A stretch of DNA of 39,364 bases from a virus: positions 1 to 39,364 of the IMG/VR virus record IMGVR_UViG_3300009103_000070; one strand, written 5' to 3'. The position numbers were made by a program, and so were the translations under genes. How positions within the stretch are numbered: the stretch's first letter is position 1; the number at the start of each line of letters is the position of its first letter. The notes under the pieces are model-generated. The model was given only the letters and a program-made list of their open reading frames with translations, ran no database searches and had not been told where the DNA came from. This document shows positions 1-39,364 of this stretch, piece by piece.

Positions 1-2
1 AG

Positions 3-62
3 ATTAAGACATTCGACATTGAGGGCTTAAATCATTTTGAGCTTATCAAGGATTTTGAATAA
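3..62 (+). CDS. C-terminal end of an upstream gene (partial)
   Basis: An open frame runs in from the left edge and stops at TAA 60-62, giving a 19-residue tail ending HFELIKDFE. It sits directly before the promoter of the single-strand binding protein gene, and no other open frame explains these bases. The visible part is too short to assign a family. In T4-like genomes a replication gene would be plausible here, but nothing in the sequence shows it. Confidence 0.45.
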   Translation: MKTFDIEGLNHFELIKDFE

Positions 63-77
63 AAATGAAAATAATGC

Positions 78-106
78 TTGACAAGCATTCAAAAAAATGT
101 TATATT
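78..106 (+). promoter_or_regulatory. sigma70-type promoter for the SSB-led operon
   Basis: TTGACA at 78-83 and TATATT at 101-106 are separated by 17 nt, in the gap after the upstream stop codon. A leader of roughly 70 nt follows, with AAGGAG just before the start at 186. The same TTGACA-N17-TATATT arrangement recurs at 4456 and 19778, which supports it being a real host-type promoter. Confidence 0.8.
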
Positions 107-185
107 ATATAATAGAAAGGCGAGAGATTTGTCGTCTTTACTTTAGCCAATGGCACAATTTCAATAATAAAAGGAGAAAATTAAC

Positions 186-959
186 ATGGCATTAGATATC
201 GCAAAAATTCGAGCACGGCTCGATAGCGTAAAAAACAACGGAAAAGCTGGGGGGTCGTTTTGGCGCCCCAAGGATGGTACTCAAACAATTCGTATTGTAC
301 CAACGGAAGATGGCGACCCCTTCAAGGATTATTGGTTTCATTATAATTTGGGCCCAGATCAGAGGGGCGGCTTGCTTTGTCCAAACAAAAATCACGGAGA
401 GGATTGTCCAATCTGTAATTTTAAGGACCAGCTCTGGAAAGAATTTAACAGCAATCAGGATCCTGATACGATGAAGCTCGCAAAAGACTTGAGCCCTCGT
501 CAACGCTTCTTTTCGCCAGTTATGGTCCGTGGTGAGGAATCAGAAGGAATCCGTATCTGGGGCTATGGGAAAGAGGCATATACCTCACTCCTTAATTTGG
601 TTTTGAACCCCGAGTATGGAGATATTACAGATATCGATGACGGAACCGATCTGACTCTCACTTATGGTAAGCCACCCGGTGCCCAGTTTCCAAAGACTAC
701 TTTGACACCCCGCCGTCGCACATCGCCACTTTGTGACGAGGCCGTAGGGGGAGAAGAGGAATGTTCCCGTCTGATGGACAACATCCCAAATATTGATAGC
801 CTTTTTCCTAAGAAGACACAGGAGGAAGTTCAAGCCGCTTTGGACGGATTTATTCAGTCTTTATCTGGATCGGAGGATACTATTGATCAGGCAGACGTTT
901 CAGTGCCGTCTACTACATCTGATGTAGTGGCTGCGTTTAATGAGTTGACAGGAAACTAA
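186..959 (+). CDS. single-stranded DNA-binding protein, T4 gp32-like
   Basis: This 257-residue protein resembles the T4 gp32 family, which coats single-stranded DNA during replication and recombination and recruits the phage replisome. A zinc-ribbon-like set (C65, H70, C74, C77, with a CPNKNHGEDCPIC-type motif) sits in the first third, as in gp32. The N-terminal basic part (residues 5-30) suits cooperative DNA binding. The C-terminal 60 residues are acidic and Ser/Thr-rich, like the protein-interaction tail of gp32. The ATG start has AAGGAG upstream. It is the first gene behind the promoter at 78, is followed by a terminator hairpin, and shares a block with UvsX and the 5' nuclease. Family assignment is by motif pattern only. 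Confidence 0.8.
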   Translation: MALDIAKIRARLDSVKNNGKAGGSFWRPKDGTQTIRIVPTEDGDPFKDYWFHYNLGPDQRGGLLCPNKNHGEDCPICNFKDQLWKEFNSNQDPDTMKLAKDLSPRQRFFSPVMVRGEESEGIRIWGYGKEAYTSLLNLVLNPEYGDITDIDDGTDLTLTYGKPPGAQFPKTTLTPRRRTSPLCDEAVGGEEECSRLMDNIPNIDSLFPKKTQEEVQAALDGFIQSLSGSEDTIDQADVSVPSTTSDVVAAFNELTGN

Positions 960-975
960 CACCCCCCACCGCAGG

Positions 976-1009
976 GAGGCACGGGTTTATAGGTGTCTCA
1001 CTTATTTTT
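976..1009 (+). terminator. rho-independent terminator 1 (GAGGCAC hairpin)
   Basis: The left arm GAGGCAC (976-982) pairs with GTGTCTC (993-999) through one G-U pair, with a 10-nt loop. The T-rich run CTTATTTTTA follows. It lies between the single-strand binding protein gene and the FKBP gene and is closely related to the second copy at 1511. It may act as a partial terminator that sets the high SSB-to-downstream ratio. Confidence 0.65.
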
Positions 1010-1023
1010 AAAAAGGAAAAACC

Positions 1024-1491
1024 ATGACTACAGCTACAACTGGCGATAATGTTTCTGTTCATTATCGCGGCACATTAACAGATGGTACCGAATTCGATAA
1101 CTCGTATTCTCGCGGTACCCCGATTGAATTTGAAATTGGAAGTGGCCAAATGATTTCTGGCTTCTCTGACGCTATCGTAGGGATGGCAGTGGGAGATAAA
1201 AAGACAATTAACCTCACTTCTTCTGAGGCATATGGGGAGGTTAATCCAGAGGCCTCGACCTCAATCCCGCGTACCTCATTCCCGGCGGAAGTGGAGTTGA
1301 CAGAGGGTATGCCAGTGCCACTGGCCACTTCTGACGGGAGGCACTTGCTCGGAAGAGTGAGCGAAGTTGGTACCGAAACGGTGACCGTAGATTTAAATCA
1401 CCCACTGGCGGGAAAAGCCCTGCAGTTCGAAGTTGAATTAGTGGGTGTGGGCACTACAACAACCACGCCAGAAGAAGACACCACCACATAG
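1024..1491 (+). CDS. FKBP-type peptidyl-prolyl isomerase, SlyD-like
   Basis: A 155-residue SlyD-type FKBP that would catalyse cis-trans isomerisation of prolyl bonds and help folding in the cytoplasm. The FKBP core reads VSVHYRGTLTDGTEFDNSY near residues 10-28 and the loop with SEAYGE near 67-72. An inserted flap domain follows (about 73-120). The strand with DLNHPLAGKAL (123-133) is the SlyD signature that closes the fold. The tail is short and Thr/Glu-rich, without the metal-binding His-rich tail of E. coli SlyD. AAGGA precedes the ATG. The gene is bracketed by two related terminators, so it may be expressed in its own way. It joins the GroEL, GroES and J-domain genes as part of a phage folding set. 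Confidence 0.9.
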   Translation: MTTATTGDNVSVHYRGTLTDGTEFDNSYSRGTPIEFEIGSGQMISGFSDAIVGMAVGDKKTINLTSSEAYGEVNPEASTSIPRTSFPAEVELTEGMPVPLATSDGRHLLGRVSEVGTETVTVDLNHPLAGKALQFEVELVGVGTTTTTPEEDTTT

Positions 1492-1510
1492 GATACCCCC
1501 TGCCCGCAGG

Positions 1511-1540
1511 GAGGCACGGGGTACAGGTGCCTCACTTTTT
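1511..1540 (+). terminator. rho-independent terminator 2 (GAGGCAC hairpin)
   Basis: A perfect 7-bp stem, GAGGCAC (1511-1517) with GTGCCTC (1527-1533), has a 9-nt loop and is followed by CTTTTT. The preceding GCAGG bases and the loop GGGG match terminator 1, so the two elements are duplicates flanking the FKBP gene. The ribosome site AAGGAAG of the next gene starts immediately after the T run. Confidence 0.75.
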
Positions 1541-1554
1541 AATAAGGAAGTGTG

Positions 1555-1734
1555 ATGACAAAAGAATATTTACAACGACGCGCCGCACGACTTGCCAGAA
1601 AAAGTGCCAAGAGAAAACTAAAAGCGACGGCTATGAGGATTGCAAAGCAACAGAAGAAGCATGAAGAAAACGTTCGGCGCCGTAAGGAACAGGCCGAGCG
1701 CCGCAAACTCCTCGAAAATGGGATGCGGGGGTAA
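1555..1734 (+). CDS. small basic helical protein
   Basis: This 59-residue protein is extremely rich in Arg and Lys with interspersed Ala and Glu, and is predicted to be a single long basic helix or coiled coil. No known family is recognised. The ATG at 1555 follows AAGGAAG by about 5-6 nt; a GTG directly before it (1552) is an alternative start. It lies between the second terminator and uvsX with only 4 nt to the next start, so translation is probably coupled. Its charge suggests nucleic-acid binding or a loader-like accessory role beside UvsX, but that is inference from composition and position. Confidence 0.6.
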   Translation: MTKEYLQRRAARLARKSAKRKLKATAMRIAKQQKKHEENVRRRKEQAERRKLLENGMRG

Positions 1735-1738
1735 ATAA

Positions 1739-2845
1739 ATGGCAAGAAAAACAAAATCATCGGGCAAACTTACGATGCAAGAAATGAGAAAACTTGTCAA
1801 CAAAAAGGCCGGTATGAATGTCGCCTTCGACCTCAAGGAAGAAAATCCAACTGAGGTGAAGGAATGGATTCCCACCGGCTCTCGTTGGCTTGATTCAATT
1901 ATCTGTCGAGGAAAATATGCAGGAATTCCAGTAAGTAAAGTTGTCGAAATCGCGGGCCTTGAGGCCACAGGAAAGTCCTATATGGCTGCACAAATTGCAG
2001 CAAATGCTCAAAAGAAGGGCATTGAGGTGGTTTATTTTGATTCGGAGTCTGCAATCGACCCATCCTTTTTGGCAAATGCCGGCTGTGATTTAGATAGGCT
2101 TCTATATATCCAGGCCACTTCTGTTGAGTTTGTTTTGGAAACCATCGAAGAGCTTTTGGACTCCGGCAATAAAATGCTGTTTATCTGGGATTCGTTAGCG
2201 CTGACTCCCTGCGAGAGTGAGGTGCAGGGAAGCTTTGACCCAATGTCCCAAATGGCCATGAAGGCTCGAATTTTAGCACGAGCAATGTCAAAATTAACAA
2301 TTCAGATTGCAAATGCGGATGCGACCCTGTTGGTCCTAAATCAGTTGAAGACAAATATTACGAGAATTGCTTCTGAGGCGATGACTACCCCATATGTGAC
2401 CCCAGGAGGGAAAGCTATGAGTTACGCCTACTCTCTTCGAATCTGGCTCACAGGCCGCAAAGCGAAGAAGAGTTTCGTACTTGACGATAATGGATTCCGA
2501 ATTGGATCCGAGGTCAAAGTAAAATTAGAGAAGTCTCGCTTCGGAACCTCTGGGCGACAATGTAATTTCCGCATCCTTTGGGGCGGGAATGATGTCGCTA
2601 TCCAAGACGACGAGTCACTCTTCGATGCTGTGAGTGGCTCCGATAATATTATCCAGTCAGGGGCCTGGTATACTATGGTTTTCGAGGATGGCTCAACAGA
2701 GAAATTCCAGTCAGCGAAGTGGGTCGAGAAAATGCAAGATGATAAATTTCGCCAACGTGTTTATCAGATTATAGATGAGGAAATTATTTATAAATTCGAG
2801 AGACGCGAGGGAAAAGCAGAAGATTTTTATGAATCCGAAGAGTAG
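1739..2845 (+). CDS. uvsX: RecA/UvsX-family recombinase
   Basis: A 368-residue RecA-fold ATPase that would form filaments on single-stranded DNA and drive strand exchange and recombination-dependent replication. Walker A is GLEATGKS at residues 73-80. A conserved YFDSESAID strand lies near 99-107 and Walker B MLFIWD at 146-151. A QLKTNIT segment in the DNA-binding loop region is followed by a TPGGKAMSYAYSLRIWL segment typical of UvsX/RecA cores. It differs from bacterial RecA in the long N-terminal leader and acidic C-terminus, as phage UvsX proteins do. It follows the gp32-like gene and precedes the 5' nuclease gene, a T4-style recombination neighbourhood. Confidence 0.9.
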   Translation: MARKTKSSGKLTMQEMRKLVNKKAGMNVAFDLKEENPTEVKEWIPTGSRWLDSIICRGKYAGIPVSKVVEIAGLEATGKSYMAAQIAANAQKKGIEVVYFDSESAIDPSFLANAGCDLDRLLYIQATSVEFVLETIEELLDSGNKMLFIWDSLALTPCESEVQGSFDPMSQMAMKARILARAMSKLTIQIANADATLLVLNQLKTNITRIASEAMTTPYVTPGGKAMSYAYSLRIWLTGRKAKKSFVLDDNGFRIGSEVKVKLEKSRFGTSGRQCNFRILWGGNDVAIQDDESLFDAVSGSDNIIQSGAWYTMVFEDGSTEKFQSAKWVEKMQDDKFRQRVYQIIDEEIIYKFERREGKAEDFYESEE

Positions 2846-2865
2846 ATTCATAACTATATTATATT

Positions 2866-3501
2866 ATGTCTGATGATATTTTAAAAATGAAGCATCACAA
2901 GCTCCTTTTCGAGCTTAAATTTTTGTATGCCGATTTGGAATACCACCAAACCATGCAAAATCACGCAACACAAAAATTCCAAGAAGAGTTTTTGAAATAT
3001 TCAGAAGAGAATAAGACTCTTAAAATTATGTTTCCTGACGCCGAGGTGCCTCCCCCCACGAAAGGGGAGGCACCTCAAGTAGACAACGAGGAAATTTTCA
3101 AAATAGATAAAAAGAAAATAAGCAAGGAAGTGGCTGAATTATATAAAAAGGTGGTTTCAGTAACTCATCCAGATAAGTCAATTAATCTATCTAAGCAGGA
3201 AAAGAGGCATAGGAAATCGGTCTTTTTAAAAGCGTCGGAGGCAGCACAGGAAGACAATTTGTTTGCACTGCAACAGATTGCGTTGGATCTAGGCTTTGAA
3301 TTAAGTTCTCCGACAGAAAATCAAATTCAAATATTTGAAAAAGAAGCTGAAAAAATAAAACATAGAATAAAAGATATCACAAAAACATATGCTTGGAGTT
3401 GGCACATGACAGCAGAAAATGAGAGAAAAGGGCAGATAATGGAAGAATATAATAATTTAATGGTGTTCAGGGCCGCTGAAAAAAGCACAGACGATGACTA
3501 A
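2866..3501 (+). CDS. J-domain (DnaJ-like) protein with coiled-coil flanks
   Basis: This 211-residue protein has a J-domain-like core. Helix KEVAELYKKVVSVT is followed by HPD at 101-103, then a helix with many Lys/Arg and the NLFALQQIALDLGFEL segment (about 85-155). The HPD tripeptide in J-domains stimulates Hsp70 ATPase, so the likely partner is host DnaK. The N-terminal 60 residues and residues 155-200 are Glu/Lys-rich helices, perhaps for substrate or dimer contacts. A Pro-rich linker (about 60-70) is encoded by a perfect GC-rich inverted repeat. No Shine-Dalgarno sequence is visible before the ATG, only an AT-rich stretch. The last 8 nt overlap the next gene. Together with GroEL, GroES and FKBP it suggests a phage folding module. 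Confidence 0.7.
   Translation: MSDDILKMKHHKLLFELKFLYADLEYHQTMQNHATQKFQEEFLKYSEENKTLKIMFPDAEVPPPTKGEAPQVDNEEIFKIDKKKISKEVAELYKKVVSVTHPDKSINLSKQEKRHRKSVFLKASEAAQEDNLFALQQIALDLGFELSSPTENQIQIFEKEAEKIKHRIKDITKTYAWSWHMTAENERKGQIMEEYNNLMVFRAAEKSTDDD
3043..3076 (+). repeat. perfect 13-bp inverted repeat inside the J-domain gene
   Basis: GAGGTGCCTCCCC (3043-3055) and GGGGAGGCACCTC (3064-3076) are exact reverse complements with an 8-nt loop. The arms contain the GAGGCAC/GTGCCTC core of the two terminators near 1 kb. There is no T run, so it is unlikely to terminate. It encodes the Pro/Gly linker before the J-domain. Confidence 0.85.
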
Positions 3502-4459
3502 ATCAAGGAGGTTATTGATAGTTGATGCTCTAAACGCATATTTCCGAGCATATATTGTTAATCCGAGTCTATCAAAGAACGGCCAGCCAATCGGGGGCTA
3601 TAAAGGATTTCTTGGAATCCTGCAAAAGCTTTGTCGAGAAATGAAGCCGGCTGAGATTATCATCGCTTGGGACGGCGCCGGCGGATCATTACGCAGAAAA
3701 GAGGTCAACTCCAACTACAAGGAGGGTCGAAAACCTATTCGCCTCAACCGCGATGTCCGAGTGTTGACAAAAGATGAGGAGATGCAGAATAAGGTTTGGC
3801 AACAATATCGCTTAATGGAGATGCTTAACTTCATGCCCGTCATCCAATTGATGGCTGATCGGGTCGAGGCTGATGACATCATCTCATTTGTTGCTCAATC
3901 CCCGCAGTATTCAGGCTGGGAAAAGATTATTGTTTCGAGCGACAAGGACTTCTTTCAACTTTGCGATGATGAAACAGTACTTTATCGCCCCATACAAAAG
4001 AAGTTTATCAACAAGCCGAGGATCCTGGAGGAGTTTAAAATTCACCCAACGAATTTTGCTTTAGCTCGTGCTATGGCGGGAGATAAGTCCGACAACCTCC
4101 CTGGGGTCAGGGGCGTCGGCCTGGGTACCATTTCAAAAAGATTACCATTCTTTGCCGGCGAAGAATCAGTAACAATCCCAGAACTTATTGAGTTTTGTGA
4201 AAATGATAATACGGGTCTAAAGGCCTTCTCTTCGATATGTGAAGCAGAAGATATTATTAAGGAAAATTATAAAATTATGCAGCTTTACTCGCCGACAATG
4301 TCAATCGATGATAAAAGCAGAATAAAATACATTCTTGATAATTTTGAGCCACAGTTTAACAAGACGGAAGTAATTAAGCGCATGGCGGAAGACGGTTTCG
4401 GAAATTGGGATACGTCAGACTTGTTTACTACATTCAAAAGAATTTCAAATAAGTCTTGA
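3494..4459 (+). CDS. 5'-3' exonuclease, FEN/T4 RNase H-like
   Basis: A 321-residue FLAP-type nuclease that would remove RNA primers and flaps during lagging-strand synthesis. The acidic metal-binding residues are in the expected order: D11 (LLIVDALNAYFRAY), D60 (IIIAWDG), the EADD cluster at 125-128, SSDKDF with D150 and D152, then GDKSDNLPGVRGVG with D197 and D200. The helix-hairpin-helix DNA-binding loop follows D200. The Lys/Arg stretch NYKEGRKPIR near 74-83 is typical of the 5' nuclease arch. The start overlaps the J-domain gene by 8 nt. Its TGA stop lies inside the -35 box of the helicase promoter. Confidence 0.9.
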   Translation: MTKSRRLLIVDALNAYFRAYIVNPSLSKNGQPIGGYKGFLGILQKLCREMKPAEIIIAWDGAGGSLRRKEVNSNYKEGRKPIRLNRDVRVLTKDEEMQNKVWQQYRLMEMLNFMPVIQLMADRVEADDIISFVAQSPQYSGWEKIIVSSDKDFFQLCDDETVLYRPIQKKFINKPRILEEFKIHPTNFALARAMAGDKSDNLPGVRGVGLGTISKRLPFFAGEESVTIPELIEFCENDNTGLKAFSSICEAEDIIKENYKIMQLYSPTMSIDDKSRIKYILDNFEPQFNKTEVIKRMAEDGFGNWDTSDLFTTFKRISNKS

Positions 4460-4484
4460 CATCGCGGGCATCGTATGTTATATT
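4456..4484 (+). promoter_or_regulatory. sigma70-type promoter for the helicase operon
   Basis: TTGACA (4456-4461) and TATATT (4479-4484) have a 17-nt spacer. The TGA of the -35 box is the stop codon of the upstream nuclease gene. The leader is about 15-20 nt, with an AGGGGG ribosome site before the ATG at 4505. Confidence 0.85.
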
Positions 4485-4504
4485 AAGAATAGATAGGGGG
4501 AAAA

Positions 4505-5866
4505 ATGCCTAAGGAAGACTTTAGCCAATATGGCAAAGACTTTCAGGAAACCTTGTGTCATCTGATCTTGGTCAATAGGCCCTTTGCAGATCAGATGTTT
4601 GAGGTTTTGAATATTAATTTTCTGGAGCTTAAATATCTTCAAGTTTTTGTCCAGCTAGTTAAGGAATATAGAGAAAAATATTCTGTCCATCCGACAGAAA
4701 AAATTATGACTTCTATATTGAGAACGGAATTGACCAACGAAAATGAGTCTGTCCAACAACAAATTAGGCATTTTTTTGCTAGAATATCTAAAACTACAAT
4801 AGAAGATTCTGAATATATTATAGAAACATCTTTAGACTTTTGTAGGAAACAAAAGCTAAAAGAGGCAATGCTTAAATCTGTAAAACTATTAAAGAACTCG
4901 TCTTTTGACGAGATTTCTCAGGTTATAAACGAGGCGCTCAAGCTTGGTTCCGATTCAAATTTCGGACACGATTATGTAAAAGATTTTGAACAGAGATTTA
5001 TTTTTAAAGCTAGAAATCCAATCGCCACCGGCTGGGCGGAAATAGATGCGATAACTCATCAGGGCTTGGGACAGGGAGAACTTGGGGTGGTCATTGCCCC
5101 AACGGGCGCCGGTAAAAGTATGGCCCTCGTTCACATAGGCGCCCAAGCTATGAAGGCAGGAAAAAATGTTGTATATTATACACTAGAATTATCTGAAACG
5201 GTAGTTGGGTCACGCTTTGACAGTTGTATAACAAATGTTCCGCTCAATGATTTATCTGCATTTAAAGAAGAAATATATGAAAAAGTTCAAATGATAGAGG
5301 GCAACTTGATAGTGAAAGAGTATCCCACCAAGTCTGCTAGCTGCCAAACCTTAAAGAATCATCTAGAAAAATTGGTGAACCGAGGATTCAAGCCCGATAT
5401 GATTCTGGTGGATTACGGAGATTTATTACGACCAATTTCAACATTAAGGGAGAAAAGACACGAGCTGGAGACTATTTATGAACAGCTTCGAGCAATTGCT
5501 CAGACGCATGGTTGTTGTGTCTGGACAGCATCTCAAACGAACCGTTCTGGATTAAATGCTGAAGTTATTACAATGGAATCAATATCGGAGGCTTTTAATA
5601 AATGTTTTGTTGCAGATTTTATTTTTTCAATATCCAGAACGGCGGAAGATAAATTGGCAAACACGGGACGTATTTTTGTTGCTAAGAATAGGAATGGTGT
5701 TGATGGTATAATTTATCCAATTTATATGGATACCAGAAATGTAACAATTAATGTTCAAACATCTACCGGGGAGACCATCGGCGATGTAAAAAAAGAAGCC
5801 AAGAAGAGACAAGAGAAAAAATTAGTAACGTTATATAAGAAAGTAAAGGATGGGGGGAGAAAATAA
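4505..5866 (+). CDS. replicative DNA helicase, DnaB/T4 gp41-like
   Basis: A 453-residue RecA-fold hexameric helicase that would unwind DNA ahead of the phage polymerase. An N-terminal helical domain (about 1-150) precedes the ATPase core. Walker A is APTGAGKS at 198-205, followed by a YYTLELSE strand (motif 1a) and Walker B in DMILVDYGDLL. An ASQTNR motif (H3-like) and a VAKNRNG arginine-finger region come near the C-terminus, which ends in a Lys-rich tail. Its length fits the T4 gp41/DnaB family. It is transcribed from its own promoter and its TAA overlaps the ATG of the reductase gene by one base. No primase gene is obvious in this window. Confidence 0.9.
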   Translation: MPKEDFSQYGKDFQETLCHLILVNRPFADQMFEVLNINFLELKYLQVFVQLVKEYREKYSVHPTEKIMTSILRTELTNENESVQQQIRHFFARISKTTIEDSEYIIETSLDFCRKQKLKEAMLKSVKLLKNSSFDEISQVINEALKLGSDSNFGHDYVKDFEQRFIFKARNPIATGWAEIDAITHQGLGQGELGVVIAPTGAGKSMALVHIGAQAMKAGKNVVYYTLELSETVVGSRFDSCITNVPLNDLSAFKEEIYEKVQMIEGNLIVKEYPTKSASCQTLKNHLEKLVNRGFKPDMILVDYGDLLRPISTLREKRHELETIYEQLRAIAQTHGCCVWTASQTNRSGLNAEVITMESISEAFNKCFVADFIFSISRTAEDKLANTGRIFVAKNRNGVDGIIYPIYMDTRNVTINVQTSTGETIGDVKKEAKKRQEKKLVTLYKKVKDGGRK

Positions 5867-8115
5867 TGTCGTTAAGTGCACTTCAAGATTATACTAGGAT
5901 AGCAAAATATGCTAAATATTTGCCAGAGAACAAGAGGCGCGAAACCTGGAAAGAACAGGTTACTCGTGTATTCAACATGCATAGGGAAAAATTTAAGGAT
6001 AATGAGGAAATTTTATCTTTTATTGAAGAGGCAGAATTAGCGGTACAAAAGAAAGAGGTCCTTGGATCGCAAAGAATTTTGCAGTTTGGCGGCCGCCCAA
6101 TTTTTAAGCATAACGCACGCGTTTATAATTGTGCCTTTGGCCATATTAATCGAACGAGATCATTTCAAGAGCTTATGTATCTTCTTCTGTGCGGCTGTGG
6201 GGTGGGCTTTTCAGTTCAGAAACATCATGTGGCATCCATTCCTCTTGCTGCACGCCCAGAAGAGGAAATCAGTAAGATTTTTGTGGTTCCCGACACGATT
6301 GAGGGGTGGGCTGATGCAATTGGTGTGCTAGTTACGAGTTATCTTGGAGGCAATGCCGATTTTGATGATTATATCGGCTTTAGGGTGGTTTTTGATTATT
6401 CAAAAATTCGACCTGCGGGATCCCCCCTCAGTTCCGGATCAAAAGCTCCAGGCCCTGCGGGCCTAGAGAGGTCCATTGAAAAAATTAGAGAAGTTTTTGA
6501 AAAGAGGCTCGGAGTCTCAAGCCGCACACGCCTTGAGCCTGTTGATGTTTATGATATTATTATGCACGCTGCCGATGCAGTAATCTCCGGCGGAGTCCGC
6601 CGCTCCGCAACAATAGCCCTCTTTTCCCCGGACGATAAAGAAATGGCTACCGCCAAGACTGGCAATTGGTTCGTGGAAAACCCCCAGCGCGGCCGCTCAA
6701 ACAATAGTGCTCTCCTCATTCGCGACAAAACCTCGAAAGAGACATTCAACCGACTAATGGGCTGGGTGCGTGAGTTCGGAGAGCCAGGATTTGTATGGGC
6801 CGACAGTACAGAGATGGGCTTTAATCCTTGTGTTGAGATTGGTCTATATCCCGTAGATATTGAGACTGGCAAGTCCGGTTGGCAATTTTGCAATTTGACA
6901 GAAATCAATGGCAAGAAAGCAAAAACTCCAGAAAGTTTCCACAGCGCTTGCCGCGCTGCAGCAATTATTGGCACGCTTCAATCAGCATATACGGATTTCC
7001 CCTACCTGGGGGAAACAACCGAAAAGATTACAAGACGGGAATCACTCCTTGGGGTTTCAATCACTGGTATGATGGATAACCCAGAAGTCTTGTTTAATCC
7101 GCAAGTTCAAAGAGCTGGCGCAAAGATTGTCAAGGATATTAATAAAGAAATTGCTTCTATGATTGGAATTAATCAGGCAGCGCGAACGACGTGCGTAAAA
7201 CCCGCCGGCTCAACTAGTTGTATTCTTGGAACCGCTTCGGGAATTCACCCGCACCACGCTAAGAGATACTTTCGCCGAGTGCAGGCAAACGTACAGGAAA
7301 ACCCAGTTCAGCACTTTAAAAAATTTAATCCGCGCGCAGTTGAGAAGTCCGTCTGGGATCCGAATGGAGTAACAGAAGTTATTACTTTTCTCTGTGAGGT
7401 GCCAGTCGGCGCTAAGACCAAGAATCAAATTGATGCATCAAGATTGTTGGAAAGCGTGAAATTAACACAGCAGAATTGGGTTCGCTATGGAACAAATAAA
7501 GATTTGTGTGCTCAGCCGTGGTTAAGTCATAATGTTTCTAATACTATTCACGTCCGAGAAAATGAGTGGGCTGAGATAGCCGATTACATTTATAAGAATA
7601 GGAAATACTTTGCAGGAATTTCTTTAATTCCAAATTCTGGAGATAAAGACTATCCCCAAGCTCCGTTTTGTGCCGTTCCATATCCTGCGGACATCTTGAG
7701 GGAGTATGGCGCCGGTTCCTTTTTCGCTTCTGGAATAATAGAGTCCGCGCTTTTTGCATTTTCTGGTGATTTGTGGGCGGCCAGCGATTGCTTGCTTGGA
7801 ATAGGAGAGCCACTTGATAAAGTTACTCCAATCAAGCGCAGTTGGGCAACTTCTGCCATCAAATTCGCCGATAGCCATTTTAACGGAAATGTCAGGATAA
7901 TGACATATTGTCTAAAGGACATATATAATTTAAAACTTTGGGAAAAACTTTCTCAGGAATATAAAGATATTGATTGGACATCAATGTGTGAAGAAGAAGA
8001 TAATATTGACTTTGCACAAGATTCTGCATGTGCTGGTGGTACATGTGAAATCCCCATTGAATATTTAAATGCCCTAAGGGAAAATAAAGAACAACAAATC
8101 GACATAAAGGAATAA
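5866..8115 (+). CDS. nrdJ: adenosylcobalamin-dependent ribonucleotide reductase (class II, RTPR-like)
   Basis: A 749-residue class II reductase that converts ribonucleotides to deoxyribonucleotides using adenosylcobalamin. It is similar in length and layout to the monomeric Lactobacillus-type triphosphate reductase. Visible residues are C89 (VYNCAFG) and C342 (FCNLTEING) as the active-site disulfide pair, and C322 with E324 (NPCVEIG) as the thiyl-radical cysteine and its glutamate. The conserved RRSATI and SNNSALL segments lie between. The C-terminal shuttle pair is C722/C727 (CAGGTC). An oxygen-independent B12 enzyme needs host or environmental cobalamin. The gene sits between the helicase and GroES genes, supplying dNTPs to the same operon's replisome. 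Confidence 0.93.
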   Translation: MSLSALQDYTRIAKYAKYLPENKRRETWKEQVTRVFNMHREKFKDNEEILSFIEEAELAVQKKEVLGSQRILQFGGRPIFKHNARVYNCAFGHINRTRSFQELMYLLLCGCGVGFSVQKHHVASIPLAARPEEEISKIFVVPDTIEGWADAIGVLVTSYLGGNADFDDYIGFRVVFDYSKIRPAGSPLSSGSKAPGPAGLERSIEKIREVFEKRLGVSSRTRLEPVDVYDIIMHAADAVISGGVRRSATIALFSPDDKEMATAKTGNWFVENPQRGRSNNSALLIRDKTSKETFNRLMGWVREFGEPGFVWADSTEMGFNPCVEIGLYPVDIETGKSGWQFCNLTEINGKKAKTPESFHSACRAAAIIGTLQSAYTDFPYLGETTEKITRRESLLGVSITGMMDNPEVLFNPQVQRAGAKIVKDINKEIASMIGINQAARTTCVKPAGSTSCILGTASGIHPHHAKRYFRRVQANVQENPVQHFKKFNPRAVEKSVWDPNGVTEVITFLCEVPVGAKTKNQIDASRLLESVKLTQQNWVRYGTNKDLCAQPWLSHNVSNTIHVRENEWAEIADYIYKNRKYFAGISLIPNSGDKDYPQAPFCAVPYPADILREYGAGSFFASGIIESALFAFSGDLWAASDCLLGIGEPLDKVTPIKRSWATSAIKFADSHFNGNVRIMTYCLKDIYNLKLWEKLSQEYKDIDWTSMCEEEDNIDFAQDSACAGGTCEIPIEYLNALRENKEQQIDIKE

Positions 8116-8119
8116 TAAT

Positions 8120-8386
8120 ATGATGAGACCATGTAACAGATATGTTTTAATTTCAAAGCCGAAAGCGGATAAAAGCGAAAGTTTAATCGCGCTGCCGGAG
8201 GGGTCCTTCAGGCCCGAAAGTAAATATTCAAAAGTAGAAATTTTTGCTGCGGCACCAGACGTCCGCCCTCCTATTTCGGTTGGGAATTCGGCAATCGTTT
8301 TAACACATATGATCGAAGAAGTGGAATTTGACAATGAAGTAGTCTATTTAGTATTAGAAAATCATATTCTTGCGATTTTAGATTAG
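8120..8386 (+). CDS. groS: GroES-like co-chaperonin
   Basis: An 88-residue GroES-fold protein, the lid of the GroEL cage. The N-terminus MMRPCNRYVLI matches the first strand of GroES. A shortened loop (about 17-30) replaces the mobile loop, and a VGNSAIVL strand and the C-terminal ENHILAILD match the GroES ending (ESDILAIVE in E. coli). It is about ten residues shorter than bacterial GroES, mostly in the loops, as in other phage co-chaperonins such as T4 gp31. A full GroEL gene lies about 20 kb downstream at 28769. The ATG follows the reductase stop by 4 nt; an alternative ATG is at 8123. Confidence 0.85.
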   Translation: MMRPCNRYVLISKPKADKSESLIALPEGSFRPESKYSKVEIFAAAPDVRPPISVGNSAIVLTHMIEEVEFDNEVVYLVLENHILAILD

Positions 8387-8398
8387 GAGAACTTTAAT

Positions 8399-8554
8399 AT
8401 GAATAGAAACTTTTTAAATTTAATTAAGGAATTGATCAGTGAAGAACTTATCGAGAGGGAAGAACTTCTGGAGTCACCGGTTAATAAAAACAGACAAATT
8501 ATTCTGGAAAGAAAACTCAATAAGATGTTGGGAAAAAAGATAGATGAGCGATGA
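8399..8554 (+). CDS. small acidic helical protein
   Basis: A 51-residue open frame begins with ATG after TAGGAG at ideal spacing and ends overlapping the next gene by 11 nt. The sequence is Leu/Ile/Glu-rich, with MNRNFLNLIKELISEEL at the start and a Lys-rich end, and is predicted as two amphipathic helices. I do not recognise a family. The N-terminal L-I-K-E and L-I-S-E steps resemble the L/I-x-E cleavage sites of T4-type capsid-packaged proteins, but this may be coincidence. Tight coupling and the good ribosome site make it a likely real gene. Confidence 0.6.
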   Translation: MNRNFLNLIKELISEELIEREELLESPVNKNRQIILERKLNKMLGKKIDER

Positions 8555-8735
8555 TGCTTATGAAGTTAATAAAATAATAAAATCTTGGGATCTTGGATAT
8601 AATTTGGGCCACGCTTTGAAATATATTGTGAAATATAAGGAAGGTAGTGAAAAACCAATTGATGATTTGAGAAAGGCAAGATTTTTTATTGATCGCCACA
8701 TCCGACTCTTGAATCAGGAAGATGAAACTCAATAA
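8544..8735 (+). CDS. DUF3310-like small protein
   Basis: A 63-residue protein with the pattern WDLGYNLGHALKYIVKYKEG, then DLRKARFFIDRHI. This matches the DUF3310 family (conserved G-x-x-x-G-x-A-I/L-KYI and KA-x-x-Y/F-L/I blocks) found in many phages, including the T7 gp1.7 nucleotide-kinase group. In T7, gp1.7 phosphorylates dTMP and dGMP. Here the protein is very short and only the DUF3310 block is present, so an activity is not assured. It overlaps its neighbours on both sides and lies in the nucleotide-metabolism part of the operon. Confidence 0.65.
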   Translation: MSDDAYEVNKIIKSWDLGYNLGHALKYIVKYKEGSEKPIDDLRKARFFIDRHIRLLNQEDETQ

Positions 8736-9603
8736 GCATATTTATAAAAAGGAAATTATTGTCATCGGCGGAGGACTGAGTGCTCTTTTATACTCTTATT
8801 ATAACAATTTGCCTTGTATTTTTTCTAAGTCCAGCGTTCCCTTTGGGTTTGATGTATTTGATGGGGGGTACGACTTCTCGTTCCTCGGAGTTGAGGAGCC
8901 GAATAGACTAGTCATCTGGCAAAGGCTTATAACCTCCCTCTCTCTGGGTGGTCAGTTGCCGATGTCGGATAAAACAGAGTCTATTAGTATACAAGACAAC
9001 AAGCTTAAGGCAGTTACCGGCAATTCTAGGCTGGGTCGGTTTGAATTTGACAAGTTGGTTGTTTTCGACGACAGGGACATTCGAGGCTTGCCACCCACAA
9101 GGGGCCAGGAAGTTGGAAAATGCAGAGTTATTGATTGGTTTCATGTTCGATCCGGTATGGAGCATAATCATAATTCGCTGGAGACCGAAGACGACTTCAT
9201 TCAGAAAGTTATTTTCTACCCGTCAGATAGATTTGGAAATCAAACGTCAGAAAGAATTAGAAAGGATCTCGTGGCGATATCTTGTTTAGAACAGGATCAA
9301 TTAGATGATTTTGATTATTCGGACACGATGGCCAAGTTTAAGATTACGCAGATGATGAAAGACGCTGGAATAAGGGGTGCTCGCAACGGCAGAGATACTT
9401 ATAATCCCAATATTTACAGATATTATTCTCCCAAGATAGAGGCAGCAGAAAGACAAATATTTAAAGATGTCAAGAACTTTTATAAAAAAGATAAAAGATT
9501 CGAATTCAGGCACGAATCGCCTGAAGAAATTATTAAATTATTTTCTTGCGATCCTCAATCTTATTGTTCAAAAATTACGGAGTTATTGTATAAAAATAAC
9601 TAA
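8722..9603 (+). CDS. Rossmann-fold FAD/NAD-binding-like protein of unknown function
   Basis: This 293-residue protein opens with EIIVIGGGLSALLYSYY (11-27), a beta-alpha-beta dinucleotide-binding signature (GGGLSA, 16-21) as in FAD- or NAD-dependent oxidoreductases. The conserved acidic residue expected about 20 residues later is not obvious. The middle contains WFHVRSGMEHNHNS and the C-terminal 70 residues are helical and charged. I do not recognise a specific oxidoreductase family or a second cofactor motif. It overlaps the DUF3310-like gene by 14 nt, and about 10 nt separate it from the next gene. A role in modifying a nucleotide or a protein is possible but unsupported. Confidence 0.6.
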   Translation: MKLNKHIYKKEIIVIGGGLSALLYSYYNNLPCIFSKSSVPFGFDVFDGGYDFSFLGVEEPNRLVIWQRLITSLSLGGQLPMSDKTESISIQDNKLKAVTGNSRLGRFEFDKLVVFDDRDIRGLPPTRGQEVGKCRVIDWFHVRSGMEHNHNSLETEDDFIQKVIFYPSDRFGNQTSERIRKDLVAISCLEQDQLDDFDYSDTMAKFKITQMMKDAGIRGARNGRDTYNPNIYRYYSPKIEAAERQIFKDVKNFYKKDKRFEFRHESPEEIIKLFSCDPQSYCSKITELLYKNN

Positions 9604-9613
9604 TTATATAACG

Positions 9614-9811
9614 ATGGGTCACCTAAGAGACGTTAACGAGGGATATTTTGAGCATTTCCGCCATGCCTTTGAGATGGGGTCTGTCTTATTCTTGGCTTCC
9701 TTCGGTCAGTTCTTGCACTCTGTGTTCCCGGCCATCCGTCCGCCTCTCGGATCCGATGTGAGGTCCCTGATTAAATTTTTAGAATCAAAGCTGCCGGAGA
9801 ATAGAAAATGA
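9614..9811 (+). CDS. DUF6356-like small membrane-associated protein
   Basis: A 65-residue protein starting MGHLRDVNEGYFEHFRHAFEMG and ending with a HSVFPAIRP-type segment. This pattern (YF-x-HF-x-x-A, a hydrophobic stretch LFLASFGQFLHSVFP, then a charged tail) matches the DUF6356-type proteins common in T4-like and T7-like environmental phages. The function of that family is not known. The ATG at 9614 was chosen because family members begin here; no clear Shine-Dalgarno precedes it, so translation may be coupled to the gene upstream. Its TGA overlaps the next ATG (ATGA). Confidence 0.65.
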   Translation: MGHLRDVNEGYFEHFRHAFEMGSVLFLASFGQFLHSVFPAIRPPLGSDVRSLIKFLESKLPENRK

Positions 9812-11982
9812 AGCAATTTTTTGAAGGCTTGCGCCGCTGGACCACCCTAAATGAAGGGCGGCTGCTTGCAGAGGGGCGCCTTGAGGACGTTAAAAAGAGG
9901 TTCAAACATATTGATCCTAATTGGATTGATCGTATGTCCGAACGAGATCCTTCCGGAAATAATAAATACTTAATGTGGGCCATTAAGCAATTTGCGAAAA
10001 TAACAGAACCATATCGCGAGAAAGCCCAAGCCCAAAGCGATGCCCGTGGTGGGCACCTACATCCAGACGACGAAGTCGTCGTCGCCCAAGCGTCATACGA
10101 GGCATACAGGGCCATAGCCGATGCTATAGGGAAATTCCATGCAAATTCTCAAAGATTGAAGAGTAAAGATATCAACACCTACAAAACCGCCGATGATATT
10201 GCGGCGGCGATTAGGGATCTTGGGATGAGCGATAGGCGAAAAAGACAAAAAAGGAGAGAGCGTGCCCAGGAGGGATCAACGAAAATAGGAGAGGATGATA
10301 ATTTTTTGGTGATGAGGCCCGATACGACGGAGGCGGCCTGTTACTATGGCCAGGGGACTGGAACACCCAAGTATGGTCCGTGGTGCATTGCAAAAACAAA
10401 GGGGCAGAATTATTTTCGATCATACACCGATGACGGGAAAACTTTTTATATAGTCAATATGAAAAATCTTGATGAAGATACTGATGGCAAAAAGGTTGCT
10501 CTGGTATATGAGAGGGACTGGGATTATGACGCTCCAGAGGAGATTTGGAATAGACCAAATAATGAAGTCAGAGAAGATTCATTTCTCAGGTACGTTACAA
10601 AAAATATTATCGCCGCATGGTTTTCTGATTATGAGAAGGTTTATATGGAGTGGGAAACATTCTACTCCGACCCGGAAAAAGAAAATTTAACAGATAATCT
10701 CAAAAAGCTCGCATCCAACTTGGGCCGCGACACCGAGCCCCCCGACGACGTCGCGCAAGAACTCGCTGAAATATTTCAGGATCAGGCCACCGACATTTTT
10801 CAATTATCAGCTGAACACAACAAGGAAAATCCAGCCGGCCCAGACCCGCAGGCCTATGAGGATCTGCTGAACGCGCAGGACTTTTCAAATGTTTATGTAA
10901 CTCTTGAGGATTACGGAGAGGGTATGTGGTGGGATGGCGGAGCACATTGGGAACTCCCAGAATTTAAATACGCCGTGGACGAGCTGGGCGGCGAACAGGG
11001 TTTCGGCCATTGGAAGGATGACATCCTAGAAATTTTCATATCAGTTGCCGATGATAATTATATATATCCAGATGAGTCCGAAGCCATTTCGAGTGAGGAG
11101 AGTATTCGATTTGTATTTCGTCCGGACCCTGGTGAAAACACCTCTCTAGAGGGGTTTGAATCCTTCTTGGAAAGCATGCAGACGGTTGAAGATGCATATG
11201 ATACTATTTTGAAAGAGGCTCTGGAAGCGATGCGCGAAGCAGGCATAACAACATCCGAAGAACACGACAGGAAGGTGGAGCAATTCAGAAAGAAGTATCT
11301 CAACAAGTTTGAGAATTTTGGCGTGATATTCGAGAAAGGAAAATTAAAGTTTTACCAGAAAGAAGAATATGTGGTGCAAATGCCACTCTTCAGAACCCTC
11401 GGTGGCCCAGAACTCAGGCGAGTTGAACCCAGGTCCGGCGGCCAAATTCACACCCCTTCTCCAGAGAGGGACCAATATTTCAAAGACACCGTTGGATATC
11501 TCAACACGCTCAGCGTTAAGGGCCAAGCACTCAAATATGCCTTTGATAAAACTTGGCCACTAGCTTACGACCGATCCAAGGAAATGCAAAAACAATCTGA
11601 ATTCTCGTTGACGGAGATTCATTTATACGGTGATTATAAAGATCAAGTCCAGCTGGAATTCACAGAATATCTTGTTGACCTAGAGAATGGCGGAGAACTC
11701 GGCGCCGCAGTTATATTTTCTAGGGTACCCATGGACGATGAGCGGGGCCTGGCATATACCGACTGGCTTGATGAAAATTTAGACACCTTCTACGACGCAG
11801 TTGCGGAGTTTATCTTAAAAACGGCCCACAAAACCCGCGTTCACCAAGGGCGCGCCAACCCCGGCAAATTTGAGGCAGGTCGAAAGTTGGGATTTGGAGC
11901 ACAAGACTCAGAAGGGCAGGTTTCTGAAAATGCCTCTTATAGTAAACTTTGCGAAGGGTGGAAAAGGTGGGCAGGCAAATGA
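9808..11982 (+). CDS. large phage protein of unknown function with a WCIA-type motif
   Basis: A 724-residue protein. Near residues 178-217 it carries CYYGQGTGTPKYGPWCIA, followed by YFRSYTDDGKTFYIVN. This YG-x-GT...WCIA...dGk-x-FYI block recurs in many uncharacterised phage proteins. The surroundings are acidic and helical, with no nuclease or ATPase motif recognised. The C-terminus includes HQGRANPGKFEAGRKLGF and ends LCEGWKRWAGK, echoing the N-terminal FFEGLRRW. The N-terminus holds two L-x-E steps like T4 prohead-protease sites (LNE, LAE), so it may be packaged in the capsid; this is inference. It is translationally coupled on both sides by ATGA overlaps. Confidence 0.7.
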   Translation: MKQFFEGLRRWTTLNEGRLLAEGRLEDVKKRFKHIDPNWIDRMSERDPSGNNKYLMWAIKQFAKITEPYREKAQAQSDARGGHLHPDDEVVVAQASYEAYRAIADAIGKFHANSQRLKSKDINTYKTADDIAAAIRDLGMSDRRKRQKRRERAQEGSTKIGEDDNFLVMRPDTTEAACYYGQGTGTPKYGPWCIAKTKGQNYFRSYTDDGKTFYIVNMKNLDEDTDGKKVALVYERDWDYDAPEEIWNRPNNEVREDSFLRYVTKNIIAAWFSDYEKVYMEWETFYSDPEKENLTDNLKKLASNLGRDTEPPDDVAQELAEIFQDQATDIFQLSAEHNKENPAGPDPQAYEDLLNAQDFSNVYVTLEDYGEGMWWDGGAHWELPEFKYAVDELGGEQGFGHWKDDILEIFISVADDNYIYPDESEAISSEESIRFVFRPDPGENTSLEGFESFLESMQTVEDAYDTILKEALEAMREAGITTSEEHDRKVEQFRKKYLNKFENFGVIFEKGKLKFYQKEEYVVQMPLFRTLGGPELRRVEPRSGGQIHTPSPERDQYFKDTVGYLNTLSVKGQALKYAFDKTWPLAYDRSKEMQKQSEFSLTEIHLYGDYKDQVQLEFTEYLVDLENGGELGAAVIFSRVPMDDERGLAYTDWLDENLDTFYDAVAEFILKTAHKTRVHQGRANPGKFEAGRKLGFGAQDSEGQVSENASYSKLCEGWKRWAGK

Positions 11983-12974
11983 AACTCCTGATGGAAAACT
12001 GGCGAGAATATATCAAAGAGGTAGAAGCCTTTGACGATATTGCCACCACACCAGAACAAATCCAACAAAGCATTGACTGGTTTTATGCCAGTCCAAAGTT
12101 TGATAGAGGCGAAAAGAAGGGTGAAGAAAGCTGGGAAGGCCACACTATTATTACTTACGGACTCTCCAAGGGCGATGAGTTTCATTTTGTTGTCAATAAA
12201 GAAGGGATCCCAGTTGCCTATGTCGCCACCGCTCCATTCAGAGAGGGCTACGCTGTTGGTAATGTAAGAAAAAGTGTTAAAAAGCCTTATGCAAGCCAAC
12301 TTTACCAATGGCTGATAGATAGATACGGTGTCCTGTATAGCGATAAAGCGCAGACTACAGATGGGGCAAAAACTTGGGAAAGATTTCCAAACAAAAAAAG
12401 AGTTGAAACAGAAGACGAAGACGGCAAAGGCCGTTGGAGACATCGCATAGGAAAAGAAATCAATGAAGGCTTCATAGATCTTTTCTATAAAAGAAGGGAA
12501 GACGCAGATGTTTCTGTGGAAAAAATCCAGAGAATGTATGCAGATTATAGGTTATCTCGTGATTTGAGGCTCGGCGGCAACGGCAAAACAGGCTTGAAGC
12601 ACCTCAAAACAAAGAGAGCGAGACTGCGCCGAATGAAAGAAATAGAAGATCTCATTCCGGTACTTCAAGGCCACGTTATGGATATTGATAATATCGAGTC
12701 TGAATTGGCCAGCGGAAACTTTGTGTGGCCAAAGGAAATGAGAAAGGCGCCATATCGCGGTGTCGGAATGGGCAGGAACCTGAATAGTTGGTTCAGGGAT
12801 CCCGACAAGGCTCTGCCGCATCTGCGGGACGTCTTGTTGCTCGGAGCGATTAAACACCTTAAAAAGTGGCATGCCCGATTCGCGGATTCGCTGGGAATTG
12901 AAAAATACGAAGACGACCCTCTCCAAGATGTTTCAGCAATAAAAGCCTTCATGGGTACAGCAAAAGAGAGATAG
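11979..12974 (+). CDS. hypothetical protein with MKLLMENWREYIKE N-terminus
   Basis: A 331-residue protein. The start at 11979 is preferred over an upstream one (11949) because ATGA overlaps the previous stop and because MKLLMENWR-type N-termini recur in marine myovirus proteins. The first 110 residues form a mixed alpha/beta domain with FHFVVNKEGIPVAYVATAPFREGYAVGNV, resembling an acyltransferase-like or KTSC-like small domain only loosely. The remainder is basic and helical with many Arg/Lys. No catalytic motif is recognised. The leading IKE step fits the T4 gp21 cleavage consensus, making it a candidate internal head protein. It pairs with the 724-residue neighbour. Confidence 0.65.
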   Translation: MKLLMENWREYIKEVEAFDDIATTPEQIQQSIDWFYASPKFDRGEKKGEESWEGHTIITYGLSKGDEFHFVVNKEGIPVAYVATAPFREGYAVGNVRKSVKKPYASQLYQWLIDRYGVLYSDKAQTTDGAKTWERFPNKKRVETEDEDGKGRWRHRIGKEINEGFIDLFYKRREDADVSVEKIQRMYADYRLSRDLRLGGNGKTGLKHLKTKRARLRRMKEIEDLIPVLQGHVMDIDNIESELASGNFVWPKEMRKAPYRGVGMGRNLNSWFRDPDKALPHLRDVLLLGAIKHLKKWHARFADSLGIEKYEDDPLQDVSAIKAFMGTAKER

Positions 12975-13856
12975 TTGAGTTATCACCTTGCAGGTATAGT
13001 TCCCGTAGCGGGACAGCCACTTGATTTTAAAATGGACTGGCACGATTCGCTTATGCCAATCGCGCCAGACTATCTCGCAGTTGAGCGAGCAGTCTTTGAG
13101 TGTGCTTGGGCTGGCTGCGAAACAATCTGGATTGTTTGTAACGACGATATGACTCCACTCATTCGACACAGATTGGGCGAGTGGGTCCAGGATCCAGTCT
13201 GGATCGGAAGAAGACACGACCCCTATCCGTCGCAGACAAGAAAGCAAATACCAATTTACTATGTTCCAGTTCACGCTAAGGACGTTGGCAAGCGCGACTG
13301 TCTGTCTTGGAGCGTAATTTGGGGAGCAACCACCGCTTTCAGAGTTTCAGTTAAGTTAAGTAAGTGGGTCGTCCCAAGAAAATATTATGTTGCCTTCCCC
13401 TACGGCGTTTATGATCCAGAGATCCTGCGACCACACAGAAAAGATATTTCAAGCGAAAGACCTTTTATGCTGAGCCACAAAGGAAAGACAGTTAAAGATA
13501 ATGAATACCTCTCCTTCACCTTCGACCGTGATGATTTCGTCGCTTGCCGCAGAAAGATCCGCGAGGGCACCGGGCAATACAATTCCGAGGTCTTAGAAGA
13601 CGGAATATTCCCCAGAGAGAAACTACCAAAAGAAAAAAGATACTCTGCACGACATTTTTTACTTGACAAAATCTTTGAACCTGTTATAATATATAAAGAG
13701 AATAAAGTTGAAGTCCCTTGGTATCACAACATAGATTCATGGGATGGCTATTGCAATTATTTAGGGTCAGAGGAGAGGAAGTTGGTTCAGAGACCTCACC
13801 CAATATTTATGAAATATCACGAATGGAATGAAATAGGAGTTGATGATGAAAAATAA
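12975..13856 (+). CDS. nucleotidyltransferase-like (GT-A fold) protein
   Basis: A 293-residue protein whose first 60 residues read like a sugar-nucleotide pyrophosphorylase: LAGIVPVAGQPL, then a PIAPDYLAVERAVFECAWAGC helix, then ETIWIVCND. This is the strand-loop-helix-strand of NTP-transferase (GT-A) folds, where the first loop binds nucleotide. The usual G-G-x-G-T-R loop is replaced by VAGQPLDFKMDW, so the activity is uncertain. Later parts (SFTFDRDDFVACRRKI) are not diagnostic. The start is TTG immediately after the upstream TAG, with only a weak AGAGAG ribosome site. A consensus promoter lies inside the last quarter of the gene. Confidence 0.55.
   Translation: MSYHLAGIVPVAGQPLDFKMDWHDSLMPIAPDYLAVERAVFECAWAGCETIWIVCNDDMTPLIRHRLGEWVQDPVWIGRRHDPYPSQTRKQIPIYYVPVHAKDVGKRDCLSWSVIWGATTAFRVSVKLSKWVVPRKYYVAFPYGVYDPEILRPHRKDISSERPFMLSHKGKTVKDNEYLSFTFDRDDFVACRRKIREGTGQYNSEVLEDGIFPREKLPKEKRYSARHFLLDKIFEPVIIYKENKVEVPWYHNIDSWDGYCNYLGSEERKLVQRPHPIFMKYHEWNEIGVDDEK
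13663..13690 (+). promoter_or_regulatory. sigma70-type promoter inside a coding region
   Basis: TTGACA (13663-13668) and TATAAT (13685-13690) are both perfect hexamers with a 16-nt spacer. They lie within the nucleotidyltransferase-like gene and point at the coiled-coil gene at 13846, the methyltransferase and dnaE. This is the only placed promoter without a 17-nt spacer and the only one wholly inside a gene. Confidence 0.7.
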
Positions 13857-14136
13857 GACTAAATCACAATTGAATAAAATGACAAAGAAGAATCTTTTGC
13901 TTCATATTGAAAATATGCAATTGTTGATTGAGAACGACCACCTTGAAACGCAAAAAACAAATAAAGAGATGCAAGATGTTCTTGCCAAATACAACGAGGG
14001 TTCGGCAGAAAATAAGCTATCAACAATCCGAGTATGCGCCGGAATCCTCCGGAGCAATATTTTTAAGATGAAGCTTAATCCAGAAGATAGAGCAAGGATC
14101 ATAAAAGAGGTGGATCTATTCATGGACAAAATATAA
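13846..14136 (+). CDS. coiled-coil hypothetical protein
   Basis: A 96-residue protein, Lys-rich at the N-terminus (KNKTKSQLNKMTKKNLLLHI) and then a long helix with heptad-like leucines and Glu/Lys. No family is recognised. TTG, ATG and ATG codons sit in a row at 13840-13848; the second ATG (13846) has AGGAG at the best spacing and is chosen. It overlaps the upstream gene by 11 nt and the downstream gene by one base. It is the first gene after the internal promoter at 13663. Confidence 0.6.
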   Translation: MKNKTKSQLNKMTKKNLLLHIENMQLLIENDHLETQKTNKEMQDVLAKYNEGSAENKLSTIRVCAGILRSNIFKMKLNPEDRARIIKEVDLFMDKI

Positions 14137-14360
14137 TGACAAGGGGCGATTACGTTTTGATATATGACACCGACTGCGACCGGACCAACCCCGGAGTTAG
14201 AATATGTGGCAGCGGCATTATTTTGGAAGATTACGATATCCCCAATACCTTTGGCAGAAGGATGTACATAATCTCTGTTAATGGACAAAATAGAACCTAT
14301 GATGACGCCTTTTATTCCTTTGAGGTAACGAGTAGAGCAAATGAAGAGCTTAATAAATAA
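14136..14360 (+). CDS. small hypothetical protein
   Basis: A 74-residue protein with MTRGDYVLIYDTDCDRTNPGVRICGSGIILEDYD, resembling a small beta-barrel (SH3-like) with a GDYV start strand. No family is recognised with confidence. The start overlaps the upstream TAA (TAATG) and the end overlaps the methyltransferase start by 20 nt. It probably serves as an accessory of the downstream operon, but nothing in the sequence shows a function. Confidence 0.55.
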   Translation: MTRGDYVLIYDTDCDRTNPGVRICGSGIILEDYDIPNTFGRRMYIISVNGQNRTYDDAFYSFEVTSRANEELNK

Positions 14361-15072
14361 TATTATTTGTGGCGATGCCATAGAAGAAATGAAAAAGATT
14401 CCAGATGCTTCGGTGGATATGATCCTATGTGATCTTCCCTATGGGACAACTAATTGTAGGTGGGACACCCCGCTCCCACTCGACGAGTTGTGGGAACAAT
14501 ATTTGAGAGTAACAAAGCCCAGCGCAGCCATTGTCCTAACAGCTTCGCAGCCATTTACGAGTGTCCTCATTTGCTCAAATTTGAAACACTACCGGTATAA
14601 TTGGGTGTGGGAGAAGTCTAAGGCCACAGGATACCTGAATGCCAAGCGGATGCCCCTGAAAGCACACGAAGAAGTTTGCATCTTTTATAAGAAGCCACCT
14701 ACTTATAATCCTCAGTTCTGGGAGAGCACCCCATACAATAAGGGAAAGGCTCACAGACCTACCGAGGTTTATGGAAAACAAAAATCTGTGTTAGTAAAAA
14801 GTGACGGACAGCGCTATCCTAGATCAGTTCAATATTTCAAGACTGCTGAGAGCGAAGGTAAAACGCGCCACTCCACACAGAAGCCTTTGGCTCTTTTTGA
14901 ATATATGATTGAAACATACACAAATCCTGGAGAATTGGTGCTTGATAGTTGTATTGGGAGCGGCACAACCGCAGTGGCCGCGAAAAGATTAAAAAGAAAC
15001 TATATTGGTATTGACAAAGACCCAGAATATGTTATAATAAGTAAAGAAAGGTTGGAGAACACACATGAATAA
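14341..15072 (+). CDS. DNA adenine-N6/cytosine-N4 methyltransferase, beta class
   Basis: A 243-residue SAM-dependent methyltransferase. Motif IV is DLPYG (31-35) in SVDMILCDLPYGT, preceded by the IICGDAIEEMKKIPDAS segment. The FxGxG-like SAM motif is LDSCIGSGTT (about 201-210) near the C-terminus, with RHSTQKPLALFEYMI before it. Catalytic motif first and SAM motif last is the beta-class order. DLPY instead of DPPY, and DSCIGSG instead of DPFxGSG, are accepted variants that leave the exact base unclear. It lies between small genes and dnaE, overlapping dnaE by 8 nt. Its likely role is modifying phage DNA against restriction. Confidence 0.88.
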   Translation: MKSLINNIICGDAIEEMKKIPDASVDMILCDLPYGTTNCRWDTPLPLDELWEQYLRVTKPSAAIVLTASQPFTSVLICSNLKHYRYNWVWEKSKATGYLNAKRMPLKAHEEVCIFYKKPPTYNPQFWESTPYNKGKAHRPTEVYGKQKSVLVKSDGQRYPRSVQYFKTAESEGKTRHSTQKPLALFEYMIETYTNPGELVLDSCIGSGTTAVAAKRLKRNYIGIDKDPEYVIISKERLENTHE

Positions 15073-18000
15073 AATTCCGTTCGTCGGATTACACGCTCAC
15101 TCGGTTGCTGGAAGCATTTTCGATGCTCTTGGATACCCACAAGAACATATGGACTTTGCCTTTGAGAATGGTATGGACGCCCTTGCCCTGACCGACCACG
15201 GAAATATGAATGGCTTGCCTCATCAGGTTATGCACGCCAAGAAAATGAGGGAGGAGGGGAAGAATTTCAAGCCCATCTTCGGTATTGAGGCATACTTCCT
15301 CCCCTCCCTCGATGACTGGCGCAATGACTACGAGGCAGCCAAAGAAGATAAGAAGAAGCGCAAGACATTAAGTAAAGATGTGACTGCAACCACCGTTGAA
15401 GACGAAGACGCGTCCAAGAAGCAGGTTCGCAATATCTTAAATCGCCGACGCCACCTCATTTTGCTGGCGCAAGACCAAGAGGGATTGAACAATCTCTTCG
15501 CGATGATCTCTGAATCCTTTGGTCCGAACAACTATTATCGCTATCCACGCGTTGATTATAAAACACTAAAAAAGTATTCTAAGGGCGTCATAGGCGCTTC
15601 CGCTTGTCTCGGTGGGGTCTACGCCGGTAATTACTGGGAAAACCGCGAGGAGGGTGAATCAGCGGTCCTCAACGCTATGCGTGAGACTACGAAACAGATG
15701 GTTGACATCTTCGGCGATCGCTGGTACGGAGAGCTTCAATGGAACAATATTCCCGAGCAGCATGAGCTTAATAAGTACATCATCAAAATGCACGAGGAGT
15801 TTGGTATTGAGCTTATTTCAACATCAGACTCACATTATCCCCACCCAGATGCTTGGAAGGACCGAGAACTCTATAAGAAGTTGGGGTGGCTGGGCAAGCC
15901 TCGCCCCGGATACGAAAGCGCTGAGCTTCCCGAGGGCGTAGAAGAGATTGGCTATGAACTATACCCTCGCAATGGGAATCAGATGTGGGAAGCATATAAG
16001 AAATACTCTGAATCATGTGGCGTCGAGTACGACGACGCCTTGGTTCTGGGATCCATCATAAGAACACATACGATCGCCCACAAAAGGATCGCTGACTTTC
16101 TACCGGATAATACTGTTCGACTCCCCGACTTTGTTATTCCCGCTGGAGAGACAGCAGACTCAGCGTTGGAGAAGTTTTGCATAGAAGGCTTACGGCGCCT
16201 TGGTTTACATACGAATGAGGAGTACACCGAGCGATTGCGAATGGAGCTTGGGGTTATTTCAGACCGAGGCTTCTCCAAATACTTCTTGACTATGAACCAG
16301 ATTAGCCAGAAGGCCAATGAAGTAATGCTGGCAGGACCGGGCCGTGGTTCTGCTGCGGGTTCGCTCGTAGCCTATGCTTTGAATATTACGCAGGTTGATC
16401 CTCTTAAGTACGGCCTTCAGTTCTCCCGCTTCATGCGCGCCGACGCAACCGACTACCCAGACATTGACTATGATGTGTCGGATAGTATGGGCTTGAAGGA
16501 GATGCTTATCAAAGACTGGGGAGCAGATAAGGTTGCACCCATTTCAAATTGGAACACACTCCAACTTAAAAGTCTCATCAAGGATATTTCAAAGTTCTAC
16601 GGTATTGAGTTTCGAGAGGTCAACGATGTTACTTCGGTGATGCTCTATGAAGCAATGGGTCCAGCCAAGCTTAAGCATGGTATTAAGTCGGGGATCTATG
16701 CTCCCACCTTCGATGAGGTAATGGAGTTCAGTGATACATTGAAGAGGTTCTTGGCTCGCTATCCGCACGTCAAGACTCATGTTGAGGCGCTGTATGGTCA
16801 GGTTCGCTCTTGCTCCCGCCATGCTGGCGGCGTCGTTGTCGGCGAAGATTTGAATAGCAGGATGCCCCTCATTAACTCTGGCGGCGTTCGCCAGACTCCG
16901 TGGTCCGAGGGACAGAATGTCCGCCACCTTGAGCCAATGGGATTTATTAAGTTTGACGTCCTTGGATTGTCTACTCTTAAAATGATCGAGGGCGCGATCT
17001 ACCATATCCTTCGCCGTCATCACAACATCGAGAACCCAACCTTCGAGGATATCAAAGCTTTCTACGATAAGAATCTCCACCCAGACGTGATGGATTTCAG
17101 TGACCAGAAAGTTTATGAGAATATCTTTCACAAAGGTAAATGGGCTGGAGTCTTTCAGTTCACAGAGGCTGGCGCGCAGAACTTCTGCCGACTTGCAAAG
17201 CCGACAAACCTGATTGACCTCGCTGCTATCACTTCCATCTATCGACCCGGACCTCTGGGCGCCAACGTCCACAACGACTATGTTGATGCCAAACAGAATC
17301 CACAACGACTCACATTCATGAATGACGAGCACCGCTCAGTGACCGAGGAGACCTTCGGCTTCCTCATCTTCCAGGAGCAAATTGCTGAATTGGCTCACCG
17401 ACTTGGCAAGGACATTTCTCTTGATGAGGGCAATGCGCTTCGCAAGGTCTTGACCAAGAAGGGAACAGGTAAGGAGGCGAAGGTGAAGAACACACTTCGC
17501 AAGAAGTTTATTGAAGGTTGCACCGAGAAGGGCTTGCAGCAACGCACCGGCGAAAGGCTGTGGGAGAAGTTCGAATACTTCTCTGGCTATGGTTTCAATA
17601 AGTCTCACGCAGTTTCATATTGCATCATCTCTTTCCAATGTGCTTGGCTACTGAATTACTATCAGGTCGAGTGGCTCGCGGCGTTCTTGGACAAGGAACC
17701 AGAGACTCGCAAAGAGAAGGCTATCAATGTGGCCAAGTCTTTCGGTATGGGAATCAAGAGCTTGGACGTCAACTCATCTGGTCGCGTCTGGGAGATTTCC
17801 GAGGATGGAACAACCTTGATCCAACCCTTGTCCTCAATCAAGGGACTGGGTGACGCAGCGATCGATCAGATCTTAGCCAACCGACCATTTAATAAGGTTG
17901 AGGACTTTCTATTCAATGAGAATATAACCTATTCGAAACTCAACAAGAAGAGTCTTGATGTTCTGTGTCGCTCTGGAACGTTGAATGGACTCATTGACGA

Positions 18001-18484
18001 TCGCTTCACGGGTGGCAAACACTTCTGGTCTGCGATATGTGTTGATCGGCCGAGAAAAGAAAAGAATCTCTTAGAGAACATTGAAAGCTTTGCACCAGAA
18101 GGTGACTTCTCGGACGAAGAGAAGATTGGATATCTTGTTGAATTAACTGGGGTGTTCCCATTCAACCGAGTGATGAAACCGGAGATTTATGAGCAGCTAA
18201 ACGCTGCATTTATTCCGCCCATTGCCAAATACGATCCGGAGGTTTGTGAAGTTGTTTGGTTCATTCCGCGCAAGGTTGTTCCCAAGAAGACGAAGAACGG
18301 TAAGACATATTGGGTTATTGAGGTTATCGATGATACCAACACTCTGACTCGCATCCGCGTTTGGGGTGTGAAGGACTATGATCGCATCCACGTTAACAAG
18401 CCATATATGGCAAAGCTAGAGCATAATGAGAAATGGGGCTTCTCAACTCGAAGCCTTCGAAGAAATTTTAGAATTTTAGCTTGA
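15065..18484 (+). CDS. dnaE: DNA polymerase III alpha subunit (C-family polymerase)
   Basis: A 1139-residue replicative polymerase. The PHP domain opens with FVGLHAHSVAGS (6-16) and LTDHGNMNG (42-50), followed by the ISTSDSHYPHP segment (251-261). The palm has GPGRGSAAGSLVAYAL (424-439) and the catalytic PDIDYD (465-470, with D467 and D469). Fingers include SIYRPGPLG and a FEYFSGYGFNKSHAVSY segment typical of DnaE. The last 80 residues form an OB-like domain (WFIPRKVV ... RIRVWGV). The length equals bacterial DnaE. A C-family enzyme in an otherwise T4-like replication set, which normally uses a B-family polymerase, is unusual. Its TGA stop lies within the -35 box of the purA promoter. Confidence 0.95.
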   Translation: MNKIPFVGLHAHSVAGSIFDALGYPQEHMDFAFENGMDALALTDHGNMNGLPHQVMHAKKMREEGKNFKPIFGIEAYFLPSLDDWRNDYEAAKEDKKKRKTLSKDVTATTVEDEDASKKQVRNILNRRRHLILLAQDQEGLNNLFAMISESFGPNNYYRYPRVDYKTLKKYSKGVIGASACLGGVYAGNYWENREEGESAVLNAMRETTKQMVDIFGDRWYGELQWNNIPEQHELNKYIIKMHEEFGIELISTSDSHYPHPDAWKDRELYKKLGWLGKPRPGYESAELPEGVEEIGYELYPRNGNQMWEAYKKYSESCGVEYDDALVLGSIIRTHTIAHKRIADFLPDNTVRLPDFVIPAGETADSALEKFCIEGLRRLGLHTNEEYTERLRMELGVISDRGFSKYFLTMNQISQKANEVMLAGPGRGSAAGSLVAYALNITQVDPLKYGLQFSRFMRADATDYPDIDYDVSDSMGLKEMLIKDWGADKVAPISNWNTLQLKSLIKDISKFYGIEFREVNDVTSVMLYEAMGPAKLKHGIKSGIYAPTFDEVMEFSDTLKRFLARYPHVKTHVEALYGQVRSCSRHAGGVVVGEDLNSRMPLINSGGVRQTPWSEGQNVRHLEPMGFIKFDVLGLSTLKMIEGAIYHILRRHHNIENPTFEDIKAFYDKNLHPDVMDFSDQKVYENIFHKGKWAGVFQFTEAGAQNFCRLAKPTNLIDLAAITSIYRPGPLGANVHNDYVDAKQNPQRLTFMNDEHRSVTEETFGFLIFQEQIAELAHRLGKDISLDEGNALRKVLTKKGTGKEAKVKNTLRKKFIEGCTEKGLQQRTGERLWEKFEYFSGYGFNKSHAVSYCIISFQCAWLLNYYQVEWLAAFLDKEPETRKEKAINVAKSFGMGIKSLDVNSSGRVWEISEDGTTLIQPLSSIKGLGDAAIDQILANRPFNKVEDFLFNENITYSKLNKKSLDVLCRSGTLNGLIDDRFTGGKHFWSAICVDRPRKEKNLLENIESFAPEGDFSDEEKIGYLVELTGVFPFNRVMKPEIYEQLNAAFIPPIAKYDPEVCEVVWFIPRKVVPKKTKNGKTYWVIEVIDDTNTLTRIRVWGVKDYDRIHVNKPYMAKLEHNEKWGFSTRSLRRNFRILA

Positions 18485-18509
18485 CACGGAAAAGAAAAGC
18501 TGCTATACT
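18481..18509 (+). promoter_or_regulatory. sigma70-type promoter for purA
   Basis: TTGACA (18481-18486) and TATACT (18504-18509) with a 17-nt spacer. The -35 box contains the TGA stop of dnaE (18482-18484). AGGAGA before the ATG at 18532 gives a good ribosome site. Confidence 0.85.
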
Positions 18510-18531
18510 AATAAAGTAAATAGGAGAAGAG

Positions 18532-19536
18532 ATGTCTTTAACGGTTGATGTTGTTGTTGGCGTTCAACACGGTGATGAGGGGAAAGGGAAAGTAACTCAC
18601 CACCTTTTAAAAAACGGAAAATATACACACTGTGTCAGATATAATGGTGGTTGCAATGCGGGGCACACCATATATCATAAGGGCGAAAAGTTTGTCACAC
18701 ACCACATACCGGCCGGCGTATTTTTCGGGATTAAAAGCATTATCGGCCCTGGATGTGTGGTGGATATTCATAAGTTCTTTGCAGAGATCAAAATGCTCAG
18801 GGAGGGTGGTATCGATGTTGCCGACAAAATCTTTATTGCAAAAAACGCCCATATGATTAAAGAAAAGCACACCGCAGCAGATAGCGGAGAAGAGCGTATT
18901 GGTACAACAAGGACGGGTAACGGCCCGTGTTATGGAGACAAGTATGCCAGAATAGGCACGCGCGCCGCAGACTTTCCAGTGTTGCATGATTACTTAATTG
19001 ATATGTACGAGGAGTTTTATTTACGCTCTCCGGATGCCACTGTTCTTTGTGAGGGCGCACAGGGTTTTAATTTGGATATTGATTGGGGTGATTACCCTTA
19101 TGTCACCAGCAGTCACTGTACTACTGCCGGCGCACTTCTTAATGGTTTCGCGCCAAAGTCCGTGAGGAATGTTTACGGGGTAGCAAAAGCATACGAAACA
19201 TATGTGGGGTCAAAAGATTTCCAACCAGATGAGGATGTGTTTCATATTTTGCAGGAAGTGGGGCAGGAGTTCGGCGCAACGACTGGGCGCCCAAGACAAT
19301 GCAACTGGTTGAGTCTTCCTGGTTTGCAAAAAGCAATTGATGTAAACGGGGTGACACATTTAATAATAAACAAGATTGATATTTTAGAAAAAGTGGAGGC
19401 ATGGTCGTTGTATGTCGGAGGCAGAACAAACAACAATTTGTTTGCCTTTCAAAATAAGGAACAATTCTGCGCATATATAACGGATTATTTGGGGGCAATT
19501 GACGTAGTTTTCTCTTCAAGTCCAGAGACAATTTAA
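18532..19536 (+). CDS. purA: adenylosuccinate synthetase, short archaeal/phage type
   Basis: A 334-residue PurA-family enzyme, about 100 residues shorter than bacterial PurA (432 in E. coli). It would join IMP and aspartate using GTP to give adenylosuccinate, the first step to AMP. The phosphate loop is HGDEGKGK (13-20) with catalytic D15, and NAGHT supplies H45. IGTTRTGNGP (123-132) stands where bacterial PurA has IGTTGRGIGP. EGAQGFNLDIDWG and TTGRPRQ (250-256) follow, then the guanine-recognising NKID (280-283). The Asp in GDEGKGK and the NKID motif argue for IMP/GTP use rather than the phage PurZ (aminoadenine) enzyme, in which the Asp is reported replaced. Its operon partner is the Smr gene; IMPDH lies 3.6 kb downstream. 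Confidence 0.85.
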   Translation: MSLTVDVVVGVQHGDEGKGKVTHHLLKNGKYTHCVRYNGGCNAGHTIYHKGEKFVTHHIPAGVFFGIKSIIGPGCVVDIHKFFAEIKMLREGGIDVADKIFIAKNAHMIKEKHTAADSGEERIGTTRTGNGPCYGDKYARIGTRAADFPVLHDYLIDMYEEFYLRSPDATVLCEGAQGFNLDIDWGDYPYVTSSHCTTAGALLNGFAPKSVRNVYGVAKAYETYVGSKDFQPDEDVFHILQEVGQEFGATTGRPRQCNWLSLPGLQKAIDVNGVTHLIINKIDILEKVEAWSLYVGGRTNNNLFAFQNKEQFCAYITDYLGAIDVVFSSSPETI

Positions 19537-19781
19537 TGAGCGATCCTCGTTGGCTAATACTCGACTTGCATGGGGAGAGTCACGAGGCCGCTGATTTTAT
19601 AATAGAGAAATTTATAACAGATAATTTTCAAAGATTGCCGGTAAAAATAATAACAGGGTATTCGGAAACTTTCATAGAAAAAACAAAAGAGATCGCAGAA
19701 AAATATGAATTGGGATATTTTCCAGAAAATTACAATAATTTTGGTTGTTGGATAATAATAAAAAATAAAATAAATCCTTGA
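19536..19781 (+). CDS. Smr-domain protein
   Basis: An 81-residue protein with LDLHG (9-13) near the start, an A-x-x-x-I helix and VKIITGYS (36-43), then a C-terminal CWIIIKN strand. This is the Smr domain layout (LDLHG then ITGxG), known for nicking and RNA endonuclease activity in MutS2 and related proteins. The G-S variant of the second motif (TGYS rather than TGKG) makes activity uncertain. It overlaps the purA stop by one base (TAATG). Its TGA stop is inside the -35 box of the promoter at 19778. Confidence 0.7.
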   Translation: MSDPRWLILDLHGESHEAADFIIEKFITDNFQRLPVKIITGYSETFIEKTKEIAEKYELGYFPENYNNFGCWIIIKNKINP

Positions 19782-19806
19782 CAGAAGTAAAATTATATGT
19801 TATATT
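19778..19806 (+). promoter_or_regulatory. sigma70-type promoter for the nuclease/ParB/methyltransferase operon
   Basis: TTGACA (19778-19783) and TATATT (19801-19806) with a 17-nt spacer. The TGA of the upstream Smr gene (19779-19781) is within the -35 box. The following leader ends in AGGAGA before the ATG at 19839. Confidence 0.85.
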
Positions 19807-19838
19807 AGTATTAGAAACAAAACAGGAGAACACCGATT

Positions 19839-20150
19839 ATGATGAGTGGTTTAGAAATTTTTGAAAATGTAGTTGAAATTCACGCAGAAGTGGAGGATGA
19901 AAACGTTAGCACAAAAGAGCAAAAGATGATTGAATATGTTCGCAGCCTCAAGGCCCTTGAGGATTCTATGGAGCCATTCAAGGAGCAAAAGCGTGAACTC
20001 AAGAAAGACTTTAAAGAGCAGGGCTGGCTGACTGGAGATGAGATCTCTATGACTGTCAAGGCTTATCGAATGATGAGCACAAAAGACTTTGACTTCGATG
20101 AATTTACACAAGTTTATGAATCACTTGCAAAAGTGGCAGGAAAGGTGTAA
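19839..20150 (+). CDS. helical hypothetical protein, first gene of the operon
   Basis: A 103-residue protein with a strong promoter and a good ribosome site. It is Lys/Glu-rich and coiled-coil-like in the middle (LEDSMEPFKEQKRELKKDFKEQGWLTGDEI), with a C-terminal DFDEFTQVYESLAKV segment. The pattern superficially resembles small GapR/DUF2312-like DNA-binding proteins, but the match is weak and I do not assign it. It overlaps the next gene by one base (TAATG) and leads the nuclease/ParB/methyltransferase set. Confidence 0.6.
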   Translation: MMSGLEIFENVVEIHAEVEDENVSTKEQKMIEYVRSLKALEDSMEPFKEQKRELKKDFKEQGWLTGDEISMTVKAYRMMSTKDFDFDEFTQVYESLAKVAGKV

Positions 20151-20644
20151 TGACACCAGAACAAAAATATCAAAACCTTTATGAAAATATAGCCCAACTT
20201 TGCGAAGAGCAAGGATGGGGTGATCCATTCAGCTATGCTCGCTCAAAGGAGATCAATGCTGCGATAGTTCTTGGTCACACTGTGGCTCAAACCTTTTCGG
20301 GTGCAGATGCATTTAACCAAAAGGGAGAGCCAGTAGAATACAAATCTACAACCAGCAAGAACCCCAAGGGAGCCTATACTGGTATTTCTGTTCAGCCAAC
20401 CTGGAAAGAGCAGGAAGCATACCTGGAAAAAGAAAAAATCGCCAAGTACCCAGAGCATTACTACAATCGCTTCAACAAGGGAAAGCTTGTGGAGAGTTGG
20501 AAAATGAGCGGAAAGACAGTCTTTAAACTATTAAAACCGAAACTTCGTAAAAAGTTTGATACCGTTCTCCAGAAGAAGGATCCTCGTTTAAGTGCGAACA
20601 TTACTTGGACAGAGATTAAAAAATATGGAACAAAGGTAATTTAA
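20150..20644 (+). CDS. putative PD-(D/E)XK restriction-like endonuclease
   Basis: A 164-residue protein with a compact PD-(D/E)XK-like core. A helix carries E34 (RSKEINAAIVLGHTVAQ), then GADAFNQKG with D53 and VEYKST with E63 and K65. The D-x(9)-E-x-K spacing and the EYK strand match type II restriction nucleases, where the triad binds metal and cleaves DNA. The C-terminal half is Lys-rich, consistent with DNA binding. It sits two genes upstream of a DNA methyltransferase in the same operon, as expected for a restriction-modification unit. I cannot name a recognition site. A host-DNA-degrading or repair nuclease is the alternative. Confidence 0.55.
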   Translation: MTPEQKYQNLYENIAQLCEEQGWGDPFSYARSKEINAAIVLGHTVAQTFSGADAFNQKGEPVEYKSTTSKNPKGAYTGISVQPTWKEQEAYLEKEKIAKYPEHYYNRFNKGKLVESWKMSGKTVFKLLKPKLRKKFDTVLQKKDPRLSANITWTEIKKYGTKVI

Positions 20645-20645
20645 G

Positions 20646-21737
20646 ATGAATTATGGGAAAGTTGTTAATTTGAAAAGCAGCGCGCAAAGAAGCTGTAATT
20701 TACAAAACTATAAAAATCAACGTATGGAGTGCCCAGTTGATGGAATAAAGACGTGCTATTTTGTTCCTCTAAGTGATATTGAGAGTTTCTCACACAATCC
20801 GGCGCGCTCCGGCGGCACACTGTCAACTAAGGTAACTCAAATTCTTGAATCTTTTATATCTGACCCGAAAGGACAAATAGAACCCATCTGTTTGGAGTGG
20901 AACCCAGCAACAGGTAAATTCGATATTGTGTTCGGATGCCATAGGGAGTGGGCCGCTAATGATGCTTACGCAAAAGGCCTAGCAATTGCTAACCACCCAA
21001 TTACTGGAGAGCCGGGTATTTGGGCTTGGGTTTTCACGGGCAGTCCAGCCGAGCGCACAGCACTTAAGATGAGGGAAAATGGCGATAAGCTGCCTTCATC
21101 CCCGGCTACAAAAGACGAAATGGTCAACATGTTGAGGGAATATATATCTCAAGGGGGTCTCGATATTGGCTACCCAACCTCATTCCAGAGCCTGAGTGAT
21201 AAAGATAAATACGATCGAGCTAGAGCATTTATGAAAAGCAATACGCCTTTTTGGGGCGGCCGTAAATTCAAAGGAGTTTGGAATAAGCTTATTCAAAATG
21301 GTAATCCCAATGTTGGATTGAGTTTTGCCAACTATAGTAAAGCAAAGATAGCAGAATATTTCTGCGCCCACAACCCCTATGGTATTAAAGAGTCGGATTT
21401 GGATTCAAAGCTTTCCGGTTCGGTGGTAAAAATAAACAATGTAGTATATGGAATATATTTTGCAAGCCAGAAGTCTGAAATGGGTGGCGCCCTTCCAACC
21501 AATGCATCTCTTTTGAGACACAATAAAAACATCGATCATATGATTGTTGTCGGAGTACTCAATGATTCGACAACGGCTACTGTGGCTGCTTCGCGAATAA
21601 CCATCGAAAAGAAGGCCAAAAAGTGGAATAAAAATATTTTCAATGCTTTCGATGAGATTTTCTGGATGCCACAAACCCTCAAAGAGACTTCAGTTCATAT
21701 CTTAAAAGGTACTTGGGTTTCGAGAAATACCCTATAA
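20646..21737 (+). CDS. ParB-like nuclease-domain protein
   Basis: A 363-residue protein with a ParB-N-like domain. VPLSDIESFSHNPAR (40-54) corresponds to the opening strand-helix, a long helix and a loop follow, then FDIVFGCHREWAANDAYAKG (92-111) corresponds to the GERR-like CTP/nuclease motif. The rest (residues 150-330) is mixed and not recognised. ParB-like proteins next to methyltransferases occur in many phages and are thought to act as DNA nicking, CTP-dependent clamps or specificity factors. Here it lies between a PD-(D/E)XK protein and a methyltransferase, which suggests a DNA-recognition or cleavage partner. The TAA overlaps the methyltransferase start (TAATG). Confidence 0.65.
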   Translation: MNYGKVVNLKSSAQRSCNLQNYKNQRMECPVDGIKTCYFVPLSDIESFSHNPARSGGTLSTKVTQILESFISDPKGQIEPICLEWNPATGKFDIVFGCHREWAANDAYAKGLAIANHPITGEPGIWAWVFTGSPAERTALKMRENGDKLPSSPATKDEMVNMLREYISQGGLDIGYPTSFQSLSDKDKYDRARAFMKSNTPFWGGRKFKGVWNKLIQNGNPNVGLSFANYSKAKIAEYFCAHNPYGIKESDLDSKLSGSVVKINNVVYGIYFASQKSEMGGALPTNASLLRHNKNIDHMIVVGVLNDSTTATVAASRITIEKKAKKWNKNIFNAFDEIFWMPQTLKETSVHILKGTWVSRNTL

Positions 21738-22654
21738 TGAGTTCAGCCATACTACTCCACCAAGAAGGTCTACAATTTCTATCGGACATTCCCGATAATT
21801 CCATTGACCTCATCCTAACTGACCCACCCTACATCACGTCCAGAAAGACTGGAATGGATAAGTGGGTGGGTCATGTTGAGAAACAAGATGCGTCCGACTC
21901 CACGAATATTAAGACGGAAGAGGAGTGGGGAGCTTATAAAACAAAAGAACAATGGGATTTATGGTTTGAAAATTCTAAAATTAAGCCGGCGAGTCGAGAG
22001 AAGAAGCTAGCCAAGATGAAGGCCGACTTCTTAAAGTATGGCAGCATCTACGGAAAGAAATATGCCGTTACAACCAATTATGGCAAGTGGGATTCCGAAT
22101 TTACACTGGAACAACTTGAGCTATTCATTAATCACTTTTACAGAATCCTCAAGCCTGGAGGCACTTGCATTATCTTTTTTGATTTGTGGAAGATTACAAA
22201 CTTAAAAGAATTATTGGAGGGTGCAAAATTTAAACAGATTAGGTTTATTGAGTGGATTAAAACAAATCCGCAACCGATCAATAGTAAAGTAAATTATCTA
22301 ACCAACTGTCGAGAGATAGCGTTGCTTGGTATCAAAAAGTCTAAGCCAACATTCAATAGCAAATACGATAATGGAATATACATTGATAATGGAATACATT
22401 TTCATCCTGTGCAGGGAGGCAAAGAAAGGTTCCATCCCACACAAAAAAGCCTCCCACTGTTCAAGGACTTAATTTTGAAGCATTCAAAAGAGGGGGATTT
22501 GGTTTTGGATCCATTTGCCGGCTCGGCCACAACGGCCATTGCGGCCATACATACCAGTAGAAAGTTTATTGGATGTGAATTAGATGAGGATTTTTTTAAC
22601 AAAAGCAAGCAAAGAATTGAAAATCACTTAAACACTTTGGAGAAAGAAGAATGA
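21737..22654 (+). CDS. DNA methyltransferase (N4/N6, beta class)
   Basis: A 305-residue methyltransferase. The ATG at 21737 is preferred over one 24 nt upstream because it overlaps the ParB-like stop. Motif IV DPPY (29-32) is in SIDLILTDPPYI. The SAM motif LDPFAGSATT (257-266) is near the end, with RFHPTQKSLPLF before it; this is the beta-class order. Residues 35-110 hold a charged target-recognition-like insert (GMDKWVGHVEKQ ... KYGSIYGKKY). Being two genes from a PD-(D/E)XK protein suggests it protects phage DNA from that nuclease or from host restriction. The ATGA overlap with dUTPase (22651) places it in the same transcript. Confidence 0.85.
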   Translation: MSSAILLHQEGLQFLSDIPDNSIDLILTDPPYITSRKTGMDKWVGHVEKQDASDSTNIKTEEEWGAYKTKEQWDLWFENSKIKPASREKKLAKMKADFLKYGSIYGKKYAVTTNYGKWDSEFTLEQLELFINHFYRILKPGGTCIIFFDLWKITNLKELLEGAKFKQIRFIEWIKTNPQPINSKVNYLTNCREIALLGIKKSKPTFNSKYDNGIYIDNGIHFHPVQGGKERFHPTQKSLPLFKDLILKHSKEGDLVLDPFAGSATTAIAAIHTSRKFIGCELDEDFFNKSKQRIENHLNTLEKEE

Positions 22655-23184
22655 TTTTAGAGTATTATCGAACAAGGCCGGATGCAATTCCGCCAACAAG
22701 AGCAAACCCATCCGATGCAGGATTGGATGTTCATTTTAATCCAGACGACGGAGAAATAAAGGGAGTTTACCTTGAACCAGGAGAGAGCAAACTATTCTCG
22801 ACAGGATTAAAGTTCGGAATCCCCCACGGTTATATGCTTGAAGTCAAGAACCGCAGCGGCAACGCCTCAAAACGCAGTTTACTCGTCGGAGCCTGTGTCG
22901 TTGACTCTGGTTATGACGGAGAGGTTTTTGTTAATTTACACAATGTCGGTATAGAAACACAATTTATTAAGCGAGGAATGAAGATCGCGCAAATTGTAAT
23001 GGTTCCCGTTGTTCACTTTCGAGCACTGGAAACATCACAGGATAATCTCTACGAGTGGTATCCCATTACGCTGAGTGACAGGGGCGATGGCGCACTTGGA
23101 TCAACAGACAAGGGGGGCATTCCTCAAGGCTCAATTGATCCTTATGAAATGCCGCTTGGCTGGGAGCTTGGGGACAAATTATGA
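22651..23184 (+). CDS. dut: dUTP diphosphatase (trimeric dUTPase)
   Basis: A 177-residue trimeric dUTPase that hydrolyses dUTP to dUMP and pyrophosphate, keeping uracil out of DNA and giving dUMP for thymidylate. All five motifs are visible: SDAGLD (21-26), NRSGNASK (67-74), DSGYDGE (85-91), RGMKIAQ (108-114) and RGDGALGST (144-152). A 20-residue extension after motif 5 is longer than in most family members. It overlaps the methyltransferase (ATGA) and the IMPDH gene. Confidence 0.93.
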   Translation: MILEYYRTRPDAIPPTRANPSDAGLDVHFNPDDGEIKGVYLEPGESKLFSTGLKFGIPHGYMLEVKNRSGNASKRSLLVGACVVDSGYDGEVFVNLHNVGIETQFIKRGMKIAQIVMVPVVHFRALETSQDNLYEWYPITLSDRGDGALGSTDKGGIPQGSIDPYEMPLGWELGDKL

Positions 23185-24209
23185 AAATTAAACAATGCCT
23201 CTCATATGACGATGTCTTATTGGTGCCGCAATATTCAGATGTTGAAAGCAGGCTGCAAGTGAGAATCGGCAACTCACTGGACGACGAAAGAATTTTTACT
23301 GCTCCCATTATTTCTTCCCCGATGGACACCATTACGGAAGTAGAGATGGCAGTCAGAATGGACCGGTCTGGTGGTTTGGGGGTTATCCATAGATATAACT
23401 CCATCGAAGAACAAGCAAATATGGTTTGGCTGTGCCGAGAAAACGGAATAGAAAATGTTGCTGCTGCCACGGGAATTAGTGGGGATTATTTTCACCGGGC
23501 CGAGACTCTCGTAGAGAGGGGAGCCGCCATTCTTTGTTTGGATGTTGCCCATGGTCATCACTCGATGATGAGAGAGGCAATAGAAAATATTAAGAGAGAG
23601 TTCCCCCATATTCATATCATGGCTGGAAACGTCGCCACCAAGCGCGCCTTCGAGGATTTGGCATCGTGGGGTGCAAACTCTATTCGAGTGGGGATCGGCG
23701 GAGGATCAATTTGCTCTACGAGGATACAGACTGGCCATGGCGTGCCAACCTTCCAGTCAGTGTTGGATTGTGCATCTTCCGATACTTGGGGGGATGTAAG
23801 AATTATTGCTGACGGCGGGATCAGAAATAGTGGAGATATTGTTAAAGCGCTTGCTGCCGGCGCCGACTTTGTTATGTTGGGTTCTATATTAGCTGGAACA
23901 GAGCAAACTCCAGGTCCGACTTTCACCTCCTCGCAGGGAAAAAAATATAAGACTTATCGAGGAATGGCAAGCAAAGAGGCTCAACATGATTGGAGGGGGA
24001 CACACAGTTCAAACGAGGGGATCTCCACAACAGTACCCTATCGTGGAAATGTTTTGGACATTCTTTTAGATTTGGATAATGGAATACGGAGTGGGTTTTC
24101 TTATTCTGGAGCTACCAGTATGGCCGAACTGCACGCAAAATCTCAATTTGTTTTCCAGACTACGGCCGGCCAGCTTGAAAGTAGTACGCATATTTTAGGA
24201 AGAAAATAG
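23181..24209 (+). CDS. guaB: IMP dehydrogenase lacking CBS domains
   Basis: A 342-residue IMPDH-fold enzyme that would oxidise IMP to XMP, committing it to GMP. SSPMDTITE (45-53) is the IMPDH opening motif. GIGGGSICSTR (171-181) carries the catalytic C178. ADGGIRNSGDIVKALAAGADFVMLGS (210-235) binds the IMP phosphate. The flap region RGMASKEAQHDW is followed by NEGISTTVPYRG with E279. The usual Arg-Tyr flap dyad is not clear. Two CBS modules that normally interrupt the barrel are absent, so adenine/guanine nucleotide feedback through them is missing. GMP reductase is the alternative, but the N-terminal motif is IMPDH-like. It overlaps dut by 4 nt. Confidence 0.82.
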   Translation: MKIKQCLSYDDVLLVPQYSDVESRLQVRIGNSLDDERIFTAPIISSPMDTITEVEMAVRMDRSGGLGVIHRYNSIEEQANMVWLCRENGIENVAAATGISGDYFHRAETLVERGAAILCLDVAHGHHSMMREAIENIKREFPHIHIMAGNVATKRAFEDLASWGANSIRVGIGGGSICSTRIQTGHGVPTFQSVLDCASSDTWGDVRIIADGGIRNSGDIVKALAAGADFVMLGSILAGTEQTPGPTFTSSQGKKYKTYRGMASKEAQHDWRGTHSSNEGISTTVPYRGNVLDILLDLDNGIRSGFSYSGATSMAELHAKSQFVFQTTAGQLESSTHILGRK

Positions 24210-24538
24210 TGTCAGACTATGGCAAGAGGGATAAAAGAATTTCTTTTATGGATACGGATAAGAGAAATGCAGATTTAATGATCCGATTAAAGCATGATGG
24301 ACTAACTAAGACTAAGTTCTTTAGGGCAGTCCTAACTGCATACTTGGAGGGGGATCCCAATTTCATGAACTTTATCTGGAAATACAAGGGCGAACAACAC
24401 GCCCAAAGTAAGAGGCAGGCCAAAATTGTTAAGGATTCTATCACCGGCGCCGATAAAATTAAAAGAAAGTTCGGTCTCGAAGATAAGGAAATAGAAAATA
24501 TTTTTGATATTTTAGAAAAAGAGCACCCAGATTTATAA
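24209..24538 (+). CDS. small ribbon-helix-helix-like protein
   Basis: A 109-residue protein beginning with GTG overlapping the IMPDH stop (TAGTG). A short strand KRISFMD is followed by a helix (DKRNADLMIRLKHDG) and a second helix (TKTKFFRAVLTAYLEG), a ribbon-helix-helix-like pattern seen in small DNA- or RNA-binding regulators. The rest is Lys-rich and helical. No sure family assignment. It closes the 19.8-24.5 kb operon and could regulate it, which is inference from fold and place. Confidence 0.5.
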   Translation: MSDYGKRDKRISFMDTDKRNADLMIRLKHDGLTKTKFFRAVLTAYLEGDPNFMNFIWKYKGEQHAQSKRQAKIVKDSITGADKIKRKFGLEDKEIENIFDILEKEHPDL

Positions 24539-24619
24539 AATATCAGGGTTTTTTAAAAATCAGAGAACTATTTATAAATGAAAAACTGTTATTCTTTGTG
24601 AGTTTTAGGAGAACAAATT

Positions 24620-25345
24620 ATGAGCAAGAAGTATTTGAATGAAGTCCGACGTTTTATGAAATTGGCTAATCTAAATGAAAACGTGACTTCAAATTTTGTT
24701 GGAAACATTGACGAAGAGGAAATGTACCAGCGAGACGAGGAAGAAATTGATGTTGAGGCAGACGTGGAGGAAGAAATTCCTGGAATGGGCCCAGACGAAG
24801 AAGAGATGGAATTGGATATGGACGCCGAATTAGATATTGAAGATCCAATGGGTCCAGCCGGCGAAGAAGACGCCGAATCTTTGGTGTTGAGAATTGCTAG
24901 TGATTTGGAGGCCCTTGCCGCCATGGCTGGTGTCAATGTGCAGGTTTCTGATCAAGGCGCCGACGAAATTGAAATGGGCGACGAAATTGAAATGGGCGAC
25001 GAAATTGATATGGAAGACCCCGTGGACATGGGCCCAGAAGAGGGCGGCGAAGAAGAAGTCGAATTTTCTGCGGAAGAAGAGGAAACTTTGGACGAAATTC
25101 TCAATAGCGTCTTATCCGAGGAGGGAGATGACGACAAAAAAGATGACGACAAAAAAGATGACGACGACGACGATTCTTCGTTGGGATCAAAAGCACGCGC
25201 TAGATCTAGGGGAAGAGAAAGGGCAATCCCGCGCTTGCGTCAAGAGGCCGATGATACTGCCACATCCAGAGATGAAGTTGTGCAAGAAATCACTAGAAGG
25301 GTCAAGCAGCGCTTGGCTAAAATGGCTTCCAAGAGTAGAAAATAG
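24620..25345 (+). CDS. acidic scaffold-like protein with tandem repeats
   Basis: A 241-residue protein. The N-terminus MSKKYLNEVRRFMKLANLNE is basic and amphipathic, then residues 30-190 are very acidic, with Asp/Glu runs, tandem EIEMGD repeats and a KKDDDD block, before a basic C-terminus. This basic-acidic-basic layout resembles prohead core or scaffold-associated proteins of T4-like marine phages, but no defining motif is visible. The two L-N-E steps fit prohead protease sites. AGGAG precedes the ATG. An AT-rich element AACTATTTAT (24566) lies upstream and a hairpin (25359) follows. Low complexity makes homology calls weak. Confidence 0.6.
   Translation: MSKKYLNEVRRFMKLANLNENVTSNFVGNIDEEEMYQRDEEEIDVEADVEEEIPGMGPDEEEMELDMDAELDIEDPMGPAGEEDAESLVLRIASDLEALAAMAGVNVQVSDQGADEIEMGDEIEMGDEIDMEDPVDMGPEEGGEEEVEFSAEEEETLDEILNSVLSEEGDDDKKDDDKKDDDDDDSSLGSKARARSRGRERAIPRLRQEADDTATSRDEVVQEITRRVKQRLAKMASKSRK
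24962..25012 (+). repeat. tandem 18-bp repeat in the acidic protein gene
   Basis: The unit GACGAAATTGAAATGGGC occurs at 24962-24979 and 24980-24997 with a partial third copy at 24998-25012. It encodes the DEIEMG repeat. It probably arose by slippage; the copy number may differ between related phages. Confidence 0.85.
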
Positions 25346-25358
25346 CAAAGATAATTAT

Positions 25359-25401
25359 ACAAATGCCACGGCCATTACTCACAATCTGTCGTGGCATTTG
25401 T
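25359..25401 (+). terminator. long hairpin after the acidic protein gene, candidate terminator
   Basis: ACAAATGCCACG (25359-25370) and CGTGGCATTTGT (25390-25401) are perfect reverse complements (12 bp) with a 19-nt loop, in the gap before the next gene. The T run that follows is short (GCATTTTGG), so termination may be partial. It could instead shield the RNA 3' end. Confidence 0.55.
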
Positions 25402-25417
25402 GCATTTTGGCAATGAT

Positions 25418-25789
25418 ATGATAAATATAATAATTGGTTGTTTACTTGGAATTTTATTTCACAGAATTTTTAGCAGAGTCTATGGCTCTTCACAGGCGGT
25501 GCAAATACTAAAAATAGCAGAACTCTATTCTCTCCAATTATTGGTTTGGTCTTATGAAGATATGATATTCTTAAAAGAAGTAAAAAGAAAAACGATGAAA
25601 GATTTACAAGTACCGGAAAATCAAATAAAAGTATCAATCAATATTGATGAGGTTAATATTAAAAAGTGGAAGAGAAAAGCAATAAAGAAAATCCTTCTGA
25701 GATTTCCTCCCGATTACTCCGCACACATTGAGTATCGAGACTGGCAAGGCGCAATGAGATATTTGGAGAAAGTAATAAAAAGTTCTTGA
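25418..25789 (+). CDS. membrane-anchored small protein
   Basis: A 123-residue protein. The N-terminus MINIIIGCLLGILFHRIF is a single membrane segment, followed by a cytoplasmic helical and beta part with WKRKAIKKILLRFPPDYSAHIEYRDWQGAMRYLEKV. The start is chosen as the ATG at 25418, after the hairpin; an in-frame GTG at 25391 lies inside the hairpin. No family is known to me, although similar membrane-anchored proteins are common in marine myoviruses. Its TGA stop lies in the -35 box of the next promoter. Confidence 0.6.
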   Translation: MINIIIGCLLGILFHRIFSRVYGSSQAVQILKIAELYSLQLLVWSYEDMIFLKEVKRKTMKDLQVPENQIKVSINIDEVNIKKWKRKAIKKILLRFPPDYSAHIEYRDWQGAMRYLEKVIKSS

Positions 25790-25814
25790 CATTCAATTGA
25801 AAAAGGTATATACT
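25786..25814 (+). promoter_or_regulatory. sigma70-type promoter for the ClpP/GroEL operon
   Basis: TTGACA (25786-25791) and TATACT (25809-25814) with a 17-nt spacer. The TGA of the upstream gene is within the -35 box (25787-25789). A GGGAGGA ribosome site follows before the GTG at 25836. Confidence 0.85.
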
Positions 25815-25835
25815 TAGTATAGTGGGAGGATTCTA

Positions 25836-26189
25836 GTGAAGGCAACTGCATGGAAGCACACAAAAAAAGATAATAATTTCACTTATATCATACAGGTTGA
25901 TGGTATTAAGGGAGTTAGGAATAAGAACAAAATACTAAAAGAGTTGAAAGATTGGAAGGAATACGGAGAGGGATACGATCCGGCGACTAAGACAAAAACC
26001 TTGATGTATAAAAAGCAGTTTTCGAGCGAGATGAAATGGAAGAAATGGGCAAGGGGATTCCCCCACTATCTTATTGAGATAGGGGAGAAGTCCGGAAAGC
26101 CAAAGCCATATAAGCTCGGATTGGATTATATAGAATCAAAAAATAAGAGAAGGAGGACGCAAGATGGCAAACCCAAAGCGAGCCGATGA
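25836..26189 (+). CDS. basic hypothetical protein
   Basis: A 117-residue Lys-rich protein beginning with GTG after GGAGGA. It contains YIIQVDGIKGVRNKNKILKELKDWKEYGEG and a basic C-terminus ending KKRRRTQDGKPKASR-like residues. No family is recognised; charge suggests nucleic-acid or acidic-partner binding. It overlaps the ClpP-like start by 26 nt. Confidence 0.5.
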   Translation: MKATAWKHTKKDNNFTYIIQVDGIKGVRNKNKILKELKDWKEYGEGYDPATKTKTLMYKKQFSSEMKWKKWARGFPHYLIEIGEKSGKPKPYKLGLDYIESKNKRRRTQDGKPKASR

Positions 26190-26709
26190 TGGGCAGAGTG
26201 AAGAGCCTAGAGTAGTTGGGATTTTTCAGGATATTGATGAAAAGAAGGCGGAAGAGGTAATATATGCATTCAGACTCTACTTGTCGGATTCAGATAAGGA
26301 TATCGAATTATATATTTCTACGGATGGTGGAAGAGCATCTGATATGTTTAGTATATATGACTTCATGAGGGAAGCAAAATCAAAAGTAGATATTGTGACG
26401 TTCGGGCTGGGGAAGGTCATGTCGGCGGGTGTTCTGCTGCTGGCAGCGGGTACAAAAGGGAAGAGAAAGGTCGGGCGCACTTGTAGAATTATGCTGCACT
26501 CTGTTGTGGCTGGCAATGCAGGTCCACTTCACGATTTAAAAAATGAAATGAAAGAGACACAAAAAATACAAGATTTATATATTAAGGCTCTCTGTGCACA
26601 TACCAATTTTACTCCTACGGTCCTGAAAAAGTTATTTATGAAAAATGTTAATGTATATCTTTCAGCGGAGGAGGCAGTAGAGCGAGGCATAGCAGATATA
26701 ATTGTATGA
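26164..26709 (+). CDS. ClpP-like protease (S14) with altered catalytic Asp
   Basis: A 181-residue ClpP-fold protein. The oxyanion strand ISTDGGRASD (51-60), S87 in GKVMSAGVLLLAAG and H112 in RIMLHSVVAG match the ClpP active site. The third residue, Asp in the TERDRFLS motif of E. coli ClpP, aligns with N163 (NVNVYLSAEEAVERG). So either it works as a Ser-His dyad, is weak, or is inactive. It could act with a host Clp ATPase or be a prohead protease, as ClpP-fold enzymes serve in some phages. AAGGAGGA-like bases precede the ATG. Neighbours are a basic protein and a YkuD-like protein, then GroEL downstream, which fits a proteostasis or head-assembly role. Confidence 0.75.
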   Translation: MANPKRADDGQSEEPRVVGIFQDIDEKKAEEVIYAFRLYLSDSDKDIELYISTDGGRASDMFSIYDFMREAKSKVDIVTFGLGKVMSAGVLLLAAGTKGKRKVGRTCRIMLHSVVAGNAGPLHDLKNEMKETQKIQDLYIKALCAHTNFTPTVLKKLFMKNVNVYLSAEEAVERGIADIIV

Positions 26710-26721
26710 GGAGGCCACACA

Positions 26722-27363
26722 ATGCCAGTTATAAAAGGGTTGCAGGCAAAAATAATCACCGAGCAGGTTAGGAAAATATTAAAAGAAAAGAAATATAAAT
26801 ATTTTGATGGAAATCTCTCTTGGAATATAAATATTATTGGTATACGTTCAGAAAACAGAAGAGCTAATAAGTTTGATGATTCAATTTTAGTTCTGTATAG
26901 GAACAAGCAAAAAGAGTTGGAAGTATTTAATGCAAGAATCACGACAGATCCGTCAACATACTATTTGATTGATCACCCTGTTAATTCAGCGGGAACTGCA
27001 ATCCTGATCCCGGATCAATATCGTGGCACTTACAAAGTTGATACGCACGCAAAGCGAAATCCTCGTTTTGCCCACGAAGCGCTGTGTCAGCGAGGATCAA
27101 AGGTGAAAGTGTGGAGGGATAATAACAGAGATAATATCCTAGATCACGATCCGGACTCTTTAGAAGAGGGGTGGTTTGGAATAAATATCCATCGGGCGAA
27201 ATCCGGAGAAACAAGCTATGTTGGGGCTTACTCTGCTGGGTGTCAAGTTTTTAAAAATGGAACAGAATACAAAAAATTTATGGAAATAGTAAATAGATCA
27301 AAAGAAACGTTTGGAAACAGCTTTACCTACACTCTATTGGAAGAAGCGGATTTTGGAGACTAA
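26722..27363 (+). CDS. YkuD-like (L,D-transpeptidase fold) protein
   Basis: A 213-residue protein with WFGINIHRAK (151-160) and, 14 residues later, YSAGCQVF (170-177). The H157...S-x-G-C174 pattern is the YkuD/L,D-transpeptidase active-site signature. Such domains cut or make peptidoglycan cross-links. There is no signal peptide or membrane segment, so export through a holin or a place in the virion would be needed. It may be a lysis or cell-wall remodelling enzyme. The N-terminal 90 residues are not recognised. AGGAGG precedes the ATG. A holin-like gene lies 3 kb downstream. Confidence 0.6.
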   Translation: MPVIKGLQAKIITEQVRKILKEKKYKYFDGNLSWNINIIGIRSENRRANKFDDSILVLYRNKQKELEVFNARITTDPSTYYLIDHPVNSAGTAILIPDQYRGTYKVDTHAKRNPRFAHEALCQRGSKVKVWRDNNRDNILDHDPDSLEEGWFGINIHRAKSGETSYVGAYSAGCQVFKNGTEYKKFMEIVNRSKETFGNSFTYTLLEEADFGD

Positions 27364-27371
27364 TTAGTATT

Positions 27372-28757
27372 ATGAGTAAACTAGATAATTTAATTAAAAA
27401 GCATTATGGGGAAAACAATTTTTCCTTTAAAAAGTTGCTGGAAGTCGTGGAAGAAACCATGCTGAACTTGCAGCCTCTCTTTGAAGAGGCCTCAGTTTCT
27501 ACAACTTACGACGCGGCCCAGAAAGAGGTGCCAGAGTCTCTCCGTGGTGGTGTAAAATTACCAACCTTCAAGATCACAGAACTGTGGGGTAAGGTTGATA
27601 ATAAAGACAGGACCATCATTGAGGAATTTACTAAAAACCTAAAAGGGGATAGTGTTGAGGGAAAGATTGCGAATCTTAATGAGGTTATTCAATACGATCC
27701 CGGCGCTGACATTCCGAAAATTATTTCTGCCATGGTCGTTTTGGAGACATTGAGGAGTATCTTGGTGGAATACACAGAGTCGGTTGGAGGCTTTTTATTC
27801 GAGGGATTTCTTGCTGGAATATTTGGCGGCCAAAGTATTCAAATTGTGGATGTTACTGGCGATGAGGCATCTGGGCAATCAGGAAAGCCCATTACTGATG
27901 TGGTTCTAAACGGGGTTCATTATAGTTTAAAATTATTATCTCCCGGCACATCGATTGATGGCTCTTACAAGAATCTTGTAGAACATTTTGCCACGGTAGA
28001 GCCGCCAGAAATAACTTATTTGGTGGTTCGTAAAGTGGGTAATGACGTTTTGGATTTTTATGAATTTACAATTACACAGCAAAATTTTACAGATTATATT
28101 GGGTGGGCTGAATATCACGAAGTCAAAGAAGAGTCGGAAGTCTCGGGCCTTTCCAGAGAAGAGTTGGCAGATTTCTTCAGAGAAACTGGGGTTTCAAAGA
28201 GAGTTACAGAGCCGGGAATTATTAAAATATATGATTCAGGGGGGAAGAATATCGCCAGATCCGCCAGGGCCTTTAAGGAAGTTGGCGCGCCCTTCTCCGT
28301 TACTTACAGAACGGATGAGGATGTCAAGAAAATAAAAAGATATTCCGCCAGCGTCAATCATCTTTACGGCGGCGCTGAGATGTATGAAAAAGTTAAACTT
28401 GCGCAGACCGGAAATTTTAGTGAATTTATCGCGCTCTTGAGGGAAACCCCAGGTTATCAAAATTCAGCACAATTTCACATTTCTCCTACATATGCCGCCT
28501 CGGTATCACAAAACGTGGGACAGCTAGATTTGTCGGAAGAAAACCTGCTGGGAATTACGGAAAAATATTTAGATAAATTGGCAAGTGATCTTATTCCCAT
28601 CTATTCAGCACTTCACTCTTTTAGTGAAAATATAAACAGATATTTTCTCGGGGTCGATAAAAAAGATGTAACTAGAAAGAGGCGCGCACTAGCGGCTAGG
28701 GAAGACGCCTATTTGTTAAGAGATAAGGTCGACAATGTCGTTGATAAAGAAGAATAG
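27372..28757 (+). CDS. large PD-(D/E)XK-like protein of unknown function
   Basis: A 461-residue protein. A possible PD-(D/E)XK core has E144 (FLFEGFLAGIFGGQ), D176 (GKPITDVVLNGV) and K187 (YSLKLLSPG). The E...D...x-L-K spacing resembles nucleases of the restriction-like fold, and the same region recurs in marine myovirus proteins I recall as uncharacterised. The C-terminal half is helical and charged and shows no recognised domain. Start ATG at 27372 lies 8 nt after the YkuD-like stop, without a strong Shine-Dalgarno. Alternative role: a virion or head-associated protein. Confidence 0.5.
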   Translation: MSKLDNLIKKHYGENNFSFKKLLEVVEETMLNLQPLFEEASVSTTYDAAQKEVPESLRGGVKLPTFKITELWGKVDNKDRTIIEEFTKNLKGDSVEGKIANLNEVIQYDPGADIPKIISAMVVLETLRSILVEYTESVGGFLFEGFLAGIFGGQSIQIVDVTGDEASGQSGKPITDVVLNGVHYSLKLLSPGTSIDGSYKNLVEHFATVEPPEITYLVVRKVGNDVLDFYEFTITQQNFTDYIGWAEYHEVKEESEVSGLSREELADFFRETGVSKRVTEPGIIKIYDSGGKNIARSARAFKEVGAPFSVTYRTDEDVKKIKRYSASVNHLYGGAEMYEKVKLAQTGNFSEFIALLRETPGYQNSAQFHISPTYAASVSQNVGQLDLSEENLLGITEKYLDKLASDLIPIYSALHSFSENINRYFLGVDKKDVTRKRRALAAREDAYLLRDKVDNVVDKEE

Positions 28758-28768
28758 AGAGGTGTTAA

Positions 28769-30337
28769 TTGACTAAGCATTATGGTTCTGGTTCGGAGAT
28801 GAGCCAAAAGATTTTAAAAGGAATCAATGTTTTAGCAGATAATGTAGCTTCGACCCTTGGACCGAGAGGAAGGAACGTTATTCTGCAAGAGAAGGGCAAG
28901 AGGCCCATCATTACGAAAGACGGGGTTACAGTAGCAGAGTTTGTGGACTTGGAAGATCCAATTGAGAATGCTGGTGCTCAGATTATTAAACAAGCAGCGA
29001 TGCAAACAAACCTAGATGCCGGTGATGGAACCACGACGGCAACAGTGTTGTCGCGAGCGATTCTCACTAAGGCGCAGAAGTATATTTCTTCGGGTGTCCC
29101 CCCCATAGAACTCCAACGCGGAATTGAGAAGGCAGTTGAGGTCGTTGTTAGCAACTTAAAGGATGCAGCGCAGCCCATTAGTTGTGAGGAAGATATCTCG
29201 CATGTGGCCACCATTTCGGCCAATAACGACAAGGTGATTGGCACCCTGGTCGGCCGCGCTGTTAGTGCAGCCGGAAAGGACGGCGCCATTACGGTCGAGG
29301 AGGCACGTTCGCATCAAACCAGCCTAGACCTTGTGGAAGGCTTTAGGGTGGACTCTGGCTATGCTGCGACGGCCTTCATCACTGATGAGAGGCGAAGGGC
29401 CGCAACTTACGACAATCCACTCCTGCTAGTAACCGATGAAAAGATTGAACACGTTCAAGATATTATGGGAATCTTGGAGTTGTCTGCTAGGGAGGCCCGA
29501 CCTTTAATTTTCATAGCCAGCGAAGTCGAGGGTCAAGCACTGGCGGCTTTAATTATGAATGTTTTGAAGGGAACTTTGAAGGTCGCAGCGGTCAAGGCTC
29601 CTCGTTATGGCGAAGAGAGACAAAACATTTTAAAAGACCTGGCAATTTCAACCGGCGCCAGTTTTATCAGTAGGTCACAGGGCCGAAAGCTCAATGACGT
29701 TAAACTAACTGATTTTGGAACAGCGAGCAGAATTGATATAACGCGCAATCAAACAACGATCGTGGGCGGCGAAGGGGATGCTGGTTTGATTGATCGCCAA
29801 GTCTGCGATCTAAAGGCTGATTTGGTAGAAGAAGCAAATTTGCATGAATGCGAAAAAATTCAGGATAGGATTGCTAGATTATCCAGTGGCATTGCCATCA
29901 TTCGTATTGGCGCGGCCACCGAGATTGAGATGGTCGAGAAGAAGCACAGGGTCGAGGACGCACTTGAGGCAGTTAGATCCGCACAGTTGGAGGGCATAAT
30001 CGTCGGCGGAGGCACGGCGTTGATCCGAGCGACTACAAACTTAGAGGTTGACGTAGATAATGACGATCAGCTTCTTGGCGTTGAAATAATAAAAGAGGCA
30101 GTTCAGGCGCCCCTTCGACAAATGGCATTGAATGCTGGCCTGTCACCTGATATAATTTGTAACACCGTACTAACTCATGAGGGAAACAAGGGTTATAACT
30201 TCCTAACTGACGAGGTGGGAGACTTAATCGAAGCAGGGGTTATTGACCCAGTTAAGGTAACGAGGACAGCGCTACAGAATGCAGCATCAGTCTCTGGTAC
30301 TCTTTTAACTACAAATTGCGCGGTGATTGAAAAATAA
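28769..30337 (+). CDS. groL: GroEL chaperonin (60-kDa)
   Basis: A full-length 522-residue chaperonin that folds proteins in an ATP-driven cage with GroES. TLGPRGRNV (29-37), DGVTVA (51-56) and GDGTTT (85-90) form the ATP site; IVGGGTALIRA lies in the C-terminal equatorial domain. The apical and intermediate domains are complete in length. The C-terminus ends TTNCAVIEK without the GGM repeats of bacterial GroEL, so the cage floor differs. The start is TTG with GAGGTG upstream. The GroES gene is about 20 kb upstream (8120), in a different operon. Phages carrying both subunits are uncommon, though several large phages do. Confidence 0.95.
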   Translation: MTKHYGSGSEMSQKILKGINVLADNVASTLGPRGRNVILQEKGKRPIITKDGVTVAEFVDLEDPIENAGAQIIKQAAMQTNLDAGDGTTTATVLSRAILTKAQKYISSGVPPIELQRGIEKAVEVVVSNLKDAAQPISCEEDISHVATISANNDKVIGTLVGRAVSAAGKDGAITVEEARSHQTSLDLVEGFRVDSGYAATAFITDERRRAATYDNPLLLVTDEKIEHVQDIMGILELSAREARPLIFIASEVEGQALAALIMNVLKGTLKVAAVKAPRYGEERQNILKDLAISTGASFISRSQGRKLNDVKLTDFGTASRIDITRNQTTIVGGEGDAGLIDRQVCDLKADLVEEANLHECEKIQDRIARLSSGIAIIRIGAATEIEMVEKKHRVEDALEAVRSAQLEGIIVGGGTALIRATTNLEVDVDNDDQLLGVEIIKEAVQAPLRQMALNAGLSPDIICNTVLTHEGNKGYNFLTDEVGDLIEAGVIDPVKVTRTALQNAASVSGTLLTTNCAVIEK

Positions 30338-30403
30338 GCATCTATTTAGAATACTATGGAAATTATTTCACTCAATAAATCGCAGGGCGGGGGAGGGCTA
30401 CTT

Positions 30404-30682
30404 ATGTCAGAGGATGATGTGAAGATGACAGATATTGTAGAGATGGATGGAAAGCTTGATAGGCTGGTCGATAATTTAGACGCTATGAGGCAATGCCAAT
30501 TCAGAATGACAGAGGACATTTCTAAAATTAAAGAGGCTGTCTATAATCCGGACCAAGGACTCTATGCGCGCCTCCGCGCAATTGAACAATGGAAGGACCA
30601 AACTTCAAAAGTTGTTTGGGTCATAATGACTTCCGTTATTGGATTGGCTGTCGCAACTATCTGGCAAACTTTTTTTAGTTAA
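30404..30682 (+). CDS. holin-like or lysis-associated membrane protein
   Basis: A 92-residue protein. The start at 30404 is preferred to an upstream ATG (30356) because a very strong GGGGGAGGG site lies 7 nt before it. It has a charged N-terminal helical part (YNPDQGLYARLRAIEQWKDQ) and one C-terminal membrane segment VVWVIMTSVIGLAVATIW. The layout, with cytoplasmic helix and C-terminal membrane anchor, resembles XhlA/holin-accessory proteins. The YkuD-like gene is three genes upstream, so they may form part of the lysis set. No specific holin family is recognised. Confidence 0.55.
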   Translation: MSEDDVKMTDIVEMDGKLDRLVDNLDAMRQCQFRMTEDISKIKEAVYNPDQGLYARLRAIEQWKDQTSKVVWVIMTSVIGLAVATIWQTFFS

Positions 30683-30686
30683 GCAC

Positions 30687-30715
30687 TTGACTTTTCTCGT
30701 AAACTTTGTTATACT
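30687..30715 (+). promoter_or_regulatory. sigma70-type promoter for the accessory block
   Basis: TTGACT (30687-30692) and TATACT (30710-30715) with a 17-nt spacer. Unlike most others here, the -35 box does not overlap a stop codon; the upstream TAA ends at 30682. It leads into the TTG-start gene at 30733. Confidence 0.8.
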
Positions 30716-30732
30716 ATTAGAAAGAGGTAAAT

Positions 30733-31035
30733 TTGAGAGTAAATATAACTTATTCCGTTGATTTAGATGACGTACCGAGCGAGGTATCACGCATTCTAGA
30801 GGAATGTGAACAAAATTTTAGATCAATTCACGGGGAATTGAATCATACGATTGGGGGGGATCCTTTGACAATCGTTGAGAAACTAAGGGAAATAAGGATT
30901 AGTCTGGCAAAATTGGACCTAAAGCTGGTCGATTCAATGGATATTTTATCTGGATATGTCCGGGCCATCTCTGCGATACCAGAAACGGAGCAGGAGGACG
31001 CCGAGGAATGGGGGGAGAGTGAAGAGAAATCTTAA
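30733..31035 (+). CDS. small acidic helical protein
   Basis: A 100-residue protein starting with TTG after AGAGGTAAA. It begins MRVNITYSVDLDDVPSEVSRILEE and continues as Glu/Leu-rich helices, ending in an acidic tail. The start strand plus two helices is common in small phage accessory proteins. No family is recognised. It is the first gene after the promoter at 30687. Confidence 0.55.
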   Translation: MRVNITYSVDLDDVPSEVSRILEECEQNFRSIHGELNHTIGGDPLTIVEKLREIRISLAKLDLKLVDSMDILSGYVRAISAIPETEQEDAEEWGESEEKS

Positions 31036-31279
31036 ACAGGGTGATTACGTCCACGTCCCATCTGACGTTATGATGTTTTTATACGAGGAGCAAGTCCGCG
31101 AAGATCCATTCTATTGTTGGGGCGCGAACTTTAAAAAGACAGTGGTACTGGTGGCCCCACAAAAACTTATGTTTGTTAATAGTCCATATCCAGAATATTG
31201 CGAAGTGTTCTATGAGGGAAACCTCTGGACTGTTCAGTCATGTCATGTATACGAATCAGGAGAAGAGGTTGAATATTAA
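31019..31279 (+). CDS. small hypothetical protein
   Basis: An 86-residue protein. The GTG at 31019 is chosen as start because it lies in a GGGGGAG-rich region; an upstream ATG (30956) would lie deep in the previous gene. It contains LKQGDYVHVPSDVMMFLYEEQ and VVLVAPQKLMFVNSPYPEYCEVFYEGNLWTV, suggesting a small SH3-like beta barrel. No family is recognised. It overlaps both neighbours by 11-17 nt. Confidence 0.5.
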   Translation: MKRNLKQGDYVHVPSDVMMFLYEEQVREDPFYCWGANFKKTVVLVAPQKLMFVNSPYPEYCEVFYEGNLWTVQSCHVYESGEEVEY

Positions 31280-31562
31280 ACTTGTAGAAATTTATGGGAC
31301 GGACAATGAAACTGTGGTGAGGAATTATTCTTTAAGAACAATTTACATAAACCCAGACCATGTTGTTTGTATGAGGGAAGATGCGGTTACAAAGGGGTTA
31401 TTGTCAGAGGGGCGCCTACCACAAAATTTAGATGCTAGACAAAACTTTACCCGCATTACCATAAACAAAGGGACATATGGCCAGGAAATTGTTGTCGTCG
31501 GCGCTGTTGACGAAGTTTATGATAAGTTAAAAAATCAAAAATTAAAATTGTTGAGGAGTTGA
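31269..31562 (+). CDS. FlbD-like small beta protein
   Basis: A 97-residue protein with a TTG start preceded by AGGAGAAGAGG. MNIKLVEIYG, then TIYINPDHVVCMRE and ITINKGTYGQEIVVVGAVDEVYDKLK, give a pattern like FlbD-type proteins (an I-N-P-D-x-I-x-x block followed by a G-x-x-I/V-V-V-x-x-x-x-x-E/D-V-Y strand-helix). FlbD-like proteins are short and of obscure function in phages. The start is set by the ribosome site, not by an ATG. Confidence 0.5.
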   Translation: MNIKLVEIYGTDNETVVRNYSLRTIYINPDHVVCMREDAVTKGLLSEGRLPQNLDARQNFTRITINKGTYGQEIVVVGAVDEVYDKLKNQKLKLLRS

Positions 31563-31563
31563 T

Positions 31564-32004
31564 ATGGAGATTGTTTGTAAATTTAATGAAGTTGGAAACT
31601 TGGAACCAGCCATCTTGCCGGGTCCAGACGATAAAAAAAAGCTGGGCAGGTATGTCGGGGGAGCTTTCAACACGCCGGGTTTCGGGACAAAAAAGTGGGC
31701 AATCGCTGCCTATATTACTCCAGAGAAACCCTTACAAGATTATTTAAAAGAAGGATTAGCGGCCAAAGAGATAGTCGATGGGTGTCTAACTCACCTAAAT
31801 AAGCCTCCAACAAAGAGATCAAGGAAGCCGAAGTATGGCAACTTGGAAGTTAGATACTTTATTGTGATGGAAAACAAAATAAGTGTTTCATTATTTATAG
31901 ATGAAAAAAATAGTAAATATTTCTGGGGTAGGGGAAGCAATAAGCATAGCTTAAATAAAAGTTATTCCAAGAGGGGCCGTCCTCGGGGGCGTTCTAAAAA
32001 GTGA
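31564..32004 (+). CDS. hypothetical protein with basic C-terminus
   Basis: A 146-residue protein. ATG follows GAGG of the upstream gene end by a few nt. A KKWAIAAYITPEKPLQDYLKEGL segment and a strongly basic end (RGRPRGRSKK) are visible. The basic tail suggests nucleic-acid binding. No family is recognised. It overlaps the GTG of the next gene by 4 nt. Confidence 0.5.
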   Translation: MEIVCKFNEVGNLEPAILPGPDDKKKLGRYVGGAFNTPGFGTKKWAIAAYITPEKPLQDYLKEGLAAKEIVDGCLTHLNKPPTKRSRKPKYGNLEVRYFIVMENKISVSLFIDEKNSKYFWGRGSNKHSLNKSYSKRGRPRGRSKK

Positions 32005-32414
32005 TACAAGAACAAATTAGTTACGTCGAGGCTTTTCTCATCGACGAGTACGATGTATATGTGGATTTTGATGGGGGTGGGATGGATGAATTTTGGTTTG
32101 ACCCGGAAAATCCAGATGATGCGGGGGTTGTTTCCATAAATAGCTCCCACCCTCCTTTAACACAGTTAATCATTTTGTTGCATGAGGCCGGCCACATTAT
32201 ATTTCGCAGCAAGAATAATAAAATTCCAGAGTATGTTGATGCGCAGACTATAGACGGAAGAATGGAAGTTATGCGAGAAGAGATAATGGCTTGGTATGAG
32301 GGGCGTAATTTATCAGAGAAGCTCGGAATAGAAATAAAGAAAAATATGTGGGAAGAAAATTATTGCGATAGCCTTTTAAAATATATAAAGTGGGTTTTAA
32401 ATGAAGCAGATTAA
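32001..32414 (+). CDS. zinc metallopeptidase-like protein (HEXXH)
   Basis: A 137-residue protein with HEAGH at 61-65 in a hydrophobic helix (LIILLHEAGHIIFR). E94, in VMREEIMAWYEG, is a candidate third zinc ligand about 29 residues after the second His. This is the small gluzincin-type peptidase layout seen in IrrE-like and other phage-encoded peptidases. The substrate is unknown. GTG start overlaps the upstream gene by 4 nt and the end overlaps the cupin gene by 14 nt. Confidence 0.65.
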   Translation: MIQEQISYVEAFLIDEYDVYVDFDGGGMDEFWFDPENPDDAGVVSINSSHPPLTQLIILLHEAGHIIFRSKNNKIPEYVDAQTIDGRMEVMREEIMAWYEGRNLSEKLGIEIKKNMWEENYCDSLLKYIKWVLNEAD

Positions 32415-32739
32415 AATTGATAAGCCGTGGGGATACGAGATAATCTGGGCACAAACGGATGATTATGTTGGCAAGTTGCTACATATAACTTCGGGAAATA
32501 GATTGTCGCGACAATATCATAATCAGAAAGAAGAAACGATTTATGTTCTCAAGGGAACTTTATATAATTATGATAAAGATGAAAACGTAATTCGCCTCAC
32601 ACCGGGACAATCCTTTCATGTCAAGCCGGGGCAAATACATAGGTTCGCAGCGATGGAAAGCAATGTGGAGGTTATTGAGGTGAGTACCAATCATCTGGAT
32701 GATGTTGTCCGACTCGAAGATGACTACCGGAGGGAGTAG
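32401..32739 (+). CDS. cupin-domain protein, mannose-6-phosphate isomerase type
   Basis: A 112-residue cupin. KPWGYEIIW opens the fold; RQYHNQKEETIYVLKG (H40, E45) and PGQIHRF (H80) supply metal-binding residues as in cupin motifs 1 and 2. The C-terminal STNHLDDVVRLEDDY is typical of the ManC-type C-terminal cupin involved in sugar-nucleotide metabolism. Alone, it may bind a sugar phosphate or metabolite; a mannose-6-phosphate isomerase activity is possible but not shown. Confidence 0.75.
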   Translation: MKQIKIDKPWGYEIIWAQTDDYVGKLLHITSGNRLSRQYHNQKEETIYVLKGTLYNYDKDENVIRLTPGQSFHVKPGQIHRFAAMESNVEVIEVSTNHLDDVVRLEDDYRRE

Positions 32740-33086
32740 TGACTCTCAAACTATATTTTGCATGTACACTTATTTTATGTGGCCACGTCGTCGCGTGGTA
32801 TGCCACCTATTCTCAATTTATTTGGGAGTGGTGCGAGGAAAATATTATTTATATTCCCCTGATCTTTGCTCTCCCGACTAGCTACTTGTTTATATTTGGG
32901 ATGAAATACGCAGTCGAAGAGATGGGCGAGGCGTGGGGTCCGAGGCTACTTGGCTTTGGGCTTTCCTATTTGGTATTTCCATTTTTGACTTACTGGTATT
33001 TTAATGAAAGTATCTTCGAACCAAAGACTTTAGTGTGTGTGCTTTTATCTTTTATTATCATAGCAATTCAGGTATTTTGGAAATAA
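32739..33086 (+). CDS. small integral membrane protein
   Basis: A 115-residue protein with about four membrane segments: LYFACTLILCGHVVAWYA, YIPLIFALPTSYLFIFGM, LLGFGLSYLVFPFLTYWYF and LVCVLLSFIIIAIQVF. Start GTG overlaps the cupin TAG (TAGTG). Membrane proteins with this WYA...FIWEW pattern are frequent in marine myoviruses. The function is unknown; it could alter host envelope or act in superinfection control. Confidence 0.6.
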   Translation: MTLKLYFACTLILCGHVVAWYATYSQFIWEWCEENIIYIPLIFALPTSYLFIFGMKYAVEEMGEAWGPRLLGFGLSYLVFPFLTYWYFNESIFEPKTLVCVLLSFIIIAIQVFWK

Positions 33087-33113
33087 AATAAACTATTTAT
33101 TGTGAGGAATAAA

Positions 33114-33479
33114 ATGCCCTTCACAGAATTAGATCAAATCATCGAAGAGAAATTAGAAAAGCTCCACGAAGAAAAATATAAATTAAGAACTTTCCAGGTA
33201 GAATTGCTTTTAAAAATACAGGCGGAATATGGAGTGGAGGAGACTCTGCAAGACATACGTTCCATCGGGGGGGTTACTGTTGTGACTGCCCTTGATTCAT
33301 CATATCGGGAAGTATCAACATCCTATTCTAGTCGCGTGAAGATCAAATTTCATCCTCATTCTGATTCGGTCACACCCAAAACCTTTGTTAAAGATCATCT
33401 CCTCCCGATTATCCGGGGTTCGGAGATCCCAGGCTGTAAAGTGATTCGAGTCGTTCGACATCCATCACGAGTTCAGTAG
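33114..33479 (+). CDS. hypothetical protein
   Basis: A 121-residue protein. The ATG at 33114 has GAGGAAT at good spacing; a GTG upstream (33102) lies over that site. An N-terminal helix precedes a block with SIGGVTVVTALDS, VKIKFHPHSDSV and IIRGSEIPGCKVIRVVRHPSR. Similar proteins occur in marine T4-like phages as I recall, without known function. The upstream gap has AACTATTTAT (33091), shared with the gap before 24620. Confidence 0.5.
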   Translation: MPFTELDQIIEEKLEKLHEEKYKLRTFQVELLLKIQAEYGVEETLQDIRSIGGVTVVTALDSSYREVSTSYSSRVKIKFHPHSDSVTPKTFVKDHLLPIIRGSEIPGCKVIRVVRHPSRVQ

Positions 33480-33895
33480 TGTCCATAAATATAAAAATTT
33501 CATCATTTCGTAAATTAAGAGATACAAATAAAATAGTTAAGGTTATTGTTATGAATAAGCGCGGGGAAGTTTTGCTACTGCTGAGAAAGGAAGATCAAAG
33601 ATACCCTAAAAAGTGGGACTTACCGGGTGGGCATTTGGTGGAAGGAGAGGAGTGGGAGGATGGTGCAGCGAGGGAAACAAAAGAGGAAACGAATTTGAAT
33701 ATTTTATCTCTAGAATTTTTATATGATGATGGCAAGAAAAGATATTTTAAAACGACCCATTGGGAGGGAGAACTTTTCGAAAAAGATGAACTGCCAGAGC
33801 ACGATGACTATCGGTGGTCAAACTTTGAAGAAATAAAAAAATTAAATAATATTGGAGAAATTTATCTTGATGCTATTCGGAAGGCGATCGGATGA
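33479..33895 (+). CDS. Nudix hydrolase
   Basis: A 138-residue Nudix enzyme that would cleave a nucleoside diphosphate linked to another moiety. The Nudix box starts at G51: GHLVEGEEWEDGAARETKEE. It fits G-x5-E-x7-R-E-U-x-E-E (G51, E57, R65, E66, E69, E70); the usual following Gly is replaced by N72. Substrate cannot be read from the sequence; candidates are damaged nucleotides or dinucleoside polyphosphates. GTG start overlaps the previous TAG (TAGTG), and ATGA overlaps the lipoprotein gene. Confidence 0.9.
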   Translation: MSINIKISSFRKLRDTNKIVKVIVMNKRGEVLLLLRKEDQRYPKKWDLPGGHLVEGEEWEDGAARETKEETNLNILSLEFLYDDGKKRYFKTTHWEGELFEKDELPEHDDYRWSNFEEIKKLNNIGEIYLDAIRKAIG

Positions 33896-34047
33896 ATAGG
33901 ATAATGTTCCTTTTACTATTTCTTTGTAGTTGTCCAAAGAAGACGGAAACTGCCACTCCCAAGGCTAGGGAAGAGATTTTAACAGAAGAGGAAATAGAAG
34001 AACTACCAGAATACGGTAAAAAGCAAGATAATCCTTCGAAAAAATAG
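33892..34047 (+). CDS. small lipoprotein
   Basis: A 51-residue open frame overlapping the Nudix stop by ATGA. Its N-terminus MNRIMFLLLFLCSC ends in a lipobox-like LCSC (C14) followed by KKTETATP and a Glu-rich tail. It would be lipidated and exposed to the periplasm or outer membrane. The size and lipobox are like Rz1-type outer spanins, but no inner-membrane spanin partner overlaps it and Pro content is low. It is the first of three consecutive lipoprotein-like genes. Confidence 0.55.
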   Translation: MNRIMFLLLFLCSCPKKTETATPKAREEILTEEEIEELPEYGKKQDNPSKK

Positions 34048-34083
34048 TTCCCCTTTTAATATTTTCACTGATACTTACTTATA

Positions 34084-34102
34084 GAGGCACGGCCTCATGA
34101 GG
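34084..34102 (+). repeat. overlapping small palindromes before the protease gene
   Basis: GAGGC-ACG-GCCTC (34084-34096) and the palindrome CCTCATGAGG (34093-34102) overlap. The GAGG at 34099-34102 is the likely ribosome site for the gene at 34113, so folding could modulate its translation. This is a short structure and its effect is inference. The remaining bases between the two genes (34048-34112) hold no other feature I can support. Confidence 0.5.
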
Positions 34103-34112
34103 AACTAAATCA

Positions 34113-34934
34113 ATGAATAAAATAAGGAAGGTGATTAACGGTTTAATTGTAGTATTATTTTTTGGAGTAATTTTAACAAATTTAAGTTGCTCCTCGCAAG
34201 AGGGATTTCTTTGGACAGCTGGAGGCGATTCACTCCCGCCCTCCCTCCAAGAAGTGAGGGACAATCAAGAATGTTGCTTTATGGAGTATGGAGTAAAGGA
34301 CAGTATTGAGGGACACTCCCAGCGTGTTTCCCGCGAATCTGCTGTAAAAATACATGTTCAGGCTCCCGGCGGTAGATATCGGGGGACGGGCACTTATTTT
34401 AAATATAGGGGGCACCACATAGTTGTGACTGCGGCCCACTTATGGGCCGAAGGGCCACCGACTGTTTTAACGAGTGAGGCGCTGATAACCTCTCCTCTTG
34501 AAAAAGTAGTTGGAAAATTGGTCTACTGGGATCCATATGTGGATATAGCCATATTGGTAACTCCGGAATTGGGGAGTAGAACCCCGGCCAAGTTTGTCAG
34601 GGATCCAGAATATTCAGTCGGCGAAACGGTAGTTTACTCTGGTTTTCCGGGTAGAAACTCTCTTTTAACTTTTGAGGGCGAAATCGCCGGAGACGGATAT
34701 GGCACTGATCTGGCTATGCACTCGCTCGCTTGGGGCGGCTCGTCTGGATCTGGAGTATTTGATACGAGGGGGAGGTTTGTTGGAGTTGTTAGTTCAATTA
34801 TGGTTGGTAGGGGCTTCTTTGGACCCACCCTTGTTGGTTCGATTGTATACGTTGCGCCTGCGAATTTAATTGATATGCAGTATGTTCGGCAAAACATACG
34901 AACTCTGGAGAAAAGAAAAAATGATGGATTTTAA
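34113..34934 (+). CDS. exported trypsin-like serine protease, lipoprotein-like
   Basis: A 273-residue protein. The N-terminal hydrophobic segment GLIVVLFFGVILTNLSC ends in a lipobox-like LSC (C26), although the residue at -3 is Asn. The protease triad is H109 (VVTAAHLW), D144 (YWDPYVDIAIL) and S211 (GGSSGSGVF), as in the trypsin/HtrA fold. The VVSSIMVGRGFF region after Ser may form the substrate pocket. An exported protease in a phage could cut envelope proteins or block superinfection. It forms a trio with the small lipoprotein before it and the vWA lipoprotein after it, with overlap to the latter. Confidence 0.8.
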   Translation: MNKIRKVINGLIVVLFFGVILTNLSCSSQEGFLWTAGGDSLPPSLQEVRDNQECCFMEYGVKDSIEGHSQRVSRESAVKIHVQAPGGRYRGTGTYFKYRGHHIVVTAAHLWAEGPPTVLTSEALITSPLEKVVGKLVYWDPYVDIAILVTPELGSRTPAKFVRDPEYSVGETVVYSGFPGRNSLLTFEGEIAGDGYGTDLAMHSLAWGGSSGSGVFDTRGRFVGVVSSIMVGRGFFGPTLVGSIVYVAPANLIDMQYVRQNIRTLEKRKNDGF

Positions 34935-35883
34935 AAAATATATAATTTTATTCTTTTGTTTCCTCGCGGCTTGCGATAATAATTTTGATTATGTAATTCA
35001 CACAGATGGAACACCCCCAGAGAAGGAAACAATCTATGTAACAGTTGAGCCAGACGTTGATGTGTGGGTTGATTCTTTTATTCAGGTAGGTGCATATGAA
35101 GATATAGATATTTTGTGGGTGATCGATGGATCGTGTTCTATGGTCGCTCATGAACCAGCTTTGATGGATGGTATTGATCATATGATAAATAATTTGCCCC
35201 CAGATGTTAATTGGAGGTTGAAGATGATAACCGCTGGTGATGGTAGTAGAATAGCTCAATCAACTACTTTCCCTCTCACGCGAGGGGATACTGTTTCCGA
35301 CGCAATCGATATGTATAATCAACTCCCATATGACGGTTCGGAGGCTGGCTTCTCGGCTGTGCAAAATTATATGATGTTTGATACCTATGCTAAAACCTGG
35401 ATGCGTCCGACAGCAGCACTCTTGGTTGTTTTTGTCACAGATGAAAAAGAGCAAAGCACCTTGACAAGTACAGAATTTATAAATTGGTACGGCCTACAAC
35501 GCCCGTCTGTATATCTGGCATTTATCGGACATGTTTATCCCTCGGACTCTATTTGTTCTTACATTCCAAACTCTACGATGGTGGGGGTAAAATATATGGA
35601 TGCAGTAAACTTTTTCGCAGGAAACATAATTGATATTTGTGAAGAAGATTGGTCATCCGGCGTGGACGAGGCAACCCAAAATATTAAACCCTATGAGGAA
35701 TATGAGTTACAACATATACCTTATGAGGATACGATAGTTGTATTTGAGGACGGTCTGCCGATGGAAAAAAGTTTGTGGAGCTATGATTCGACAACAAATA
35801 TAATATATTTTAATGTTATTCCACTTGAAGGTGCCTTAGTTGAGATGGCATATTCTATAAAATATTATAGAATAACCCCTTGA
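34921..35883 (+). CDS. lipoprotein with von Willebrand factor A domain
   Basis: A 320-residue protein. MMDFKKYIILFFCFLAAC ends in a lipobox LAAC (C18); D19-N20 after the Cys are the enterobacterial inner-membrane retention signal. A vWA domain begins IDILWVIDGSCSM with the MIDAS D69-x-S71-x-S73. The later FVTDEKEQST segment supports the fold. The C-terminal GLPMEKSLWSYDSTTNIIYFN part looks like an extracellular beta domain. Similar vWA lipoproteins are abundant in predatory and delta-type bacteria, as I recall, so the gene may be host-derived. The start at 34921 is set by GGAG upstream. It ends in the -35 box of the next promoter. Confidence 0.75.
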   Translation: MMDFKKYIILFFCFLAACDNNFDYVIHTDGTPPEKETIYVTVEPDVDVWVDSFIQVGAYEDIDILWVIDGSCSMVAHEPALMDGIDHMINNLPPDVNWRLKMITAGDGSRIAQSTTFPLTRGDTVSDAIDMYNQLPYDGSEAGFSAVQNYMMFDTYAKTWMRPTAALLVVFVTDEKEQSTLTSTEFINWYGLQRPSVYLAFIGHVYPSDSICSYIPNSTMVGVKYMDAVNFFAGNIIDICEEDWSSGVDEATQNIKPYEEYELQHIPYEDTIVVFEDGLPMEKSLWSYDSTTNIIYFNVIPLEGALVEMAYSIKYYRITP

Positions 35884-35908
35884 CATATTAGTTTTATTAA
35901 GTTATAAT
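35880..35908 (+). promoter_or_regulatory. sigma70-type promoter after the lipoprotein block
   Basis: TTGACA (35880-35885) and TATAAT (35903-35908) with a 17-nt spacer. The TGA of the vWA gene (35881-35883) is inside the -35 box. A GAGGTG ribosome site precedes the ATG at 35941. Confidence 0.88.
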
Positions 35909-35940
35909 ATAAAAGAAACTAATTATAGTTGAGGTGAAAA

Positions 35941-36228
35941 ATGTTAAGAAAAGTGTTAAATTTTGTTTTTGGAATTTTTTATTATGTTCCATCGAGCGCT
36001 GTCACAGAATTAAAAAATAAAAATGAAGATTTGCTGCGCGCCGTTAAACTGCTGGAAGAAGAGGTTCTCGCACTGAAAGATGAAAATTCTTCTGTTTGGG
36101 AAATGATTGATGAAATGAACGGCTCTTCAAAAATAAAGGGAGAAAATGTTCGGGAGCTACTGGATGACTTGAAAGATGCCCTGACTGACGAAATGTTGAA
36201 AGACTTTAAGGCAGTCGGCGAAGCATAG
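35941..36228 (+). CDS. membrane-anchored coiled-coil protein
   Basis: A 95-residue protein. N-terminal hydrophobic segment VLNFVFGIFYYVPSS is followed by a long Leu/Glu heptad coiled coil (ELKNKNEDLLRAVKLLEEEVLALKDE). This anchor-plus-coil layout resembles inner-membrane spanins, but there is no nested lipoprotein and no further support. It is the first gene after a consensus promoter. Confidence 0.5.
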   Translation: MLRKVLNFVFGIFYYVPSSAVTELKNKNEDLLRAVKLLEEEVLALKDENSSVWEMIDEMNGSSKIKGENVRELLDDLKDALTDEMLKDFKAVGEA

Positions 36229-36243
36229 CATAAAGGAAAATCA

Positions 36244-36570
36244 ATGGAAGAACAACCACAGGATAGCGAGGCTAACGATTTAAAGCCAAAGCCACCAGCG
36301 AAATTGGCGCCCAGAGGTATAAGGACTTTTACCGTATGCCGCCAGCACGACGAAACTGGTGTCTCTGGTGAGGGAGTAATTATCGAGGGGGTTGTTTTGG
36401 GCACCGGCCAATGTATTGTGCATTGGTTGTACCCAACCCCACGAGGAGGCATAGCTATTTTTGATTCTATGTCGGATTTTATAAAGGTTCACATTGAGCC
36501 GCACCCGGCAAACAAGACGATCATCACCTACCAGGATGGAGAGCAAGAACACTATGGAGATGGAAAATGA
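36244..36570 (+). CDS. conserved phage protein of unknown function
   Basis: A 108-residue protein. A segment VCRQHDETGVSGEGVIIEGVVLGTG leads to IVHWLYPTPRG, then SDFIKVHIEPHPANKTIITYQDG. The (D)xSGVSG-x-G-V-x-x-G-V pattern with a W and an I-H...H motif is a small domain widespread in actinophage and other phage genomes; no function is known. AAAGGA precedes the ATG. It overlaps the NTase-fold gene by 4 nt. Confidence 0.6.
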   Translation: MEEQPQDSEANDLKPKPPAKLAPRGIRTFTVCRQHDETGVSGEGVIIEGVVLGTGQCIVHWLYPTPRGGIAIFDSMSDFIKVHIEPHPANKTIITYQDGEQEHYGDGK

Positions 36571-37484
36571 TGTTAGAAGAATGGGAAGAATACCGGAGTA
36601 TTTTAAAAGAAATGAAAACTACGCAACAAGTCCAGAGTGCGTATAAAAAGCAGGGCGATCAAGCATTAGCCCAGCTTGATAAGGGTGGCAATAAAAACAC
36701 TGCTCCATATATACGCCCACGTCCACCGAGGGGCAAGTCAGGTCTTGGGCCGATGGAAGAAGAAGTCGGTCTTGTCCCCGATATTAAAGAGGATTTAAAC
36801 AGAGATATCTGGGATAAAGATAATAAAATTAAACCAAAGATTGCTGTTAAACTTTCTAGAATCGCCAAAGATTTTTATAAAAAATTAGAATTACCGGCGA
36901 AAATCTTAAATATTACTTTGACGGGATCTATGGCAAACTATAATTGGACCGACAAATCAGATTTAGATTTACATATTGTGATAGATTATTCTGCGGTCGA
37001 TGAAAGTGTGGAGCTTGTGGAAAAGTATTTATCCGAAGCAAAAACAAATTGGAACCGCAATCATGAGATAATGATTGAAGGACACGAGGTGGAAATCTAT
37101 GTCCAGAACATTAACGAGCCTCACCACTCAACTGGGGTATATTCTATTATGAATAACAACTGGCTAATTATTCCCGAGCCAGCTGAGTTCGAGGTGAGCG
37201 AAGATGCCGTTGAACAAAAATATAAATCAATCCAGCGAACAATAGAGATGATTGAGAAGTTGCAAAAAGACAAAAAGTATGAAGAAGTCTATGGAGATTC
37301 GGATAGGTTGAGGACAAAAATTGGAAATTATAGACAATCAGGTTTAGAAACTGGCGGTGAATTTTCAGTTGAGAATCTAGTTTTCAAGGCGTTGAGAAAC
37401 GGCGGAGAGCTTGAGAAATTGTCTGACCTTAAACGTGAGTCGTATGATAATATGATGTCGATCCGGGAGCATATGGGGGATTAG
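36567..37484 (+). CDS. nucleotidyltransferase-fold protein
   Basis: A 305-residue protein with a polymerase-beta-like nucleotidyltransferase core: LTGSMANYNWTDKSDLDLHI with G120-S121 and D132/D134, and E176 in HEVEIYVQ as a possible third carboxylate. Such MNT-fold enzymes attach a nucleotide to a substrate such as a tRNA, drug or protein. The N-terminal 90 residues are charged and Pro-rich (PYIRPRPPRGKSG); the C-terminus is helical. The family is common in marine myoviruses but its substrate is unknown. ATG overlaps the upstream TGA. Confidence 0.65.
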   Translation: MMLEEWEEYRSILKEMKTTQQVQSAYKKQGDQALAQLDKGGNKNTAPYIRPRPPRGKSGLGPMEEEVGLVPDIKEDLNRDIWDKDNKIKPKIAVKLSRIAKDFYKKLELPAKILNITLTGSMANYNWTDKSDLDLHIVIDYSAVDESVELVEKYLSEAKTNWNRNHEIMIEGHEVEIYVQNINEPHHSTGVYSIMNNNWLIIPEPAEFEVSEDAVEQKYKSIQRTIEMIEKLQKDKKYEEVYGDSDRLRTKIGNYRQSGLETGGEFSVENLVFKALRNGGELEKLSDLKRESYDNMMSIREHMGD

Positions 37485-37490
37485 GGTGCT

Positions 37491-37763
37491 GTGAAGTCGC
37501 AAACTTACAATGTTGGGGATATTGTGAGGTGGAAATCAGCTAGTGAAAAAGTTGACTATTGTTATGGCATTGTCATAGAATCAGAAAAATTGATAGAGGG
37601 CGGAGAATATATTTTTTCTCAGGAGGTGATAGAGGATCCCTATGATAACTTAAAACTCTATACTCCCGTTATATCAATAAAAATATATTCCTTCTGGCAC
37701 CGTCGAGCTATAGAGCTTTATAAGAACCCAGAGGATATACCCTTATTTTTGGAAAAAGTATAA
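37491..37763 (+). CDS. small SH3-like hypothetical protein
   Basis: A 90-residue protein starting GTG, with NVGDIVRWKSASEKVDYCYGIVIESEKLI at the start, suggesting a small beta barrel, and a C-terminal IYSFWHRRAIELYKN helix. No family is recognised. An AT-rich run (TTTTTTTAAAAAAA) follows the stop and could act as a weak terminator. No enzyme motif. Confidence 0.5.
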   Translation: MKSQTYNVGDIVRWKSASEKVDYCYGIVIESEKLIEGGEYIFSQEVIEDPYDNLKLYTPVISIKIYSFWHRRAIELYKNPEDIPLFLEKV

Positions 37764-37780
37764 TTTTTTTAAAAAAAGAC

Positions 37781-37809
37781 TGGACAAACTGCTTCATTTG
37801 TGTTATATT
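37781..37809 (+). promoter_or_regulatory. sigma70-type promoter
   Basis: TGGACA (37781-37786) and TATATT (37804-37809) with a 17-nt spacer, in the gap after the preceding stop. TTTGGAG supplies the ribosome site for the ATG at 37841. Confidence 0.75.
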
Positions 37810-37840
37810 ATTAACATAGAATTTATCTTTTGGAGTTTTT

Positions 37841-38224
37841 ATGTCAGAGTATTCAGAGTTAGAAATCGAGCACACCCTCAATGAGTTGTTGCCGCAGATC
37901 CAGGCGAAGGTCAATATAAATTATAGTCAACACGCCAGCCCACAGATTGTCATGGGTAAAACATTCCTTTCGGAATCCAACCCGCCCGTCCTGACGGTCC
38001 AAAAAGGTCGTGTGTATTATAAATTGATCCTCGAAAATCAAAATGATTTCGGTGGAAACTCGGCTTCCGTATACGGCTTCATCCGTCGAAAGGATGGCGC
38101 AATTTTCCGTGCAGCAACGTGGAAGCAGCCCGAGACACGAACCAAGTCAGCCATTCGTGGCCACATAACTGACGAATATTGCATTGACTACTTCACGGCA
38201 TACGGTGTAACCTATGCGATATGA
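37841..38224 (+). CDS. conserved phage protein of unknown function
   Basis: A 127-residue protein. SASVYGFIRRKDGAIFRAATWKQPETRTKSAIRGHIT, ending in an aromatic YFTAYGVTYAI, is a pattern I recall from marine cyanophage-type genomes without known function. The N-terminal 50 residues are helical. It has its own promoter at 37781. It overlaps the next small gene by 11 nt. Confidence 0.6.
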   Translation: MSEYSELEIEHTLNELLPQIQAKVNINYSQHASPQIVMGKTFLSESNPPVLTVQKGRVYYKLILENQNDFGGNSASVYGFIRRKDGAIFRAATWKQPETRTKSAIRGHITDEYCIDYFTAYGVTYAI

Positions 38225-38378
38225 AACACAACAACTGATTCTCCAGCTTCTACGGGAAGAGCGAAGGAGGGCCGACCGCCCCGTCACTGCTTTCTACAGG
38301 AAGGAAATCGAGGATGCTCTTGAAGATTTTATAGCATTTGTCAATAAACACCCTGAAATCTTAACAAAAAGTTCTTGA
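38214..38378 (+). CDS. small helical protein
   Basis: A 54-residue open frame, MRYETQQLILQLLREERRRADRP followed by EIEDALEDFIAFVNKHPEIL. It overlaps the previous gene by 11 nt and its TGA lies in the first -35 box of the leader repeat. It is predicted as two helices, with no family recognised. The overlap suggests translational coupling, but no Shine-Dalgarno is visible at this start. Confidence 0.5.
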   Translation: MRYETQQLILQLLREERRRADRPVTAFYRKEIEDALEDFIAFVNKHPEILTKSS

Positions 38379-38454
38379 CATTCTCTTGACAATTTAGTTC
38401 TTGACGAGCACCGCGCCAGCGTGTATAATGTAGGTACAGAAAGCGGAGAACCCA
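38375..38454 (+). repeat. 80-bp leader repeat, copy 1 (triple -35 promoter)
   Basis: This stretch is about 80% identical, without gaps, to 39209-39288. It holds three -35-like boxes (TTGACA 38375, TTGACA 38386, TTGACG 38401), the exact core GCGCCAGCGTGTATAAT and a GGAG site near the end. It ends just before the start of the next gene. Confidence 0.8.
38401..38429 (+). promoter_or_regulatory. sigma70-type promoter in leader copy 1
   Basis: TTGACG (38401-38406) and TATAAT (38424-38429) with a 17-nt spacer. A TGTATAAT extended -10 form is present. GCGCCAGC between the boxes is identical in copy 2. This promoter should drive the gene at 38457. Confidence 0.82.
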
Positions 38455-38456
38455 CA

Positions 38457-38696
38457 TTGTTTAATCGGATAATTCAGAAAGGTGATAACGTAATCATTGA
38501 CCAATGGTGTTCCTGCTGTGGTGAAGTAGACGAGGAATGTAGCCCTCGCTTCTTCGTTATCGATGACCCGATTATGTCCAACCACCCACCACGCGGCGAC
38601 CTTTACATCCGCTGCGCTTGCTATGCTTCCGGCGATTCAGATTATGTAGCGGGCGACACTTACTTAAAAAGAACCATCGATCTAAGGAGAATATAA
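38457..38696 (+). CDS. small hypothetical protein with Cys cluster
   Basis: A 79-residue protein. A start at 38421 is impossible for a transcript from the promoter whose -10 lies there, so the TTG at 38457, placed like the ATG after leader copy 2, is chosen. It has WCSCCGEVDEECSPRFF and IRCACYA, a Cys-rich set that may bind zinc. No family is recognised. It ends TAATG with the next gene. Confidence 0.5.
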   Translation: MFNRIIQKGDNVIIDQWCSCCGEVDEECSPRFFVIDDPIMSNHPPRGDLYIRCACYASGDSDYVAGDTYLKRTIDLRRI

Positions 38697-38983
38697 TGCT
38701 GTACGTTGAAACTGAACCACTGAAATTGCCAGAGAATTTTATAACATTCAACCCCTACGAGGTCAGAGTCGGAGACATTATCGGCTCATTGTATAGGGCG
38801 AATGGCTATTACCCGGAGGATAGGGTTGCGAGAAAGTATCTAGTGCTGAAAATCGTTGGCCAAAACGCCTTTTGTGTCGCCATTTATGCTCACCGCCTAC
38901 CCGAACCCGGCTTTGCTCGATGGATTCCGCTAGACGAATTGCCAGTTGATATGTATATTATCGAGAAAAACAATGAAACTTGA
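38696..38983 (+). CDS. small hypothetical protein
   Basis: A 95-residue protein with VRVGDIIGSLYRANGYYPEDRVARKYLVLKIVG and FARWIPLDELPVDMYIIE. The VGDIIGS-type opening and the YLVLKI strand suggest an SH3-like fold. AAGGAG precedes the ATG, which overlaps the upstream TAA by one base. The next gene has a similar VGQIIS pattern, so the two may be diverged copies. Confidence 0.55.
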   Translation: MLYVETEPLKLPENFITFNPYEVRVGDIIGSLYRANGYYPEDRVARKYLVLKIVGQNAFCVAIYAHRLPEPGFARWIPLDELPVDMYIIEKNNET

Positions 38984-39212
38984 AGTAGGACAAATAATCT
39001 CGCATTGTTGCAGGTTCCCACCAGAGGAAGAAGAAGAGTTAGACCGTCACTTAATTTTATCTGTGGATGATGAGTGGTTGGAAACTTATGTTTTGTTTAC
39101 TTACTATGCCGACGTCGCTCACTGTGTGGGTGGAGTCAGCGATATACTTGTTTCAACTATCGACTCCGAAGAAGATACGCCGAACAATTTTTATTGGAAA
39201 ATAATCTCTTGA
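38973..39212 (+). CDS. small hypothetical protein, possible paralogue of its neighbour
   Basis: A 79-residue protein beginning MKLEVGQIISHCC, an acidic stretch and RHLILSVDDEWLETYVLF. The layout (VGQII, then a L-I-L-S strand) resembles the gene before it. The start at 38973 overlaps the upstream gene by 11 nt, with a weak ribosome site. Its TGA lies in the first -35 box of leader copy 2. Confidence 0.5.
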   Translation: MKLEVGQIISHCCRFPPEEEEELDRHLILSVDDEWLETYVLFTYYADVAHCVGGVSDILVSTIDSEEDTPNNFYWKIIS

Positions 39213-39288
39213 CATTTTCTTTACAACTTTTTAGTAGACAAGCAGCGCGCCAGCGTGTATAATATAGGTACACAAAGGGAGAAACCCA
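39209..39288 (+). repeat. 80-bp leader repeat, copy 2 (triple -35 promoter)
   Basis: The second copy of the leader aligns position by position with 38375-38454. The three box positions are kept (TTGACA 39209, TTTACA 39220, TAGACA 39235) although their bases vary. The core CGCGCCAGCGTGTATAAT is exact. GGGAG lies just before the ATG at 39288. Confidence 0.8.
39235..39263 (+). promoter_or_regulatory. sigma70-type promoter in leader copy 2
   Basis: TAGACA (39235-39240) and TATAAT (39258-39263) with a 17-nt spacer, matching the position of the promoter in copy 1. The -35 box is the weakest of those placed, so an upstream box could contribute. Confidence 0.72.
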
Positions 39289-39364
39289 TGAAAACCACCA
39301 GCACTCACACAACCGACTATTGGACCCTTACGCTAACCTCTGATATAAACGGAGGAATCGACAA
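39288..39364 (+). CDS. start of a small gene (partial at window end)
   Basis: ATG at 39288 follows GGGAGAAACCC at good spacing and reads MKTTSTHTTDYWTLTLTSDINGG before the window ends. About 25 codons are visible; Thr-rich start. No family can be assigned. The position after leader copy 2 is the reason for confidence that it is a real start. Confidence 0.6.
   Translation, partial: MKTTSTHTTDYWTLTLTSDINGGID

Follow-up and report, generated by a model that had tools for sequence, protein, structure and literature searches.

The window (the whole 39,364-nt, or 39.4-kb, stretch of virus record IMGVR_UViG_3300009103_000070) carries at 20150-22654 genes for a nuclease, a ParB-like protein and a DPPY-type DNA methyltransferase, found as reported in a first-pass annotation. 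The cassette, its flanks and a vacant site elsewhere in the window are the following:

19839..20150, + strand: upstream flank, 103-aa ORF of unknown function; a marker of the insertion site, 79% identical in locus L003, where the cassette contains a different methyltransferase
20150..20644, + strand: PvuII-fold PD-(D/E)XK endonuclease, 164 aa, catalytic residues D53, E63 and K65
20646..21737, + strand: accessory protein of the ParB/Srx superfamily, 363 aa, in a variable slot; GQ..PI, GxxR and N boxes, motif GCHREWAA
21737..22654, + strand: beta-class DPPY DNA methyltransferase, 305 aa, predicted N6-adenine enzyme; motif IV precedes motif I (DPFAGS)
22651..23184, + strand: downstream flank, dUTPase gene (dut; PF00692, E=2e-15); in L003 dut follows the alternative methyltransferase
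4460..4504, no strand: empty cassette site, 45 bp, between the RNase H-like (ending at 4459) and DnaB-like (starting at 4505) genes

The nuclease ATG overlaps the stop codon of the 103-aa ORF, a single nucleotide separates the nuclease from the ParB-like gene, and the stop of the latter overlaps the methyltransferase start (TAATG), as the methyltransferase stop overlaps the dut start (ATGA). Given this spacing, the cassette genes are likely co-transcribed and translationally coupled. The methyltransferase more likely starts at ATG 21737 than at TTG 21713.

Genes near the cassette serve nucleotide metabolism and replication (dut, IMP dehydrogenase-like, adenylosuccinate synthetase, DnaE). The two enzymes that act on IMP at its branch point, an adenylosuccinate synthetase and an IMP dehydrogenase/GMP reductase-like protein, are encoded in the window (18532-19536 and 23181-24209), and kept in relatives. 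The synthetase is PurA-like, Asp15 in GDEGKGK being retained and the match to PurZ being weaker. By eye, the 522-aa product of 28769-30337 resembles a GroEL-type chaperonin, and the 181-aa product of 26164-26709 a ClpP-like protease; ClpP-like genes adjoin dnaE in related loci too.

A PvuII-fold nuclease family of phages

The restriction-like core suspected in the 164-aa protein was recovered by structure prediction. The AlphaFold (AF2) model (pLDDT 94, pTM 0.88) was compared to the PDB by Foldseek, and the top ten matches are all PvuII, over the full length (E 1.4e-5 to 7e-5, probability 1.00, query-normalised TM 0.54-0.62), the superposition having an RMSD of ~6 Å. At the sequence level, hhalign places D53, E63 and K65 on D58, E68 and K70 of the verified PvuII reference sequence, gapless, with E=1.4e-4, and the global alignment with PvuII has a Z of 5.6 over shuffles. 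A seven-sequence profile (A1) matches a single-chain PvuII at 1.2e-4, wild-type PvuII chains only at 0.15; a deeper, 44-sequence profile (A2) finds PvuII at 0.078. The Pfam model Endonuc-PvuII (PF09225) gives 13.2 bits (E=0.087), below the gathering cut-off of 25, and the protein is therefore to be regarded as a relative of PvuII by fold, not as a member of the curated family. In the PHROGs collection it belongs to phrog_35715 (PHROG 35715; E=1e-60), annotated as of unknown function.

The D53, E63 and K65 pattern, which had been read as a PD-(D/E)XK signature, is invariant in 62/62 distinct relatives, all of which also keep the E63-Y64-K65 triplet and the spacing D53-x9-E63-x-K65, the same as in PvuII. 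In a WGDPFSYAR block each position is kept by 61-62 of the 62 nucleases, and Y76-x-G78 is invariant. The corresponding regions of PvuII lie near the DNA-recognition residues D34 and H83-H85, and this conservation suggests that a single target is recognised across the family. The dN/dS ratio is 0.02-0.38 in seven unsaturated pairs; the nuclease is under purifying selection, with an intact active site.

Next to PvuII, the best structural matches are Eco15I and NhoI, 5-methylcytosine-dependent enzymes of the BisI family, whose closest canonical relative is PvuII (PMC11347163). A nuclease of this sort would cut methylated DNA, and the methyltransferase would have another role. Such modification dependence is highly improbable here: BisI enzymes feature QVK/QIK in place of (D/E)XK (PMC11347163), an active site to which the EYK of the phage family (62/62) does not fit, PvuII ranks clearly first by fold, and the partner methyltransferases resemble adenine enzymes.

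The cassette resembles the PvuII restriction-modification (R-M) system in that a small PD-(D/E)XK nuclease of the same fold, length and D-x9-E-x-K spacing adjoins a DNA methyltransferase. Several features set the two apart. Identity to PvuII is 17-18%, and the residues by which PvuII recognises DNA (D34 and the H83-H85 segment) are not conserved; M.PvuII acts on cytosine N4 (title of 1boo), the phage partners are DPPY or NPPF enzymes, predicted to act on adenine; the window has no controller-protein gene; the phage cassette resides in lytic phages and is mobile among them.

Only three of 50,697 phage records (P-SSM2, P-SSM5 and P-TIM68) encode the nuclease, and 408 confirmed relatives were found in IMG/VR. 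A search of 84,980 prokaryote species genomes yielded one relative, on a MAG contig, and no recent bacterial source. The nuclease is thus a phage family.

Methyltransferase partners and the variable slot

The best 80 of the 408 IMG/VR relatives, retrieved by a conserved-pattern search, were used to analyze gene neighbourhoods. Many of these loci are short contigs, and related contigs are not independent; removal of near-identical ones left 50 nuclease-seeded loci, to which the dereplicated counts below refer. By HMM scans, a DNA methyltransferase is found within 2 kb of the nuclease in 45/50, always on the same strand (45/45), so that, of the trio whose co-occurrence had been proposed as a check, nuclease and methyltransferase do go together in other phages among these loci.

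The methyltransferase may be of two unrelated types. The window enzyme matches PF01555 (E=6e-32) and, in the PDB, best the adenine methyltransferase 5hek (4e-30), and is 75% identical to the nuclease-adjoining methyltransferase of L005. The alternative, NPPF enzyme is ~180 aa long, falls in PHROG 799, and matches the EcoRI methylase weakly. In the dereplicated set 28 loci carry the DPPY type, 17 the NPPF type, none both and five neither, two of the five stopping at a contig edge. In all 17 NPPF loci the distance between nuclease and methyltransferase gene falls between -114 and +74 bp; DPPY genes are adjacent to the nuclease in 12/28 loci, and one gene-length off in 16/28. One nuclease thus retains either of two unrelated methyltransferases as interchangeable partner across phages. 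In reverse searches the nuclease was found in 61/78 NPPF and 17/35 DPPY methyltransferase loci; it is missing from 17/78 and 18/35, some of these loci being at contig ends. Among isolates, NPPF methyltransferases at ≥80% identity occur exclusively in P-SSM2, P-SSM5 and P-TIM68, which also carry the nuclease; in P-SSM2 ~7 kb separate the two genes. The related cyanophages P-SSM4, P-HM2, P-RSM4 and P-SSM7 have neither nuclease nor NPPF methyltransferase.

Methyltransferases could merely shield phage DNA from host restriction, the nuclease being a separate enzyme of host takeover or recombination, and the two sitting together only through the tendency of phages to gather such genes. In line with this, each methyltransferase family is also found without the nuclease, the window encodes another methyltransferase (14341-15072), and three nuclease loci (L007, L055 and L077) have neither methyltransferase type nearby. 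We regard separate functions as improbable, since the alternative methyltransferases are mutually exclusive and 45/45 are on the same strand as the nuclease (best 80 of 408), the nuclease directly overlaps the NPPF gene, one partner replaces the other at the same site in L003, and the pair is kept at several insertion sites and jointly present in isolates. Taken together, exclusivity, common strand, swap, pairing at multiple sites and co-presence in isolates argue that nuclease and methyltransferase function as a pair.

Further methyltransferases were noticed. The product of 14341-15072, ~5 kb upstream of the cassette, is a 243-aa N6_N4 enzyme (PF01555, 5.5e-31) with no nuclease recognised alongside, and a similar gene is found in L151. 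SPPY-type N6_N4 methyltransferases encoded near the nuclease in P-TIM68 and L007 (L002 5009-5923, L007 1884-2807) are a possible third partner type. A Dam-family gene directly follows the DPPY methyltransferase in L004 (8538-9011; match to PF05869), L005 (8333-8806), L011, L016, L023 and L033, and is missing at this place in the window. In L126, which has an NPPF methyltransferase and no PvuII-like nuclease, a 183-aa gene located 1737-2288 bp downstream of the methyltransferase start features a PD-(D/E)XK-like pattern, D..G.DFEWEDKKIELK, and is possibly a replacement nuclease.

The middle protein of the window belongs to the ParB/Srx superfamily, in agreement with its initial assignment as ParB-like. 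Its profile (A3) matches KorB (2.4e-4) and sulfiredoxin (3.7e-4), as well as Noc and ParB, its model (pLDDT 84.7) has the fold of Noc and KorB (probability 1.00/0.98), and G97, R100 and N145 are invariant in 17 divergent relatives, mostly just 15-35% identical to it. No ParA was recognised among the adjoining ORFs. Used as lone query, the ParB-like gene matched nothing, neither in 50,697 phage records nor in the IMG/VR pattern search, as it diverges too fast.

ParB-like genes were found in 13/28 DPPY and in 0/17 NPPF loci of the dereplicated set (best 80 of 408; Fisher p=6e-4, a value which overstates certainty, the loci being related). Elsewhere the slot is empty or is taken by other genes. 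L009, L033 and L039 have a 469-aa protein there, one end of which is putatively HNH; L011 and L023 encode a 639-aa ATPase that looks SF2-like by eye; in L016 and L043 the slot has a GHKL ATPase, with MzaB and the BbrUII/HgiDII restriction proteins as relatives. By eye the L009-type protein had been taken as GmrSD-like, an assignment dropped upon finding a weak HNH match and no DUF262; only HNH-like is claimed. The L011-type protein is SF2/Z1-like by motifs, and has no significant match in Pfam or PDB. GHKL, SF2, HNH and ParB/Srx proteins, the kinds of gene found in the slot, are all known from GHKL (MORC/paraMORC), SFII-helicase and GmrSD-associated restriction operons (PMC2292703, PMC4619093). 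Those operons are bacterial, whereas in phages a single slot takes one or another of these genes, next to a PvuII-fold nuclease that stays constant.

The idea that the three genes make up a fixed system, with ParB providing specificity, was consequently abandoned: the middle gene is absent from many loci or replaced by unrelated families, the ParB-like gene never accompanies the NPPF methyltransferase (dereplicated nuclease-seeded set, best 80 of 408), and the middle gene in some loci stays with the methyltransferase when the nuclease is missing. What stands of the R-M-like system initially proposed is the core of nuclease and methyltransferase, upheld by fold, residues and co-occurrence.

Movement of the cassette among phage genomes

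Locus L003 and the window share matching flanks (103-aa ORF 79%, dut 90% identical) and nuclease (81%). In L003, an HTH gene upstream and an NPPF methyltransferase downstream replace the ParB-like and DPPY methyltransferase part, so that partners have been swapped at a single site. Such alternative methyltransferases at one position are in keeping with a target shared by nuclease and methyltransferase, where methylation would block cutting. Related genomes have the cassette at five or more distinct insertion sites, and empty counterparts occur. It is found upstream of dut in the window and L003, downstream of dut in L004, L005, L009, L011, L012 and L016, after dnaE in L019, L035, L038 and L046, between uvsX and rnh in L020, L040, L044 and L057, and between rnh and dnaB in L036. 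The gene order in L036 is uvsX, rnh, nuclease, methyltransferase, dnaB; the 45-bp rnh-dnaB gap of the window is the empty form of this site, and the dnaE-dut region of the L036 genome is without cassette. The cassette is mobile among related phage genomes.

Modules are exchanged also among close loci, as indicated by contrasting identities. L004 and L005 have nucleases 95% identical, methyltransferases 78% identical and unrelated middle genes. In L011 and L023 methyltransferases are 99% and the SF2-like slot genes 95% identical, nucleases only 76%. Four loci (L095, L100, L105, L107) carry a DPPY methyltransferase with an accessory gene and no nuclease. Both the exchange and the nuclease-less loci link the accessory gene more to the DPPY methyltransferase than to the nuclease.

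These same data may be taken to mean that methyltransferase and middle gene are the real system, the PvuII-like nuclease being an added weapon which shares the mark, a reading overlapping the one we prefer. Persistence of the two genes in the four nuclease-less loci, their joint conservation in L011/L023 and their replacement beside a nearly constant nuclease in L004/L005 favour it. It is nonetheless unlikely, as nuclease and methyltransferase are adjacent, with nothing between, in 12/28 DPPY loci, and NPPF enzymes are partners without any ParB-like gene (dereplicated set, best 80 of 408).

Proposed role and target of the cassette

The locus is best explained as a mobile, partner-swapping, type II-like R-M cassette of lytic phages, directed against unmarked host or rival DNA (probability about 0.7). 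It is a small movable gene set, made up by a nuclease, a changing methyltransferase and often an interchangeable helper gene, and is found in viruses which infect and kill bacteria of the sea and of fresh water. With its help a virus can probably label its own genome and cleave host or rival DNA that lacks the mark. The methyltransferase would place N6-methyladenine on phage DNA at the sites which the nuclease targets. The nuclease would then cut unmethylated DNA, be it the host chromosome, co-infecting phages, or both. The variable middle gene would be an accessory NTPase or nuclease module that moves with the DPPY methyltransferase and probably contributes regulation or a further restriction activity.

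If the pair is an R-M system, there is about an even chance that it attacks host DNA. Cutting of host DNA would feed the nucleotide genes of the phage, and the neighbouring nucleotide and replication genes suit such salvage. Exclusion of rivals is somewhat less probable, and the remaining, smaller share goes to both roles or to selfish spread. The T4 genes denA, denB and ndd have the same purpose as proposed here, host DNA being destroyed and phage DNA spared. T4 tells the two DNAs apart by modified cytosine. The phage cassette, in contrast, would discriminate by methylation. None of denA, ndd and denB is present in cyanomyoviruses, whose degradation of host DNA may follow an undescribed route (PMC2984593). 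A methylation-guarded PvuII-like nuclease is a candidate host-DNA degrader in some of them, cultured P-SSM2, P-SSM5 and P-TIM68 included, and would, if the explanation is true, account for the destruction of host DNA by phages in which the known genes are missing.

Among viruses of eukaryotes, chloroviruses and marseilleviruses likewise combine nuclease and methyltransferase in one virus (CviAI and relatives). Chloroviruses attack host DNA by R-M; the R-M of marseilleviruses leaves host DNA undegraded, and a role in co-infection has been proposed for it (PMC7253447). Because the marseillevirus system spares host DNA, we rate the exclusion of rival phages almost as highly as attack on the host. 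The nuclease of these viruses is a different one (CviAI, GATC), and neither partner swapping nor an accessory slot is described in the same report (PMC7253447). A literature search, subscription journals being outside its reach, found no paper describing the phage cassette.

If the explanation holds, lytic phages wield mobile R-M as a weapon, and partner swapping opens the question of how unrelated methyltransferases converge on one target. More tentatively, one PvuII-fold nuclease of constant recognition may work with unrelated, exchangeable methyltransferases that guard one and the same site, and with an NTPase/nuclease module that can itself be swapped, and be in some T4-like cyanophages the missing host-DNA degradation system; phages would then possess a mobile R-M toolkit, widespread and as yet undescribed.

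Avoided palindromes were compared in nuclease-carrying and control genomes, and none was nuclease-specific. Loci with nuclease and DPPY methyltransferase avoid GAGCTC (1 seen, 36 expected) and CTCGAG (3 seen, 45 expected), as do those with DPPY methyltransferase only (2 seen, 10 expected, and 6 seen, 18 expected, respectively). CATG is equally avoided in NPPF loci with and without nuclease, and CAGCTG, the PvuII site, is absent from some genomes only. As avoidance is also found without the nuclease, the signal is not specific to it, and host restriction is the simpler cause. Avoidance of GAGCTC and CTCGAG runs across the lineage of phages with DPPY methyltransferases, window included, and may reflect host restriction.
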